From the NCBI RefSeq assembly GCF_002162375.1, contig NZ_CP021425.1, positions 2,725,501-2,789,500 on the forward strand: a DNA stretch of 64,000 bases, read 5' to 3'. This stretch comes from Oleiphilus messinensis. Its GTDB lineage: Bacteria > Pseudomonadota > Gammaproteobacteria > Pseudomonadales > Oleiphilaceae. Position numbers and translations under genes: made by a program. The notes under the pieces are model-generated. The model did no database searches and was not told the origin of the DNA. It worked only from the letters and a program-made list of their open reading frames with translations. Of the stretch, positions 1 to 64,000 are shown in pieces; the first letter of the stretch is position 1; each line of letters begins with the position of its first letter.

Positions 1-550
1 TGCGTGAGTTTTAAACCCAGTCCCAGTCGTCAATTAGTCTTTATAAGACTTTGCCCCTTTTGTGCATCCCCCTCGGCGCACTTTTTTTGTTTTTAAATGC
101 ACTTACAATTCACGCTATTTTCTGCTCGTCCATTTTACTTTTTACTTTACTTTTCGCTTTTTCAAACTTTGGGGTCATTATTCGAATATGTGAAGAAGAT
201 CAGATGAATCGCCACGTTGATTTGTATGTTTGTCAGGACTGCGTGTGCGATATATCCCACATCAAATATCGTTACTTTCCTACAGACAGGTATCAGCGGT
301 GTACTACTCTGATATGGCAGCATCCTGGACAGATTGAGGGAGCTTCAGCCGTGATGTATTCCAGTAACCGGTTCACTTTTTGATGAAAATAACGCTCCCC
401 CAGTATCGGAAACACGAGTGCTATCCAGAATTAGATTAAATCCAACAAAAACGGGCCAATGAGTATTTTACGAGTAAGCATAGTCTTTGCTGCTTGTTAT
501 TCAGTGTCGGAAGATGATTTCGTATTAATATTTAACTTTAAGGACAATCG
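1..550. other. Leading region without a supported gene
   Basis: I see no convincing gene here. An open frame runs over 51-383, but its first part is a low-complexity hydrophobic T-rich stretch. A shorter start at 204 would give a 59-residue product with a C-x2-C-x-C cluster behind a weak GAAGAAG sequence. Neither resembles a family I know. The end of the region is the upstream region of the lipoprotein gene that starts at 551. Confidence 0.4.
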
Positions 551-1201
551 ATGCGTTACATGCTGTTTTTTAAAATCTTGATTCTTTCTTTGATGATGAC
601 AGGCTGTGCGACTTATAAAATGACTTTGCCTGCTCCCGTCAAATCGGACGACATAAACATAGAATACAATGATAAACCGTTGTCAGGGTGGAATGAATTA
701 CCGCTGGGAGCATATCGTGTACCAGATAGCCAAGTTATTATTACCGGTCACCAGAAAGGTGCCGCTGCCGGGTTGTTATTCGGTGTTGTCGGTGTGGCGG
801 TTGCTGATGCCGTAAATACAGCTGTTGGAAAAGCTACGGTAGAAAATCTGGAGAGAAGCTTACAGATTTCGTTAACTACGCAAGCTCAAACGGTAACTAG
901 AAGGATGATTTTTGAAAAGGGGTTAGAAAATCGCTTTTCGACGTCGCAGGATCATACAGAACAAACGCTATCTGTTTCAAGTGCAGTGATAATAACTTTT
1001 ATAAATGACATCGAAGTTCGACCCTATGTGCAGTTAAAAGCAGAATTGATTGATAATCGTTCATCTAAAACGATCTGGAGTACTCGTTATATTGCTTCAA
1101 CAGGAAAGCCTCACCGATTAGCAGGGAATGATAGTTATACATTTGATGATGGAGCTTTATTGAAAAAGCAATATAACTACGGCACTGGAACATGCTATTG
1201 A
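551..1201 (+). pseudogene. Putative lipoprotein, N-terminal part of a frameshifted gene
   Basis: The ATG at 551 follows AAGGACAATCG. The product opens with a lipoprotein signal (hydrophobic stretch, then the lipobox MTGC near residue 19), so it should be an outer- or inner-membrane lipoprotein. Around residues 70-85 there is a Gly/Ala/Val-rich segment (AAAGLLFGVVGVAVAD) that could insert in a membrane. The frame ends after 216 residues with a short tail (YNYGTGTCY) that does not look native. The +1 frame is open from 1164 and continues smoothly as TALEHAIEFMLKDAAS into the next entry. I therefore read 551-1463 as one gene of about 300 codons broken by an indel near 1165-1200. The family is not recognised. 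Confidence 0.6.
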
Positions 1202-1463
1202 ATTCATGCTTAAAGATGCAGCGTCCCCGTTATCCCGGGATGACACTGAGCTTACGATGATGCAGAGTTATTTTCCTTATCTAAAACAGAAGGTAGAGAG
1301 CGTTGGCTATTTAGTGAGTGAGGACGTAGAGTCAATCGTATTTATTCCTAAAATTGGCGATGCATCACTCCTTGCAGGTGTTCACATTATTGACAAATCA
1401 GTGACGATATTTCGAGATGCTACTGAAAATGACTCTTACTTTAAAATTGTTGGTACGCCATGA
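1164..1463 (+). pseudogene. C-terminal part of the frameshifted lipoprotein
   Basis: This frame is open from 1164. It reads in continuity with the upstream gene if one base is skipped. The first ATG lies at 1206, preceded only by coding-like sequence and no ribosome site. The segment after the ATG (85 residues) has the mixed polar/hydrophobic composition of a folded domain: a helical opening, then SIVFIPKIGDASLLAGVHII, which looks like two beta strands. Its TGA overlaps the ATG at 1460 (ATGA), which suggests translational coupling with the next lipoprotein gene. It could be a separate small gene, but the smooth join at TALEHAIEFML favours a frameshift or a sequencing error. Confidence 0.5.
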
Positions 1464-1561
1464 TTTGCCGCTCAAGATACATGTTATCGACGCAAGGCCA
1501 ATACATTGCCTTATTTCAACCCCAGCCGCTATTTTACTCGACACGCTACTTCTATCAGAAT

Positions 1562-2296
1562 GTGAATTTCGGAAAAAAGGGAACGGGAATTTTTAAAGGG
1601 AAGATAATTAAAGTTGTATTTCTTGCACTGTTTTCCCTTTTGACCATAGGGTGTTCCATTCAAAAGGTGATCGTTAACTCCCCCGGTCTTCAGGAGTCTC
1701 TTGAGCAGTCCGAAAACCTCCAAATAAAGGACCTTCGTCCCGAGGCCGAAAAGGACAGAGAGATATTTAGTTTATTTATCTTAAGTGAGGCCTATGGTAC
1801 CTCTCGGCAGGGAGATATGACAGAACCTCCGCCTTTAAGAATTCTTCAGCATCGTATCTATGATAAGTACGTAAATGAAGCACGGTTACCCGAGGTAAAG
1901 GTTTACCATTTTGTTACATATATGAATATGCAGGCCGAGCTCCGAAAACTTTCCACCAGCATTGCTTTGAATCAAATAACTGGTTTGGCCTTTCCGTTAC
2001 CGCGCAGGTTTGGTGTGGAAGGCACGGCAACACACGTGTCGCAATCCGAGTTTGAACAAGTCAAGGACGAATACTCTCGAGCACTTTACTCAGAAACCGA
2101 AAACCCCAAGAGAGCGAGTGTTCTCATCGTTTACCTCGATGCGGAAATTGATGGGGAAAGAACATTCATCAAAACGATGACTCCAATACTTCTTGAGAAT
2201 CAACCCGGTAAGATTCCAATCGTAGTCGCAATCGAGACTGCTATAGCTTATTTTCTGGATCAATATCCGAAGAACGAAGTAGCGGTTTCGAAGTAA
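1562..2296 (+). CDS. Putative lipoprotein, family unknown
   Basis: The frame is open from an ATG at 1460 that overlaps the previous stop. That start would put about 65 residues before the lipobox, too long for a signal peptide. The GTG at 1562 gives MNFGKKGTGIFKGKIIKVV followed by a hydrophobic run and LTIGC, a good lipobox with Cys near residue 32, so I prefer it. The ribosome site is weak. The mature part (about 210 residues) is charged and mostly soluble. It has a PPPLR motif and ends in a hydrophobic helix (IVVAIETAIAYFLDQY). It probably sits in one operon with the frameshifted lipoprotein. I do not recognise the family. Confidence 0.6.
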   Translation: MNFGKKGTGIFKGKIIKVVFLALFSLLTIGCSIQKVIVNSPGLQESLEQSENLQIKDLRPEAEKDREIFSLFILSEAYGTSRQGDMTEPPPLRILQHRIYDKYVNEARLPEVKVYHFVTYMNMQAELRKLSTSIALNQITGLAFPLPRRFGVEGTATHVSQSEFEQVKDEYSRALYSETENPKRASVLIVYLDAEIDGERTFIKTMTPILLENQPGKIPIVVAIETAIAYFLDQYPKNEVAVSK

Positions 2297-2745
2297 AAGA
2301 AAAACTTGTGTGGATGTGCGATTTGGCAATCGATCTGTGTTGATAACTTCCGTGGGGTGCAGTTTGGGCAGTACTTATCACTGCAACAGTTTATGATAGT
2401 CTTGGTGCCTGTAAACGTTAGTGCAAGGCAGGTCGAATTTCCACGTCTATAGTGACGTATCTCTCCCGTTGGCCGTTCGGGTAATCAGTAGGAACTGTTC
2501 GGTAATGACTGACCGAGCCATCCTATCCGCCGTTTTCGGAATAAGCGTAATTTCGTGCCCAAGGACAATACTTCGTACGACTTTTATGTCTTATTCTGAG
2601 TGCAGTGTGCGCATATCTGTACTGAGTAACAGTTTCATCGTGGTATGATGCCTGCGAGTGCCGCACCTTATCCGTTTTGCGACACCTGCGGTAATCGTAG
2701 CGTAGCTCAAGTCCTCAGATAATTGAATTCAAGTAGGGAATAGAA
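2297..2745. other. Intergenic region, no gene seen
   Basis: No supported gene lies here. A 75-codon frame at 2421-2648 has no ribosome site and an implausible composition. The last 20 bases hold the ribosome site (AGTAGGGAA) of the small lipoprotein that follows. Confidence 0.4.
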
Positions 2746-2922
2746 ATGGAAAAGCTAAGAGTGTTTGCGTTGATCGGCGCACTTGTATCAATCGTTGGCT
2801 GTGCTCCTGAAGTGGGTAGTAAAGGCTGGTGTGAAGATATGGCGGAAAAGCCAAAGGGCGACTGGTCCGCAAATGAAGCAACGGACTATGCCAAACACTG
2901 TCTGTTCAAAAGCGGTGAATAA
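2746..2922 (+). CDS. Small DUF3012-type lipoprotein
   Basis: A 58-residue product from ATG 2746, behind TAGGGAAT. It opens with a short signal and the lipobox IVGC at residues 16-19. The mature peptide, APEVGSKGWCEDMAEKPKGD and onward, carries the conserved G-S-x-x-W-C and D-W-S-A-N-E-A-x-D-Y-A-x-H-C pattern of the DUF3012 family of small gammaproteobacterial lipoproteins, whose function is not known. The two mature cysteines (WC and HC) could form a disulfide. A strong hairpin follows 18 bases after the stop, so the gene is probably a single transcription unit. Confidence 0.85.
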   Translation: MEKLRVFALIGALVSIVGCAPEVGSKGWCEDMAEKPKGDWSANEATDYAKHCLFKSGE

Positions 2923-2940
2923 TACTTCGGTATGAAACGG

Positions 2941-2963
2941 CCAGCGCAGTTAGTCTGCGCTGG
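2941..2963 (+). terminator. Hairpin after the DUF3012 gene
   Basis: A perfect 9-bp GC-rich stem, CCAGCGCAG / CTGCGCTGG, with a 5-base loop (TTAGT). It lies 18 bases after the stop codon. The following T-tract is weak (TCTGTACATTTCT), so it may be an inefficient or factor-assisted terminator. It also lies at the end of the convergent lipoprotein gene at 2991. Confidence 0.6.
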
Positions 2964-2990
2964 TCTGTACATTTCTCAAGAGCCCGATTG

Positions 2991-3413
2991 TCAATCCTGC
3001 GCCAGTACTTCAATCAGCTTCTCTATGTCGGAACGTTCAAAAAAAAGCCAATCTGAGGTGACCTCCGTCGGTGCGACATTTAAATACCAGTTATCATGAT
3101 ATTCATACTCAAGGCCATGTTCATCAGTTATGACCAGGTGGTATATAAATACGTCTGTCTGTGTTTGGTCAAAGGGCGCTGCTGTTCTTTCTAACGACTC
3201 TAATAAGCGAAGTGCTTCTGCCGGCAGGCTGTCTCTGCTGTAGTCTGCGATGACTTCTCGCGGGAGTGCGCCGATTCCGCCTTCCTGGGTGATCACAACA
3301 CGCTGGCTCGATTGAAGCCAAATACAGTCAATGCAATCAGGGGGAGATGAATCGTTGTTATCATCGCATGCAGATATCATCATTGTAGCTAAGACGATCA
3401 GTAGATATTTCAT
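2991..3413 (-). CDS. Putative lipoprotein, family unknown
   Basis: A 140-residue product. The ATG at 3413 has AAGGGA upstream. The N-terminus is a clear lipoprotein signal: a short hydrophobic core, then MMISAC with Cys at residue 16. A polar Asp/Asn/Ser linker and a C-I-D-C pair follow near residues 27-30. The rest is a small soluble domain with alternating beta-like stretches (RVVITQEGGIG, DVFIYHLVITDEHG) and an acidic C-terminal helix. It is convergent with the DUF3012 gene. I do not recognise the family. Confidence 0.7.
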   Translation of the reverse strand: MKYLLIVLATMMISACDDNNDSSPPDCIDCIWLQSSQRVVITQEGGIGALPREVIADYSRDSLPAEALRLLESLERTAAPFDQTQTDVFIYHLVITDEHGLEYEYHDNWYLNVAPTEVTSDWLFFERSDIEKLIEVLAQD

Positions 3414-3642
3414 TCTTTATTCCCTTAAATTGTCGATGGTATTGAAAAAGCGCGTTCCTGTCATCTTGGTCTCTCTCAGCTTTTTCCCTTTCCCTTTCCC
3501 TTTTTTGCTATCAGTATAAATAGAAAACTGAGTGTTCAGTGTGTGTCAGGAGAAATTCCTGGATTTTGGCTACACTGAAAGAATCTGGTAATACCTCGCT
3601 TTTTCGCCTCGATCGCTGACAGGCTCAATCAGGATTTCATGG

Positions 3643-5079
3643 ATGTTGATCATTCCTACAGAAAAGCGCTTCGATTGGAAGCATGCGCCGCTTGTACTCA
3701 TGCTTATCGTATTTTTGAATACTCTGGTTTTTTTCGTCTACCAGTCTGCTGATGTCAGTAAATATCAACAGGCGCTGGAACTCTATGGTGAACGAGAGTT
3801 TATGCTGTTCGAGTGGCCGGTATTTCGAGAGTATCTTGAGCAACAGGGGGATTTCGATACCTTGAGTGATTATGATGCCAGCATTGAAGCGGGCGAGATC
3901 GGTATCGTTGCAATTCATTTGCTGCGTGATGATGATTACTACCAGTATCTTTCCGACCATAAAACGGAGTTTATCCCCGAGGCTCGTCTTGATGAATGGA
4001 AACTCTACCGGCCTCACATCAATAAATTACTGGCATCGGTGAGCAGCAGTGCTTTTGGCCTGATTCCGAATGAGATGGGGCTCATTACGTTGCTCAGTTA
4101 CCAGTTCTTGCATGGGGATACCATGCATTTGTTGGGTAATATGTTTTTTCTGGTTATCTGTGGATTTGCTGTCGAGGCGGCAATAGGCCATCTTCGCTTT
4201 CTGCTTTTTTATCTTTTCTCTGGCGTTGTGGCCGGAGTGTCCCATGCGGCAATGGACTTCGACAGTTCATCTGTGTTGATTGGTGCATCTGGTTCCGTGT
4301 CTGCTGTTATGGCCATGTACTTGGGGGTTTTCAGGTTTAAGAAAATTGAATTTTTTTATTGGTTTTTTATATTTGTTGGCTATTTCCGTGCACCCGCGTT
4401 GCTGATCTTGCCTTTTTACATTGGCAAAGAACTCGTCCAGTTTTACACCGAGGCCGGCTCGGATGTTGCGTTTATGGCCCATGCCGGTGGCTTTGTCGCG
4501 GGCGCCGTTCTGATTGCGCTCTTATTGCTTTTCAAGCGGGATTTGTTGAATGATGAATATATCGAGCAGGATCAGAGGATCGACCCGTATCAAGAGCAAC
4601 TTGCCAAGGTATACCAACATTTTGAACAATTTCGCTTTAGCCAGGCGTTAAAACACCTCGATTCGTTAATCGCCGAATGGGGGATCTCTTTTGATCTGGC
4701 GCTGCTTCGCTATAATCTGTTAAAAGCGACCAAGCCGGATGGATATGGTCAGGCTTTTGCTGAATTGGTTAATTTGAAAGGAAACAGCACGAGACAGCTC
4801 AAAATTCAGGAAAAAGTCTGGTTGGATAACCCAGCTTATCGTGATCACCTGAATCAAGATGAGTTGGTTGCATTGGGCATGCGTCTGGCTACTACGGAGC
4901 ACCTGAGTACGGCGGAACAATTATTTCACTCCATCTACAAATCCGATGCGGTAAGCGAATCATTACAGGTGTTTGCACAAAAGCTTGCGCTACTTCACGG
5001 CAAACTGCAGAACATTGACAAGCAGGCTTTCTACCATGAAATTTCCACGGGTATTACGGGTGCCGGGAGGATTCATTGA
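3643..5079 (+). CDS. Rhomboid-family intramembrane serine protease with TPR-like tail
   Basis: Cleaves membrane-protein substrates inside the bilayer. The 478-residue product has an N-terminal membrane helix, a soluble insert of about 80 residues, then the rhomboid core. In the core HLLGNMFFLVICG supplies the conserved His/Asn helix, IGASGSVSAVM the catalytic Ser (GxSG) and MAHAGGFVAG the catalytic His. From about residue 305 onward a soluble region with helical-repeat character (YQHFEQFRFSQALKHLDSLI) resembles TPRs. The ATG at 3643 follows AGGATTTC. An overlapping ATG at 3639 is in another frame. The stop overlaps the start of the next membrane protein, which also ends in TPR-like repeats, so the two are probably co-translated partners. 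Confidence 0.88.
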   Translation: MLIIPTEKRFDWKHAPLVLMLIVFLNTLVFFVYQSADVSKYQQALELYGEREFMLFEWPVFREYLEQQGDFDTLSDYDASIEAGEIGIVAIHLLRDDDYYQYLSDHKTEFIPEARLDEWKLYRPHINKLLASVSSSAFGLIPNEMGLITLLSYQFLHGDTMHLLGNMFFLVICGFAVEAAIGHLRFLLFYLFSGVVAGVSHAAMDFDSSSVLIGASGSVSAVMAMYLGVFRFKKIEFFYWFFIFVGYFRAPALLILPFYIGKELVQFYTEAGSDVAFMAHAGGFVAGAVLIALLLLFKRDLLNDEYIEQDQRIDPYQEQLAKVYQHFEQFRFSQALKHLDSLIAEWGISFDLALLRYNLLKATKPDGYGQAFAELVNLKGNSTRQLKIQEKVWLDNPAYRDHLNQDELVALGMRLATTEHLSTAEQLFHSIYKSDAVSESLQVFAQKLALLHGKLQNIDKQAFYHEISTGITGAGRIH

Positions 5080-6611
5080 TGGACTATTGTAAATACCATC
5101 CTGTTTCACCCGCGACATATCGCTGTCCGGTCTGTGAAATCACGACCTGTGATCATTGCGTGGTCGAACAGCCCGTAAACACAAACTGTAACCCCCGCTG
5201 TATTTTGTGTAGTGGAGAGCTTGAGAGTCTGGGAGCCGTGAATTCGGCGATACCGTTCTGGAGGCGACTTGAAGCGAGTTTTCGATATCCGTTAAAGGGC
5301 GACTCAGCCGTTGTCATTATTGCCATAGCAATACTCTCTGTCATTCTGAACTATTTGCCACTAGGTTATCTTGGTTCGATTTTTCTGACGGGGGCGTTTA
5401 TAAAATATTGTTTTGCCTGTCTCGAGTCGACATCAAAGGGACAAATGAAGCCGCCAGATATTCGTTCGGGTTACGAGGGTGGGGTTAAGTTAATGTTGAG
5501 AGTGCTTCTGATACCCTTTGGCATCGGCCTCTTGTTGTTTGGCGTCTATCGAGTGGCCGGCAGTGGCGCTGCCAGTTTTTTAGGCATACTGAGTTTGATT
5601 GCTTTACCGGCGATTTTGATATTGTTTGCCTTGACGGACCGTTTGGTGGTCGCGTTGAATCCACTCAAGGTTATCGGGTTGATTACCTCAATTGGTCTCC
5701 CATACGGCCTATTGTTAGCGTTTGTTCTGATTATGGTTGGTTCGGTTGGTATTCTAGGTGAATGGGTGAACCGGATTCCGCTATTGGCGAGCCTGATGGA
5801 GTCAATGGTGTCGAGTTACTATTTGATTGTGCTATTTCATATTATGGGTTACATGATTTTCCAGTATCAGGGAAAACTCGGTTACACAGCCCGTGAACAG
5901 CTCAGGGATGAAAAACGCAAAAAGAGAACCGAGCGTGATCGGTTATTAGTCAGAGTCGACGCGCTGCTGAAAGAGGGGGAATATGGTCAGGTTTTCAGAT
6001 TGTTGAAACAGGGGGCTCAGTCTTTTCCAGATGATGCCCACATTCAAAAGCAACTGATTGAGTTTATTCTGGCAACCAATCGACGAACCGGTGTCGTGCG
6101 ATTTGGGTCTCGTTTTCTGGATTTTTTAATCAGAACCAATCAGGAATACCTGCTGAACGCTTATTACAAGCGTATACTGCAACTTGATCCGGGTTTTATT
6201 CCGGATTCAGCCCAAACCAGGCATCGAATGGCAAAAGTATGTCTGGATGGCGGGGATCTTCAAGGCGCAATCAAACTTATTAACGGTATGCATAAACTTT
6301 ATCCAGAATATGAATATCTGGTATCCGCATTTAGGATAATGCTGGAAGCGCTCGAACAATTACCAAAACGAGAGTCGCAAGTTAACCAGTGTAAAGCCCT
6401 GATTAAGCACATTGAAACTCAAAACGCTGAAAATGCGTTGAGAGGAGGTCACCGAAAACCGCAAACGCTCCGTGACGATTCAACCGTTTATGCAGGTACA
6501 TCGATTGCCGATGATGACTCCGGTATAGGTCGTAAGATCCAGACCCAGGCGGATACTGAGAACAGCACGAACGCTGAGAACGACCTGCCGGCCATCGAAT
6601 TCAAATTATGA
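5079..6611 (+). CDS. Membrane protein with N-terminal B-box-like zinc finger and C-terminal TPR region
   Basis: The 510-residue product starts at ATG 5079, which overlaps the rhomboid stop and follows GGGAGG by 8 bases. A TTG at 5076 is also in frame but worse placed. Residues 3-45 carry a Cys/His array (CKYHPVSPATYRCPVCEITT, CDHC, CILC) like a B-box or short zinc-binding module. Then come several transmembrane helices (about residues 65-265), a basic stretch and a soluble helical-repeat region (GEYGQVFRLLKQGAQSFPDD). The acidic C-terminus is probably disordered. The coupling suggests a role as adaptor or substrate of the rhomboid protease; that is an inference. The exact family is not known to me. 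Confidence 0.75.
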   Translation: MDYCKYHPVSPATYRCPVCEITTCDHCVVEQPVNTNCNPRCILCSGELESLGAVNSAIPFWRRLEASFRYPLKGDSAVVIIAIAILSVILNYLPLGYLGSIFLTGAFIKYCFACLESTSKGQMKPPDIRSGYEGGVKLMLRVLLIPFGIGLLLFGVYRVAGSGAASFLGILSLIALPAILILFALTDRLVVALNPLKVIGLITSIGLPYGLLLAFVLIMVGSVGILGEWVNRIPLLASLMESMVSSYYLIVLFHIMGYMIFQYQGKLGYTAREQLRDEKRKKRTERDRLLVRVDALLKEGEYGQVFRLLKQGAQSFPDDAHIQKQLIEFILATNRRTGVVRFGSRFLDFLIRTNQEYLLNAYYKRILQLDPGFIPDSAQTRHRMAKVCLDGGDLQGAIKLINGMHKLYPEYEYLVSAFRIMLEALEQLPKRESQVNQCKALIKHIETQNAENALRGGHRKPQTLRDDSTVYAGTSIADDDSGIGRKIQTQADTENSTNAENDLPAIEFKL

Positions 6612-6693
6612 GTCGCTCGGCATCAAGCCATTCAGCTATTAAGTTTTTTCCGTAGATAACCCAAATTCCATGAATAAACAGGTGCATTAAACG

Positions 6694-7068
6694 ATGACAA
6701 ATTCTTCCGTTGAAAGACGTAAAAAAACCAGGTTACAGTGTTCAGAAGGTTTCAGCGCTAGCAAGCTAAACAATGGTACAAACGAATTCGAGCTGACATC
6801 CATTAACTATACCCATGATGGAATTGCGTTGTTCAAGCCTCAGCCGTTGCCAGATATAGATCAGTTTGAGATCAGCTTTGACTATGTGCTCGATGGTGAA
6901 ACGGTCCGGATCGAACGCTTACCTTGTGCAATAGTCCATGTTCATGATAGCGATGAAGGAGTGATGTATGGCGCTGCTTTCAAACTTGAAGAAACCTCTG
7001 CGAAGCAGATCGAGGATTTAATCCGGATTGAGGAAGATATTGCGTTGAAGGCGAGTATGATCGTTTAA
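6694..7068 (+). CDS. PilZ-domain protein
   Basis: A 124-residue single-domain protein. The c-di-GMP binding signature of PilZ domains is RxxxR ... [D/N]xSxxG. Here RKKTR appears near residue 10 and NYTHDG near residue 38, with Thr in place of Ser. GVMYGAAFKLEE near the end is the typical last strand. It probably binds c-di-GMP as a free cytoplasmic effector. The Ser-to-Thr change is conservative, but binding is not certain. It follows the zinc-finger membrane protein by 82 bases on the same strand. Two GGDEF proteins lie elsewhere in the window. Confidence 0.75.
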   Translation: MTNSSVERRKKTRLQCSEGFSASKLNNGTNEFELTSINYTHDGIALFKPQPLPDIDQFEISFDYVLDGETVRIERLPCAIVHVHDSDEGVMYGAAFKLEETSAKQIEDLIRIEEDIALKASMIV

Positions 7069-7075
7069 GCACGTG

Positions 7076-7100
7076 CCCCCGCTCGAAAGCGTAGCGGGGG
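7076..7100. terminator. GC-rich hairpin between convergent genes
   Basis: An 8-bp perfect stem, CCCCCGCT / AGCGGGGG, with a 9-base loop. It sits 7 bases after the PilZ stop and 20 bases before the end of the convergent SRPBCC gene. No long T-run follows at once; ATTTTT appears about 18 bases later on the plus strand. It may serve both genes. Confidence 0.55.
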
Positions 7101-7120
7101 AATTATCCGGACCAATTTTT

Positions 7121-7552
7121 CTAGCGGCTCAATTGATTAGCTGCCTTTTTCAGTCCTCGAGACAGGGCGACCTGCAGCACTCCAGCGATTCCTCCTCCCA
7201 CGAATTTAGGAAATGCATCAAATTCGATTTCCCAGGTTACAACGGTACTGTTACCTGTGTTTTCAAAGCTGATTTTCCCTTCATGGTTCATGATAGGGCC
7301 ACCGAATTTGGTAATGCGATAGTCGATTTGCTCGTTTGGCGTCAAGCCAACCACGGTTTCATGGGTTCCGAATGGCCATGGACCCATCCGTCTGACCGAG
7401 CCAACGCCGTTGGCATCTTCAGTACCGTCTTTGATACGTTTAATCGGAATGATCAGAATCGATGAGAGCTGGTTATGATCTGCTAACTTGGCAAAAACCT
7501 GTTCTACAGGGGAATTAAACGTTTGTGTGACCTTTACTGTTTGTTGTTTCAT
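7121..7552 (-). CDS. SRPBCC-family (START-like) protein
   Basis: The 143-residue product begins MKQQTVKVTQTFNSPVEQVF, the usual first strand and helix of the SRPBCC fold. It then shows the family pattern: a central GSVRRMGPWPFGTHETVVGL, a late STVVTWEIEFDAFP strand and a long C-terminal helix (GVLQVALSRGLKKAANQL). These proteins bind hydrophobic ligands in a deep cavity (polyketide cyclase/dehydrase or lipid-transport types). The ligand cannot be told from sequence. The gene stands alone, convergent with the PilZ gene. Confidence 0.8.
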   Translation of the reverse strand: MKQQTVKVTQTFNSPVEQVFAKLADHNQLSSILIIPIKRIKDGTEDANGVGSVRRMGPWPFGTHETVVGLTPNEQIDYRITKFGGPIMNHEGKISFENTGNSTVVTWEIEFDAFPKFVGGGIAGVLQVALSRGLKKAANQLSR

Positions 7553-7995
7553 TTGATGAATCCATTTATTGGTACAAACATGTGAATTTGAGCGCGCTTA
7601 GGGTAATACGTAAAGCGTTTCAATTCCAGAACTTCGAAATTCAGTCTTAAAGACGTATCGCACCACTTTAATTGATTTAATCGTGTTCACGGCCACTATT
7701 GCAGCTCAGACCTTTGGTGGGATCTGCAAGTCCAGCTAACGGGGCGCGTCGCCATAGTGTCGATATTCTACGCACGCGCCACCCGCTGAAGCGCGATTTA
7801 CTTTTTTTAATGGTCGAGTATGATGTCACTGCGCTCTATGATGCGTCGGGCTAAGTTGAGTCTGCCCGGGTAGAGCTGCAGATTATTGTCATGAAAGATA
7901 CTTTAACCGGTGTGTTCAGCCTGCATTCCATGCAGTGGGTATCAATACAGTCTAATCAAAGAATTAAGAGAAACCGCAACTAGAGTTACGTCAGA
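7553..7995. other. Divergent intergenic region
   Basis: No gene is visible between the SRPBCC start and the MAPEG start. The region has many stops in all frames. The only local structure I see is a GGCGCGT...ACGCGCC inverted repeat near 7741-7782, of unknown meaning. Confidence 0.4.
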
Positions 7996-8391
7996 ATGAC
8001 ATCTGAAGTCTTGTTTCACCTTATGCTTGGTCATCTTGTATGGGTGGCCATATTGTATGTCGCGCTTACTGTGGTGAGGGCTCCATTCGTCTGGAGTATC
8101 ACTGTGAGCGATCTCATAGGCGAAAAATTTGCGGAATGGGAGCCAAGAATAAGTGCTAATTTAAGTAATCAATTCGAGTGGCCTGTTTTCTTTTACGTAG
8201 GGGCATTGCTAGCGTTTCAGTCTGAAAAACAGAGCGAGATGATCGTCGTTTTCTCAGCGAGTTTGTTTTTGATTGGGCGCATTGTTCATAGTGTGATCCA
8301 GATTGGATTGCCCAGTGTGAGGCTTCGCGGTGTGGTGTTTATGCCAAACTTCTTAGCGGTATTGGGTGTTTGGTTCGGGCTGTTTATGTGA
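7996..8391 (+). CDS. MAPEG-family membrane protein
   Basis: A 131-residue protein with four predicted transmembrane helices. The sequence NLSNQFEWPVFFYVGAL is the characteristic helix-2 motif (N-x-F-E-x-P) of MAPEG proteins, and GRIVHSVIQIG is the typical helix-3 motif. MAPEG proteins are trimeric inner-membrane enzymes or relatives (microsomal glutathione transferase and eicosanoid enzymes). Bacterial members are mostly uncharacterised. The start at ATG 7996 has only a weak ribosome site. It stands alone, converging on the acyltransferase gene. Confidence 0.85.
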   Translation: MTSEVLFHLMLGHLVWVAILYVALTVVRAPFVWSITVSDLIGEKFAEWEPRISANLSNQFEWPVFFYVGALLAFQSEKQSEMIVVFSASLFLIGRIVHSVIQIGLPSVRLRGVVFMPNFLAVLGVWFGLFM

Positions 8392-8495
8392 CGTTCAACC
8401 CGGAGTTTTGTGAGGAGTGTGGGGCAGGCTGGCGCTGCATCGCGCTTAACCTTCCCCCTGTCCAGCACCGTTATCGGAGATTTATTGAATCGGGT

Positions 8496-9374
8496 TTACA
8501 AGTTTAAGGTTGGTGTCAGATGTAACAAACATCCGTTACCCGCAACGGTGAGACGATAGCTATTTACCGAGCGACCGCTCTCTGTATGTGTTTCCCGCTC
8601 CAATACACCTTTATCCACCAGAAAGTCGAGCATTTCTTCTGTAAGTTCATCAAATCTAGATTTCGCTGAAATTTCTGCCTGGGTTGCGAGGCCCTTGATT
8701 GAGTACAAAGCTCGCATGATTTTAATTTCGCGATCTGAAATTTCAGGTAGGGGCCCCTTGTAGGGCGGATATTGCAATTGTGGCTTTTTGCCGCAAACAC
8801 GTTTGTACGACTCTTGAATCGCTTCGATGTCTGCGTTTTTGTCACCCGTTAACTGAAATGAGTGGAATACGCCGGAAACCTTGGTGCGATAATCAACTTT
8901 CGCAAGAAATATGGGAATGCCACAATCCTGGGCAATGTGGTAGAACCCTGTTTTCCAGCTTTTAACGTGACCACGCGTGCCTTCTGGCGTGAACAGGAAA
9001 AATACCCGGCTGTTTTTATGTTGATCAACAAATTGCTTGATGAGTTGTACTTGGCCCTTGGCGGAACGGTCAATCGGAATTGCACCCAGCCACATAATGA
9101 TGGGGCCGATTACCGGTACACGGCACCAGCTTTCTTTGATTGAAAAATAAATCTTAACATCGAACATGATCGCTGCACCGAGTGCATATACGATATCCCA
9201 GTTTGAAGTATGGGGAGCCGCAATGGCGACACCAGCTGAACGTGGGGCGGAATTTACGGTTTTCCAGCCTGCGAGTTTGAACCAGATTACATAGATGGTT
9301 TTCAGAAAGTATTTTACGAAAATACCATCGAAAATCGTTTTATCGCGGATTATTAATGGTTTTTGATTTTTCAT
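8496..9374 (-). CDS. PlsC-like 1-acylglycerol-3-phosphate acyltransferase with C-terminal winged-helix-like extension
   Basis: Acyltransferases of this family move a fatty acyl chain onto lysophosphatidate or a related acceptor at the inner membrane. The 292-residue product has an N-terminal membrane-associated helix and the catalytic HX4D motif in APHTSNWD near residue 50. It also has the acceptor-binding block FTPEGTRG near residue 128 and an AIPIDRS block between them. After about residue 210 there is an added domain, REIKIMRALYSIKGLATQAE and onward. This looks like a winged helix: an alternating helix/turn/helix, then VLERETHTESGRSVNSYRLT as wing strands. I chose ATG 9374 because the longer start at 9446 gives a poor leader. 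Confidence 0.85.
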   Translation of the reverse strand: MKNQKPLIIRDKTIFDGIFVKYFLKTIYVIWFKLAGWKTVNSAPRSAGVAIAAPHTSNWDIVYALGAAIMFDVKIYFSIKESWCRVPVIGPIIMWLGAIPIDRSAKGQVQLIKQFVDQHKNSRVFFLFTPEGTRGHVKSWKTGFYHIAQDCGIPIFLAKVDYRTKVSGVFHSFQLTGDKNADIEAIQESYKRVCGKKPQLQYPPYKGPLPEISDREIKIMRALYSIKGLATQAEISAKSRFDELTEEMLDFLVDKGVLERETHTESGRSVNSYRLTVAGNGCLLHLTPTLNL

Positions 9375-9492
9375 ATTGTGTCTCTGCCGGGTCTGCAATC
9401 CGCTGCAGTTGAATTTAGTAAGGTGGAGCTCCTGAAGACCGGCCATGGTAACACAATAATGTTTTTGTCCTAAGGTAAACCTTTTCCGTTCC

Positions 9493-10020
9493 TCAGTTTC
9501 GGAATTGTACTTCGTAGGTATTTATCACTTGAACGTCTTGCACATAAACACTTCCAAAAGTGTTTTGTGAATTCTCAACCCTTACGTTGTTAAACCGGAT
9601 CGTTTCGGCCGTGATCGTTTGGTTATCAGCTGCGACTGGGTAAAGGTTTGCAGTATTTCCTGTTATTACGGTTGTTCCTGCTATGTCGTTATTTTCTGGA
9701 GATTCTTTTTTGTTTTCGTACTCAAAACCTTCCACTTCCAGATTTGCAGTTACCGGAACCGCCATCTGTACCGCCTGAGCAGCACCGGCAAGCATCGTGG
9801 CGAGTACAATCTCATTCAGTTGGGTCGTACTCTGCTTGCCGTTTTGCGCTGTGACCTTGCCCAGGTCAGCTTCTGTAAGAGGGGTTAATGCGTAAACCGG
9901 AAGCGAAAACAGTAGCCCAACCATAATTACAGAAGTAGTTTTTCCGATTATGGAAGCCATTTTTACTAATCTTGATGTAGCGTTCAAACGTTTGTAGGTG
10001 AGCAGTTTGAATGGTGACAT
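9493..10020 (-). CDS. Exported protein of unknown function
   Basis: The ATG at 10020 lies 8 bases after GAGGG. An upstream TTG at 10035 is inside that ribosome site, and a later ATG at 9960 is also possible. The product (175 residues) has a basic N-terminus, a hydrophobic signal core (SVIMVGLLFSLPVYA) and probable cleavage after VYA. The mature N-terminus, LTPLTEADLGKVTAQNG, resembles short secreted proteins that begin with an L-x-x-L-x-x-x-x-L-x-x-V-T-x-Q-x-G motif. The rest is rich in Asn, Thr and Val and probably forms beta strands. It is divergent from the AraC regulator; the direct repeats between them suggest AraC control. Confidence 0.7.
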   Translation of the reverse strand: MSPFKLLTYKRLNATSRLVKMASIIGKTTSVIMVGLLFSLPVYALTPLTEADLGKVTAQNGKQSTTQLNEIVLATMLAGAAQAVQMAVPVTANLEVEGFEYENKKESPENNDIAGTTVITGNTANLYPVAADNQTITAETIRFNNVRVENSQNTFGSVYVQDVQVINTYEVQFRN

Positions 10021-10085
10021 GGATAGAACCCTCAAGTTTGTTGGCTAACTGGAATGAGTAAATTCTAGGGCCTTGAGAATAATAT

Positions 10086-10124
10086 AATTACCAATAAGCG
10101 CCAAAAAATTACCAATAAGCGCCA
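10086..10124. promoter_or_regulatory. Two 18-bp direct repeats, likely AraC-family binding sites
   Basis: The 18-base word AATTACCAATAAGCGCCA occurs at 10086-10103 and exactly again at 10107-10124, a period of 21 bp (two helical turns). It lies in the 162-bp gap between the exported-protein gene (minus) and the AraC regulator gene (plus). AraC proteins bind direct repeats with this spacing, so this is the obvious operator candidate. A degraded third copy (ATAGACGCTA) follows. Confidence 0.7.
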
Positions 10125-10182
10125 ATAGACGCTAAAATTCAATCGATATGAGTGCGGCTACAGAGTCTTGAGGTTTGTATCG

Positions 10183-11217
10183 ATGCTTTCACCCTATATA
10201 AATGTGAGTTTTTTAAGTGGATTTGACGAGCTGGTTGTATCCCGAGGGGGGGAACCCGGGCGCTTCTATGAGGCGGTCGGGCTTGATCGACGTGTGGCCT
10301 CGGGTGAGGCTCAGTTAATACCCCATGACCTTTTCTTTCAATTGCTGGAAACAACCACAATCGGGCTGAATTTTCCAGATCTCGCTTTGCACCTTGCCCA
10401 GCGTCAGGATATGACTGTGCTTGCGCCGTTGAATCCGGTGTTACGACAGTGTGTTTCAGTCAAGGACGCGTTGGAAACCATCATCAAGTATCTAAAGCTC
10501 ATTATCTCGGGTTATCAGGTCGAAATGGAGGTTCAGGAGGATGTGGTGAAACTTTCATTTGATGTTGAATTACCCTATGTACGTGCATCGAGTGTTTTTC
10601 AGGATTATTCTCTCGCGATTGCGGTCTCCGTTTTACATGGTTTACTCGGGCGAAGTTATCCAATTCGTGCTTGTTACTTTATCCGTGCCGAGGCGAATCA
10701 AAATCGTATTGAAGCTTATGCCCGGTTTTTTGGGTGTGCGGTTTCGTTCGGCAATCCGACTCTTGCACTGACTGTTGATAAAGCAATACTGTCCCAGGAC
10801 ATCAATCGATTAATTGAACAAATTGATCGTCGCATTCAACAGGCGTTGTACTTCAGCCAGGAGAGTTTTACTCATCTCGTGTCAAAAACGATCAGCTTCT
10901 GTCTCGCCAATGGGACAGTTCAGATTGAAGATATTGCCATGGCACTCAATTGCAGTTCCCGTACGCTACAACGTCGACTGCTGGAACAAAATACGTCCTA
11001 TCAAGCGCTGCTTGATGAGGTACGGTTTAGTATTGCGAATCAGTATCTGGAGAACACATACTATCGATTGACCGATATTGCCATGTTGCTTGGCTATAGC
11101 AACGCTAGCGCGTTTACCCGGAGCTATCAACGTTGGAGTGGTGTTACACCGAAGGCTGCACGTGAGCGGTCACAAAACCGGATGCAGAATACAGAGTTGG
11201 GATCCATTGATCATTAA
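10183..11217 (+). CDS. AraC-family transcriptional regulator (ArgR/OruR-like architecture)
   Basis: The 344-residue protein has an N-terminal ligand/dimerisation domain (arabinose-binding-type, about residues 15-210) and a C-terminal double HTH. The first HTH is VQIEDIAMALNCSSRTLQRR. The second is LTDIAMLLGYSNASAFTRSY, followed by RWSGVTPKAARE. This two-domain layout is that of regulators such as OruR. I chose the ATG at 10183 because GAGG lies 9 bases before it; the in-frame TTG at 10168 overlaps that site. The divergent exported protein and the intervening direct repeats point to local regulation. Confidence 0.92.
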   Translation: MLSPYINVSFLSGFDELVVSRGGEPGRFYEAVGLDRRVASGEAQLIPHDLFFQLLETTTIGLNFPDLALHLAQRQDMTVLAPLNPVLRQCVSVKDALETIIKYLKLIISGYQVEMEVQEDVVKLSFDVELPYVRASSVFQDYSLAIAVSVLHGLLGRSYPIRACYFIRAEANQNRIEAYARFFGCAVSFGNPTLALTVDKAILSQDINRLIEQIDRRIQQALYFSQESFTHLVSKTISFCLANGTVQIEDIAMALNCSSRTLQRRLLEQNTSYQALLDEVRFSIANQYLENTYYRLTDIAMLLGYSNASAFTRSYQRWSGVTPKAARERSQNRMQNTELGSIDH

Positions 11218-11355
11218 TTCGACTTTCTGACCCCATAAAAGGATTCGCTGTCCTGGAATCCCAAGGCCTCGGCAAGGGATGCGATCACATCCGTATTACA
11301 AGCCATTGAAAAAAAGGATTTACAGAATCTTTACTGATCACAAGATATTGACAGA

Positions 11356-11385
11356 ACAGGCGAGTAAACGTTGCCACTCGCCTGT
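11356..11385. terminator. Hairpin downstream of the CocE-type hydrolase gene
   Basis: A perfect 10-bp stem, ACAGGCGAGT / ACTCGCCTGT, with a 10-base loop. It lies 12 bases past the stop of the minus-strand hydrolase gene. There is only a weak T-rich tail, so it may be an intrinsic terminator of modest strength or a shared element for the two convergent genes. Confidence 0.55.
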
Positions 11386-11396
11386 ACAGAACCTTG

Positions 11397-13334
11397 CTAC
11401 TCAGACAGCAGGGTAAAGCTGTCCATCGGGACGGTTGGAACAACAATGTGTGATGGGTGTCTGTAGTCCGAATACACGGTCATGATACCTGGAAAGGTTT
11501 GTAAAAAGCCATCAAAACCGGGTGCGATGCCCTGTGGTAGATTACTGGGACCAACCGCGACACGAAGCTTATGACCGGCTTTGAGTACCGCACTGGTTGG
11601 AAATATCTCCAATTCTACTTTCATAATATTACCAGGGTAAACGGGTTGTTCTGATTCTTCGACAAATGCATGCCAGGGTTGGATCCGGATGCCTTCAAGC
11701 TCACGGGAGCGGGACGAGTCGACTTTTCGGGCTTTCAGGTTGATAAGCCCGTTGCTGATCGGCGTAGCTTTACCATTGGGATCCATATCGTCCACCCGTA
11801 CTGACAATGTACCCGCAAAATTTGTGGTGGAAACCCAGATATTCGCCTGGATTGGGCCATTAATGACATAATCGGATTTAAATTCTGGTGTTTCATACAG
11901 CAAGTTAAACAATGCTGCGGTGTTATTATTTTCAAAACAGGGTAGAGGAATAAAACCGAGAATGCCCAACGACCACTGTGATGCACTCTGTGAACAACCA
12001 CCGGCAAACCAAACGTCGAACAGTGAACGTGGCGAGCTGAAAAATGACTGTCGGTTAGTTTTAAGTTTGCCGTTGCGATGCAGGTAGAGGCGTTCCGCTT
12101 CGGCTTCCGGTGCCGGCCAATCCGTGGTTACCGCCATTTCTTCAAGACCAATCATATATTGAGTTGTTTGTGGCATATCTTCAGCGCCGGTGTCCATGCC
12201 CATGAGGTACTGGTCAAACCACTGTAGTTCGATATGGTTAAATGCGGGGAGGCCTTCAGGTACAGGCATCAGACCGGTGGTCATGAAAGCGCCTTCAATG
12301 TGGGTGCCCGGTAAAATCACCATTTTTGTGGTGACCCGACCTTTTAATTGCTCATACATTGCAGGTACTCCTCGCTGGAACAGGTCATGAACAGCGCCAA
12401 CCAGAAATGTGGGGGCATTGATTTCGTCAATGCGTTTGATTGGTGAGCGAGTTTCCCAAAATGGCCCGTCGTACTTGATTTCCTTGTCACCGGTCAGGCC
12501 CTTGATCAACATCGGTAATTGAAATTCAAAGAATGCGTCAGCCAGATGGTCTTGCACCAGTGGTGCGGCCTCTTCAAAATTGGTAAAGAGGTCAAGATTA
12601 AGCGTGTTCATCATCGTGGTTAAGGTAAACCACCAGCTTAGAAAGAAAATATTGCCATTGCCGCCGGTGAACGCTGTGTCCCGGTAGGCGTCTCCGATGG
12701 GTTCGAGGGCAAACACAGCTTTAATAGCAGGGTGCCCGGTTTCGGCGGCAAACAATGCGTTTATTGCCAGATCGGATACGCCACGAAGTCCAATCTTACC
12801 ATTCGTCCATGGCTGGTCGACAACCCAGTTGATGATCTGCTCATAGTCTCCTTGAGAACTGCCCCAGGCATCCCAGGTTCCCTCGGAATTACCGGTTCCC
12901 CGCCCATCAAAGGTTATAGACGCGTAACCCCTTTTGACCATGTAAGGGTCAGCTGCACCCATGAACGTTCCCAATTCGGGCGGAAGCAGATTACCCAGTT
13001 CGGTATTGTAGTCACTGATGATTAACAAGGTCGGGAATTCACCCTCGACCGCGACCCCATTTTCATCTGCGGGCAGGGTGATATAAGCTGCCAAAGTGGT
13101 GCCGTCAGACATCGTGACATATTCCCGGGTCATAACGGTGTCGGGATATATTTCCTCACGGTCATAGTCTTGCCACTTGGTGGCGGGACTCATGATGGTG
13201 GTACTTTGTTCTGCCATTGAATCCCGAGTGCCAGACGTCGTCCAGCTTGTTGACGGATCTGAAACAGCTTTGAATGGCATGATCGCCATGGTTGCTGCAA
13301 TCAGTATGGATTTTATTTTTATTGATTCGTGCAT
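11397..13334 (-). CDS. Exported CocE/NonD-family hydrolase (X-Pro dipeptidyl-peptidase S15 fold)
   Basis: Hydrolyses an ester or amide bond by a Ser-Asp-His triad; the substrate is unknown. The 645-residue product starts at ATG 13334, 7 bases after GGGAG. It carries an export signal (SILIAATMAIMPFKAVSD). The N-terminal alpha/beta hydrolase domain includes FDGRGTGNSEG (oxyanion region) and GLRGVSDLAINALF with the probable nucleophile Ser. VGAVHDLFQRG holds the acid and LPGTHIEGAF the His. The C-terminal half is the jelly-roll domain typical of CocE/NonD proteins. The nucleophile motif is GVSD rather than the usual GxSYxG, so substrate or activity may differ. Confidence 0.88.
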   Translation of the reverse strand: MHESIKIKSILIAATMAIMPFKAVSDPSTSWTTSGTRDSMAEQSTTIMSPATKWQDYDREEIYPDTVMTREYVTMSDGTTLAAYITLPADENGVAVEGEFPTLLIISDYNTELGNLLPPELGTFMGAADPYMVKRGYASITFDGRGTGNSEGTWDAWGSSQGDYEQIINWVVDQPWTNGKIGLRGVSDLAINALFAAETGHPAIKAVFALEPIGDAYRDTAFTGGNGNIFFLSWWFTLTTMMNTLNLDLFTNFEEAAPLVQDHLADAFFEFQLPMLIKGLTGDKEIKYDGPFWETRSPIKRIDEINAPTFLVGAVHDLFQRGVPAMYEQLKGRVTTKMVILPGTHIEGAFMTTGLMPVPEGLPAFNHIELQWFDQYLMGMDTGAEDMPQTTQYMIGLEEMAVTTDWPAPEAEAERLYLHRNGKLKTNRQSFFSSPRSLFDVWFAGGCSQSASQWSLGILGFIPLPCFENNNTAALFNLLYETPEFKSDYVINGPIQANIWVSTTNFAGTLSVRVDDMDPNGKATPISNGLINLKARKVDSSRSRELEGIRIQPWHAFVEESEQPVYPGNIMKVELEIFPTSAVLKAGHKLRVAVGPSNLPQGIAPGFDGFLQTFPGIMTVYSDYRHPSHIVVPTVPMDSFTLLSE

Positions 13335-13668
13335 CGAAATCTCCCGAATAGTCATGCTTGCTTACGTAAGTCCGTTGTGGACAGCCCAAGCTGATCCTTT
13401 GTTTTTTTTGTCGTGGCCTAAGGCCTAAGGGCTAAGGCTTGGGAAGCCGGATTCAAGAGTAAGTTGATAACAGTGGGTGAGGAATTCGTGAAAGGGACAA
13501 GTGATTTAGCGAATGGGTCAAAAGCTCGACTTTGTGAACTCTGTCGTACAGGTGTGCCGGGTTTAAAGGTTTTTTTCTTGTAAGTAGTACTGTGTGAAGC
13601 CGCTTTACCATCAATTTCCAGGTTCAGGTTGGAAGCTGATGGTTTCGGGCTTGGCGAATGTTGAGGAT
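13335..13668. other. Intergenic region between two minus-strand genes
   Basis: No gene is visible. It includes the hydrolase ribosome site and a short run of near-tandem 7-mers (CCTAAGG-like) near 13416-13440. I see no hairpin of note. Confidence 0.4.
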
Positions 13669-14067
13669 TCAGCCCGATTTAATATGGGCATCAAGGGTGG
13701 TCAAGGCGAGTTGCAGTGCCGCTTTCGCCTGACGGATGGTCGGGCTGTGTTCATTGGTAATGAAAACGATGTCGTCGGTAGTTCTATCGCGTTGCATAAG
13801 ATACGGTGTTGAAAGGTAATAGAATAGGTAAATATCGTATGCAAGGCGGCCATTTCGAATGACATGGGCCAGGTAACTGCTTTTGTCTTCATTAACAACC
13901 CAGGTATCCTCCAAAACACCCCCGGGTACGGCGAATATGGGTTTGTCTCCCGGTCTCGAGGCTATGCCATCATTTGCGCGGTGATCTACTGCAAAGTCCG
14001 CTTGAATTTGCAATCCGTCATTTACACTGAGGCTGGTGTATTTGTACTCCGTTTCATGGTCTACCAT
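13669..14067 (-). CDS. Hypothetical protein
   Basis: A 132-residue cytoplasmic protein. The ATG at 14067 follows GGAAAGACGACT, a good ribosome site; an in-frame start at 14088 would lengthen it by seven residues without support. The sequence has no signal or membrane helix. It contains short beta-like stretches (GDKPIFAVPGGVLEDTWVV) and a helical C-terminus (RQAKAALQLALTTLDAHI). I do not recognise the family. The 268-bp MITE begins 34 bases upstream of the start, so its promoter may be affected by that insertion. Confidence 0.55.
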   Translation of the reverse strand: MVDHETEYKYTSLSVNDGLQIQADFAVDHRANDGIASRPGDKPIFAVPGGVLEDTWVVNEDKSSYLAHVIRNGRLAYDIYLFYYLSTPYLMQRDRTTDDIVFITNEHSPTIRQAKAALQLALTTLDAHIKSG

Positions 14068-14101
14068 AGTCGTCTTTCCTAACTGCAAACGATTATAACT
14101 T

Positions 14102-14369
14102 TAGGGTCTGTTGACGTTTCATATTTAGCCTCTGCCAGCGCTATTTTTTGTCCAGTCAGCCGCTGCGAGTGTCGTGTAGTTATTCTACATCAACGAGCAG
14201 CAACGCATCGGGGTAAAAAAATAGCGCTGGCCCGAAGGGTTGAGCCTGAAATTCGCTCACTCCGCGTCACTCGTCGTTCATTTGGAATAACCAAACCACT
14301 CTCCTTATTCCTTGATTGAGCGAATTTCAGGCTCAACAGAGGTTAAATATGAAACGTCAACATACCCTA
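14102..14369. mobile_element. MITE-like element with terminal inverted repeats and nested hairpins
   Basis: The ends are 26-bp inverted repeats with one mismatch (14102-14127 and 14344-14369). Both contain TGTTGACGTTTCATATTTA read inward. The outermost TA on each side fits a TA target duplication, as in IS630/mariner-like elements. Two internal perfect inverted repeats are nested inside: 16 bp (14134-14149 with 14216-14231) and 19 bp (14241-14259 with 14317-14335). It has no coding capacity. It is a non-autonomous element or a multi-hairpin repeat family, sitting just upstream of the hypothetical gene at 13669-14067. Confidence 0.85.
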
Positions 14370-14581
14370 GTATTCAGGATAGCGTTGCCTGTGCAATAAA
14401 AAAAGTGGATAGACTTGGAAAACATCGAAAGTAAGTGGCACAGAGCCGGTTATGGAGATAAGTCGGGGCGATTCACGGGTAAGTAGACGCCTGAAAAGCA
14501 TTGATTTACGTTTTTGTTACGCGGCCTCAGTAAGCGTGATTGCGCTTGCAGCCGGTTTCTCAATTAATGTTTCAACAGACG

Positions 14582-15760
14582 CTAACTGTTGTTTGCCGGC
14601 TGTGGATTATTTGCAGCATTTTCAGAATAAAGTGCGTAACCGCCTGTGCCCCGGTTTTTTACCTGATACATCATATTATCGGCCTTCTCGATTAGATCTC
14701 GCAAGCTCTGACCATGATCGGGATAAATACTGATACCCATGCTGACGCCCAACTCGTAAAAATTTCCGCCAGCCTTGATGGGGGCCATGATTTGTTGGCG
14801 CAATTTATCAGCGATTTGATGTATATGGTTTTCGTCCTCCAACTGCGTCGCTAAAACAATAAACTCATCTCCGCCGATGCGAGCACAAATATCGGTTTTT
14901 CGTGTGAGCTTCTGGAGCCTTTCTGCAACAACTTTAAGCACCTCGTCCCCGGTTTTGTGTCCGGCGTTGTCATTAATCGGTTTAAATTTATCAAGGTCTA
15001 TAAAGATAATGGCGATTTTTTGATGGGGCCGCGTGGCGACCTGCAATACTTGATCAAACAGATTAAAAAGGTAACGTTGGTTGCTCAGGCCGGTAAGCGG
15101 ATCGTGATAAGCCAGGGATAGGGCAGAGGATTCCGCATCCAGGAGCCGTTGCTGAATGAGTGAGAGCTGGGCACCCAGCAAGGCCAGATATTGCGTCAAC
15201 ATCAGTGCGGTTCCAATCATGAAACCATTCGTTTTCCAAGTAGCATTAAAGTACGATAGGACGAAAGTTGACCAGTGGATAGCCAGGAGAAAACTTGTTA
15301 CGGATATGGCCAGAATAAAGGCGTTGTTTACTTTATCGCGATACAGGTACGTAAAATAGGAGAGAAAAAGTAAAGTGGTGATGTTGTAAATTTCCAGTCC
15401 GATCGCATAAACCCAATTACTGATAGAGAGGACTTCAGCAAGAATGAGCCAAACTATCGAGCACAGTGCCAGTGCCCACCACCACCGAGTGTCTGATTCC
15501 ACCTTGAAACAGCGTATTGCTCCCAGGAGTAAAGCAAGTTTTTCAAATGTGATGAATATACAATAAAAGGAAAATGATATTGCAATATCACTCAATAAGG
15601 GGATGAGAATCACCAGGCGCGCCAAGAAAGCAAAGCACATGGCCATCGCCCAGAACAGAGGCCCTTGATCGGTCTTGGGGATTTGGTTGACCCACACCAT
15701 GAGTATAAATATAACAAAATATGTCGTGGCACCAATGGTGTGGACGAGTTGTGGCAACAT
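14582..15760 (-). CDS. Membrane-anchored diguanylate cyclase (GGDEF)
   Basis: Makes c-di-GMP from two GTP. The 392-residue product has six or seven transmembrane helices in residues 1-200, which form a membrane sensor module I cannot assign to a named family. The GGDEF domain follows (about residues 215-375). The catalytic motif is intact (ARIGGDEFIVLA). An inhibitory I-site RKTD lies exactly five residues before GGDEF, so product inhibition is likely. YHDPLTGLSNQRYL is the usual domain start. The gene stands alone. The PilZ protein upstream is one possible effector of its product. Confidence 0.93.
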   Translation of the reverse strand: MLPQLVHTIGATTYFVIFILMVWVNQIPKTDQGPLFWAMAMCFAFLARLVILIPLLSDIAISFSFYCIFITFEKLALLLGAIRCFKVESDTRWWWALALCSIVWLILAEVLSISNWVYAIGLEIYNITTLLFLSYFTYLYRDKVNNAFILAISVTSFLLAIHWSTFVLSYFNATWKTNGFMIGTALMLTQYLALLGAQLSLIQQRLLDAESSALSLAYHDPLTGLSNQRYLFNLFDQVLQVATRPHQKIAIIFIDLDKFKPINDNAGHKTGDEVLKVVAERLQKLTRKTDICARIGGDEFIVLATQLEDENHIHQIADKLRQQIMAPIKAGGNFYELGVSMGISIYPDHGQSLRDLIEKADNMMYQVKNRGTGGYALYSENAANNPQPANNS

Positions 15761-16139
15761 AGAATTTTAACCTGAAGAATAATTAGCCGGATCAATACCT
15801 GTATTCGCCACCTGCTTTCGCAAAGCGCTTGACGTCGAGAGGCCTAACTATGCTATCCGTTGTCTTCCTAAGACGGGCCTGATGTATAGTATGGGTTATG
15901 TTTCGGGTTGTCGCCCATCAAATCGACATCCCCCGAAATTGCAAAGTTGATTGATAAAGGCACGAAAGTGCTCGGAGAAAGCGGCCAACTGCAAGTCATA
16001 TTGATGGCAGACGGAGTGAAGTTCTAGTGCTAGTGACCAGTGCGTGGTGACTACAGTGGAAGCCAAAGTGTTTACTTCCAGCTGCAGTCAATTCATTCAA
16101 ACGAACGCTTTAAGGGAATAGCTTAAGTTTCCAATAACA
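15761..16139. other. Intergenic region, nothing identified
   Basis: The region between the GGDEF gene start and the end of the acetoacetate-decarboxylase-like gene has stops in all frames. I see no tRNA, clear terminator or repeat. It must hold the GGDEF promoter. Confidence 0.4.
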
Positions 16140-17147
16140 CTAGTCTTCAAGTGGCTCGGTTGAATACAAAGCGCTCTGGAATTCAGGAACATACTCATAC
16201 TGTACCATTCCGCCTAAATCCAGTGAGTGGATAAAGCTTGAAAGCGAGCCATCTCTTAGTGTCAGACTGACATCTGATCCATTCATACTGGATGCATAGG
16301 CAAGGTTGCGTGATTCTGAATAGCCACGGGTTAATGCACCTGCTTGATCCACGTTGGCGAAGTTGTTTCTAACGATTTCTGCATCTGAGCTTGTTTCCAG
16401 TACCTTACCTTCAAAGGTCAGATCCAGCTCACCTGTTGTCTCGTCAAAAATCTGGAATGAAACGGTTTCTTCGTCACTGGAATATGTCATTTCAGTCAAC
16501 CATTTCGGTAAGTTATAGCCAACGACGCCTCTGACCCGGGCAAGTTCTGTATCGACAGGAAGTTTTAAGACATAACCCCAATAGTCATTGTTATCCATTT
16601 GCGCTAACAGTGAAATGAAACCATGATTCGGCCGTCCGGCTCGGTTGGTTACAATCGAGACTGAAAATTCATTGTAGAAATCGTTATCACAATAGTGATA
16701 GGCATACGCTGTTATTGCAACCATACCTCTGCCCGGGAAAATTTCGAGGGGTTGCACGATGTGCATTAACTCTGCAGGCATCAAATCCCTGAGGCGGCGC
16801 ATATCCGCAGTAAAAATCGCGGTAATTTTGGTGTTACTGTAGAAAAAGTTAGGGGAGTAAGTCTCAAAACCGACATCAACTTTGGTTTTCTCGATGGTTT
16901 CGAACCAGGAGAGATCAATTTCCGGGGCTTCTTCCGCGATTACCGATAATGGTGGATTGGAGCGGAATCGATCATAGAGACCGCCAGCAATCACGGGTAC
17001 TTCATAGCCTGCGATATCGATAATATTGTACTCAGGTTCATCTGTTTCTGTAGTTCCTGTCGTTCCTGTATTTTCTGCAATCGCGGAGTTCACGAGAAAC
17101 AGAGCAAGTAAGGTCACTACCCATTGTAGATTTGAGATTTTTGTCAT
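16140..17147 (-). CDS. Exported acetoacetate decarboxylase-like protein
   Basis: The 335-residue product from ATG 17147 (AGGG 8 bases upstream) has a signal peptide ending in LVNSAIA. A Thr/Glu-rich linker and a full acetoacetate-decarboxylase-fold domain follow. The segment GVVGYNLPKWLTEM corresponds to the GREL-x-x-x-PKKL block of the Clostridium enzyme. The Schiff-base Lys (K115 there) is kept, but the neighbouring K116, which lowers its pKa, is replaced by Trp. Activity on beta-keto acids is therefore doubtful and it may be a divergent member. An exported enzyme of this type is unusual. An inverted repeat lies about 53-84 bases upstream. Confidence 0.78.
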   Translation of the reverse strand: MTKISNLQWVVTLLALFLVNSAIAENTGTTGTTETDEPEYNIIDIAGYEVPVIAGGLYDRFRSNPPLSVIAEEAPEIDLSWFETIEKTKVDVGFETYSPNFFYSNTKITAIFTADMRRLRDLMPAELMHIVQPLEIFPGRGMVAITAYAYHYCDNDFYNEFSVSIVTNRAGRPNHGFISLLAQMDNNDYWGYVLKLPVDTELARVRGVVGYNLPKWLTEMTYSSDEETVSFQIFDETTGELDLTFEGKVLETSSDAEIVRNNFANVDQAGALTRGYSESRNLAYASSMNGSDVSLTLRDGSLSSFIHSLDLGGMVQYEYVPEFQSALYSTEPLED

Positions 17148-17199
17148 GGTTAACACCCTTGTTATTGTTTTGTGTTTTAGGTTTAAAACACGTTGGTTT

Positions 17200-17231
17200 A
17201 ATCGGAACCAAACTAGTTGCAGGTTCCGATT
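17200..17231. promoter_or_regulatory. Inverted repeat upstream of the acetoacetate-decarboxylase-like gene
   Basis: Two perfect 10-bp arms, AATCGGAACC and GGTTCCGATT, are separated by 12 bases, so the arm centres are 22 bp apart, two helical turns. It lies upstream of the minus-strand start at 17147. This is typical of a dimer operator. The regulator is unknown. Confidence 0.5.
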
Positions 17232-17380
17232 TGGAGCGGGAGGGATGCTAACGTTGAACCTGAGTTTAAGGTCAATTCTCAGAGTGAGAGGAAAATCACA
17301 TTCGAGAATAATGCACGGATTTAATTTTTTAAATACCGGAGGCCAAGACGGGCGCTACCGGATGATTTTTCAGAAGAAGC

Positions 17381-17483
17381 TTACATGACGATGCCAATGA
17401 TCAAAGCGATAAAGCCCGCAGGCAGGGCCAGAACAGAAATACGGTCTACCTGTTTTGAGTAATGCGTAGTCGCAGTCTTAAGT
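17381..17483 (-). pseudogene. Relic of a duplicate of the four-helix membrane-protein gene at 19189-19608
   Basis: Read on the minus strand this stretch encodes YSKQVDRISVLALPAGFIAL and then IIGIVM and a stop. It is nearly identical to the last 27 residues of the protein at 19189-19608 (YSRQIDRISVFALPAGFLAL, IIGVII, stop). The match fades at a stop codon about 34 codons before the end. No start or upstream part remains, so this is the 3' end of a degraded gene copy. Confidence 0.8.
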
Positions 17484-18122
17484 TAGATGATCGCGCTGTG
17501 CAGGTAGATATTAAACTTTTATGCTTCGAAAACCCGAAACACTAGGTCGTGTGAAATTATTTGGCCTTTTATGTCTTTGAAATACATGGTTAAGAGATGA
17601 CGGTTAAAAAATTACTTGAATTTATATAGGGAAGGGATGTAAGAGGGGGGTAAAATTTTATGGTTCTGTTTATATCTGTATAAATAGAACCATAAAAGAG
17701 TACGTTTTTAACGATATATGATTCTAATTTGGTTTAAAACGTGACATATTCGAGATTTGGAACCCGAATAATTTATACCCGTTTCAAATCATGTTGAGCA
17801 GGAAATTTCGCACCATATCGTGCAAAGGTCATTTGGAAGAATTACTCATAATAGAGAAAATTAGTAAAAACGTTGTAAGCGAGGTCGCATCATCATCTAA
17901 CAGTTTCCATAAAACTCCTCTGCACATCGAGAAATTTCGAAATGTGTAAGCTTTCCGTTTGGTCTGTTCTGTCAGATTAGCTGAAATTCGAAGTACTCGA
18001 AACAAGAAAGGGCTGAAGCCTAAAGCGGACATTGGGGGGATTAAAATTTCGATTATTCATGCAGGCTTTGACCATTCCTAGAAAACTATTGGTCTCCTTA
18101 TGAACGGTTTCAAAGTATAAAC
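17484..18122. other. Degraded intergenic region with a 19-bp hairpin
   Basis: No intact gene is seen. Minus-strand frames at 17829-18032 and 17977-18159 lack ribosome sites and recognisable content. The block lies between the gene relic at 17381 and the patatin gene, so it may hold other decayed duplicated sequence. It contains an AT-rich hairpin listed separately. Confidence 0.45.
17656..17697. repeat. AT-rich 19-bp hairpin
   Basis: The arms TTTTATGGTTCTGTTTATA (17656-17674) and its complement (17679-17697) differ at one position. The loop is TCTG. There is no T-tract that would make it a classical terminator. It could be an operator or the end of a decayed mobile element. Confidence 0.6.
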
Positions 18123-19181
18123 TTATTTGTGGATTATAGGCTCTGTTATGGCTCGACATTTGTCACTCGCCAGTGCAGAGTGCAACGCTGCAACAAGTCT
18201 ATCTGTTTCGTCAAGAACTATATTCCAGTAATGCTCTCTTTCAGAATCTGAAAGTCTCTCGAAATCTTTTCTATCTGGTATTTTTCTGTAAGGAAGGTTT
18301 TCGATAAAGCTAGCGCTTGGCACCAACATTACAACATTGCTGTAATTTTCTAATGTTGGTTTTCGCCAAGGTAATGGTTTGTCGAACCAGCCCGGCACTA
18401 TCTTTGAAGAAAAGTGGGGGTAAAGAATCAGTCCATCACTTACTTTGAAGGGGCCTCCAAAATGATAATCCGTTAATGCACCATCCCAGTACCAGCGATC
18501 TTTCCCGCCTGTAATCTTGGTCGGCTGCATGATCATTGGAATGGTGCCAGACGCGATTAATGCCTCGGGTAAGTTAACTTTATTAAGTGGAATGATTTCA
18601 GCTTTTTTTCCATGCGCGTTATCAACACCTAACTTACTGACGATAACTCGGGGATAGATTTTAGGGACTGCGCTTGGCGTAATTATATTTCCTAACGCAG
18701 CTAATGATAGTGAGCCAAATTGTACAGCTATATTCCGGCTATTCAGATATTGTCGATTCCTGACGGAAATTATATGCAGGTGTCGCCTTGTATTCTGAAT
18801 AATTTCCAGGCGTCGCTTTTCAGTAAAAATTTTAGTGAGTACATTGTCGACAAAACCCTGAACTTCCTTTGCCCGTATTGGATTAGAGTAGCGTTGGGTC
18901 ATATTGATCGCCTCAAGCTCTTTAAAGGCAATATGAGCATCACTTGTCGCGTAGAGCGCCATACGCCATGCACCGACGCTGGAACCTAATAAGGCGATGG
19001 CTTGTGTGGATGATGAGAGAAAATGCTGATTCAAGTATTGGTCCAAGCGACTAAGGGCTAACCACTTTGGTCCACCACTAGCGCCAACAATCAATCTTAT
19101 CCTGTCAGCATTAAGGCCTTGTTCTTTAATTTCACGGTAGGCCTTCGGGCCAGCTAGTATTCGAATGGATGATTGTTTCAT
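18123..19181 (-). CDS. Patatin-like phospholipase
   Basis: A lipid acyl hydrolase with a Ser-Asp dyad. The 352-residue product shows GASGGPKWLALS (oxyanion glycines) near residue 33, the nucleophile elbow GSSVGAW (GxSxG) near residue 67 and DGALTDY, the Asp of the dyad, near residue 235. No signal peptide or membrane segment is evident, so it is probably cytoplasmic. It lies 7 bases after the four-helix membrane-protein gene and is the last gene of the leftward operon led by the crotonase. It could supply fatty acids or acyl groups to the neighbouring acyl-CoA dehydrogenase and crotonases. Confidence 0.85.
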   Translation of the reverse strand: MKQSSIRILAGPKAYREIKEQGLNADRIRLIVGASGGPKWLALSRLDQYLNQHFLSSSTQAIALLGSSVGAWRMALYATSDAHIAFKELEAINMTQRYSNPIRAKEVQGFVDNVLTKIFTEKRRLEIIQNTRRHLHIISVRNRQYLNSRNIAVQFGSLSLAALGNIITPSAVPKIYPRVIVSKLGVDNAHGKKAEIIPLNKVNLPEALIASGTIPMIMQPTKITGGKDRWYWDGALTDYHFGGPFKVSDGLILYPHFSSKIVPGWFDKPLPWRKPTLENYSNVVMLVPSASFIENLPYRKIPDRKDFERLSDSEREHYWNIVLDETDRLVAALHSALASDKCRAITEPIIHK

Positions 19182-19188
19182 AGGTATC

Positions 19189-19608
19189 TCAAATAATCAC
19201 GCCAATGATTAACGCCAGAAAGCCAGCAGGTAAGGCAAAAACTGAAATGCGATCAATTTGCCTTGAGTACGCCTTTACAGCTTTTAGATCTTCTTTATCT
19301 GCCGCAAGTTTTCGTTTGATAACTGGGTAAAGGCAGATAAAATTTGAGATAACCGCAATGAGACCTGCACCCACTTTTACCATTAGCAGGTTGGTAAGTG
19401 TGGTCTCCACCAATAGGATAGTCCCCGTAACCAGCACGATAATGAACGTCGGCATTTCAAAAAACAGATCGATGTAATAATGGTTTTTGGTAACGGCGAA
19501 TCCGTGTGATTGTGATTCTGTGCGACTGCGTTCGATAACAAATTCAGCGCCGACAAGGCCAAACCAAAAGGCCACTGCCGCGATATGAGTAGTAAGAATA
19601 GCGTCCAT
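19189..19608 (-). CDS. Four-helix integral membrane protein
   Basis: A 139-residue hydrophobic protein with four predicted transmembrane helices (starting near residues 5, 50, 77 and 120). The ATG at 19608 has AAGGG 8 bases upstream. Conserved-looking polar residues within helices (HIAAVAFWFG, EMPTFIIV) recall heme- or copper-related CopD/DUF2269-type membrane proteins. I cannot prove that assignment. It sits between acyl-CoA dehydrogenase and patatin in one operon. A relic of a second copy remains at 17381-17483. Confidence 0.7.
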   Translation of the reverse strand: MDAILTTHIAAVAFWFGLVGAEFVIERSRTESQSHGFAVTKNHYYIDLFFEMPTFIIVLVTGTILLVETTLTNLLMVKVGAGLIAVISNFICLYPVIKRKLAADKEDLKAVKAYSRQIDRISVFALPAGFLALIIGVII

Positions 19609-19634
19609 TGGCTAGCCCTTAAATTGATTGACCG

Positions 19635-20765
19635 TTAGTTACCCAACAATTCTCGAGAGATCATTTCTTTCATGATTTCCGAGGTGCCGGCGTATATCTT
19701 CAGCACGCGTGCGTCTACGAAGGCTCGGGCGATATGGTATTCACTCATATAGCCATAGCCACCGAATAACTGCAGGCACTCATCGGTGACCTTACACAGC
19801 ATCTCCGTTGCTGAAAGCTTCACCATGGCGGCGTCAGACAAACTCATTTTTCGTTGCTCAAATTTATCGACACATTGATTGACGAATGCATCGTGTATTT
19901 CAATCTGTGTTTTCATTTCTGCCAGTTTGAAACGTGTATTTTGAAACTTGGCAATAGGGCGACCAAACGCTTGCCTTTCTTTCACGTATTGAATGGTCCA
20001 TTCAAGGCAGGCTCTTGCGGCTGAGACTGCGCTGGCAGCAACGGCAAGACGTTCTCTCGGAAGCTCCTGCATGAGATACAGAAATCCCTGATTCTCCATT
20101 CCTAGCAGGGAAGAGGCGGGTACTTTCATATTGTCGAAAAACAGCTCTGTGGTATCCCCCGCATGCTGGCCGATTTTTTCCAGTTGCTTACCTCGAGAAA
20201 ACCCTGGTAACGTCGCATCGACCAGGAACAGGGATATCCCTTTACCGCCTTCTTTAGGGTCAGTCTTGGCACAAACAATCACTAAGTCGGCATGCCCTCC
20301 GTTGGTGATAAATGTTTTTGAACCATTAATAATGTAGTGATTACCATCCTTAATGGCAGTGGTTTTCATCCCTTGTAAATCACTGCCGGTGGCAGGCTCA
20401 GTCATGGCCACTGCGGCGACCACCTCACCGCTGGCCATTTTGGGTAACCAGGTTTTTTTCTGTTCTTCATTGCCCATATGCAATATATACTGCGCGACAA
20501 TGTCTGATTGAATGGCGACAGAACCGGAAAGCCCCATAAAACCCTGTCTACATAGTTCTTGAAGCACCACTTGGGAATAACGAAAAGAGACGCCACTGCC
20601 ACCATATTCCTCAGGCAAATCGACACAAAGCAATCCCGCATGGCCTAATGTTTTCCATACTTCTTTTGGTAAAACACCTGACTGTTCCCAATGATGATGG
20701 TGTGGAACAATTTCTTGTTCGATTGCCTTTTTGGCCGCATCTTTGAAAATAAGTAGTTCTTCCAT
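19635..20765 (-). CDS. Acyl-CoA dehydrogenase, long-chain type
   Basis: FAD enzyme that introduces the alpha-beta double bond into an acyl-CoA. At 376 residues it has the standard length. MTEPATGSDLQGMKTTA and TFITNGGHADLVIV are the FAD-binding segments. ACLEWTIQYVKERQAFG carries a Glu at the place used as catalytic base by long-chain and isovaleryl-type enzymes. The medium-chain position near the C-terminus reads IYAGTSEI, with Ala instead of Glu, consistent with that subtype. The ATG at 20765 follows AAGGA. It is the third gene of the leftward operon. Confidence 0.93.
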   Translation of the reverse strand: MEELLIFKDAAKKAIEQEIVPHHHHWEQSGVLPKEVWKTLGHAGLLCVDLPEEYGGSGVSFRYSQVVLQELCRQGFMGLSGSVAIQSDIVAQYILHMGNEEQKKTWLPKMASGEVVAAVAMTEPATGSDLQGMKTTAIKDGNHYIINGSKTFITNGGHADLVIVCAKTDPKEGGKGISLFLVDATLPGFSRGKQLEKIGQHAGDTTELFFDNMKVPASSLLGMENQGFLYLMQELPRERLAVAASAVSAARACLEWTIQYVKERQAFGRPIAKFQNTRFKLAEMKTQIEIHDAFVNQCVDKFEQRKMSLSDAAMVKLSATEMLCKVTDECLQLFGGYGYMSEYHIARAFVDARVLKIYAGTSEIMKEMISRELLGN

Positions 20766-20779
20766 TGTTTAATCCTTAA

Positions 20780-21700
20780 CTAGTGAATTGATCTCTTACC
20801 GGCTGGGTGTCGTTTGCTTACATTGTCAAACCACATCAACATTTCGTCCCAGAGGTAGTGGTTGCTTTCTCGAAAATAACCTATATGTCCAATCGGTTGG
20901 TTATGAAGCGGCTCGAGTGTTTTCAGGGTGAGGTCACAGCCGACGTAATGTTCGCAAAATGCATCTCTTGATTTAGGTGGCGCCCAGAGGTCATCCGTCG
21001 AAGTGGCTGCTACGTAGGGTATTGCCACTTCCGCATAGGTACTTTTTAAGTGCTTGAAATTCTCGTCATCGAAAAAGTATCGGGGATTTTGGCACCAGCG
21101 CTTCCACTCTTGATAGACGCCTAAAGGCAAGTCTTCTCCCATGCCAAGCGTGCTCCAGGCCATGTAGCCTTTCCATTTTACGAGTGCGGGAAGTACCATA
21201 TTCCACAGTAGTTTTACCTTGATCGCTTCGGATTTTGACATCCATCCCGCCCAACCAGCGCCTGAACCGAAACTGTAAGCGGCCGTTAATAAATGATGAT
21301 TGGGTAGTAATCCCAACGCCTGTCCGCCATAGGAATGGCCTACCCGATAAAGTGGAACACCTTTCTCGTGCATGGCATCGACGGCCGCCGCCGCGTCAAA
21401 ACGCCCCCAATCCAGGAATGACATTTGAAGGTCGCGCAAGCTGCCTCGCTTGGATTGACCAATCCCTCGATAATCGAATGTCAGCACGTTAAATCCGAGT
21501 TCTACCGCGTAATTGGCAAAACGCCGATAGAAACCTTGTGGAACGCCAGTTGCGCCAGCAACGACGATGTTGCCTAACGTGGTGCCAATTGCCGAGTAAC
21601 GAGTGCCCGATAACGGATAACCATCGACCGTATGGAAGGAAACTTCACTCACGCTGCCCTGGTTTGCTTCGTTAACTACGGATTGAGATACAACCATCAT
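20780..21700 (-). CDS. Alpha/beta hydrolase
   Basis: A 306-residue serine hydrolase. The nucleophile elbow is RVGHSYGGQALG near residue 118. The His of the triad probably lies in HNQPIGHIGYFRE near the C-terminus, and an acid lies around ATSTDDLWAPP. FDYRGIGQSKRG is the typical strand-loop after the oxyanion hole. The ATG at 21700 has AGGAG 9 bases upstream; a TTG at 21706 falls within the same spacer. It is flanked by crotonase and acyl-CoA dehydrogenase genes, so it may cleave a thioester or ester in the pathway. The substrate cannot be told. Confidence 0.85.
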   Translation of the reverse strand: MMVVSQSVVNEANQGSVSEVSFHTVDGYPLSGTRYSAIGTTLGNIVVAGATGVPQGFYRRFANYAVELGFNVLTFDYRGIGQSKRGSLRDLQMSFLDWGRFDAAAAVDAMHEKGVPLYRVGHSYGGQALGLLPNHHLLTAAYSFGSGAGWAGWMSKSEAIKVKLLWNMVLPALVKWKGYMAWSTLGMGEDLPLGVYQEWKRWCQNPRYFFDDENFKHLKSTYAEVAIPYVAATSTDDLWAPPKSRDAFCEHYVGCDLTLKTLEPLHNQPIGHIGYFRESNHYLWDEMLMWFDNVSKRHPAGKRSIH

Positions 21701-21795
21701 TCTCAAAGACTCCTAATTTTTCGACTACATCCAGAAATAAAATCCAACTAGAAAAAGCTGCCGCGTTGTAACCAATGCGACAGCAATTAGGCGTG

Positions 21796-22605
21796 TTAGC
21801 ATCCTTTAAAATTTGGTTCCCGCTTTTGCATCATGGCCATCACACCTTCCTGCACATCTTTCGTTTTTAACAGGGCAAAAAGGTTATCGTTCAGAGAGGC
21901 CAATGCTTTCTCTTCGCCCTCTGTCGCCACTTGTCTTGCTGAAGAGAGCGTTGTCTTAACGGCAAGTGGCGCCGCTTTTGAAATTTTTTCTGCCAGTTCC
22001 AATGCGCGAGTTAGTTGTTGGCCCGGCTCAACCACTTCACTGACCAGTTTCATCCGCAAAGCCTCTTCGGCGTTGAATTCGTCACCTGTCAGCATATAGC
22101 GCATGGCATCAGACCAGCCAGCCACTTTTGGGAACCGAACGGTTGAACCACCAGAAGGTGGAATACCTCTTAATACTTCAACATGCGCAAAGCGTGCATC
22201 GCTTGCCGTAATGGCAATATCAGCGGTAAGCATTAATTCAATACCGGCAGTCCAACAGGCCCCTTGAACGGCGACGATTAGTGGCTTGGTTAAATGAGAG
22301 GTCGTCGCCCAAGGGTCGATACTTTCTTCAGGGTAATGAAAATTGCCACTCATTAACTTCGGTGTGAGTTCCATTAAATCCAGGCCCGAAGTGAAGTGAT
22401 CGCCATGGGCATAAACGACGGCACAGCGAAGCTCATCATTGCGCTCATATTCTCCCAAAGCGTTTGCCAGGTCGATCATCATCGTGCTATCAAAGGCATT
22501 ACGTTTACCCGCACGGTCAAGACCTATAAGTAGCACATGGCCCTTAATGTCTTTTGATACACGACCAGTGCCACTGTTAACTTCTCTCGCTTCTACTTCA
22601 CTCAT
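21796..22605 (-). CDS. Crotonase / enoyl-CoA hydratase-family protein
   Basis: Crotonase-fold enzymes stabilise a CoA-thioester enolate; most hydrate or isomerise enoyl-CoA. The 269-residue product has the N-terminal oxyanion loop GLDRAGKRNAFDSTM and GDHFTSGLDLMEL. The second oxyanion segment is ACWTAGIELMLTADIAI, and the active-site helix region is VLRGIPPSGGSTVRFP. The usual Glu144 (in hydratases) is not obvious, so it may be an isomerase or hydrolase type. The ATG at 22605 follows GAGGA. It is the first gene of the leftward operon, whose promoter contains operator B. Confidence 0.88.
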   Translation of the reverse strand: MSEVEAREVNSGTGRVSKDIKGHVLLIGLDRAGKRNAFDSTMMIDLANALGEYERNDELRCAVVYAHGDHFTSGLDLMELTPKLMSGNFHYPEESIDPWATTSHLTKPLIVAVQGACWTAGIELMLTADIAITASDARFAHVEVLRGIPPSGGSTVRFPKVAGWSDAMRYMLTGDEFNAEEALRMKLVSEVVEPGQQLTRALELAEKISKAAPLAVKTTLSSARQVATEGEEKALASLNDNLFALLKTKDVQEGVMAMMQKREPNFKGC

Positions 22606-22688
22606 AAAAAATCCTCAAACATAAATGACTAGATAACGACTGTAGAGGCGATCCCTTTTAAGCAAATAATTTGGCATTACCTATTTAC

Positions 22689-22704
22689 TATAACAGACGT
22701 TATA
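22689..22704. promoter_or_regulatory. Operator A (TATAAC-N4-GTTATA) in the rightward crotonase promoter
   Basis: TATAACAGACGTTATA is a perfect 6-4-6 inverted repeat. It overlaps a perfect -10 box TATAAT (22701-22706) whose likely -35 is TTACCT (22677-22682), an 18-bp spacer. The promoter points to the crotonase at 22795. A repressor bound here would block polymerase. The same word recurs at 22720, 23752, 34964 and 38684. Confidence 0.8.
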
Positions 22705-22719
22705 ATTTAGACTATAAAC

Positions 22720-22735
22720 TATAACGAGTGATATA
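22720..22735. promoter_or_regulatory. Operator B (one mismatch) in the leftward operon promoter
   Basis: TATAACGAGTGATATA matches TATAAC-N4-GTTATA except at one base. On the minus strand it lies inside the 18-bp spacer between a -35 TTTACT (22735-22740) and a -10 TATAGT (22711-22716). That promoter serves the operon of 22605 down to 18123. Its centre is 31 bp from operator A, three helical turns, so bound dimers would sit on the same DNA face. Confidence 0.72.
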
Positions 22736-22794
22736 GTAAAGCCCAAATTTGGGAAATTGATGAGCAGGAAAAAATTGGTACTTGGAGAAATTTG

Positions 22795-23670
22795 ATGAGT
22801 GAGCAAAAAGTTGATGTAGTTAAATATGAAGTCCGTGATCGTAAGGCGTACTTAACCTTAAATAGACCAGACCGTCTAAATGCCATCACCATGGAGATGG
22901 CTAGAGAGATTAAAGCGGCCGTAGATAAAGCGAATGAAGACCCCAATGTGCACGTCATTATTTTGCAGGGGGAAGGCAAGGCATTCTGTTCGGGGTATGA
23001 CCTTAAACAGTTTGCGGAGGAAGCGGACTACGTGCAGCCCCCGGTCTGGGATCCGATAAAAGACTATCAAAAAATGAAGCACAATACCGACGACTTCTTT
23101 AGTCTATGGCGCTCGCTTAAACCAACCATTGCCAAAGTCAGGAAGTATGCCGTCGCGGGTGGCAGTGATATCGCTCTGTCTTGTGATCTGGTCATTATGG
23201 AAGAGGATGCACGCATTGGTTACATGCCTGCTCGCGTCTGGGGTTGCCCGACCACGGCTATGTGGGTTTATCGATTAGGGGCTGAACGCGCCAAACGTAT
23301 GTTGCTAACGGGCGATACGATTTCCGGCAAGCAAGCCGCAGATTGGGGTTTGGTATTAGAGGCGGTGCCCAAAGAGGCGCTGGATAACGCGGTTGAAAAA
23401 CTGGCAGACCGTATGGCTGGGGTACCGATTAATCAACTGGTGATGCAAAAGCTGATGATCAACCAAGCCTATGACAATATGGGGCTAAACAGCACGCAGG
23501 TCATCGCCAATGTATTTGATGGTATCACCCGGCATTCGGCAGAGGGGCGCTGGTTCCAGGAATTCTCTGAGGTGCATGGCTTCAATGAGGCCGTTAAATG
23601 GCGTGATTCAGGTAAGTGGATTCCCAATGGTGGTGGGCCGATCCCGACAAAAGAAGATCTGTCGGATTAA
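22795..23670 (+). CDS. Crotonase / enoyl-CoA hydratase-family protein
   Basis: The 291-residue product starts at ATG 22795, 6-7 bases after GGAG; a TTG at 22792 precedes it. It has the crotonase signature LTLNRPDRLNAITMEMAREI, the oxyanion loop GKAFCSGYDLKQF and the second oxyanion segment AVAGGSDIALSCDLVIMEED. The active-site region is RVWGCPTTAMWVYRLG. The canonical hydratase Glu pair is not evident, so it may catalyse another CoA reaction. It is transcribed away from the other crotonase, from a promoter overlapped by operator A. It is a single-gene unit before the tetR gene. Confidence 0.88.
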   Translation: MSEQKVDVVKYEVRDRKAYLTLNRPDRLNAITMEMAREIKAAVDKANEDPNVHVIILQGEGKAFCSGYDLKQFAEEADYVQPPVWDPIKDYQKMKHNTDDFFSLWRSLKPTIAKVRKYAVAGGSDIALSCDLVIMEEDARIGYMPARVWGCPTTAMWVYRLGAERAKRMLLTGDTISGKQAADWGLVLEAVPKEALDNAVEKLADRMAGVPINQLVMQKLMINQAYDNMGLNSTQVIANVFDGITRHSAEGRWFQEFSEVHGFNEAVKWRDSGKWIPNGGGPIPTKEDLSD

Positions 23671-23751
23671 ATAAAGCCGAGTGCTGCCAGCACGCTAATT
23701 CAGAAGATGCCCTGATGCTTAATTGTTCTGACGACTAGGTATTGCATTGTC

Positions 23752-23767
23752 TATAACACTCGTTATA
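23752..23767. promoter_or_regulatory. Operator C (TATAAC-N4-GTTATA) before the TetR gene
   Basis: TATAACACTCGTTATA is a perfect inverted repeat 64 bases before the TetR start codon. A TTGCAT-like -35 precedes it and TATATT (about 23764-23769) could be the -10. This placement suggests autorepression by the TetR protein and identifies it as the likely reader of all five sites. Confidence 0.75.
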
Positions 23768-23831
23768 TTTATGCGGTTAAGCTACAATGGCGCAAGTAAG
23801 ACACTTTTATGACGTAAGTGAGATGTAAATT

Positions 23832-24428
23832 ATGCCTAGAACCAACCCTGAGGCTAGATTAAGGCTGGTCGCCACCGCCGCAGATATGCTGCGCAGACGG
23901 GGGATGAATGCGACGAGTATTCGGGAATTAGCGAAAGCGGCGAAGGCGCCTTTGGGCTCAACCTATCATTACTTCCCAAATGGCAAAAAACAAGTGGTCA
24001 TCGAAGCAGTGAATTTTGCGGGAGACAAAATTTCCGGCATGTTGCAAAAGTCCCTTGAGAAAGGGGCGGTAGCCGGTTTGGAGACCTTCTTGCAAATATG
24101 GCGAGATGTGATCGAATCCACTGAGTTTCAGGCAGGTTGCCCGGTCATTGCAGTAGCTATGGAACAAGCAACCAATGAAGACGTTGAAGCTGCCCATGAG
24201 GCTGCAGCAAAAGTTTTTAATCGCTGGCAAAAACTGCTGAGTACCTCGTTAGCTGAGGAAGGCATTGAACAGAGCAGGGCGAATGCTTTGGCGACGATGT
24301 ACATTGCCTCTGCAGAAGGGGCTTTGGGTATTTGTCGTGCAACCAAAGACATCAGCGCCTTTGACCAGGTCACCGAGCAGCTGCGTTTTTTATTGGAAAC
24401 AACGCTAAAAGAAACTCGTACCAAGTGA
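23832..24428 (+). CDS. TetR-family transcriptional regulator
   Basis: A 198-residue repressor. The N-terminal DNA-binding domain is complete. RLVATAADMLRRRGMNATSI is helices 1-2. RELAKAAKAPLGSTYHYFPN is the HTH, with the recognition helix SxLGSTYHYF-like and the typical KKQVVIEAV start of helix 4. The C-terminal ligand domain resembles the LmrA/YxaF type (QAGCPVIAVAMEQATNEDV). The ligand is probably an acyl-CoA or pathway intermediate, by inference from the genes around it. The exact operator word lies upstream and recurs at the promoters of both flanking catabolic units. The next gene follows after 10 bases. Confidence 0.9.
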   Translation: MPRTNPEARLRLVATAADMLRRRGMNATSIRELAKAAKAPLGSTYHYFPNGKKQVVIEAVNFAGDKISGMLQKSLEKGAVAGLETFLQIWRDVIESTEFQAGCPVIAVAMEQATNEDVEAAHEAAAKVFNRWQKLLSTSLAEEGIEQSRANALATMYIASAEGALGICRATKDISAFDQVTEQLRFLLETTLKETRTK

Positions 24429-24438
24429 ATAGTAAACA

Positions 24439-24894
24439 ATGACTGAATTACCCAATAATTTCGAGCAGTTAAAGTCGTTAGATCGGAAGGCTTTGAAGCA
24501 AGTTTACGCGTCTGGAACCTGTCCAAATCTGGATGATTTAAAGGGCACGGCTAAGGGCGTTGTGCTTGATCCAAAATGGTTTGACTACATACGTTTGTGG
24601 CGAGGTAAGCATTTTAATAGCAGTGGCGCCGGTGAAGTTAAAGGTAAAAATATTCTCGGTATTGGTTTGTTTTCCTATCAGAAATATCAATTTGATGTTT
24701 CTATTGAGAAGTCTTTGTTCGGTGACAGAAATATCGCCTATATCAATCACGACTATCCCGTAAACCCAGGTTGGGTAAGGCGATTTCATGATGAGATGGT
24801 TGAGCTGCAACCTGGATTTTATTTAGCTTGTTCTCATTACAGCTTGAATAATTCTTTACGTTATATGAGTTATTTTGCGTTTGATTTTAGGTAA
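24439..24894 (+). CDS. Hypothetical protein, in operon with the TetR gene
   Basis: A 151-residue soluble protein starting 10 bases after the TetR stop, so it is very likely co-transcribed. The ribosome site is weak. It starts with a helix (NNFEQLKSLDRKALKQVY) and a CPNLDDLKGTAKGVVL segment. Beta-rich stretches follow (WRGKHFNSSGAGEVKGKNIL, FDVSIEKSLFGD, PGFYLACSHYSL), and it ends in ...MSYFAFDF. The pattern resembles a lipocalin- or NTF2-sized ligand-binding barrel, but I do not recognise the family. The TetR operon context suggests a role in the same lipid/CoA pathway. Confidence 0.65.
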   Translation: MTELPNNFEQLKSLDRKALKQVYASGTCPNLDDLKGTAKGVVLDPKWFDYIRLWRGKHFNSSGAGEVKGKNILGIGLFSYQKYQFDVSIEKSLFGDRNIAYINHDYPVNPGWVRRFHDEMVELQPGFYLACSHYSLNNSLRYMSYFAFDFR

Positions 24895-24954
24895 TGTTGG
24901 TACGATAGAATCAAAAGGACGTTAAGAAGGATTGAATCTAACGTCCATTAACCG

Positions 24955-25176
24955 CTAGCCCTTAAAACTACTATCAAGCTTGTCCAAAAGTTCTAAGCCA
25001 CGTTCAATACTTCCACTGGCAGCAAGGGTTCGAAATCTTATTTCGCTATCAAACTCAGCCAGGGCTTGTGTTGATAATTCTTCCATAAGCTTGTTAATAC
25101 TAATTTTTTTATGCATGGCCAATGCTTTCAATCTTTCATGTTTGTCGTCGGGTAATCTTACAGTTAAAGTAGCCAT
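24955..25176 (-). CDS. Ribbon-helix-helix antitoxin-like protein
   Basis: A 73-residue protein. Residues 1-45 are a ribbon-helix-helix DNA-binding domain: the strand MATLTVRLPDD, helix A HERLKALAMHKK and helix B SINKLMEELSTQALAEF. The C-terminal tail would wrap the toxin. GGAGG lies 9 bases before the ATG at 25176. The gene starts immediately after the PIN toxin stop. Here the antitoxin is second in the operon, the reverse of the usual order. It probably also binds the palindrome at 25613. Confidence 0.8.
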   Translation of the reverse strand: MATLTVRLPDDKHERLKALAMHKKISINKLMEELSTQALAEFDSEIRFRTLAASGSIERGLELLDKLDSSFKG

Positions 25177-25177
25177 A

Positions 25178-25603
25178 TTAATGACCTCCTAAAAACAGCT
25201 CTGGTGTTAATATTTCAAAACTTTTGAAACTAAGTTCTGCACCTTTCAGGTCTTTAATGTTGTTAGTGATAATAAAGTCGGCATTTCCTGCAACTGCTAA
25301 CTCAATTAGAAAATTATCACCCTCGTCAATCAAGTTTGGTCGCCATAAGTAATAAATTGGCACCCATTTGCATACCTTATAAAATGACTTTGTGAGCTCC
25401 CTTATTTCTTCGCGGCTTAGAGGGCACAACTCTATAATGTCTTTTCTAGAGCTAACGTCTTCATATTCGCTAAATAGTGGATTACTAATCAATGGCGTAC
25501 ACTCATGCATTAGGCACTTGCGTAACACGCTCCGGCCTGGGCCTTCCTTGCCAATAAGTGCGCTTATTAATACGCTGGTATCCACCACTATTTTAGTATC
25601 CAT
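25178..25603 (-). CDS. PIN-domain toxin
   Basis: Putative ribonuclease toxin of 141 residues. The PIN acidic residues are visible: VVDTSVLISAL (first Asp), LFSEYEDV (Glu), LIDEGDNFLIELA (Asp) and ADFIITNNIKDL (last acidic region). It belongs to the putative toxin-antitoxin PIN family that pairs with RHH antitoxins. I chose the ATG at 25603 because the earlier start at 25642 would place the palindromic operator inside the coding sequence. No Shine-Dalgarno is evident, so translation may be weak or leaderless. The stop is one base from the RHH start. Confidence 0.8.
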   Translation of the reverse strand: MDTKIVVDTSVLISALIGKEGPGRSVLRKCLMHECTPLISNPLFSEYEDVSSRKDIIELCPLSREEIRELTKSFYKVCKWVPIYYLWRPNLIDEGDNFLIELAVAGNADFIITNNIKDLKGAELSFKSFEILTPELFLGGH

Positions 25604-25612
25604 AATGGCTAT

Positions 25613-25630
25613 GATAGCATATGTGCTATC
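25613..25630. promoter_or_regulatory. Palindrome at the toxin-antitoxin promoter
   Basis: GATAGCATATGTGCTATC: perfect 7-bp arms (GATAGCA / TGCTATC) around a 4-base centre, 10 bases before the PIN start. Toxin-antitoxin complexes with RHH antitoxins commonly repress through such palindromes. Confidence 0.65.
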
Positions 25631-25676
25631 GCAATCAACCATGGTCGTAGAAATGTGTGTAGTGGATCGACGATTT

Positions 25677-25831
25677 TCAACTTCCTGTTGCTAAAACCGA
25701 TTGTTTCCAAAGCCCCGGAGACTCGCCAGTCTGCGACTTAAACAGCTTTGAAAAAAGCTATCGTTGGTATAACCAACTTGGTAAGCAATCTCTTTTACAG
25801 AAAGGTTTGTTGATAGTAATAGCTTTTTGGC
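25677..25831 (-). pseudogene. Relic of an AraC-family regulator (second HTH only)
   Basis: On the minus strand it reads KKLLLSTNLSVKEIAYQVGY, then TNDSFF. After a one-base shift in a run of six T it reads SKLFKSQTGESPGLWKQ and a stop. This is the last 50 or so residues of an AraC-type DNA-binding domain (xxIAxxVGYxDxSxFSKxFKxxTGxSP). A stop precedes it and no N-terminal part remains. It is a decayed gene fragment between the toxin-antitoxin pair and the nitroreductase gene. Confidence 0.82.
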
Positions 25832-25841
25832 TTAATTATAG

Positions 25842-26510
25842 CTAGCCATAAAAGGTCACCACTTCTCCCATGTCTGCTCGTTCTGTTTTTAATCGATTCA
25901 CAGGATTCTCATAATTCCCATAGCCTACAGCCATACCAGCAAACAACATTTGCTCTTCCTCTAGTTTCAAAAATTTCCCCACCGTGTTGGGATAAAGTGC
26001 CCAGCACTCCTGAGCACAGCTATCTAAGCCTTCCGCTTTCAGCAACAGCATAATGGTTTGCATGATCATGCCTAAATCCGACCATTGGGGTGATCCCATA
26101 CTGCGATCAATGGTAAAAAACAGCCCCATCGGCGCGCCGAAGAATTCAAAATTTCTTAAGAACCATGCTTGCCTGGCGGCTTTGTCTTTTCGCGGAATAC
26201 CTAACTGACCATACAGGGCTTCGCCAATCTGAAAACGTCGCTCTCGATAGGGGGATTTTAAATTAGGTGGATAGATGTCGTATTCTGGCTGTTCCGCAGC
26301 ATCGGCATTGTTCAATCGCGAATGCATGGTCGCTTTGAGTCGATTAATTGAGTCACCATTAACGACATGAATGTTCCATGGCTGTAGATTCCCCCCGGAG
26401 GGGGCTCGTAGTGCATAGGTTAGAACTTTTTCGATCAGCGCTACGGGTACTTCCTTGTCATGGTAATCCCTGACAGATTGTCGGTCATCCACTATATTAT
26501 AGATATTCAT
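25842..26510 (-). CDS. Nitroreductase-family protein
   Basis: An FMN oxidoreductase of 222 residues. DDRQSVRDYHDKEVP is the family start, with the Arg/Ser that bind FMN. APSGGNLQPWNIHVVNGDS is the second FMN loop, and LGMIMQTIMLLLKAEGLDSC is the long central helix. AVGYGNYENPVNRLKTER is the C-terminal FMN site. I chose the ATG at 26510, which follows AAGGA; a start at 26534 is poor. It is the last gene of the operon that starts at 36688 and may reduce a pathway intermediate with electrons from NAD(P)H or ferredoxin. Confidence 0.9.
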   Translation of the reverse strand: MNIYNIVDDRQSVRDYHDKEVPVALIEKVLTYALRAPSGGNLQPWNIHVVNGDSINRLKATMHSRLNNADAAEQPEYDIYPPNLKSPYRERRFQIGEALYGQLGIPRKDKAARQAWFLRNFEFFGAPMGLFFTIDRSMGSPQWSDLGMIMQTIMLLLKAEGLDSCAQECWALYPNTVGKFLKLEEEQMLFAGMAVGYGNYENPVNRLKTERADMGEVVTFYG

Positions 26511-26542
26511 TTCGTTTCCTTTGGTTCGTGTCAAATAGCGAA

Positions 26543-27316
26543 CTAGCTTTCTACGAATGCGCGTTCGATGACGTATTCACCGGGTGCATGGCTTGTGCCT
26601 TCTATGAAACCGCGCTTTTCCAGTATCTCGACCAGATCTTTCAACATACTCGGGCTGCCGCAGATCATCACGCGGTCATCTTCCGGATTCAGGTCTGGCA
26701 AACCAATATCTTCACTTAACTGTCCATTTTCGATGAGGTCAGTTAACCGGCCCTGGTTGTCAAAATCTTCTCGCGTTACGGTGGGGTAGTAAATTAGTTG
26801 ATCCTGTATGGCTTCCCCAAAATATTCATGATCGGGTAACTCTTTAGTGATGTAGTCACGATAGCCGAGTTCGCTTTTCCAGCGGACTCCGTGCACGAGA
26901 ATGATTTTCTCATAGGCTTCAAAATATTCCGGGTCGCGGATAACGCTCAGAAACGGTGCTAATCCAGTACCTGTCGACAGTAGATAAAGGTTTTTACCAG
27001 GTTTTAGGTTGTCGATAATCAAAGAACCTGTAGGCTTGCGACTTACGAATATACTATCGCCCACTTCAAGGTGTTGCAGACGAGACGTCAATGGACCATC
27101 AGGCACTTTGATACTGTAAAATTCCAAATGCTCTTCATAGTGACCACTTACAACACTATAGGCCCGCATCAGCGGTTTGCCCTCGACCTCAAGGCCAATC
27201 ATGACGAATTGACCGCTCTTAAACCGCAAAGACGGATCGCGAGTTGTCTTAAAGCTGAATAAGGTATCGTTCCAGTGATGCACGGATAAAACGGTTTCAT
27301 TGTTGAATGCTGCCAT
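26543..27316 (-). CDS. fpr: Ferredoxin--NADP reductase
   Basis: Moves electrons between NADPH and ferredoxin through FAD. The 257-residue length and layout match bacterial Fpr. MRAYSVVSGHYEEHLEFYSI is the FAD-binding R-x-Y-S block. TGTGLAPFLSVIRD is the NADP pyrophosphate loop, VMICGSPSMLKDL the C-terminal NADP site, and the protein ends in EYVIERAFVES, as Fpr proteins do. GAGGT precedes the ATG at 27316. It lies directly after the ferredoxin gene (26 bases), so the two probably form one electron chain. The partner oxidoreductase could be the molybdopterin enzyme upstream in the operon. Confidence 0.9.
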   Translation of the reverse strand: MAAFNNETVLSVHHWNDTLFSFKTTRDPSLRFKSGQFVMIGLEVEGKPLMRAYSVVSGHYEEHLEFYSIKVPDGPLTSRLQHLEVGDSIFVSRKPTGSLIIDNLKPGKNLYLLSTGTGLAPFLSVIRDPEYFEAYEKIILVHGVRWKSELGYRDYITKELPDHEYFGEAIQDQLIYYPTVTREDFDNQGRLTDLIENGQLSEDIGLPDLNPEDDRVMICGSPSMLKDLVEILEKRGFIEGTSHAPGEYVIERAFVES

Positions 27317-27342
27317 TGTTATTACCTCATATTGATGCCCAC

Positions 27343-27681
27343 TCAGGCACCATTTCGATCCAGTTTTTTAAGTTTACCTTCAACCCCGGCCCATTCTGCA
27401 TTGTCTGGCATGGCGTCTTTTTTTTCAGTAATCACGGTCCAGTTAGGGTGGGCTGCCAATTTGGCATTGAGCACAATCATGTGTTGCTGGTCAGCAGGCA
27501 CTTCATCTTCTGCTGCAATCGCGTCAATCGGACATTCCGGTTCGCACAAAGCGCAGTCAATGCATTCGTCCGGGTCGATGACCAGGAAGTTTGGCCCCTC
27601 GTAAAAGCAATCAACCGGGCAGACCGCGACGCAGTCGGTGTGCTTACATTGGATACAGTCTTCGAGTACAACAAAAGTCAT
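27343..27681 (-). CDS. fdxA: 7Fe ferredoxin (FdxA type)
   Basis: A 112-residue ferredoxin carrying a [3Fe-4S] and a [4Fe-4S] cluster. [18 protein letters not shown] and [15 protein letters not shown] contain the expected Cys sets, and [13 protein letters not shown] joins them. The tail of about 50 residues ([12 protein letters not shown] and onward) is typical of FdxA. AAGGAAG precedes the ATG at 27681. It follows the fadJ C-terminal half by 23 bases and precedes the ferredoxin reductase gene. A dedicated ferredoxin and reductase in a beta-oxidation-like operon is unusual. Confidence 0.93.
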
Positions 27682-27704
27682 GATGAGTCTTCCTTCTTGT
27701 AAGT

Positions 27705-28469
27705 TCAGCTCGCTGGAATTTCAAAGCGGGTGTTACTGATTTGATCTTTTAATATGGTTGGAGGCAAAAAGCGGTCGCCATAGCGCTGGGCCAACTCGTG
27801 GGATCTTTCGATGAATCCGGCTATGCCATAGGCATTCACAAACTGCACAACGCCGCCAGACCAAGGGGCGAAACCGATGCCAAAGACGGAGCCGATATTC
27901 GCATCTTCGACAGATTTGATGACCCCTTCCTCGATGGCTCGGAGAGCTTCGCAAATCTGGGCAAATAACAACCGATCTTTAATCTCGTTGAAGTCGATTT
28001 GTTTATCGGCTTGGCTATAGTGGTTTTTCAATTCCGGCCAAAACGTCTTCTTGCCATTTGTCGGGTAGTCATAGAATCCTTTGCGGGCGGCTTTTCCTGG
28101 ACGTTTGAATTCATCCAACATCTGACTCAATACCGCATAGGCCGGATGCTCACTTGCCTCTTTACCGGATGCTTGTTGATCTTGAAGTTGTTGATCGAGT
28201 ATCTCTTTAAACAAACGAATGCTGATTTCATCAGTGATCGCTAAAGGGCCTATCGGCATACCTGTGTCGGTTGCGGCACGATCAATAGTCCAAGGATAGA
28301 TGCCTTCACTAAGTAGGGTGACACCTTCACTGATGAATGTACTGAAGACACGGCTGGTGAAAAAGCCCCTGCTATCGTTGACGACAATGGGTACTTTGCC
28401 AAGTTGAATGACGAAATCAAAGGCTTTCGCGAGGGTTTCCTGAGAGGTTTTCGCGCCTTTAATAATTTC
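27705..28469 (-). pseudogene. fadJ: C-terminal part of an IS-interrupted FadJ-type protein
   Basis: This reads in frame from the IS junction: EIIKGAKTSQETLAKAFDFV and onward through TDTGMPIGPLAITDEISIRL to a normal end ([13 protein letters not shown]). It is the C-terminal 3-hydroxyacyl-CoA dehydrogenase region of the multifunctional beta-oxidation alpha subunit. The open frame begins at the target-site duplication and has no ribosome site of its own; an internal ATG at 28259 could start a fragment. The native protein, rebuilt by removing the IS and one duplicate, is 718 residues, a normal length for FadB/FadJ. Confidence 0.9.
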
Positions 28470-30012
28470 CTAAAGTTTAGAGTTTCAGAGGAAAGAATTC
28501 GAACCCAGTAAGACAAAATGATTGACTTTGCGACAGGCTTCGCGCTGCCGCGCCTTATAAGACTTTTTAAAACCATAGTTTTATAAGGCGCGGCCTTCAG
28601 AACGAAAAACGATTAAATTCTGGAGGCCGCTATGGACGCTAAGGGATACGGCAATATCCCCGAGATCCTGTTTGATTGGATCACATTTTTGGTTAAAGCT
28701 CTACCCCTACGTTCAGTACCCACCTTTATTGAGTTACTGATTGGGGCGATGCTCACGCCAACAGGGTTTGTCACTGATGCCTGGTTGATGGTGGCAATGA
28801 AGCGTCACTGGAGCAGTTATTTCAAGTGGTTGCAAAAGGGAAAGTGGTCATGGGTTGCACTCGCGCAACAGCTGGGTCAGTTACTGACTCAATGGTGTCC
28901 CAATGAACAGTGGTATTTGGCCATTGATGATACCTTGGTGCTAAGGAGTTCCAAGAAAGCACCCAGTAGTCAGTTTCATCACATGCATGGTAACAAGGCC
29001 AACCGCCCGCAATTTGTTCGCGGCCAGTGTTGGGTCAGTTTATCAGCGATTGTTAAGGGGCAGAAACAAGCCTGGTCGATCCCACTGATCTCGCGCTTAA
29101 CGCGAGCCTGCGGGAACGGTAACAAGCTGGTAACGGCAGGCATTTTACTTCGCGTGATGAGGTCATTTTTTACCGGGGCCACTGTCCTGATGGATAGCTG
29201 GTATATGCGGGGTACGCTGATTGCCTCCCTTCAAGGTATGGGGTATCACGTTATCGGGCAAGTCCGAAAGGATACCGCCTTATACGATGTTCCAGAACGA
29301 ACCGGGAAAAGAGGACGCCCTCGAAAGTACGGAGAGAAATACACACCAGAGCGAGTCACTAACCTGGAAGAGACTTGCGCCAATGTCACGATCTATGGAC
29401 GACAGCAGTCACTGAGGTATCGAACAGTGATAGCCAAAGCCCGCTTTTTAGATGGGCAGCTCGTAAAGGTTGTGTGGGTGCAGTTTGAAAACGAAGACGG
29501 TAGCTTAAAACCTGCCCGGCTCTTGTTGACGACTCGAACGAATATGTCGGGCATCGACATCATAAAAGCCTACGCCAAGCGCTGGAGTATTGAGCCCATG
29601 TTCCATCAGTTAAAGAATCGCTGGGGCTGGAATGAGACTTGGCAGCAATCCAGACAGGTGCTGCATCGGTGGGTTCAGATCATCTCTCTCAGCTATGCGC
29701 TGGTGCAGTTGCTCACTTATTGGAAAGAGTCGGCAGGTCAAGAAATGCACTTGGACATCCCTTGGCGCAAACATGCGCCGATTACGGCGGGACTGGTTCG
29801 GTTAAAGCTGCAACGGAATTTACAGCAAGTTGCCGTGAGGGATTGGTGGGACGTAAAGTCTCGAATATTTAAACCGCCAGCGAGGGCTATTGAGTAGTAT
29901 AAAGACTCTCGCTAGCGAAAAGCCGCCTAGAATAAGGCGGGTAGAAGAGAAAGCAGAATTTATCCGGTCAGAAATCAGGACTGGAGGATCATGCTCAAAC
30001 TCTAAACTTTAG
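28470..30012 (+). mobile_element. IS4-superfamily insertion sequence inside fadJ
   Basis: A 1543-bp element. Its ends are 16-bp perfect inverted repeats (CTAAAGTTTAGAGTTT at 28470 and its complement ending at 30012). The flanking 7-bp target duplication TAATTTC is at 28463-28469 and 30013-30019. Removing the element and one TAATTTC restores an unbroken fadJ frame. It carries one transposase gene on the plus strand, opposite to fadJ. Intact ends, an intact transposase and a perfect duplication point to a recent insertion. Confidence 0.95.
28632..29897 (+). CDS. IS4-superfamily DDE transposase
   Basis: A 421-residue DDE transposase. WYLAIDDTLVLR holds the first Asp. ATVLMDSWYMRG holds the second. 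YAKRWSIEPMFHQLKNRWGW carries the Y-(2)-R-(3)-E-(6)-K signature with the catalytic Glu. GRPRKYGEKYTPER is a basic insert seen in related transposases. The 7-bp target duplication would suit some IS4 subgroups (the ISPepr1 type), but I cannot place it exactly. The gene fills the element and appears intact. It is read on the plus strand, against the surrounding operon. Confidence 0.93.
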   Translation: MDAKGYGNIPEILFDWITFLVKALPLRSVPTFIELLIGAMLTPTGFVTDAWLMVAMKRHWSSYFKWLQKGKWSWVALAQQLGQLLTQWCPNEQWYLAIDDTLVLRSSKKAPSSQFHHMHGNKANRPQFVRGQCWVSLSAIVKGQKQAWSIPLISRLTRACGNGNKLVTAGILLRVMRSFFTGATVLMDSWYMRGTLIASLQGMGYHVIGQVRKDTALYDVPERTGKRGRPRKYGEKYTPERVTNLEETCANVTIYGRQQSLRYRTVIAKARFLDGQLVKVVWVQFENEDGSLKPARLLLTTRTNMSGIDIIKAYAKRWSIEPMFHQLKNRWGWNETWQQSRQVLHRWVQIISLSYALVQLLTYWKESAGQEMHLDIPWRKHAPITAGLVRLKLQRNLQQVAVRDWWDVKSRIFKPPARAIE

Positions 30013-31411
30013 TAATTTCTACCAGTTGCATTTTTTCAACGGGTGAGAAGAAGTGAAGGCCGATAAATTTATCCTGCTTTTTAACTGCTTTAGCTAAGCC
30101 AGTTATGGGCAGTGTAGACGTGTTTGAGGCAATAATGGCATCGCTTGCCAGGAATGGCTCGACCTCTTGGGTAACCGTTGCTTTGAGCTCACGTTTCTCA
30201 AATACTGCTTCAATAATCAGGTCACAACCTTGAAAATCGTTAGCATCAGTGGTTGGTTTAATGAGCCCAAGTACCTGTTCGGCTTTTTCAGTACTGATTT
30301 TTCCTTGCTTAACTTTTTTTTCCAGTATGTTTGCGGTATGTACTTTGCCTTTCTCGGCAGCTTCCAGAGTGAGGTCTTTTAAAACGACTTCAATACCTTT
30401 TGAGGCGGTTGCATGGGCGATGCCTGCGCCCATCATGCCTGCACCCAGAACACCGACCTTGCTAGCTTTCCAGTGCGGTGGGTCTTTTGGGCGGCTTCCG
30501 CCGGCTTTAATGGCGTTTAATTGAAACCAGAAGGTGTTAATCATGTTTTTCGCAACGGGACCTTTCGCCAATCGCAGAAAGTAACGACTCTCAATGGTGC
30601 TCGCTGAATCAAAGTCAACCTGAGCACCTTCAATTGCCGCAGCCAGAATGGCTTCAGGGGCAGGGTAGCAACCATGCGTTTTTTGCCGCACCATAGCAGG
30701 AGTAATTGCAGCCAGTTGCGCGATTTTGGGATGACTTGGTGTTCCACCGGGAATCTTGAACCCCTTTGTATCCCAGGGCTGTGTAGCTGAAGGGGTGGCC
30801 TTGATCCATTTTTTTGCGTTCGTAATCAGGGCATCGGTGGAGTCTACCATCTGCTGAATCAATCCTGTCTTGAGTGCATCTTCAGGCTTGATGATCCTGC
30901 CTTCTGTCAGGTAGGGTAGAGCTACTTGTAAACCAAGAAGGCGCACCATTCGCGTAATGCCGCCACCGCCAGGCAGTAGACCAAGTGATGATTCCGGTAA
31001 GCCTAGTTGAATCTTTGGTTTGTTGAGACAGATGCGGTAATGACAGGCCAGAACCAACTCAAATCCGCCACCCAATGCACTGCCATTGATGGCCGCTACG
31101 ACCGGTTTACCCAGTGTTTCAAGTCGACGCATCTGTTTCTTGGTGTCTTCGATGATGTCAAAAAACATCTGTGCGTTATCTTTATTTATATTCGTGATCT
31201 CATTGAGATCACCGCCCGCAAAGAACGTGGATTTTGCCGAAGTGAGGATAATTCCGGAAATTTGATCTTTTTCAAGTTCGAGCCGATCAATGGTGCTTTT
31301 CATCGCTTCCCGGTAAGCGGCGTTCATGGTGTTGGCAGACTGATTTGGCATGTCCATGGTTAACGTGACAATCTTGTCTGCGTCAATTTCGTATGAAATT
31401 ACATCCGTCAT
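30002..31411 (-). pseudogene. fadJ: N-terminal part of an IS-interrupted FadJ-type protein
   Basis: The multifunctional alpha subunit of beta-oxidation normally hydrates enoyl-CoA and oxidises 3-hydroxyacyl-CoA. This part holds the whole crotonase domain: TFFAGGDLNEI as first oxyanion loop, AAINGSALGGGFELVLACHY as the second, and GLPESSLGLLPGGGGITRMV with the two catalytic Glu positions. It also holds the start of the NAD-binding domain (KVGVLGAGMMGAGIAHATAS). The frame ends with ...FFSPVEKMQLVEITKV and a stop contributed by the IS terminal repeat. GAGGA precedes the ATG at 31411. A truncated hydratase-only protein of 469 residues could still be made. Confidence 0.93.
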
Positions 31412-31415
31412 GATC

Positions 31416-32633
31416 TTAGTCCTCTATGAATCGCTCGATTATGGTGGCAATACCCATACCGCCGCCGACGCAGAGGGTGGCCAGACCACGGTTTAAATCC
31501 CGTCGTTCTAATTCATCCAACAGAGTGCCAAGAATCATAGCACCGGTTGCACCCAGGGGGTGGCCCAGTGCTATCGCACCGCCATTGACGTTTACTTTGT
31601 CCGAGTCAATATTCAGTTCGCGAATGAAACGTAAAACGACGGACGCAAAAGCTTCATTGACTTCAAAAAGATCAATGTCCTCAACGGTGAGCCCTGCTTT
31701 ATTCAAGGCTTTTTTTGCCGCCGGTGCAGGGCCGGTGAGCATAATGGTGGGATCGGTACTGCAAACCGCAACAGAAAGGATCTTGGCGCGTGGCAATACG
31801 CCCAATTCTTCGCCTTTTTCTTTGGATCCAACCAGCACCAGTGCTGCGCCATCAACGATACCAGAGGAATTGCCTGCGTGGTGAACATGGTTGATCTGTT
31901 CCAAGCCTGGGTATTTCGATAGCGCCACGGTGTCGTAGCCCATATCGCCCATCGCTTCAAATGACGGTTTCAGTGTTTTTAAGTCTTCAACGGTAGTGCC
32001 TGGGCGAAGAAATTCATCTTCCGCCAAAATGGTCAGGCCATTTTGATCGATGACAGGAATGATAGATTGTTTGAAGTAGCCCGCTTTTTGAGCCGCGGTC
32101 GCTTTGGCTTGTGACTCAACGGCAAATTTATCTGCAGCTTCGCGACTGATTCCTTCGATTGTGGCAATAATATCGGCACCAATCCCTTGAGGGACAAAGT
32201 GGGTGGTGAAGTTGGTCGCTGGGTCCATCGCCCACGGGCCGCCATCCGAGGTCATCGGTACGCGAGACATCGATTCAACGCCCCCACAGACGATCAGATC
32301 TTCCCATCCGGATTTTACTTTTTGGGCGGCAATATTCACCGCTTCCAGACCGGATGCACAAAAGCGATTTAGATGCATGCCTGCCACATCCCAGTCCCAT
32401 CCCGCGGCAAGGGCGGCAGTCTTCGCGATATTGCCACCCTGGTCTCCGAGCGGGGTCACACAACCCAAGATGACGTCATCTACTTGGGCTGTATCAAAAT
32501 TGTTGTTGCGCTGGGTCAGTGCTGTCATTAGTGTGGTGAGTAAGGTTATTGGCTTCACTTCATGCAATGAACCTTCTTTCTTACCCTTTCCTCGAGGTGT
32601 TCTGATGGCGTCGAAAATATAGGCGTCTGACAT
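31416..32633 (-). CDS. Acetyl-CoA C-acyltransferase (thiolase)
   Basis: Cleaves 3-ketoacyl-CoA with CoA in the last step of beta-oxidation. The 405-residue product has the acyl-enzyme Cys in [15 protein letters not shown] near residue 92. The histidine motif is [17 protein letters not shown], and the second Cys is in [14 protein letters not shown] at the C-terminus. I chose the ATG at 32633 (GAGGA 6-7 bases upstream) over a longer frame start at 32669. The fadJ start lies 4 bases after the stop, so the pair is coupled as in fadBA-type operons. Confidence 0.95.
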
Positions 32634-32689
32634 GACAATTCCTCTTGATTTCTTTTTGTTTGCTATCAAATGCTTAGATCAGTTTGTCT

Positions 32690-34948
32690 TCAGGCGCTGA
32701 GCTTCTCGATATTGACCGGCACGGATTTATGTAAAGGCGTGCGATGAATCGGGTCGCAGTGATCAAGCCCGGTAATCAGGTTGATTTCCGGCCCATTGGG
32801 CGACCCTTTTTGGTAGTTGGAACCATAGCCATGAGGCATCATGAGGTAGCCTGTTCTAACTGAGTTGTCGATCTCGATAACGGCTTCAATGCTGCCGGTT
32901 TCTGAATGACACTTGACCCGGTCGCCTTTGGTCAGGTCCAAGCGCTCAGCATCCTCTGGGTGCATGCGCATAAATCCGGCGTGATCAACTTTCCGCCATT
33001 GTGGATTGCGATAAATTTGGTTGGCGTTATAGCTTCGTCGTTCACCGGCAGAGAGAATGAAGGGGTATTGTTCACTCGTAAGGTCATCTACTTTCAGCTT
33101 TTTCATGGCTTCCAGCATTTCGGGTACTTCCAGAGTGATCTTTTGCTGCGGGTTCTTGACCAGTTTCCACACATCTTCAAATCGATGTTCGGAGAAAATC
33201 AGGCCAGATCGTGCCGCCAGTATGGCTTTAAATAAATTAATCCCTTGAGTCAGCTTGTTGCCAGGGTGACCTGCACGTCTGACGGCATCAGGATATTTTT
33301 GTGCCAAGCTGAGAGTTAATGGCAGCAACACTGCCATGGATGCCGCATCATTGCCTAATGCGGGGCCCAGCGTGCGATATAAAATGGAGGCTCCGTACCG
33401 TATCTGTTTTTTATTCGTAGCCAAGGTCGCTGCCAGTGCGGCGATAAAGCCCAAGTGACTGCTGAATTGGGGTTCATGCTTCGCAATACGACTCAATATT
33501 GGGAAGCGCTTGGGTATTTCGCCCATTGCTTCCAACAGGCGTGTGTAGATTTCTGCTTCTTGTAGCGTCTCACCTTTTGCCGGGAAGAGTGGGTGACGGG
33601 CATGGAATCCGTTTTTGGGAAATTCCATGTTAAATCCGGTGAACTCCCACTTCTCAAACTGGGAGGCTGCGGGTAACACGTAATCGGCCAGTTGTGCAGT
33701 TTCTGTCATCGCGACATCAACAACAACCAGCAAGTCCAGTGATTCGAAGGCTTTTTTATGTGCTGTCGCATCAGGCCAGGTTACGGCTGGGTTACAACTA
33801 TCAACAATCATGGCGCGAATGCGACGGTCGCCCGCTTTCAGAATTTCATCGGGTAAGATATTGGGCGGGAATATACCTGATACAGGGAACATACCATGGT
33901 GAACGCTACGCTTGAATTTGGGGTTCCGCTCGTCGGTATCGCTTAGAATAGGAATTAAGGAGTCGTGCAGATTGTTACAACCTTTCTTTCCAAATTGACC
34001 TGTAATCAAAAAGAACAGCTTTTCAAAATAGCTGTTCAGCGTCGAGTGATTGGAGTGTTGAATCCCCAGATCAGCACGTACACAAGCTGACTCTGCCTGT
34101 GCAAAACCTCGTGCTACCTTTAACACATCTTCCATCGGCACATCTGCCGCTGCCACGTACTCGTCGACCGGAATGTTCAGCAGCATTTCCTTAACTGAGT
34201 CAAAACCTGTGCAATGCTCGTTCAAAAAGGCCTCATCATGTAAATTCTCACGCACAATGATCGATAACATCGCACTCAATAGATAAACATCGGTGCCGGG
34301 TTTGAGTTGTAGATGAATGTCTGCGGATTTGGCGGTTTCTGTTCGCCGTGGATCAATGACTACCATAGTCCGGTCGGGATCTTTTTTGATCTCTTTTAAC
34401 GTGTCCCTTGCATTGGGAATACCATGGGACTGAAAGGGATTGCAGCCCAGGAAAATAACGAAATCACCATGTTCCACATCTTCCGTGGTATGGCATGCCT
34501 GGCTACCGAAGAGTCGTCCATTTAACCAGAAGTCACCAGTTTTCTCCTGACCGAGCGAGTTGTAGTTGTAATAACTCTTCATGGCCGCTCGCATCTGACC
34601 GAGATAAGCACCGCCTAAATGATTTCCTTGACCACCACCGCCAGCGGTAGCGAAGGCTTCACCACCATACTGTGTGCGGATATTCAGCAAACGGGAGGCT
34701 ATTTCTGCAAGTGCGTCATCCCAACTAATTCGTGTATAACTGCCATCCGTCTGTCTTTTCAGCGGGTGTTCCAGTCGATCTTCATTGTTTTGGTAATAGT
34801 TGAGTCGCGCCGCCTTTTGACAAATGTAGCCTTGTGATAAAGGATGATCCTCGTCGCCACGGATCTTGGTAAATTTCCCGTCTTCGATATCGACCAGGAG
34901 CCCACAATTTCGTGAGCAAAGAATGCAGGCTGTTTTTTCTGTACGCAT
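32690..34948 (-). CDS. Molybdopterin-dependent oxidoreductase (bis-MGD family)
   Basis: A 752-residue cytoplasmic enzyme of the formate dehydrogenase/acetylene hydratase class. The N-terminal [4Fe-4S] set is CILCSRNCGLL plus a Cys in GYICQKAARL. Mo-pterin regions follow, such as FIFLGCNPFQSHGIPNARD and VVIDPRRTETAKSADIHLQL. The C-terminal domain (YPFILSAGERRSYNANQIY) is the usual molydopterin-dinucleotide binding fold. No Tat signal is present. ATG 34948 follows GGAGA; longer starts at 35038 would read through operator E. The reaction is unknown. It is embedded in a CoA-catabolic operon that also encodes ferredoxin and its reductase, which could take or supply electrons. Confidence 0.88.
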   Translation of the reverse strand: MRTEKTACILCSRNCGLLVDIEDGKFTKIRGDEDHPLSQGYICQKAARLNYYQNNEDRLEHPLKRQTDGSYTRISWDDALAEIASRLLNIRTQYGGEAFATAGGGGQGNHLGGAYLGQMRAAMKSYYNYNSLGQEKTGDFWLNGRLFGSQACHTTEDVEHGDFVIFLGCNPFQSHGIPNARDTLKEIKKDPDRTMVVIDPRRTETAKSADIHLQLKPGTDVYLLSAMLSIIVRENLHDEAFLNEHCTGFDSVKEMLLNIPVDEYVAAADVPMEDVLKVARGFAQAESACVRADLGIQHSNHSTLNSYFEKLFFLITGQFGKKGCNNLHDSLIPILSDTDERNPKFKRSVHHGMFPVSGIFPPNILPDEILKAGDRRIRAMIVDSCNPAVTWPDATAHKKAFESLDLLVVVDVAMTETAQLADYVLPAASQFEKWEFTGFNMEFPKNGFHARHPLFPAKGETLQEAEIYTRLLEAMGEIPKRFPILSRIAKHEPQFSSHLGFIAALAATLATNKKQIRYGASILYRTLGPALGNDAASMAVLLPLTLSLAQKYPDAVRRAGHPGNKLTQGINLFKAILAARSGLIFSEHRFEDVWKLVKNPQQKITLEVPEMLEAMKKLKVDDLTSEQYPFILSAGERRSYNANQIYRNPQWRKVDHAGFMRMHPEDAERLDLTKGDRVKCHSETGSIEAVIEIDNSVRTGYLMMPHGYGSNYQKGSPNGPEINLITGLDHCDPIHRTPLHKSVPVNIEKLSA

Positions 34949-34963
34949 GGTGGTCTCCGCGAG

Positions 34964-34979
34964 TATAACGACTGTCATA
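34964..34979. promoter_or_regulatory. Operator E (one mismatch) before the molybdopterin oxidoreductase gene
   Basis: TATAACGACTGTCATA matches TATAAC-N4-GTTATA except for one base. It ends 16 bases before the oxidoreductase start, in the gap after the acyl-CoA dehydrogenase gene. A minus-strand TATACT -10-like sequence overlaps it. It may mark an internal promoter of the operon. Confidence 0.55.
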
Positions 34980-35107
34980 ATAGTGGTGTTAAAAAAACGG
35001 CTCATAGCGCCGCCTAACGATTTTATAGGTACCAACAAAATGTTCTTAATCCGACATCAACACAATGGATGTCAGTCTCCGCAGGCATAACGACCTGTTG
35101 AGCTGTA

Positions 35108-36688
35108 TTAATTCACTTCACTTAAAGCCAAATCCTGATAGGTATGGAAAAATTCAGTACAGAAACGATCAATTCTGGCGCAGATATCCAGTGTTGCATC
35201 ATCCATTACAAACAAGCTGGGGTGGTTGATGATTTCACTGAGTTCTTTGGCGAAGGTTTCGATTAATGTTTGGGTTGCACCCTCGAGGACATCGGCGACA
35301 AATTCAGTGGGGGGATACCAGGCTTTAGCGGATTGCATGTCTCTGAATAGCTGACTCATCAATACATTTCGAGGACCTTCCCACAATTCGTTGATGGCCG
35401 AATCCCGATAGAGACGAGGTAAAGAGGAAAAGTCTTCCATAATGCCGTAACCGCCAAACATCGACATGGCTTTGCGAAGCACATCTGTTGAGTCCATTGA
35501 ACCGACCAGCTTTTGTAGCATGATCAGTTCACGAATCTTGAACTGCTTTTTCTTGAATTCCAGCTTTGATTTTTCTTCGCTTGTTGCGCCATCGGTCTTG
35601 AGAAAGTCACGATAAAGTTTAAACGCGCCGGCAGTCGTGCGCTGGGCGAAATAGTTTATTTCATCGATCTGACGCTTCGCCATCGGGAATTGATTCACTT
35701 TCTGGCCAAAGACTTCTCTGAATTCGGTATATTGGGTTGCTTCCCGTGCGGCTCTTAACATGAATGCCGCTGCCGAAAGCCCGACGGTTAAACGTGAATA
35801 AGTCAGTACGATACCGACCACATTTGAAATGCCCTTATCTAAAGGGCCGACAGGATAGGCTACAGCACCATTGAAGGTAAGCTCACCCGATGTAAGTTCG
35901 CTCGTTCCCATCTTCCATTTAATGCGGTCGATGGTATAGCTGTTTCGAATTTCTTTCTCTTTATTACCGGGTAACCACGAGGGCATAACGAACAAGGCAA
36001 CATCCTCCGAGCCTTGGGGTTTTGCGGTGATGACGGCGTAATCTGCATGAGTGGCAGAACAGAAGAATTTGCTACCATATGGCCGCCATACGCCGTCTTC
36101 TTCCAATGCTTCCAACCGATTGGCCTGTACATCTGAACCGCCTTGAATCTCTGACAGGTATTGGGCTCCAATGGCAATATCGCCATCGATCCCTTCTCGG
36201 CAATGCATGAGGATATGTTTTAATTCAGGGGTATCTGCATACTTGTCCAAAAGCTCAACCAAACCCTCAGTACAGGTAACAGGGCAGGAGACACAAGCTT
36301 CGCCGTTCTCATATATCAAAAGCATTTTGATCAATTTGATCCATGGAGACTTTTGTTTATTGAATAGCAATTCACCAAAAACTTCCTGTTCGAGCATCTC
36401 GGTTTCTTTGGGGCGTACGATACGGTCGATACGATTGTGATGCCCATCGTAATGCATCATGTATGGGCGCTTCTCTGGAACGGCTGCTTCATCCGCCAAC
36501 TTCTTCCATCGGAAAGAAACTTTTTTCGATACCTTAATGGCTGCGTCATTAACAGCTTCCCAATCGTCTCCGGCGTAGTATTGGACAACTTTTTGAAGAA
36601 AAGGATCGTCAGTGTAGTAATCGACGTTACTTCGCCACTCCAGAAACCTGTTGAAGTTGTAAGGATTATTCCGGTCCGGTAACGACAT
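35108..36688 (-). CDS. Acyl-CoA dehydrogenase-family protein, long form
   Basis: At 526 residues it is longer than the typical 380-residue enzyme, with about 100 extra N-terminal residues. The core shows the FAD-binding block ISLYLSEIQGGSDVQ-like at QYLSEIQGGSDVQANRLEA. It also has FGQKVNQFPMAKRQIDEI in the helical C-terminal domain and MFGGYGIMEDFSSLPRLYRD. The C-terminal LWEGPRNVLMSQ holds Glu at the medium-chain catalytic-base position. A Cys-rich segment CVSCPVTCTEG lies in the N-terminal half. GGTGAG precedes the ATG at 36688. It is the first gene of the leftward operon. Its own promoter (38675-38704) is now about 2 kb away because of the TnpB element. Confidence 0.88.
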   Translation of the reverse strand: MSLPDRNNPYNFNRFLEWRSNVDYYTDDPFLQKVVQYYAGDDWEAVNDAAIKVSKKVSFRWKKLADEAAVPEKRPYMMHYDGHHNRIDRIVRPKETEMLEQEVFGELLFNKQKSPWIKLIKMLLIYENGEACVSCPVTCTEGLVELLDKYADTPELKHILMHCREGIDGDIAIGAQYLSEIQGGSDVQANRLEALEEDGVWRPYGSKFFCSATHADYAVITAKPQGSEDVALFVMPSWLPGNKEKEIRNSYTIDRIKWKMGTSELTSGELTFNGAVAYPVGPLDKGISNVVGIVLTYSRLTVGLSAAAFMLRAAREATQYTEFREVFGQKVNQFPMAKRQIDEINYFAQRTTAGAFKLYRDFLKTDGATSEEKSKLEFKKKQFKIRELIMLQKLVGSMDSTDVLRKAMSMFGGYGIMEDFSSLPRLYRDSAINELWEGPRNVLMSQLFRDMQSAKAWYPPTEFVADVLEGATQTLIETFAKELSEIINHPSLFVMDDATLDICARIDRFCTEFFHTYQDLALSEVN

Positions 36689-36745
36689 AGCTCACCGTTT
36701 TCACAAACCTGCTTAAACCTACTCAAGGTTTAAACGAGCCTATCC

Positions 36746-38401
36746 CTACAGCGCAGGGTGCGCGGAAAGCAGGGTTACGCTTTCCTGAATCAAGTCGGGA
36801 CTCATGCCCGGTCTACCATCAAGGCGAGCCTCGACGGAGTAACTAACCCGATTCACACGACGAAAGTGACGCCAACCGCTCAGAAAATCTAATGATTTTT
36901 CGAGTGGTTGGTACCAACGCTGAAGTTTGTTGTAATACTGATAATCCCCGAGCGCCATCCTTACAGGCGGATGCTCGGTCTTAACGGTACCCTTCGCGTT
37001 AATACCAATGAGTTGTTTTGGCGGCTTTTCTTTGAAGCCATAATGCCGACGACCAATCACTAACGCGGCCGCATGGTGATCTGAGAAACCGTGTCGATCG
37101 CGATATTTCATCCGCCCCAATAATGAGGTATAAGCCGGATTGACGTGATATAGGCGTATGCCGCGTTTAATGCTTTGCGTTTCAATCAAGTCCTTGATCT
37201 TACCGTAAGCAAAGGCATTCAACATGCGGGCATACTGAGGATGATCCTGCTTTTGGTATTGCCGTTTCTTCTGCTGAAAATCCAGCTTTTCGATCACCAC
37301 CGCTTTACCTTGCTGCGCGGCAAAGTCCATCAGGTCTCGTACAGCATCCCCAATAATGGCCGCCCGTTGAGCATCATTCTTATAGTGTAACGGTAAGTCA
37401 AACGTTCGGTGTTGCAGTGGGTTACCGCTTCGATCCAGCTCGACGACCGCTAAGTGGTTCGGGTTGACATCTACACCGATGACACCTTGATCATCATCGA
37501 TCCACTCTGCTTGCGCTGTTGGTCCTGCCACTTCCACGCTAACGAGTAACCGCCAACCTTTTTTGTCTCGCTTAAATCGAAAACTCAGGGGTTGCCCTTT
37601 GATTGATTTATCGAGTTTTTTAACCTGATTCTGCCAAACGGCTTGGGCAATCGCCGCCTTTCCATGCTTGAATTGCAGGCGATCAATGTTAATGGTCGTG
37701 CCAAACGTGGCGCGTAATTGATGGGGCACCAAGAGTTTTAGCTGGTAAGCATCTTCTTGCTCACTGGGCGATAGCTGGGCATTTTGACAGCCCCAGGATT
37801 CATCATGAGAACCCACTAATAGAAATTCACGGTGTCGCGCTTCGTGCCAGCGACATTGCCAATCCCTGATCCCTTCATTGGATTTTAGTGTTTGTCGCTC
37901 TTTCAGCAGCTTTCGACCGCCGAAACAAATGGGGGTTTTATTTTCCTGTTTTTCGGCCACCAAGGCAGCCTGCTTTCGCTGCCAACGACGCAGTTTCACT
38001 TCCTTCTGTCGTAGTGTGTTGCGAAGTTTTTTGGCCTGTTGCGGGCAGCCTTTCTCTGCAACATGATCACAGCGCTTCTCTAGTTTGTTGAGCGTTTTCT
38101 CCAGCTGTTTGATTTTAACTTCCAGCGTCACCAGCCGGTTGTTTCGATTGGTTTGGTAAGACTGGATTAAACCTTTAATGCTTTGCCGGACGCCTTGAAA
38201 CACCCGATAGCTGAACGGCATCCCCATTTCATGCATAAACTGGGTACGACTCAATTGCTGGGCTTTAGGCTTTTGTAAGTTAGCAAACCAATGAAACTTC
38301 ACTTGATTCCACAGCTCGGCATATTGACACAATGCCGCATCCTGCTCATAAATCAAATCAAGTCGGGTTTCAAACGTGAGTGTTTTCGTTGGCGTATCCA
38401 C
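36746..38401 (-). CDS. tnpB: TnpB-related RuvC nuclease without zinc ribbon
   Basis: TnpB proteins are RNA-guided nucleases of IS605/IS607 elements. This 551-residue form is long. A coiled-coil-like basic insert (EVKIKQLEKTLNKLEKRC) sits at about residues 90-150. The RuvC acids are present: Asp in GVIGVDVNPNHLAVVELD (around 310), Glu in AVVIEKLDF (around 371) and Asp in HGFSDHHAAALVIGRR (around 441). The CxxC...CxxC zinc ribbon that normally lies between the last two is missing; the region reads NPAYTSLLGRMKYRDRHGFS. I chose the GTG at 38401, just after the HTH stop and an AAGAG; the frame is open further upstream, to 38500. It belongs to the TnpB-related accessory group rather than classic TnpB. 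Confidence 0.85.
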   Translation of the reverse strand: MDTPTKTLTFETRLDLIYEQDAALCQYAELWNQVKFHWFANLQKPKAQQLSRTQFMHEMGMPFSYRVFQGVRQSIKGLIQSYQTNRNNRLVTLEVKIKQLEKTLNKLEKRCDHVAEKGCPQQAKKLRNTLRQKEVKLRRWQRKQAALVAEKQENKTPICFGGRKLLKERQTLKSNEGIRDWQCRWHEARHREFLLVGSHDESWGCQNAQLSPSEQEDAYQLKLLVPHQLRATFGTTINIDRLQFKHGKAAIAQAVWQNQVKKLDKSIKGQPLSFRFKRDKKGWRLLVSVEVAGPTAQAEWIDDDQGVIGVDVNPNHLAVVELDRSGNPLQHRTFDLPLHYKNDAQRAAIIGDAVRDLMDFAAQQGKAVVIEKLDFQQKKRQYQKQDHPQYARMLNAFAYGKIKDLIETQSIKRGIRLYHVNPAYTSLLGRMKYRDRHGFSDHHAAALVIGRRHYGFKEKPPKQLIGINAKGTVKTEHPPVRMALGDYQYYNKLQRWYQPLEKSLDFLSGWRHFRRVNRVSYSVEARLDGRPGMSPDLIQESVTLLSAHPAL

Positions 38402-38414
38402 TAGGCGATGGCTC

Positions 38415-38543
38415 TTAACGACTATGGTCACCCGGCGTACGGAAATCTGAGAAAAATCGTGATTCTTTTTCCCAGCGACGAAGGGTGGAAACGGCCACAC
38501 CCAGGAGAAAAGCGGCAGCGCCTATCGATAGAAATTCAGCCAT
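38415..38543 (-). CDS. 42-residue MerR-like HTH peptide (IS607 TnpA N-terminus only)
   Basis: The ATG at 38543 lies 8 bases after a strong GGAGG. The product is one MerR-type helix-turn-helix, LSIGAAAFLLGVAVSTLRRW, followed by EKESRFFSDFRTPGDHSR and a stop. The second half matches the RTPGGHRRY wing of IS607 serine recombinases. The catalytic resolvase domain that should follow is absent; tnpB begins 14 bases after the stop. It is either a decayed TnpA or a small DNA-binding protein retained to bind the element end or regulate tnpB. Confidence 0.72.
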   Translation of the reverse strand: MAEFLSIGAAAFLLGVAVSTLRRWEKESRFFSDFRTPGDHSR

Positions 38544-38605
38544 GATCATCACCTCCATCCATGAGAAAACAATACTGTACAAGCTACTGTATATGAGTAG
38601 GTTTA

Positions 38606-39055
38606 GTCAAGTATTTCGTTAGCTGTTAAAGCCCTTCATAGTGATTATTTGAGATGTGACAACTGTTATAGAAAATCTTATTGTATAACGTATGTTATAG
38701 TCAATAGTTATGTTGTGAATTTGTATTCATCATTTAGGGGTTGCGAGGTCAGTACTGAGTGAATCAAATATATTCCTGGCAGGTATCGCAGGTACTTGAG
38801 GAAAGAGGAAAACGGTTGGAATTGATTTGTCAGCTGTTTCGATGCCAGTTTAGGAAACAATATTGATGATTGGGTGCTTTTATAGCGGGTGACTTTTTGG
38901 AATAGACTGAGGGATAAACGAATCTGGGAGTATGTACGGTAAAGTTCTGATTTTCTGGCGATATTGGATGCCGGGTTTGCAAGTTATAATTTTAAGCTGA
39001 AATATTCGAAGGATTAAGGTTGCAAAATTTAGGCGTAACTAGGACGTTTGAAGCA
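38606..39055. other. Upstream region of the interrupted operon and tRNA 3' flank
   Basis: It contains the operator-D promoter at 38675-38704. A 35-codon frame from GTG 38759 has a protein-like look (MNQIYSWQVSQVLEERGKRL) but no ribosome site or known family, so I do not call it. I see nothing else between 38866 and the tRNA. Confidence 0.45.
38675..38704 (-). promoter_or_regulatory. Sigma-70 promoter with operator D in its spacer
   Basis: On the minus strand: -35 TTGACT (38699-38704), an 18-bp spacer and -10 TAAGAT (38675-38680). The spacer holds TATAACGTATGTTATA (38684-38699), a perfect copy of the TATAAC-N4-GTTATA word. It points leftward, toward the acyl-CoA dehydrogenase operon at 36688. 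The TnpB element lies between. Confidence 0.78.
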
Positions 39056-39142
39056 TGGTACCAGAGGCCGGACTCGAACCGGCACGCCATTGCTGGCAAG
39101 GGATTTTGAATCCCTCATGTCTACCAATTTCATCACTCTGGC
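39056..39142 (-). tRNA. tRNA-Leu (anticodon CAA)
   Basis: An 87-nt type II tRNA with a long variable arm and an encoded CCA end. The acceptor arms GCCAGAG and CTCTGGT pair (one G-U). The anticodon stem-loop GGGATTCAAAATCCC shows CAA. The T-arm GCCGGTTCGAGTCCGGC is canonical. It is transcribed leftward from a strong promoter at 39235-39262, divergent from queA. Confidence 0.97.
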
Positions 39143-39234
39143 ACTTTTTCGAGCTTTCGCTTTACCAATGTTTATTGGTTTGCGTTAGATCGGAAGGTTG
39201 TTTCAAGTGCGTTGTTAACCACTTGAGGCTGCGC

Positions 39235-39262
39235 ATTATACGTAAAAAAAAAGGCTCGTCAA
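39235..39262 (-). promoter_or_regulatory. Promoter of tRNA-Leu
   Basis: On the minus strand TTGACG (39257-39262) and a perfect TATAAT (39235-39240) are 16 bp apart. A GC-rich discriminator (GCGCAGCC) follows, typical of stable-RNA promoters under stringent control. The tRNA begins about 90 bases further on, leaving a 5' leader to be processed. Confidence 0.78.
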
Positions 39263-39423
39263 CAGGTCTGCAGAGAATAAATTACATTTTTTTTAAATGA
39301 TTGATCCTGTGTCGATTTATTGTCCGGAGCTGGTGGAAAATCCGATGGGAGTGGTCGGGATTGAATGGCATCAAAACGGCTTTTTCGCTACTCTATGCGC
39401 CACTTTATGTACTTGAGCACAAT

Positions 39424-40473
39424 ATGAACGTTTCTGACTTTGATTATGAACTCCCCGATGAATTGATAGCTCGTTTCCCGTCACCGGAGCGGGCATCGAG
39501 CAGATTGCTTTGTCTTGATAAGCACAACGGTGAGGTAGTACATCGCCAATTCAAAGATGTTTTGGCCTTGATCGAACCCGGAGATCTTCTTGTTTTTAAT
39601 GATACCCGTGTAATTCCGGCCCGTTTGTTCGGTCGTAAAGCAACCGGGGGCAGAATAGAAGTACTGGTAGAGCGGTTGCTGGGGGATGGTACGGCGCTCG
39701 CGCATATTCGTTCCAGTAAATCACCAAAGCCGGGCAGTTTGCTTTATGTTGACGAATTTGAGAATCAGCAGGAAGGTTTGAGCGCTGCGCCAGAGCTGGA
39801 GATGACGGGGCGGCAAGGAGAGCTGTTTGAAATACGTGGCTTAGCCGGGAAAAATATACTGGATATTCTCAATCAGAAAGGTCATATGCCTTTGCCGCCT
39901 TATATAGACCGTGCAGATGTGGAGTCAGACCGCGAACGTTATCAAACTGTCTATAGCAAGCGCGAAGGCGCCGTCGCCGCTCCGACAGCCGGACTGCATT
40001 TTGATGATGAGCTGCTGCGCACTTTGCAGGAAAAGGGCGCGGAAATGGCCTATGTTACTTTGCATGTTGGAGCTGGAACGTTTCAGCCAGTCCGCGTCGA
40101 TAATATCGAAGATCATATTATGCATTCAGAATGGCTCGAAGTCGGGGCTGAAGTTTGTGCCAAGGTCAATGCGACTCGGGCACGAGGCGGGCGCGTAATC
40201 GCTGTAGGTACGACCAGCGTACGGTCACTGGAAACGGCCAGCGCAGCGGGCGCGATTGCGCCCTATGCCGGCGAGACAGATATATTTATTTATCCCGGTT
40301 ATGAGTTTAAGACGGTTGATGCACTGATAACCAATTTCCACCTTCCGGAATCGACATTGATCATGTTGATCAGTGCGCTGGCAGGGCGAGAGAATGTTTT
40401 GGCGGCTTATCAGGAAGCCATCGAGCACCGGTACCGTTTTTTCAGTTACGGGGATGCCATGTTCATTGGCTAA
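39424..40473 (+). CDS. queA: S-adenosylmethionine:tRNA ribosyltransferase-isomerase
   Basis: Makes epoxyqueuosine in tRNA from 7-aminomethyl-7-deazaguanine and the ribosyl group of SAM. The 349-residue length fits. The product opens [20 protein letters not shown], the usual QueA start, so I use ATG 39424 rather than the frame opening at 39301. [49 protein letters not shown] and [19 protein letters not shown] are family blocks. tgt follows after 64 bases; the two enzymes act in the same queuosine pathway. Confidence 0.97.
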
Positions 40474-40531
40474 GCTATGTCATTCTCGAGTGCGAAAAGA
40501 TTAATTTAAAAGTATAAATTTTGGGGAGTAG

Positions 40532-41671
<1,140 letters not shown>

Positions 41672-41856
41672 AATAGGTAGGTGGGGCGCAGATTAGAATT
41701 GATATCCATATTTTTACAATAATATTTTGGTATTTTTTTAGTTAAGCCTTGCTATATCGGTCGAATGGCCCCATTAAGACAGTCACGATTTTGAATGCGC
41801 CCGAGAGTCGCTTGGGCGCAAAATGCATTTTTATAATTTGTTTTTGGAGAGAAAGA

Positions 41857-42222
41857 ATGAAAAATCTGTTAGCCCCGGTTTTAACCGTTTTGATTGGGTT
41901 GCTGCCTGCCGCAGCATGGGCGGAGCCCGCACCGGGAGCAGGGCAAAGTGGTCTTGTGCAGTTATTGTTCTTCGGTGGTTTTATTCTGATCTTTTACTTC
42001 CTGATGTGGCGCCCTCAGTCCAAGCGTGCTAAAGAGCACAAAGAGCTTATTGGTGGCTTGTCAAAAGGTGATGAAGTCATTACCAATGGCGGAATCGCCG
42101 GACGGATTGTGCGTGTTAAAGACGACTTTATTGTTATAGAGGTGTCCGACAACGTAGAAATCAAGGTGCAAAAAGTAGCTGTGGCTGCCGCTTTGCCGAA
42201 AGGAACCCTTAAGGAAGTGTAA
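41857..42222 (+). CDS. yajC: Preprotein translocase subunit YajC
   Basis: A 121-residue inner-membrane accessory protein of SecDF. A cleavable-looking N-terminal hydrophobic stretch (LLAPVLTVLIGLLPAAAWA) is followed by the single membrane helix QLLFFGGFILIFYFLMWRPQ. The cytoplasmic KGDEVITNGGIAGRIVRV block is that of YajC. The ATG at 41857 follows GGAGAGAAAG; the frame is open from 41749 without support. It is 43 bases upstream of secD. Confidence 0.95.
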   Translation: MKNLLAPVLTVLIGLLPAAAWAEPAPGAGQSGLVQLLFFGGFILIFYFLMWRPQSKRAKEHKELIGGLSKGDEVITNGGIAGRIVRVKDDFIVIEVSDNVEIKVQKVAVAAALPKGTLKEV

Positions 42223-42265
42223 CTCCTCGGATTGCACGGTAAGAAAATAAGGATAAGGGATCCCG

Positions 42266-44113
42266 ATGCTGAATAAATACCCTCTCTGGAAAAATCTGTT
42301 GATCCTGGTTGTTATGGCAATCGGGGCAATTTATGCAATGCCGAATTTGTACCCTGATGATTATGCTGTACAGATTACCGGCACAAAAACTTCCATCGAA
42401 GTAAGCACCGCCCAGCTTGAAAAAGCGGAAAGCGCACTGAAGAAGGCTGGTTTGAGTTATCGTGACGCCGAGTTTGTGAATGGTCAGGCCATGCTGCGCT
42501 TCGATTCTGGCGAAACGCAGTTGGCCGCCAAAGATGCAATTCAGCAAGCGCTCGGCAGTGATTACCTGGTTGCGTTGAATCTCGCGCAAACCACGCCTGA
42601 CTGGTTGCGGGATATTGGCGCCGGGCCGATGAAGTTGGGCCTGGATCTCCGTGGTGGTGTGCACTTCCTGTTGGAAGTTGATATGGAGCAGGCGGTTAAT
42701 CAGCGTCTGGAGATCGCCGCAGCCGAGATCAAGCGAAATCTGCGAGAAGAGCGCATTCGGTACCGTGGTATCGAGATAGAAAAAGATCGAACCCTGATGG
42801 TCCGGTTTTCCAGTGATGAAGAGCGTGCTAAGGGTTTTTCATTTGTGCGTCGGGGTTATCCTGAATACGAAGTTCGTGAGATTGAAAGCGATGGTGCATT
42901 GTATCTCCGCTTGAGAATGACGGATGCCAAGGTAAAAGAAATCGCCGACTATGCGGTTAAACAGAACCTGACGACGTTGCGTAACCGTGTCAATGAGTTG
43001 GGGGTCGCTGAACCGTTAGTGCAGAAACAGGGTCAGAATCGTATCGTTGTTGAATTACCCGGAATTCAGGATACGGCGAGGGCCAAGCGCATCATTGGTA
43101 AAACTGCGAATCTCCAGTTCCGGCTGGAAGCCAAGCATGATGCCGATTTTGCCAGCTCCGAGGAGTTTTCATTTCGCTCTGAGCCGTCGCGTACGGCGCG
43201 TATTGAGCGTGAAATCATTGTTACCGGTGAAAGTGTAGCCAACGCCAATCAGAACTTTGACGAAAACGGTCAGCCGCAAGTTAATATTACCCTCGACAGT
43301 ACCGGGGGTAAGATTATGTCCGATGTGACCTATAGCGCGATAAAGCGCAGAATGGCGGTTATTTTTATTGAGCACAAACTTGATGATCTCAGTGGCTCTC
43401 GGGAAGAAGGGGTTGCACCCAAGCGATCTGTAGAGCGGCACATTATCAGCTTGGCGACGATTCAGTCTCAATTGGGCAGCAGCTTCCGGATTACCGGGCT
43501 GGACTCGATTCAAGAGGCGTCCGAGCTGGCACTGCTGTTACGGGCGGGGGCGCTTGCTGCTCCGATCTATTTCGTTGAAGAGCGGACTGTGGGGCCGAGT
43601 CTTGGTGAGCAAAACATTAAAGCTGGTGTAGAGTCGGTCTTGATTGGTTTTGGGCTGGTGCTTTTGTTTATGATTGGTTACTACAAAGCATTTGGTATTA
43701 TCGCTAATATCGCACTGACCTTTAACCTCGTTTTACTGCTGGCGTTTATGTCCATAATGGGGGCAACGCTCACCTTGCCTGGTATAGCCGGTATCGTGTT
43801 GACTGTCGGGATGGCGGTGGATGCAAATGTGTTGATTTTTGAGCGGATAAAAGAAGAGCTTAGAAATGGCCTGCCGGTACAATCCGCAATTCATGCTGGC
43901 TTCAGTCGTGCATTCGTTGCGATTTTCGATGCGAATATTACGACGCTCATTGTTGCAGTCATATTGTTTGCGGTTGGCACGGGGCCAGTCAAAGGGTTCG
44001 CAGTGACGTTGTCGATCGGTATTATGACGTCGATGTTCACGGCTATCATGTTTACCCGATTCCTGATCAATCTGGTGTATGGCAGAAGACAGCTCAACAA
44101 GCTGCTTATCTGA
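42266..44113 (+). CDS. secD: Protein translocase subunit SecD
   Basis: Drives late steps of Sec export with the proton motive force. The 615-residue length is standard. The N-terminal membrane helix is followed by a large periplasmic domain with LGLDLRGGVHFLLEVDM. The C-terminal half has six membrane helices with VGMAVDANVLIFERIKEELR (SecD D5 motif) and AFSRAFVAIFDANITTL-like sequence. GATAAGGGATCCCG precedes the ATG at 42266. It forms an operon with yajC and secF. Confidence 0.97.
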   Translation: MLNKYPLWKNLLILVVMAIGAIYAMPNLYPDDYAVQITGTKTSIEVSTAQLEKAESALKKAGLSYRDAEFVNGQAMLRFDSGETQLAAKDAIQQALGSDYLVALNLAQTTPDWLRDIGAGPMKLGLDLRGGVHFLLEVDMEQAVNQRLEIAAAEIKRNLREERIRYRGIEIEKDRTLMVRFSSDEERAKGFSFVRRGYPEYEVREIESDGALYLRLRMTDAKVKEIADYAVKQNLTTLRNRVNELGVAEPLVQKQGQNRIVVELPGIQDTARAKRIIGKTANLQFRLEAKHDADFASSEEFSFRSEPSRTARIEREIIVTGESVANANQNFDENGQPQVNITLDSTGGKIMSDVTYSAIKRRMAVIFIEHKLDDLSGSREEGVAPKRSVERHIISLATIQSQLGSSFRITGLDSIQEASELALLLRAGALAAPIYFVEERTVGPSLGEQNIKAGVESVLIGFGLVLLFMIGYYKAFGIIANIALTFNLVLLLAFMSIMGATLTLPGIAGIVLTVGMAVDANVLIFERIKEELRNGLPVQSAIHAGFSRAFVAIFDANITTLIVAVILFAVGTGPVKGFAVTLSIGIMTSMFTAIMFTRFLINLVYGRRQLNKLLI

Positions 44114-44157
44114 CCCGATTAACCGAGATTCGATCTGAAGAATAGTGGAGCTCAAAA

Positions 44158-45090
44158 GTGAATAAACCTGAAATTAACTTTATGGGCAAACGTAAGTTTG
44201 CTCTCCTGTTTTCTGCGATCTTGTTGGTGGCATCGATCGCATCCCTGGCAGTAAAGGGTTTGGTACTCGGATTGGATTTTACTGGAGGGACGCTGGTTGA
44301 AGTTGAATACCAGCAGGCTCCGGTAATTGCGGATGTCCGGAACCAATTGCTGGATGCAGGGTACGAAAAACTCGTGGTGCAGAATTTTGGTTCTGATACC
44401 AGTATTTTGGTGCGCTTGTCTCAGGATTTCAATGACAAGGTTGGTCAGGAAGTAGTGGCTGTTCTCAACGCCTCGGAGGATGAGGTAAAACTGAAGCGAG
44501 CCGAGTATGTTGGTGCGCAAGTGGGAGAAGAGTTGCGAGAGCAGGGTGGTCTCGGTATGCTCTTCGCGCTTGGTGTGGTTATGCTCTATGTTGCATTCCG
44601 GTTTCAGTTTAAATTCTCTGTCGGAGCTGTAGCGGCCCTTGTGCACGATGTGATCATCACCCTCGGACTATTCTCCATTTTGGGGTGGGATTTTGATCTG
44701 ACGGTGCTGGCAGCCGTGCTTGCGGTTATCGGTTACTCATTGAATGATACGATTGTTGTTTCGGATCGAATTCGAGAAAACTTCCGTCGTGTCCGAAAAG
44801 GAACTCCGGTTGAAATCATCAATACTTCACTAAACGAGACGCTGTCTCGTACTTTAATGACCTCTATCACGACATTGCTTGTGCTGTTTGCCCTTTACTT
44901 CCTGGGTGGGGAGATGATTAATGGCTTCTCAAAAGCGCTGATTATCGGCGTGGTTGTGGGAACCTATTCTTCGATCTACGTTGCGGCGAATGTGCTTCTG
45001 CTTATGGGGATCAGTAAAGATGATTTGCTGGTGCCGGTTAAAGAAGGTGTAGAAGAGGAAGAAGTTGAGGGGGCTGATTTCAGGCCTTAA
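44158..45090 (+). CDS. secF: Protein translocase subunit SecF
   Basis: The partner of SecD. It starts at GTG 44158 after GTGGAG. The 310-residue product has GLVLGLDFTGGTLVEVEYQ in the first periplasmic domain. VIGYSLNDTIVVSDRIRENF is the SecF-specific membrane motif, and INTSLNETLSRTLMTSITTL follows. The acidic tail (EEEEVEGADF) is cytoplasmic. A strong terminator follows 17 bases after the stop. Confidence 0.97.
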   Translation: MNKPEINFMGKRKFALLFSAILLVASIASLAVKGLVLGLDFTGGTLVEVEYQQAPVIADVRNQLLDAGYEKLVVQNFGSDTSILVRLSQDFNDKVGQEVVAVLNASEDEVKLKRAEYVGAQVGEELREQGGLGMLFALGVVMLYVAFRFQFKFSVGAVAALVHDVIITLGLFSILGWDFDLTVLAAVLAVIGYSLNDTIVVSDRIRENFRRVRKGTPVEIINTSLNETLSRTLMTSITTLLVLFALYFLGGEMINGFSKALIIGVVVGTYSSIYVAANVLLLMGISKDDLLVPVKEGVEEEEVEGADFRP

Positions 45091-45107
45091 CGTTGTTGTA
45101 GTTATTC

Positions 45108-45141
45108 AAAAAAGGCTGGGTGTATCACTCAGCCTTTTTTT
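45108..45141 (+). terminator. Rho-independent terminator after secF
   Basis: AAAAAAGGCTG pairs with CAGCCTTTTTTT around a loop that carries a partial extra stem. The stem ends in a run of seven T. Since the complementary strand starts with A-rich and ends with T-rich sequence, it may also terminate the convergent suhB gene. Confidence 0.9.
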
Positions 45142-45208
45142 GTGCGCGTTCACTCGCTCTTGGTCACTTGGTTTCAGCATCCGCTCTAACCAAGTGCTTT
45201 TTCTGATC

Positions 45209-46009
45209 TCAGACCTTGTCGCGGAATGCGTATAGCTTCTGTAGCAGAGACTTGAATAATTTCGGGTTAGCGCAAACCAGTTGGCCTGAATTGGAGCTGA
45301 TTCCGCCGCCAGATAAATCGCCGAGCAGTCCTCCTGCTTCCTGGCAGATTAAAATTGCAGCCTGGAGATCCAATACATCTGGTTGCAGTTGTACGGCCGC
45401 ATCAATTCGTCCCGCGGCAACGTTGGCGATGTCCAGTATGGGGCAATTCGACTGTTGTAGCGGGAAGTTGTTGTTGCTCAAGCTGTTGTACAGGTCGAAG
45501 CGTACATGGGGAGAGCTAACCATATTTGGGTTGAAGAGTGCGTCGGTTGCAATCAGACACTGGTCAACGGTCTTTGTTGAGCTTACCCGAATTCGCTTGC
45601 CATTCAGGCTCGCGCCCCTGCCTTTGCTCGCCGCATACTCATCCCCGGTTGTCGGGTTAATAATGATTGCGTGCTCTGCTTTCCCTTTGACAAAGCAAGT
45701 TGCAGAAATTGCAGTGTAGGGCAATCCTTTGGCAAAATTTAGTCCGCTATGGATCGGGGTAAGCGACCAGACGGTTTCTTTGTCACTTTCGCTGAAGTCA
45801 GTTTCACCCAGGGCCGCAATGTAATGTTCCGGGAAAGACTTTTTAATGTTCTGGATGAACAGGCGATGGATGTCCTTCTCGATCTGGAGTAGCTTCTTCG
45901 CCAGCATTTCGGGCTCTTCCTGAACGAACTCCTGTCGCTCAATAACCTGTTGCAAAAATTCGCTGGCCTGGCGAAGTGTTCGTGCGGCTATATTTAATAT
46001 GGGTAACAT
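45209..46009 (-). CDS. suhB: SuhB-like protein with lost metal-binding motif
   Basis: SuhB is an inositol monophosphatase that also acts in rRNA transcription antitermination through NusA. The position between secF and trmJ is that of Pseudomonas suhB, and the fold matches over 266 residues (MLPILNIAARTLRQASEFLQ, RGASLNGKRIRVSS, DIANVAAGRIDAAVQLQ, CQEAGGLLGDLSGG). The core motif W-x-I-D-P-L-D-G-T-T-N-F reads WSLTPIHSGLNF, so both Asp ligands are gone (to Thr and His) and GT is SG. The late WD-x-A-G motif reads LDLQAA, keeping Asp. I infer a non-catalytic protein, perhaps keeping only the antitermination role. Confidence 0.9.
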   Translation of the reverse strand: MLPILNIAARTLRQASEFLQQVIERQEFVQEEPEMLAKKLLQIEKDIHRLFIQNIKKSFPEHYIAALGETDFSESDKETVWSLTPIHSGLNFAKGLPYTAISATCFVKGKAEHAIIINPTTGDEYAASKGRGASLNGKRIRVSSTKTVDQCLIATDALFNPNMVSSPHVRFDLYNSLSNNNFPLQQSNCPILDIANVAAGRIDAAVQLQPDVLDLQAAILICQEAGGLLGDLSGGGISSNSGQLVCANPKLFKSLLQKLYAFRDKV

Positions 46010-46102
46010 TCTCAGTTGTCCTGTGACATCATGCTAATAAGCGCGCTATGATAGCAAATTTGAAAAATATTTTTCAGATTTGTTTTAGTTTAAGGGTAGG
46101 TC

Positions 46103-46882
46103 ATGCAAGAAAGAATTCGAGTGGTATTAATGGAAACGTCTCATCCAGGTAATATTGGTGCGGTAGCACGGGCGATGAAGAATATGGATGTTTCCGAACT
46201 GGTTCTGGTAAGACCTGATTCGTTCCCGGATCCAGTCGCGGATGCGAGATCCTCTGGTGCGTTGGATATTCTCGCCAGTGCTCGCGTGGTGGAGAAATTT
46301 GAGGATGCCGTAGCTGATTGTTCTCTGATTGTCGGTACCAGTGCGAGGGGGCGGAGTTTTCCATGGCCCGTTCTGAACCCGCGTGACTGCGCGCTCAAGG
46401 TTCTTGATTCTGCTGCGGCGGATAATAATGTTGCGCTGGTTTTTGGCCGAGAAGATCGAGGATTGAGTAATGAAGAGCTTCAGCGTTGTCATTATCACGT
46501 GCATATCCCTGCGAATCCTGACTATTCCTCGCTAAATTTGGCTATGGCAGTGCAAGTGATCTTGTATGAGATACGAATGAATTCCCTTTTGCGGCTTGAA
46601 AATTCAGATGCAAGTGCATATATCTCACCGGTGACCGGGCCGGATAATAGTGCATGGGATGACGCACCCGCCACATTCGATGAGGTTGAGGGCTATTTTC
46701 AGCATTTGGAGAAAACGTTGGTCGCGATTGGTTTCCATGATCCTGAAAAGCCCAGGCAATTAATGGCCAGGTTGCGCCGGATTTATCAGCGCTGTCATCT
46801 GGATAAAACAGAAGTGAATATTTTACGCGGTATATTGAAAGCCACGAATCGAATGATTTCAAACCAGAGAAACCAGCATTAG
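46103..46882 (+). CDS. trmJ: tRNA (cytidine/uridine-2'-O-)-methyltransferase TrmJ
   Basis: A SPOUT methyltransferase that modifies position 32 of tRNA. The 259-residue product starts IRVVLMETSHPGNIGAVARA, the usual N-terminus. VFGREDRGLSNEELQRCHYH and IPANPDYSSLNLAMAVQVIL form the SAM knot (motifs 2 and 3). The C-terminal extension (about 90 residues) is the TrmJ dimer domain. The gene is followed by cysE and iscR, as in Pseudomonas. Confidence 0.94.
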   Translation: MQERIRVVLMETSHPGNIGAVARAMKNMDVSELVLVRPDSFPDPVADARSSGALDILASARVVEKFEDAVADCSLIVGTSARGRSFPWPVLNPRDCALKVLDSAAADNNVALVFGREDRGLSNEELQRCHYHVHIPANPDYSSLNLAMAVQVILYEIRMNSLLRLENSDASAYISPVTGPDNSAWDDAPATFDEVEGYFQHLEKTLVAIGFHDPEKPRQLMARLRRIYQRCHLDKTEVNILRGILKATNRMISNQRNQH

Positions 46883-46949
46883 ATGGTTCGTCGGTTCATC
46901 AAGAGTAGCTGTCAGGGCTAATTTGACATTTTGAGGAAGGACAAGAGTT

Positions 46950-47786
46950 ATGTTTGGGGGTATTAAAGAAGATGTGGCGAGTGTATTCGACCGGGACCCT
47001 GCTGCACGCAATACGTTTGAGGTGCTGACAAATTATCCCGGGCTTCATGCACTGCTGTTTCATCGCTTGGCCCATCGCTTGTGGAATGCAAACCTAAAAT
47101 GGCTGGCGCGGTTCATCTCGACCTTTAGCCGTTGGTTGACCGGAATTGAAATACACCCCGGAGCGCAAATTGGTCGACGCTTTTTTATTGATCACGGTAT
47201 GGGGGTTGTCATTGGGGAAACAACCATAATCGGTGATGATGTTACTTTGTATCAAGGGGTGACATTGGGTGGTACAAGCTGGAATAAAGGGAAGCGCCAT
47301 CCGACGCTCGGAAACCACGTTGTGGTTGGCGCAGGTGCAAAAATTTTGGGGCCATTCACAGTGGGTGACCGCGCCAAGGTCGGGTCGAATGCCGTGGTGA
47401 CAAAAGAAGTGCCGCCGAACGCAACGGTTGTGGGTATTCCTGGTCGTATTATTTTGAAGAAAGCCGATTCGGGTGATGAGGAAAAGCGCAAAGTCATGGA
47501 GGAAAAGATCGGGTTTGATGCATACGGGCTGAGCGAGGAAATGCCTGATCCCGTGGCGCGTTCACTCAGAGCCATGCTTGACCATATGCACGCGGTTGAT
47601 GGGCGATTACAGATGATGTGCCAAGCGATTCAAAAAATGGATAAAACTTATCGCTTCGGTGAAGTGCCGCCATTGAAAGACGAGGATTTTGATGGTGTTC
47701 AGGAGTTGTGTGGTGAGGTCGAGCTGCATTCCTCTCCAGGGGATGCTCCGACTGAGCGCCAGGACTCTGTAAAGGCGTCAACATAA
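46950..47786 (+). CDS. cysE: Serine O-acetyltransferase
   Basis: Makes O-acetylserine, the acceptor for sulfide in cysteine synthesis. A helical N-terminal domain ([20 protein letters not shown]) precedes the left-handed beta-helix of hexapeptide repeats. This includes [20 protein letters not shown] (catalytic His/Asp region) and [20 protein letters not shown]. The 278-residue length includes a C-terminal tail typical of the IscR-linked form. GAGGAAGG precedes the ATG at 46950. It lies upstream of iscR and iscS, linking cysteine supply to the desulfurase. Confidence 0.95.
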
Positions 47787-47790
47787 GCAC

Positions 47791-47823
47791 TTACTTGATC
47801 ATTTTAGTCGGATAAAGGATAAT
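47791..47823 (+). promoter_or_regulatory. iscR promoter with a type-1 IscR site
   Basis: The -35 TTGATC (47795-47800) and -10 GATAAT (47818-47823) are 17 bp apart. Bases 47791-47815 match the E. coli type-1 IscR motif (ATASYYGACTRWWWYAGTCRRSTAT) at 20 of 25 positions, by my own alignment. The site covers the -35 and spacer, so it suits autorepression by [2Fe-2S]-IscR. Confidence 0.7.
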
Positions 47824-47903
47824 TTCGAAAAAACTGGCTAATCGACCCGCTTAACTAGAACTATCCCTGTCTGGCGCAGGTCACCACCAAGGAGTTATCT
47901 GAT

Positions 47904-48452
47904 ATGAGATTGACCACCAAAGGGCGCTACGCCGTGACTGCAATGCTGGATCTGGCGTTGCATTCAGATCAGGGCCCGGTCAGTCTTTCGGATATTTCCG
48001 CACGGCAAGGGATTTCACTGTCCTATCTTGAGCAATTGTTTGCAAAACTGCGAAATCACAGCTTGGTTAAGAGTGTGCGAGGTCCTGGTGGCGGGTATTT
48101 GCTAGGCTGTGATCAAAAAGAAATCTATATTGCCCAGGTTGTCGACGCGGTTAATGAGTCGATGGACACCACGCGCTGTCAGCAGAAAGGCAATTGCCAA
48201 AATGGCGAAAAATGTTTGACCCACCACTTGTGGGCAGATCTGAGTCAGCAGATTCATGGTTTTCTAAGTTCAATCAGTCTTTATGATTTGATGGCCAAGC
48301 GAGAGGTTCAAGTAATCGCCGCGCGTCAGAACCGGTTGGTTGAAGATCAGCGTCATCAGGCGACACTCGAACACCCCATTCGTCCACCCGAAAAGCGAGC
48401 GGGTCAAGACGATGCTTCAGATTGTGATAGAATTGCCGTATCTGAATCCTAG
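47904..48452 (+). CDS. iscR: Iron-sulfur cluster assembly transcriptional regulator IscR
   Basis: An Rrf2-family repressor, 182 residues. The winged HTH is [20 protein letters not shown] and [13 protein letters not shown]. The cluster ligands are in [19 protein letters not shown]: three Cys and the His after them, as in E. coli. It should therefore sense [2Fe-2S] availability. The C-terminal 60 residues are hydrophilic and probably disordered. GGAG precedes the ATG at 47904. iscS follows after 58 bases. Confidence 0.96.
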
Positions 48453-48510
48453 TCTAGCTTGCTAAATTCGTTTTTTAGTTGCGAACCATCCTAATTTCCC
48501 TTTTTTACAG

Positions 48511-49683
48511 ATGCTTATGAACTCGCCTATTTATCTTGATTATGCTGCCACCACGCCAGTGGACCCTGCTGTATCCGAAGTCATGATGCGCTACCTTGGC
48601 ATTGAGGGCGTGTTCGGTAATCCCGCGTCCAGATCACACCGCTTTGGCTGGCAGGCTGAACAAGCTGTTGAGTTGGCACGCAAGCAAGTTGCTTCGTTGG
48701 TTCACTGTGATCCAAGAGAGGTGGTCTGGACTTCCGGTGCCACTGAGTCAAATAATCTGGCAATCAAAGGTGTTTGCGAGTTCTATCGTGACCAGGCTGG
48801 ATCTTATGATAAAAAGCGGCATTTAGTAACATCGTTAATTGAGCATAAAGCTGTCCTGGATACGTGTAAATATCTGGAATCCCAAGGTTATGAGGTGACT
48901 TACCTCAAGCCGGATGAGAAAGGCATCATTACATTGGAGCAAGTCGAAGAGGCTGTGCGTTCAGATACGCTGCTTGTCTCCCTCATGCATGTTAACAATG
49001 AAATCGGTGTAATCAATCCGATCCACGCTATAGGTGACTTTCTTCGTAAAAAAGGGGTCTGGTTTCACGTTGATGCGGCCCAGAGTCTCGGCAAAGTTCA
49101 TATTGACCTGACTGAGGCCAAGATTGACTTGATGTCGTTCTCTGCGCATAAGGTTTATGGCCCAAAAGGCGTGGGAGCGTTGTATGTTAACCGCCATTCC
49201 GGAATTGGTGTGGCGTGCCAAATGCATGGCGGGGGTCATGAGCGCGGCTTTCGTTCTGGAACCTTGGCAACTCATCAGTTGGCGGGGTTCGGAATGGCGT
49301 GCGCAGTAGCAAAGGACGTGATGGTTGAAGAAGAAAAGCGGCTGCGGTACTTTCGGGAATTATTTCGAGCGCAGTTGACTTCTGTTGCTGGTCTCCACTT
49401 TCATGGTGATTGGGATTTGCGAGTCGCTGGAAATGTAAATTTGGGTGTAGAAGGGGTGGATGGTGAAGTGCTGTTGATGTCTTTACAGGAGTTGGCTGTC
49501 TCCTCTGGTTCGGCGTGCACTTCTGCCAGTGTGGAGCCGTCTTATGTGCTCAAGGCAATTGGTGCTTCCGATGCGATTGCCTTAAGTTCGATTCGGATCA
49601 CCTTTGGTCGGTTCACAGAAGAGTCGGAGGTGGTTAAAGCTGCTCAAATAATGGAGCAGGTGATAACGCGGTTAAGGTCTTAG
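48511..49683 (+). CDS. iscS: Cysteine desulfurase IscS, C-terminally short
   Basis: Takes sulfur from cysteine as a persulfide. The 390-residue PLP enzyme has [18 protein letters not shown] at the start and [31 protein letters not shown] carries the PLP Lys, and [17 protein letters not shown] the persulfide Cys. It ends at [11 protein letters not shown]. The last 20 or so residues of E. coli IscS, which dock IscU, are missing. The next gene is ndk; iscU, iscA, hscB, hscA and fdx are not in the usual place. The enzyme may now serve mainly tRNA thiolation or another acceptor. Confidence 0.95.
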
Positions 49684-49822
49684 TGCAGTGTTCGGTGAAG
49701 TGTTGAAGGCCGCTGTCGCAATCTGATTTTCTCGTGATAACCCGCTATATCTTTGCCAATAATATGCGTATAATCGCCGCTTAATTTTACCCGTCACTAT
49801 AAATTCATTTTTGGAGTAACAC

Positions 49823-50251
49823 ATGGCTATTGAGCGCACCCTGTCTATCGTAAAACCTGATGCAGTTGCAAAAAATGTAATCGGCGAGATCTACAGCCGA
49901 TTCGAGAAGGCAGGTTTGAGCATTGTTGCAGCTAAAATGGTTCACTTGACTCAAGAGCAAGCTGAAGGCTTTTATGCTGAGCACAAAGAGCGTCCTTTCT
50001 TCGCTGATCTGGTAGCCTTTATGACTTCTGGCCCGGTAATGATTCAGGCTCTGGAAGGCGAGAATGCAATTGCGGCTAATCGTGATCTCATGGGCGCAAC
50101 CAATCCTAAAGAAGCGGCAGCTGGGACTATCCGTGCTGATTTTGCAGAATCTATCGATGCTAATGCGGTTCACGGTTCCGATTCTCCGGCATCTGCAGAG
50201 CGAGAAGTTGCATATTTCTTTGCAGACAACGAGATTTGCCCACGAGGCTAA
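49823..50251 (+). CDS. ndk: Nucleoside diphosphate kinase
   Basis: Transfers gamma-phosphate between nucleoside triphosphates and diphosphates. The 142-residue length is standard. [20 protein letters not shown] opens the protein, and [20 protein letters not shown] holds the phospho-accepting His. TTTGGAGTAA precedes the ATG at 49823. A TATAAT box at 49769-49774 is a likely promoter element. A terminator follows the gene. Confidence 0.97.
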
Positions 50252-50319
50252 TATCCAGTAATCATTGGTTTTCCTTGAAATCCAATGACTGCAAGTCAGC
50301 GTTGTTGGCTGGCTGAGAA

Positions 50320-50347
50320 AATAGGCAGGCTTGTTAGTCTGCCTATT
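50320..50347 (+). terminator. Terminator after ndk
   Basis: A perfect 9-bp stem, AATAGGCAG / CTGCCTATT, with a 10-base loop, followed by GTACTTTT. It lies 68 bases after the ndk stop and separates ndk from rlmN. Confidence 0.75.
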
Positions 50348-50419
50348 GTACTTTTAGGTACAGAATTTTTATTATTATTTATGAAGTGTCATCTGATATA
50401 GCCCTGGCGGGAGAATGAA

Positions 50420-51565
50420 GTGCAAGAGCAAATTGAAAAGGTGAATCTGTTAGGGATGTCCCGTTCCAAGATGGAGGCGTTTTTTCTATCCCACGGTGAA
50501 AAGAAGTTCAGGGCAACTCAGGTGATACAGTGGATTCACCAGCATGGTGTGTCCGACTTTGACCATATGACCAACATCAGTAAAGGGTTGCGCGAGAAGT
50601 TGAAGGAAATCGCAGAGATTCGGTTTCCGGAAGTAATCTACCACGATGTTTCTGCTGATGGCACTAAAAAGTGGGTTATGCGGCTCGATGGTGGCAGTAG
50701 CATCGAAACCGTTTTGATTCCCGAGGGGCAAAGAGGAACGCTTTGTGTTTCGTCTCAGATTGGTTGTGCATTGGATTGCAGTTTCTGTTCTACCGGGAAG
50801 CAAGGGTTTAATCGTAACCTTACCTCTGCGGAGGTGATTGGTCAGGTTTGGGTAGCACTTCGGTCATTCGGAGAATACAACCCGGGGAAAGAAAAGCCCA
50901 TTACCAATGTGGTCATGATGGGAATGGGGGAGCCGCTTCTGAATTTTGACAATGTTGTTGATGCCATGAGTATTATGATGGATGACTTTGCCTATGGTAT
51001 CTCCAAGCGCCGCCTTACATTGAGTACCTCTGGCGTTGTGCCTGCCCTGGATCAGCTGGGAGATGTTACCGATGTATCGCTGGCAATTTCTTTGCATGCC
51101 CCAACCGATGATCTTCGTGATGAGTTGGTCCCGGTTAACAAAAAATATCCGATCAAAGAGCTTCTGGCAGCTTGCCAGAGATATCTTGATAAGCTGAGTG
51201 ATCGTCGCAAGATTACCATTGAGTATACGTTAATTAAAGGCGTTAACGACCGTATTGAACACGCGAATAAATTAACACACCTTCTGAAAGATTTGCCTTG
51301 TAAAATCAATTTGATACCCTTTAATCCGTTCCCGAACAGTGGTTATCAGAAACCGTCCAGGATGGAAGTGGAGACGTTTCAGAATATACTGGCCAGTGCG
51401 GGCTATGTCACCACCGTTCGAAGCACGCGCGGTGATGATATTGACGCCGCCTGTGGCCAGCTGGTTGGACGTGTGGAGGACAGAACCCGTCGCAGCAGTC
51501 GTTATATTAAAATGGTGAACGTTACTGATGGTGCTGACGAAAAAGCAGGGCTGGTGCAACCTTAA
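50420..51565 (+). CDS. rlmN: Dual-specificity 23S rRNA/tRNA adenine-C2 methyltransferase RlmN
   Basis: A radical-SAM enzyme that makes 2-methyladenosine in 23S rRNA (A2503) and tRNA (A37). The cluster motif is [15 protein letters not shown] (CxxxCxxC). [14 protein letters not shown] binds SAM, and the C-terminal [14 protein letters not shown] holds the methyl-carrying Cys. The N-terminal helical domain ([20 protein letters not shown]) is typical. It starts at GTG 50420 behind GGGAGA. 381 residues. Confidence 0.97.
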
Positions 51566-51732
51566 CCCCTTTAACTTCTGCCTGAGACCCATCCAGACCT
51601 GAGGCATTCAATGCTCGATTTGCTCGCAGTGTTTGCGATACTAAACAAAAGATTAAGCAATATTTGTAGAATTGGATTAAACTTTACTGGGTTGGTCAAT
51701 GATAAACAGAATTATTCCGTTAAGTTTTTTCT

Positions 51733-52566
51733 ATGAATTGTAAAAATCGTTCAGACAATATGGGGTTGGAAAAAAACGTTTTTCTCAAGCGCGCGCGGCT
51801 GTTAGTGTTGACGCTCGTCTTTGCTTTTATCTCTGGATGCGTGAGTCACACGGAAAGTCCGTTTACAAGAAAACAGGATAAAGAAGAAGCATTAACTTCG
51901 TACATACAGTTGGGGCTTGCTTATATTGAGCGTGGCGATTTGGTTCGGGCGAGAAAGCATTTAAATCGTGCGCTGGAGCTCGACAGTGAAAGTTCCGGAG
52001 CGCATGCTGCACTCGGTTTAGTGCTTCAGAGGGAAGGTGAGTACAGGCTGGCTGAAGAGCAATTTAAAAAGAGCCTTGATAATGAGCCTGGTTTTACTCG
52101 CGGCCGTACCTATTATGCTGCTTTTTTGTACTCCCAGCAGCGTTATCAACAAGCTTATGACCAGTTTGCAATTGCTTCCGAAGATACCGGTTTCGTATCC
52201 CGTGATCGAGTTTTCAGTAATATGGCCCAGTGTGCGCTAAAGTTAGAAAGGGCGGACCTGGCAATTGCAGCTTACGAAAAGTCGCTAAGCCTGGGGGCCC
52301 AGGACACTGCGATTTTTTTGCAGGTCGCCGAGTTACTCGTTCAGGAAGGACGTTTTAACGAGGCGCAACGATACTATAATCGTTTCTTGAATCTGGTGCG
52401 CACGTCACCGGCAACTCATTCTGCCCAGTCTCTGAGTTTGGGGATCCAGTTGGCAGAGCATTTCCAGGATGCCGCAGCTGAAAAAAGTTATTCCGGCATC
52501 CTCAGGGACCTTTATGCAGACTCACTTGAGTATCAACAGTATAGGGATCGAAACGACAATGAATGA
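51733..52566 (+). CDS. pilW: Type IV pilus biogenesis/stability lipoprotein PilW (PilF)
   Basis: An outer-membrane pilotin needed for PilQ secretin assembly. A lipoprotein signal (LLVLTLVFAFISGC, Cys near residue 36) leads to a soluble TPR region of about five repeats. These are YIQLGLAYIERGDLVRARKH, AALGLVLQREGEYRLAEEQF, YAAFLYSQQRYQQAYDQF and others. Length 277 from ATG 51733; an alternative ATG at 51760 would shorten the leader. Neither has a strong ribosome site. It overlaps the start of rodZ by 8 bases. Confidence 0.92.
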   Translation: MNCKNRSDNMGLEKNVFLKRARLLVLTLVFAFISGCVSHTESPFTRKQDKEEALTSYIQLGLAYIERGDLVRARKHLNRALELDSESSGAHAALGLVLQREGEYRLAEEQFKKSLDNEPGFTRGRTYYAAFLYSQQRYQQAYDQFAIASEDTGFVSRDRVFSNMAQCALKLERADLAIAAYEKSLSLGAQDTAIFLQVAELLVQEGRFNEAQRYYNRFLNLVRTSPATHSAQSLSLGIQLAEHFQDAAAEKSYSGILRDLYADSLEYQQYRDRNDNE

Positions 52567-53752
52567 TCAGGTCGAAGAGCATTCCGGACCGGAACACGAT
52601 GTAGGATCGCGTTTAAGAACAGCGCGAGAAGCTCGGGGCTTGTCTGTTCATGAGACCGCAGAGGAGCTGCACCTTAGGCCTTCCATTGTCAGTGCGATTG
52701 AAAAAAATACGTTTGATCTGGTACCCGGTGAGTTGTTCCTTAAGGGTTATGTCAAGGCATATGCGAGATTGGTGAAGCTTCCGGAAAACGAAGTGGTCGC
52801 ACAACTCGAAGGGTTGTTGGAAAGCCGTAAGCAGGATCTGGTAGGGGAGCTTGGCAAAAAGCAGCGCAGACCTCGATCTCACAACCCGGCAATATTCGTT
52901 GCTGTGATCCTGATGGTTTGCGGTGGTGTGTTCTGGCTCTATTCCAAGGGTGTTATCAGTATCAATCCTGGTGCGTTTACAGGTGAGTCTGACCTCGATG
53001 AGCAACGCGTTGAAGTTTCCCCGAAAATTGTACCCATCCATTCCGATACGACAGGAAATGTTGAAGCTCCGAATGTCGCTGTATCCGGGTTGGAAGCGGA
53101 AATAGAAAATGGGGAGGTGGAAACAAAAACAGGGGGAACTCGTCCTGATTCAGATATCGATGTTACGTCTTCCGATGATGAAGTGCTTGGTATGGATCAA
53201 AATGAACCGATTGGAGCTGGAGTAGTTAACTCTGATACAGTGCGGCCCACATCGGAATCAAATCCTTCTCCAGTTCAAGAAGATGCACCGGGTAATGTCG
53301 TTGTTAAGACTCAGACAGTTAAGACTAAGACAGCTAAGGTCGATACAGTTGTTTCGACAGATCATTCGGAAGCTTCGGACGTAGAGAATTCAACCGAAAA
53401 TCCGCGAAATGAATCTGTAGCTGAGCCAGTTGCTGAAGTTCCTGTTGCTGAAGTCCCTGTTGCTGCAGGCTCCGTTGCGGAGTCCCCCGTCATAGCGGTT
53501 ACCGGGATTGGTCGATTGGTTGCCCAGTTTTCAGCTGATTGCTGGATTCAGGTGAAAAATGGCAAAGGTCGCACTGTTATTGCCGCGTTGAAGCGTGATG
53601 GGGATTCGATCGACTACAAGGGGAGCCTGCCTTTCACTGTGGTAATCGGTGCTGCATCTGCGGTGGATAGCATGTATTTCAATGGAGCTGAGATCGATTT
53701 CACCAATTATCGAGTCTGGAATAACCGGGTTCAGTTCGTGGTCGGTGAGTAG
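52559..53752 (+). CDS. rodZ: Cell-shape protein RodZ
   Basis: A 397-residue bitopic inner-membrane protein that links MreB filaments to the wall elongation machinery. The cytoplasmic HTH is GSRLRTAREARGLSVHETAE and LHLRPSIVSAIEKNTFDL. A membrane helix (IFVAVILMVCGGVFWLYSKG) sits near residue 120. Then a long acidic linker with short PVAEV repeats leads to the C-terminal DUF4115 domain (QFSADCWIQVKNGKGRTVIA). The ATG at 52559 overlaps the end of pilW; an upstream frame start is not supported. Confidence 0.94.
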   Translation: MNDQVEEHSGPEHDVGSRLRTAREARGLSVHETAEELHLRPSIVSAIEKNTFDLVPGELFLKGYVKAYARLVKLPENEVVAQLEGLLESRKQDLVGELGKKQRRPRSHNPAIFVAVILMVCGGVFWLYSKGVISINPGAFTGESDLDEQRVEVSPKIVPIHSDTTGNVEAPNVAVSGLEAEIENGEVETKTGGTRPDSDIDVTSSDDEVLGMDQNEPIGAGVVNSDTVRPTSESNPSPVQEDAPGNVVVKTQTVKTKTAKVDTVVSTDHSEASDVENSTENPRNESVAEPVAEVPVAEVPVAAGSVAESPVIAVTGIGRLVAQFSADCWIQVKNGKGRTVIAALKRDGDSIDYKGSLPFTVVIGAASAVDSMYFNGAEIDFTNYRVWNNRVQFVVGE

Positions 53753-53903
53753 TGACTATTGGTCAAATTGTACGATGCTCACGATTACGATGAAGTAACT
53801 TATTAATTTCACGCTTTCCAGTGTACAATGCACTCCTTTATCACGCTTTAGTTCCAAAGCGAACACGTTAATCTGTAATCTATAGCCTCAAGAGAATACC
53901 TGT

Positions 53904-55016
53904 ATGTTTATGGAATCCCCGATCAAAAGGCGTAAAAGCCGGCAGATTATGGTGGGAAATGTGCCTGTAGGGGGAGACGCTCCTATTGCTGTACAAAGTA
54001 TGACGAATACTGAGACTTGTGATGTTTCTGCAACAGTCGGTCAAATAGAACGATTGCAAAATGCCGGAGCAGATATTGTCAGAGTTTCTGTTCCGAGCCT
54101 TGATGCCGCTGAAGCATTTCGGGAAATCAAACAAAAAACCAGTGTCCCACTGGTTGCGGATATTCATTTCGATTACAAAATAGCGCTAAAAGTAGCGGAA
54201 TATGGGGTGGATTGTTTACGTATAAACCCTGGAAATATTGGGCGCGAAGACCGAGTCGCGGCCGTGATCGATGCTGCCAAGTACCATAATATCCCTATCA
54301 GAATTGGCGTAAATGCAGGCTCTTTAGAGAAAGATCTGCAAAAGAAGTACGGCGAGCCAACACCCGCTGCGCTGGTCGAATCCGCTATGCGTCATATCGA
54401 TATACTGAATCGTCATAATTTCGATAATTTCAAAATAAGTTTAAAAGCATCTGATGTATTTATGACGGTCGCTGCCTATCGACAAATCGCAAATCAGATT
54501 GATCAACCCTTGCATTTGGGTATCACTGAAGCCGGCGGATTCAGGTCTGGTGCGGTAAAGTCGGCTGTTGGGCTTGGGATTCTGTTAATGGACGGTATTG
54601 GTGATACGATCCGGATATCCTTGGCGGCTGATCCTGTAGAGGAAGTGAAAGTTGGTTATGATTTGCTCAAAAGCCTTCGGTTGCGTACGAAAGGGATCAA
54701 TTTTATCGCATGTCCCAGTTGTTCGCGGCAGAATTTTGATGTAGTGAACACAATGAATGAGCTCGAAGGCCGGCTGGAGGATATTAATACACCTCTTGAT
54801 GTGGCGATTATAGGTTGTGTTGTAAACGGTCCCGGCGAAGCCAAAGAGGCGGATTTGGGATTAACCGGCGGGACTCCGAATAATCTGGTTTATGTATCTG
54901 GAGTGCCCGATCACAAACTGAATAATGAAACCCTGGTAGATGATCTTGAGAGATTGATCCGGGACAAGGTGCTTGAAAAGGAAAAAAATCAAGAAGCCAT
55001 AATTGCCCGAAGTTAG
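53904..55016 (+). CDS. ispG: 4-hydroxy-3-methylbut-2-en-1-yl diphosphate synthase
   Basis: A [4Fe-4S] enzyme of the MEP isoprenoid pathway. Residues 1-250 form the TIM barrel ([37 protein letters not shown]). The C-terminal cluster domain has [12 protein letters not shown] and [16 protein letters not shown], which hold the three Cys and the Glu ligand. Length 370. The start at ATG 53904 has a second ATG six bases on. hisS follows. Confidence 0.97.
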
Positions 55017-55107
55017 ACATTAATTCCGGCAATTGGGCAATTTAAGTGGATCAAGTAGATATTACACACCGTTTTGGAGCGGTGTAGCGAAGAAAAGGGT
55101 AATCGAG

Positions 55108-56391
55108 TTGGCAAAGATACAAGCAATACGCGGAATGAACGATATTTTGCCTGAGCAGACTCCTGCATGGCAGTATTTGGAAGCTCAGGTATTTGATGTA
55201 CTGCAAAGTTATGGCTACCACGAAATCCGCATGCCAATACTTGAGCAAACAGAGCTCTTTAAACGATCAATTGGCGAAGTGACCGACATCGTTGAAAAAG
55301 AGATGTACACATTCAATGACCGGAACGGTGATAGCCTGACATTGCGTCCAGAGGGAACTGCGGGTTGTGTCCGAGCCGGTGAAGAAAATGGCTTGTTGTA
55401 CAATCAAACCCAGAAGCTCTGGTACAAGGGCCCGATGTTTCGTCATGAAAAACCACAAAAAGGTCGTTATCGACAATTTCACCAGATTGGAGTCGAGTGT
55501 TTTGGCTTTGTCGGGCCAGACATCGATGCGGAGTTGATCTGTCTTACTGCAAGGCTCTGGAAAGCGCTCGGATTGATGGATGACGTTGAGCTCCAGATCA
55601 ATACGCTGGGGAATAGTGAGTCCAGAGCGGCATTCAGAAAGGATCTAGTGGCCTATCTGTCTCAATATCGTGATCAGCTGGATGAAGACAGCCAACGTCG
55701 ACTCGAGACTAATCCACTCCGGATTCTGGACAGTAAAAATCAGGAAACCCAGAAAATATTGCGTGAAGCTCCCGAATTTCATGATTACCTGGATACGGAA
55801 TCAAAAGAGCACTTCAGTCAGCTATGTGCTTATCTCGATGCAGTGGGTATTCAGTATGTGGTAAACCCATTGCTGGTTCGCGGATTGGATTATTACTGTA
55901 AAACCGTATTTGAATGGGTTACAACCAAGCTGGGGTCACAGGGTACCGTTTGTGCCGGAGGGCGCTATGATGGTCTAGTGGAACAGCTTGGTGGCAAAGC
56001 AACACCGGCTGTGGGGTTTGCGATGGGTATCGAGCGATTAGTGCTGATGCTTGAAACCCTGGAGAAAATTCCCGAATCAGTTAATAGTGCTCCTGATGTT
56101 TACATCGTAGCTAATGGTGAAGGTGCGTCCACTTATTCACTAAAGGTTGCAGAACAGCTCCGGACGGATATTCCGAATGCTGTAATCGTGGGTAACTCCG
56201 GTGGAGGTTCGTTTAAAAGCCAGTTCAAAAAAGCGGACAAAAGCGGTGCCCGGTTTGCGTTAGTTATCGGTGAGTCAGAGGTGCAAGGGCAATCCGTTGT
56301 ATTGAAGCACCTCAGGTCGGAAGATGAGCCACAGCGAACTTTAATATTAAATGAACTCAGTACTGAAATAATGTCATTACTGAATGACTAG
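55108..56391 (+). CDS. hisS: Histidyl-tRNA synthetase
   Basis: A class II synthetase, 427 residues from TTG 55108. That TTG has AAAGGG 8 bases upstream and gives [20 protein letters not shown], the classic start; the frame is open from 55033 without support. Motif 1 ([20 protein letters not shown]), motif 2 ([20 protein letters not shown]), the histidine motif ([16 protein letters not shown]) and motif 3 ([15 protein letters not shown]-like [16 protein letters not shown]) are all seen. Confidence 0.97.
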
Positions 56392-56465
56392 TCTGTTTCG
56401 TTTTACCATAAAGAATTCAATCGGCTTGGGTCGAACTCAGTGAAAGCTGAAAATAGGAGAAGGAC

Positions 56466-57164
56466 GTGGAAGTACATCGTACAGAAGAAGAACAAATTGA
56501 TGCGATTAAAAAATGGTGGAAGAGCAATGGTAGCTCTCTGATTATTGGTATTGGTATCGCATTGGCGTTGGTATTTGGTTGGCAAGCATTTGAAAAAAAG
56601 ATGGCGGCAGAGCGGTATGAAGCTTCGAGCTTGTATCAACAGGTGCTAGAAGCATCAAACAAAATGAACTTGGCTGACGGCGAAGATGCAGAAAAAACCA
56701 TCTCAACGATGAATCTCTTGCTGGATAAATTGAAAGATGGGCATGGTGATTCCGTTTATGCATCGTATGCGGGAATGGTTCTTGCGAAGGCCTATGTCGC
56801 CCAGGGGGACTTTGAAAAAGCAGAAAACGAGGTGCGCTGGGTGCTATCTCAGAAACTTCTGCCTTCATACAAGGCTGTTGTTGAAACTCGATTGGCGCGT
56901 ATATTGAGTGAGTCTGGACAATTCGATGACGCTTTGGCCATAGTTGATGGCATTAAAGCGGGCGAGTTGTTTGAGCCTAAGAGACTTGAGGTTAAAGGTG
57001 ACATTCTGGTTGCTAAAGGCGACCTGAATGAGGCGCGAATAGCGTATCAAGCCGCAGCAGATTTGATCGAGCAGAAAAATGAAAAAAGCCCGCTGCTGGA
57101 GTTAAAACTATATGATTTAAGTGATGAAAACGGGTTGAGTGGTATCACCAGTGAGTTTGAATAA
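56466..57164 (+). CDS. yfgM: YfgM-type ancillary SecYEG translocon subunit
   Basis: A 232-residue inner-membrane protein. A cytoplasmic N-terminus (TEEEQIDAIKKWWKSNGSSL) is followed by one membrane helix (IIGIGIALALVFGWQAF). The periplasmic TPR-like domain includes YASYAGMVLAKAYVAQGDFE and AIVDGIKAGELFEPKRLEVK. It starts at GTG 56466 after AGGAGAAGGA. YfgM works with PpiD at the Sec exit. Its end overlaps the start of bamB, as in other gammaproteobacteria. Confidence 0.93.
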   Translation: MEVHRTEEEQIDAIKKWWKSNGSSLIIGIGIALALVFGWQAFEKKMAAERYEASSLYQQVLEASNKMNLADGEDAEKTISTMNLLLDKLKDGHGDSVYASYAGMVLAKAYVAQGDFEKAENEVRWVLSQKLLPSYKAVVETRLARILSESGQFDDALAIVDGIKAGELFEPKRLEVKGDILVAKGDLNEARIAYQAAADLIEQKNEKSPLLELKLYDLSDENGLSGITSEFE

Positions 57165-58407
57165 GATAGTGTCAATAAAAGCTGCAGCCCTGATTTTAAT
57201 CACAGGGTTGATATCAGCTTGTAGTTCGGATGATGTTAAAGAAGCGCCAGCGGAGCTAGAAGACTTCATTGAGCGTGTAAAGATTGTAGAAGTCTGGGAC
57301 AAGTCTATCGGCGAAGGTACTGATGGACGCTACTTGTTCCTAAAGCCGGCGATTTATGGTGATACTTTGTACGTAGCGGACACTGAAGGTCTGTTACTGG
57401 CGATAGATAAGAAAACCGGGGAGACTAAATGGCAGCACAAGCTGCTTGAAGATGTTTCCGGTGGTGTGACCGCGGACGATGAAAACCTGTATTACTCCAC
57501 GTTTAATGGTGATGTGGTGGCGCTTCGCCGTGCGTCGTTGGCTGAAACTGAAGCGGGTATTTTTTCCGGCTGGTGGACAGAGAAGCCTGCCCCCGTGGAA
57601 GAGTTATGGAGACAAAAGCTAACCAGTGAAGCACTGGCTGCTCCGCAGGTAAATCAACGACTGGTTGTAGTCCAGACTATCGATGGAAAAGTCACCGCCT
57701 TCGGCAAGGAAACGGGTGAGCTTAGCTGGCGCTTTGAGAGTGATGAACCCGTGTTGTCGTTACGGGGGACTGCCAGTCCGTTTGTGGATGATCAATTGAC
57801 TGTGACCGGCTTTGCGAATGGCGAGTTGGTGGCCCTCGAGAATTCAACGGGTGCTCCGGTATGGAGAACTCAGGTCGGAGTGCCATCGGGACGGACTGAA
57901 TTGGAGCGTCTGGTTGATGTTGATGGCAAGGTGCTCCGATATGAGCAACTGATGTTTAGTGCAGCATTTAACAGTAATCTGAAAGCACTGGATTATTTTT
58001 CTGGCAGGGAGTTTTGGTCCCGAGCGCTTTCAAGTTCGAAAAGTGTGAGCAATGGTTATTTGAGTGTTTACGCCAGCACGGGTGAAGGTCGGATTCTGTC
58101 AATAGACCGGAATACTAAATCTGTAATCTGGGAGCAAAAAAAGCTCGCTTATCGGCGTTTGACCTCACCGGTTGTTTTCGATGGATCGGTTTTAGTCGCT
58201 GACTTTGAAGGGTATATTCATGCTCTGTCCCAGACTGACGGTAGCATTATAGGGCGGACAGAGATTGATTCCGATGGTATCCGAACGGATATGTTCGTAG
58301 ATGACGGAGTGCTTTATGTATATGGAAATGGTGGGACTCTGGCTGCGCTGACATTAGAAATATTGACGGCTCCGAAATTGAAGAAAAAGCCGGACGCGGA
58401 TGAATAG
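57151..58407 (+). CDS. bamB: Outer membrane protein assembly factor BamB
   Basis: A lipoprotein of the BAM complex. From GTG 57151 the signal is MSLNKIVSIKAAALILITGL and the lipobox is LISAC. The mature domain is an eight-bladed PQQ-like beta-propeller: repeated LYVADTEGLLLAIDKKTGET, NLYYSTFNGDVVALR, LVVVQTIDGKVTAFGKETGE and similar. A GTG at 57139 is also possible. 418 residues. It overlaps the 3' end of yfgM by 14 bases and is followed by der. Confidence 0.95.
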   Translation: MSLNKIVSIKAAALILITGLISACSSDDVKEAPAELEDFIERVKIVEVWDKSIGEGTDGRYLFLKPAIYGDTLYVADTEGLLLAIDKKTGETKWQHKLLEDVSGGVTADDENLYYSTFNGDVVALRRASLAETEAGIFSGWWTEKPAPVEELWRQKLTSEALAAPQVNQRLVVVQTIDGKVTAFGKETGELSWRFESDEPVLSLRGTASPFVDDQLTVTGFANGELVALENSTGAPVWRTQVGVPSGRTELERLVDVDGKVLRYEQLMFSAAFNSNLKALDYFSGREFWSRALSSSKSVSNGYLSVYASTGEGRILSIDRNTKSVIWEQKKLAYRRLTSPVVFDGSVLVADFEGYIHALSQTDGSIIGRTEIDSDGIRTDMFVDDGVLYVYGNGGTLAALTLEILTAPKLKKKPDADE

Positions 58408-58449
58408 GTCGATCCAGCCATTATTTTAGAAGTTGATTGAGGTTTAAGA

Positions 58450-59886
58450 ATGATTCCTGTTATCGCGCTTGTTGGCAGACCAAACGTTGGTAAGTCTACG
58501 ATGTTTAACCTGTTGACTCGCTCTAGGGATGCTTTGGTGGCGGATTTTGCTGGATTGACCCGCGACCGCAAGTATGGTGAAGGCCATGTTGAGGCTGGAA
58601 GATTTATTGTTATCGACACCGGTGGGATCACAGGTGAAGAGCAAGGTATTGATGCAGCTATGGCGGAGCAATCTGCTTTAGCAATTGCTGAGGCAAATAT
58701 TGTATTTTTTGTTGTAGATGCGAAAGCAGGCCTCACCAGTGCTGATGAATTAATTGCGAAGCTGGTCCGGACCCAGGGTAAGAAAACGCATCTTATTATC
58801 AATAAAATCGATGGTATGAATCCAGATGTAGCAGCTGCAGATTTTTATCGATTAGGATTTGAGCATGTGCATTTCACCGTAGCGTCCCACAACAGAGGTG
58901 TACGTTCTCTGGCAGAGGATGTCATCCGAGAGGCAATCGAAGAGGATCAATCCGATAGCGAGTCTGAAGACGCTGGTATTAAAATTGGTATCGTAGGGCG
59001 TCCAAACGTAGGGAAATCGACGTTGGTAAACCGGCTGCTCGGTGAAGAGCGTGTTGTGGTTTATGATCATCCGGGAACCACGCGGGATAGCATTTATATT
59101 CCTTATGAGCGCATGGGTAAACGATTTACATTAATTGATACCGCTGGTATCCGCCGCCGCAAGAATGTTAAAGAAGCCGTGGAGAAGTTCTCCATTATTA
59201 AAACATTGCAAGCGATTGATGATGCTCATGTTGTGGTATTGGTTCTGGATGCCCGAGAAAATATTGTGGAGCAGGATTTACACCTTCTCGGGTTTGCGTT
59301 GGATGCAGGTAAATCCATCGTAATTGCGGTAAATAAATGGGATGGTATGAATCCAGAATCCCGTAGTGAAGTAAAAGCCGAGTTGACTCGTCGCTTACAC
59401 TTTGTGCCATTCGTGAATCAGCATCTGATATCGGCACTACACGGAACAGGTGTAGGCAATTTATATAAGTCGATTGAGGAAGCCTACGATTGCTCAATGG
59501 CGAAATGGTCAACAAACATGCTGACACGCATTCTGGAAGATGCCGTGCTAGAGCATCAACCGCCCATGGTAAGGGGGCATCGTATTAAATTACGATATGC
59601 TCACCAGGGTGGTTCAAACCCTCCAATTGTCGTTGTTCATGGAAACCAGACAACCGCACTACCAGATAGTTATAAGCGTTACCTTGAAAATACATTTCGC
59701 AAGGTGTTGAAAGTGAAGGGCTCTCCGATCCGCTTTGAGTTCAAGACCGGTGAAAACCCTTTCGCCAATAAGAAAAGTAAACTCACACCACGACAGCAGC
59801 GTACTCAAAACAAGCGTAACGATGTCTCCAAGCCAAATCGTCTGGGAAAAGCCGCGAAAAAGAAACAAGCACCGCGGCAACGATAG
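58450..59886 (+). CDS. der: Ribosome-associated GTPase Der (EngA)
   Basis: Needed for 50S subunit maturation. It has tandem GTPase domains. G1 motifs are [12 protein letters not shown] (near residue 8) and [12 protein letters not shown] (near residue 182). Switch/G3 motifs are DTGGITGEE and DTAGIRRRK, and G4 motifs are NKIDGM and NKWDGM. The C-terminal KH-like domain ([20 protein letters not shown]) and a basic tail follow. Length 478. Confidence 0.97.
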
Positions 59887-59891
59887 ATCGG

Positions 59892-59919
59892 AAAAATCCC
59901 GCAATTGCGGGATTTTTTA
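59892..59919. terminator. Bidirectional terminator between der and pta
   Basis: AAAAATCCCGCAATTGCGGGATTTTTT: a GC-rich palindromic stem flanked by A-run and T-run. It lies 5 bases after the der stop and meets the end of the convergent pta gene, so it can end transcription from both sides. Confidence 0.9.
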
Positions 59920-62064
59920 TTACGAGCTTTGAATCTCTGATTGAATAGCCTGCACTGCGGTCAGGGCGATCGTGAAAACGATATCTTCCACAAGTGCGCC
60001 GCGGGAAAGGTCGTTGACTGGTTTTTTCAGGCCTTGCAGCATCGGGCCAATACTAATGACGTTTGCACTCCGTTGCACGGCTTTGTAAGTTGTATTTCCG
60101 GTATTCAGGTCAGGAAATACAAATACCGTTGCTTTTCCTGCAACGCGGCTGTTTGGTGCTTTTTGGCGAGCAACAGACTCAATGGCTGCGGCATCATACT
60201 GTAACGGGCCATCGATAATCAGATCCGGTCTTTTCTCCAGGGCAATTCGAGTCGCCTCTCTGACTTTATCGACGTCTGCTCCGGTACCCGACGTGCCGGT
60301 ACTGTAACTTATCATTGCGACTCTGGGTTCAATGCCGAATGTGAGGGCAGAATCGGCACTTTGAATTGCAATATCCGCCAATTCTTCAGCATTTGGATCT
60401 GGATTTACTGCACAGTCACCGTAGACCAGTACCTGTTCCGGCAAGCACATAAAAAACACTGACGAGACCACCTTTGAGCCCGGTTGTGTTTTGATCAATT
60501 GCAGGGCTGGTCTAATGGTGTTTGCTGTCGTATGAACCGCTCCGGAAACAAGGCCATCCATCTCGCCCTCGGCAACCATCATCGTCGCTAGAACTACATT
60601 ATCCTCCAATTGTGCTTCGGCCATTTGTGGTGTTAGACCTTTGTGCTTGCGACGTTCTACCATTGCAGCAATGTAGTTTGCCCGGACAGTATCAGGATCA
60701 ACGATCTGTATGTCTTCTGGCAATTTAAGCGCAAGGGATTCGGTAACTAACCTGATTTGTTCGGGGTTGCCCACCAATGCGCATTTTGCAATGCCTCGTT
60801 CGTGACAGATTATTGCAGCCCTGATCGTGCGGGGCTCATCTCCCTCAGGCAATACAATTCGCTTCGCGGCTTCTTTGGCTCTCTTGGTGAGCATGTAGCG
60901 GAACGCTGGGGGTGACAGGCGTGGGGCCTTCTGGAGTGCACATTTAGCTTTCAACCATTCTGCATCAATTGAGTGCGCGACCAGATCCATAACCGTCTCT
61001 ATGCGATCCAGGTCGTTTACAGGAACCTCATGGTTCATTTGTGACAAAAGCTGTGCAGTGACATAGGTGTCCAGATGTGTCGAAAGCACTGGCAAGCCGG
61101 TTTCAAAGGCTTTTTGACATAGCTTCAATGCCCTCGGATCAGGTTGGAGGTTCCCGGTCAGCAGCAGTCCAGCAAGTGGGACGCCATTTAACGCTGCCAT
61201 CGCGGTTGCGATAACGATGTCTTCCCGGTCTCCCGGTGTCACAATCAAAGTTCCAGGGCGCAGATGCTCGACCATATTGGGCACGGTCCGTGCGCAGACG
61301 GAGATGTGCTGAACTCGCCTGAGATCAATATCGCCTGTGTTGATCGCAATGGTGTTGAGCTCCGTCGCAATATCGACTGTCCTGGGCGCAATTAAGTCAG
61401 ACCGCCAAGGAACTGAACCAATTAACTTGAATGTATCATCGTTGAAGAGTAATGACTCTGATACATAGTTGTAAGCCGTTTTAGGGGTGTAATCCCTTGC
61501 TTCGGGTTGATAAAGGAATTCATTGTCATCCTGGGGAGCATTAATTTTGTTTAGTATGCAGCCAATGACTTCCGGATCATTGGGTGCGGCATATTGACGT
61601 GCTGATAAATCCAGGTGCTCATCTAGTTGCGGAGGTGTTAGTTGCCCTGGCGAAGTTACCAGTATCACATCTGCGTCCATGTTTTTTGCGATGGCGGTAT
61701 TCAGTGCATCAAGATAAAGTTCGTTGTGATCGGGAGCAAGGCCTTCGACAACCACAACATCATACAGATCGGCGAGTTCTGAATACGCTCCAACGATTTG
61801 CTCCATCAACTCGTCGAGTTGTTTTTTGCTGATCAGGTTTTGCGCGTGTTTGACTGGGATAGGGGGTGGTGGCAGCAGTTCTGTCTTTGCTTTAATAAAA
61901 TAAATTGAGCGGTCGACTGAATGATTGTCGTCGTAACTCTGGGTAACCGGTTTATAGAAACCGACTCTTACACCAACGCTATCCAGGGCACGTACCAAGC
62001 CCAGGCAAATAGACGTCAAGCCCGCACTTTGGGATGTCGGGGCAATAAATAGTGTTTTCGGCAC
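59920..62064 (-). CDS. pta: Phosphate acetyltransferase, long (two-domain) form
   Basis: Converts acetyl-CoA and phosphate to acetyl phosphate. The 714-residue protein has an N-terminal P-loop-like regulatory domain (FIAPTSQSAGLTSICLGLVR) and a central DRTGG domain (about residues 230-340, including LIVTPGDREDIVIATAMAAL). The C-terminal catalytic PTA_PTB domain includes RIVLPEGDEPRTIRAAIICH, SYSTGTSGTGADVDKVREA and VFPDLNTGNTTYKAVQRSAN. ackA is not in the window; it may lie further upstream or elsewhere. Confidence 0.96.
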   Translation of the reverse strand: MPKTLFIAPTSQSAGLTSICLGLVRALDSVGVRVGFYKPVTQSYDDNHSVDRSIYFIKAKTELLPPPPIPVKHAQNLISKKQLDELMEQIVGAYSELADLYDVVVVEGLAPDHNELYLDALNTAIAKNMDADVILVTSPGQLTPPQLDEHLDLSARQYAAPNDPEVIGCILNKINAPQDDNEFLYQPEARDYTPKTAYNYVSESLLFNDDTFKLIGSVPWRSDLIAPRTVDIATELNTIAINTGDIDLRRVQHISVCARTVPNMVEHLRPGTLIVTPGDREDIVIATAMAALNGVPLAGLLLTGNLQPDPRALKLCQKAFETGLPVLSTHLDTYVTAQLLSQMNHEVPVNDLDRIETVMDLVAHSIDAEWLKAKCALQKAPRLSPPAFRYMLTKRAKEAAKRIVLPEGDEPRTIRAAIICHERGIAKCALVGNPEQIRLVTESLALKLPEDIQIVDPDTVRANYIAAMVERRKHKGLTPQMAEAQLEDNVVLATMMVAEGEMDGLVSGAVHTTANTIRPALQLIKTQPGSKVVSSVFFMCLPEQVLVYGDCAVNPDPNAEELADIAIQSADSALTFGIEPRVAMISYSTGTSGTGADVDKVREATRIALEKRPDLIIDGPLQYDAAAIESVARQKAPNSRVAGKATVFVFPDLNTGNTTYKAVQRSANVISIGPMLQGLKKPVNDLSRGALVEDIVFTIALTAVQAIQSEIQSS

Positions 62065-62192
62065 AACAAATTCCCTTGCTGAATTGATTAGGTGGACATT
62101 ATTTCAGTTCAGGCAAGGGATGGGAAGTTCAATTGATCGTGGCGATAGAACCCGACTTAAAGATCACAAGTAACAGAACTGTTGCGACTCAG

Positions 62193-64000
62193 TCAGGCAG
62201 TTCGTTTATGGTTTTCTGTCAACCAAAGTTTAAATTCTGATGCGGTGACTGGTTTGCTGAACAGGTAGCCTTGAGCGCAGTCACAATTATGTTCTCTCAA
62301 GAAAACGAGCTGCTCCTGCTCTTCGACGCCTTCGGCTATGACCTCGAGGCCGAGGCTGTGTGCCATGGTAATGATCGCGGTAACAAGTGCTGCATCTTCA
62401 GCCTCATTAATCACATCCTGAACAAATGATTTATCAATTTTTAAGGTGTCGAAGGGATAGCTCTTCAAGTAGCCTAACGCAGAGTAGCCCGTTCCGAAGT
62501 CATCTACCGATAAGCGTACACCGTGTTTATCAAGGGTGCGGAGAATGTCGCTGGTTTCTATGGAGTCATCAAGAATGAGGCGTTCGGTTATCTCGAGCTC
62601 AAGGTGTTTGGGTTCGAGCTCATTGGTCTTCAGCGCGTCAAGGACGGTTCGAACGAAGCTGGCGTCCCGGAACTGGCGTGGCGAAACATTAACGGCGACC
62701 AGGAAATCAATCCCGGTTTCTTCTTGCCACCGTTTCATGTCCCGGCAAGCTGTCTGTAGAACCCAGTTACCAATTGGAATTATCAAACCGGTTTCTTCGG
62801 CCAGCGGTATGAATTTGTCGGGTGAAACAATGCCCATTGCCGGATTATTCCACCGGATAAGCGCTTCGGTACCCACCACTCGACCAGTCTTCGCTTCAAC
62901 AATAGGCTGGTAATAGAGTTGTAGTTCGTCTAATTCGAGCGCTCTACGTAATCGACTTTCTATCTGTATACGTTCGTGGCTGTTTTCCTTCATTTCAGGC
63001 GAGAAGCGTTGGTACGCGCTCTTGCCCTTGCTTTTCGCCTGATACATTGCTGCATCGGCATGCTGGAGGAGATTGCTGCTGTTGTCGCTGTCCGTTGGAT
63101 ACAATGCGATCCCGATACTGGTACTAATGAATACTTCCTGGCCATTGAGATTGAATGGGGGAGCAAACGTAGCGAGTATGCGGTCTGCGACCTGGTTGGC
63201 ATCTTCCGGGGAATCCAGTGAGGGCAGTATTACCAGGAATTCATCTCCGCCCAGTCTCGCCACGGTGCTGGTTCCCCGCAGGCAGGAGGAAACCCTGCGG
63301 GATGCTTCAATCAGCAGGGAATCGCCAGCATCATGACCCATTGTGTCGTTTATGTGTTTGAAATTATCCAGATCGAGGAACATGAGTCCAACGAGTTGCG
63401 CATCCCTTCGGGCTTGAGCCAGGGCGAGCTTGAGTCGATCCAGAGCGAGCATTCGGTTCGGCAGGCCAGTTAAAATGTCGTAATTAGCTTGTCGCAGGAG
63501 CTGTTGCTCATAGCGTTTTCGGATACTGATATCTTCTCCGATAATTAAATAATTAGATGGACTATCATCATTATTTTTAATCGGGGTGATGATGACTTGT
63601 TCCCAAAATTTTTCCCCGGTGCTTCGGGTGTTGTGCATCTCCCCCTGCCAGACACCGACACGCTTCACCTGATTTTGAATGTTTTCCCAAAGCCGCTGAT
63701 TTTCTTCTTCGCTCATGCCTGCATCAGAAAGGTCCCGAGGATGCATCCCACGAATGTCATCTGCTGAATGTCCAGTCAATTGCACGAATTTGGGGTTTGC
63801 GTATTCAACTGACCACTGGTCGTCACAAATCAACACAGAAGAAGGGCTTTGTTCAATAGCAAGTGATAGCTTTTTAATTACCGCTGCATCTTTGTTCTGC
63901 CGTTCAAGATCTTTTACCAGCTGGATACGCATTTGGTTGATGGCGTCACTGACTTCGTTAAGCTCATCTTTTTCGTGATCCTTTTTTTCTTTTCGATCTA
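62193..64000 (-). CDS. PAS-GGDEF-EAL protein, N-terminus outside the window
   Basis: A c-di-GMP turnover protein. The frame is open to the right edge and starts with the end of a HAMP domain (KDELNEVSDAINQMRIQLVK), so sensor and membrane parts are missing from view; I do not treat the ATG at 63932 as the true start. A PAS domain (LICDDQWSVEYANPKFVQLT) comes next. The GGDEF domain has an intact RLGGDEFLVIL but no I-site RxxD before it. The EAL domain (TEALIRWNNP, LSVDDFGTGYSALGYLKSYP, EVIAEGVEEQEQL) appears complete. It could act as both cyclase and phosphodiesterase. Confidence 0.95.
   Translation of the reverse strand, partial: DRKEKKDHEKDELNEVSDAINQMRIQLVKDLERQNKDAAVIKKLSLAIEQSPSSVLICDDQWSVEYANPKFVQLTGHSADDIRGMHPRDLSDAGMSEEENQRLWENIQNQVKRVGVWQGEMHNTRSTGEKFWEQVIITPIKNNDDSPSNYLIIGEDISIRKRYEQQLLRQANYDILTGLPNRMLALDRLKLALAQARRDAQLVGLMFLDLDNFKHINDTMGHDAGDSLLIEASRRVSSCLRGTSTVARLGGDEFLVILPSLDSPEDANQVADRILATFAPPFNLNGQEVFISTSIGIALYPTDSDNSSNLLQHADAAMYQAKSKGKSAYQRFSPEMKENSHERIQIESRLRRALELDELQLYYQPIVEAKTGRVVGTEALIRWNNPAMGIVSPDKFIPLAEETGLIIPIGNWVLQTACRDMKRWQEETGIDFLVAVNVSPRQFRDASFVRTVLDALKTNELEPKHLELEITERLILDDSIETSDILRTLDKHGVRLSVDDFGTGYSALGYLKSYPFDTLKIDKSFVQDVINEAEDAALVTAIITMAHSLGLEVIAEGVEEQEQLVFLREHNCDCAQGYLFSKPVTASEFKLWLTENHKRTA

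Follow-up and report, generated by a model that had tools for sequence, protein, structure and literature searches.

Does a SuhB protein whose phosphatase motif has been lost still act as an enzyme and, if it does not, what is its gene kept for? This question is raised by the suhB locus of Oleiphilus messinensis, the genome of which is one contig of 6,379,281 bases. The window referred to below is the whole stretch of 64,000 nucleotides of that contig that was analysed.

The suhB locus

The suhB orthologue lies on the minus strand at 45209..46009 and encodes a catalytically degenerate protein of 266 amino acids, with an ATG start, an intact reading frame and, as the open reading frame was read, a stop codon at 45211-45209. 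It is flanked by secF (44158..45090, plus strand), a neighbour that marks the suhB place and was also used in the species tree, and by an RNA methyltransferase gene (46103..46882, plus strand) that we take, from its sequence and place, to be trmJ. Among relatives, trmJ was found inside the fetched flanks of 58/58 dead suhB loci checked (dead meaning that metal ligands have been lost, as described below) and of 13/18 intact loci, while secF was found in the flanks of 30/58 and 6/18, respectively. A DNA search for secF in E. coli genomes gave a short match only (69%), which was not used.

Against the PF00459 profile the protein scored 108.9 bits (cut-off 27 bits), placing it in the inositol monophosphatase superfamily. 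It missed the equivalog cut-off of NCBIfam NF008027 (135.6 vs 332 bits), as did, by less, the intact SuhB orthologue L019 (327.8 of 332 bits). In a gene tree made by a quick method, where the dead branch is long, it grouped with SuhB and apart from the IMPase paralogue. The initial annotation had called the gene the orthologue at the conserved suhB place, and both the trmJ flanks and the gene-tree grouping agree; a stray paralogue is ruled out by genomic place and gene tree.

Two other features of the window were noted by eye. At 45108-45141, in the gap where secF and suhB converge, an almost perfect inverted repeat carries runs of A and T (AAAAAAGGCTGAGTG...CCAGCCTTTTTT); it resembles a two-way terminator and was absent from the output of the repeat scan. 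Further away, on the minus strand at 36746-38500, a 584-amino-acid open reading frame had no Pfam match over the cut-off, although its motifs resemble those of a TnpB/RuvC-type protein.

Loss of the active site

Residues 84-89 of the protein (45743..45760, minus strand; codons ACC CCG ATC CAT AGC GGA) read TPIHSG in the alignment where DPLDGT is expected, as first reported, so that both metal-binding Asp residues are replaced, by T84 and H87. The register of this motif is not in doubt because the row is ungapped from W81 to P97, and misalignment is thus ruled out, with uncertainty confined to the GEE loop. In that loop, the least certain stretch of the alignment, LGE (residues 67-69; 45803..45811, minus strand) replaces EES, L67 and G68 align with E67 and E68 of E. 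coli, and a Glu is present at position 69. We take E67, D84, D87 and D212 of E. coli SuhB, all confirmed as letters of the printed chain, to be the metal ligands. By this test of an active inositol monophosphatase the protein keeps one ligand of four, D214 (45368..45370, minus strand), the equivalent of D212. The E. coli positions K34, D38, R184, E205 and W211 have also been replaced, the last three by Q186, Q207 and L213. The motif change first reported is therefore one piece of a broader breakdown of the active site. Since metal binding appears from these residues to be lost, phosphatase activity is almost certainly gone.

The fold, as predicted, has been kept. An AlphaFold2 model based on 73 aligned sequences had a pLDDT of 94.4, and its best structural matches were SuhB of P. 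aeruginosa (Z 32) and SuhB of E. coli (Z 31), including the latter in the rrn antitermination complex. Human and other IMPases scored nearly as high, consistent with a shared fold.

Extent of the loss among relatives

SuhB was searched for in 58 genomes (O. messinensis and 57 relatives) and, across the order, in 194 genomes, and a subset of the sequences was read. Of 203 loci, 7 were excluded from the counts (L001 and L002, other genes; L003, L034, L035 and L057, repeat genomes; L130, a fragment), and three further sequences were merged as exact duplicates. Eight of the 45 families read were dead with respect to the ligands (f1, f6, f7, f26, f36, f37, f38 and f44) and 37 were intact, one of these (f12) being read from a fragment only. 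All four ligands were kept in 0/112 SuhBs from dead families vs 81/81 from other families, a contrast far greater than chance would give, and the same counts held for the two Asp residues of DPLDGT. No dead-family sequence kept more than two ligands. Which ligands remain differs by family: D212 is left in 53/112 sequences, D87 in 20/112, D84 in 13/112 and E67 in 7/112.

The family that holds Oleiphilus and Marinobacter, f1, carried suhB in all 39/39 genomes seen, and every copy was dead. All genomes seen were likewise read in f6 (7/7), f7 (2/2), f36 (6/6) and f44 (6/6), compared with 4/7 in f26, 2/6 in f37 and 4/5 in f38; in the intact families mostly one or two genomes were read per family. 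Named sources of dead SuhBs include Marinobacter, Motiliproteus, Neptunomonas, Neptuniibacter, Amphritea, Marinobacterium and an Osedax symbiont (we ourselves assigned the Neptunomonas-like loci to f37), and those of intact ones include Pseudomonas, Halopseudomonas, Zooshikella, Microbulbifer and Gilvimarinus. At E 1e-20, a SuhB match was absent from 15/194 genomes of the order, seven of them in f15 and the others spread across f3, f9, f11, f13, f14 and f39.

The comparison with relatives that had been proposed in the initial annotation thus revealed an old, clade-wide change, and the objection that the change might be limited to one strain falls away. A recent strain mutation or a pseudogene is ruled out by this spread together with the purifying selection described below.

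Number of losses

A species tree was built from SecD, SecF and Tgt of 57 genomes (1254 columns); G063, G080 and G102 were omitted for incomplete SecD, and Tgt was absent at 13/60 loci. In this tree f1, f6, f7, f26, f36, f37 and f38, together with f15, formed one clade (97 bootstrap, 88 SH-aLRT), and f44 was placed elsewhere on a long branch. Two changes between dead and intact labels were required, vs 19 for shuffled labels, and one when f44 was left out. The trees of SuhB itself grouped all eight dead families, f44 included. When 36 active-site and other diverged positions were removed, the dead sequences were still one clade (100/99), the bootstrap being not fully settled. An AU test on a quick species tree did not reject a single clade that included f44 and f15 (p 0.178), and in the careful species tree 0/200 bootstrap trees placed all dead families on one side of a branch. 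The second IMPase-like protein of the dead families, IMP2 (see below), was present in 3/3 f44 genomes. The position of f44 reflects either misplacement, a second loss or a transfer. An independent loss in each family is unneeded, as one or two events suffice on the species and SuhB trees.

The family f15 was represented in the species tree by one genome (G050), which fell inside the dead-SuhB clade and keeps NusA AR1-AR2. All 7/7 f15 genomes seen (G050, G091, G123, G150, G175, G199 and G220) were without a SuhB match at E 1e-20; this family may possibly have lost suhB completely after the enzyme half was lost.

Selection and divergence

Selection on the dead gene was measured in Marinobacter by the Nei-Gojobori method, using only pairs with dS of 0.15-1.2 (138/528 suhB pairs), many of which were near saturation. 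The median dN/dS of suhB was 0.105 (138 pairs), close to the values for secF, 0.108 (44 pairs), and trmJ, 0.073 (22 pairs). In an intact comparison group of Pseudomonas, Halopseudomonas, Microbulbifer and others, the values were 0.158 for suhB, 0.145 for trmJ and 0.252 for secF. The suhB gene is thus under purifying selection in Marinobacter.

Between families the dead proteins have diverged widely. Mean SuhB identity was 31% among eight dead-family representatives vs 61% among eight intact ones, while SecD identity in matching sets was 59% and 57%, respectively. On these alignments, the drift between dead families reaches much beyond the active site. Against this drift, a family-weighted comparison identified positions conserved in dead and intact proteins alike: the N-terminal helix, W81, E112, H113, P119, E124, A127-S128, G130, G132, N136, R139, R141, E222, G224 and G232, as well as, towards the C-terminal end, P247 and K251 (with K and R mixed within f1).

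Features of the transcription role

In E. coli, SuhB binds the AR2 domain of NusA, and the KL251/254AA substitution raises the Kd for this domain from 94 nM to 141 uM (PMC6614801). These contact residues are both kept in O. messinensis, as K253 and L256 of the segment NPKLFKSLL (residues 248-256, aligned with E. coli N246-L254; 45242..45268, minus strand). Position 251 is basic in 112/112 dead SuhBs (K in 69, R in 43, so that strict K holds for only 69/112), and position 254 is aliphatic in 103/112; among intact SuhBs the corresponding counts are 79/81 and 80/81. R184 behaves differently, being lost in 112/112 dead SuhBs and present in 81/81 intact ones. In E. coli work, failure to bind RNAP was linked with failure to complement (PMC6614801), and on this basis the contacts of dead SuhBs may differ from those of E. 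coli.

NusA with AR1-AR2 was found in the 29 genomes readable of 30, including O. messinensis, whose NusA (L318) has 498 amino acids; the domain was recognised by eye in the alignment. Its presence proves nothing about SuhB, because AR2 is also kept in the f15 genome G050, which has no SuhB match. O. messinensis ME102 is reported to have five rRNA operons (PMC5847120). A boxA pattern gave 16 one-mismatch sites in the genome vs 13 for the reversed pattern, with no exact site; the searched sequence gave no 16S rRNA match and so may lack the rRNA regions.

The initial annotation had suggested that selection now acts only for the antitermination role. The active-site loss and the kept NusA-AR2 contact bear this out in part, but the idea that all transcription features of E. 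coli SuhB are kept does not hold, given the loss of R184 in 112/112 and the mean identity of only 31% between dead families.

Other IMPase-family genes

A search of the genome for another inositol monophosphatase, also proposed at the outset, found two further IMPase-family genes, so that O. messinensis has three PF00459 genes: suhB (108 bits), CysQ (over the TIGR01331 cut-off) and a gene that we call IMP2. IMP2 (L001/L264; G000:C1:5123216-5124037) encodes an intact IMPase-like protein with DPIDGT and PWD motifs. By eye, it adjoins an apparent aminotransferase gene.

At E <=1e-69, with 45-64% identity, IMP2 was found in 21/27 dead-family genomes, in 0/12 intact-family genomes and in 0/1 f15 genome. 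The six dead-family genomes that have suhB and no IMP2 match at E 1e-69 are G025, G031, G084, G061, G072 and G209. Among 369 genomes of the class, a sample for which the number of other dead-family genomes was not given, three matches passed E 1e-70 (G000, G071 and G107), all from dead families. Nine other class-wide matches, at E 1e-45 to 1e-49, look by sequence like ordinary SuhBs; 8/9 grouped with SuhB in the tree, with L299 at the base. The IMP2 proteins themselves formed one clade outside SuhB (support 100; long branch, quick method). The flanking sequences of 21 IMP2 loci contained neither trmJ nor secF, so IMP2 and suhB are not neighbours.

Two of the genomes without an IMP2 match, G025 and G031 (f1, genus g8), each have just two genes of the PF00459 family, which encode the dead SuhB and a presumed CysQ. 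Because a presumed CysQ is their single other PF00459 gene, IMPase chemistry may be dispensable in them.

Explanations for the dead SuhBs

We consider it likely that SuhB was converted long ago and clade-wide from an enzyme plus Nus factor to a Nus factor only. Metal binding would have been lost once, or twice counting f44, in the ancestor of a large clade within the order that holds Oleiphilus and Marinobacter and, by assignment, Neptunomonas, Amphritea and others. The dead protein, which is predicted to fold like SuhB, would have been retained as a structural Nus factor. It probably dimerises; its C-terminal NP(K/R)xx(K/R) helix would dock on NusA AR2, and it would help NusB/NusE to join RNA polymerase on rRNA leaders. 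Action at rRNA operons via NusA AR2 as a Nus factor only is the most likely role. It agrees with work in E. coli, in which suhB mutants have a growth defect that is not linked to the loss of IMPase activity (PMC4807359, PMC6614801).

Where phosphatase activity is needed, it probably comes from the intact IMPase-like IMP2 encoded elsewhere in the genome. Whether the whole amounts to a clade-wide split of a moonlighting protein, with SuhB a pure rRNA-transcription factor and the chemistry passed to IMP2 of the same families, is in our judgement an even question for the genomes sampled.

An extension of the Nus-factor-only reading, rather than a competitor, is that suhB was duplicated in the same ancestor to give IMP2, which would be a textbook case of functions divided between two copies. 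We regard this as doubtful. Retention is reciprocal: SuhBs of dead families keep K/R at 251 in 112/112 without the full ligands, and IMP2 keeps all ligands in 21/21 with K/R at 251 in 1/21 and an aliphatic residue at 254 in 1/21. In the genomes sampled, IMP2 was also found in dead families only. However, an IMPase that is not a SuhB would lack the NusA patch anyway, and since the gene tree places IMP2 outside SuhB (on a long branch, by a quick method), a separate origin or a transfer is just as likely as a duplication.

A different view is that the site has been re-arranged for a new catalytic or ligand-binding role, for instance through the acidic residue 69, and is changed rather than dead. 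The column of E69 is indeed acidic in 64/71 f1 sequences, and position 212 is D in 53/112 and E in 39/112 dead SuhBs. Against this, the former active-site columns vary by family (position 84 is F, D, N, S, E, M, H and others). There is no new active-site pattern shared among families, as expected for loss and not for a new activity. We think a new role very improbable.

Dead SuhB could alternatively work mainly as a pseudoenzyme partner of IMP2, which it would regulate or stabilise within a heteromer, and not as a Nus factor. The distribution of IMP2, in 21/27 dead-family vs 0/12 other genomes, would fit such a partnership, as would the dimers formed by E. coli SuhB (PMC6614801). Yet suhB is present in six dead-family genomes that gave no IMP2 match at E 1e-69, suhB is not adjacent to IMP2 at any of the 21 IMP2 loci, and the K/R at the NusA contact, unneeded for a role of this kind, is kept in 112/112. 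We therefore think a heteromer very improbable.

Least credible is that drift removed catalysis once inositol-phosphate hydrolysis was unneeded and that the gene, left without a strong function, is decaying. This could be read from the fast divergence between families and from the seven f15 genomes, none of which gave a suhB match at E 1e-20. Against it, frames are intact, the place is kept, dN/dS in Marinobacter is about 0.1, like that of the neighbours, and 39/39 f1 genomes keep suhB.

Implications

The Nus-factor-only reading makes these families a natural experiment, in which over eight families the enzyme half would be gone and SuhB still kept in place under selection. In the literature consulted, the dispensability of the SuhB phosphatase for its cellular role has so far rested on E. 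coli mutants. Should the reading be correct, members apparently without IMP2 would show that the only general essential role of SuhB is at rRNA operons. Dead SuhBs would also be clean tools for separating the two roles, and they map the residues that the transcription role may need: the basic residue at 251 apparently yes, R184 apparently not. For annotation, genes of Marinobacter and its relatives that carry the name 'inositol monophosphatase' probably do not encode enzymes.

No catalytically dead SuhB lineage was found among the matches listed in a literature search of partial coverage, which is a weak negative. Bifunctional SuhB is already known; the clade-wide loss of one of its functions looks new.

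Comparison with known systems

SuhB of E. coli is an inositol-1-monophosphatase with demonstrated IMPase activity (PMC4807359), as well as a Nus factor. The O. messinensis protein is like E. coli SuhB (2qfl, 6ib7, 6ib8, 6tqn) in its fold, with Z about 31 at 28-29% identity, and the two share the N-terminal helix, W81, an ASRGxGAxLN-like block and a C-terminal NPxxxKxxL helix. It is unlike E. coli SuhB in that E67, D84, D87 and R184 have been replaced. The closest solved relatives are those of P. aeruginosa SuhB (8wip, 8wdq, 9j90; Z 31-32, 30-32% identity), one of which, 8wdq, was solved with D-myo-inositol-1-phosphate, as its title states. Unlike the O. messinensis protein, the named Pseudomonas and Halopseudomonas SuhBs that were read keep all four ligands. 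In pseudoenzymes generally, the subject of two reviews (PMC10211241, PMC5106787), the catalytic motif is lost while the fold and a binding role are kept, much as appears to have happened here. The dead SuhBs would differ from these in that a known bifunctional protein has lost its enzyme half only, and has done so over a whole bacterial clade.
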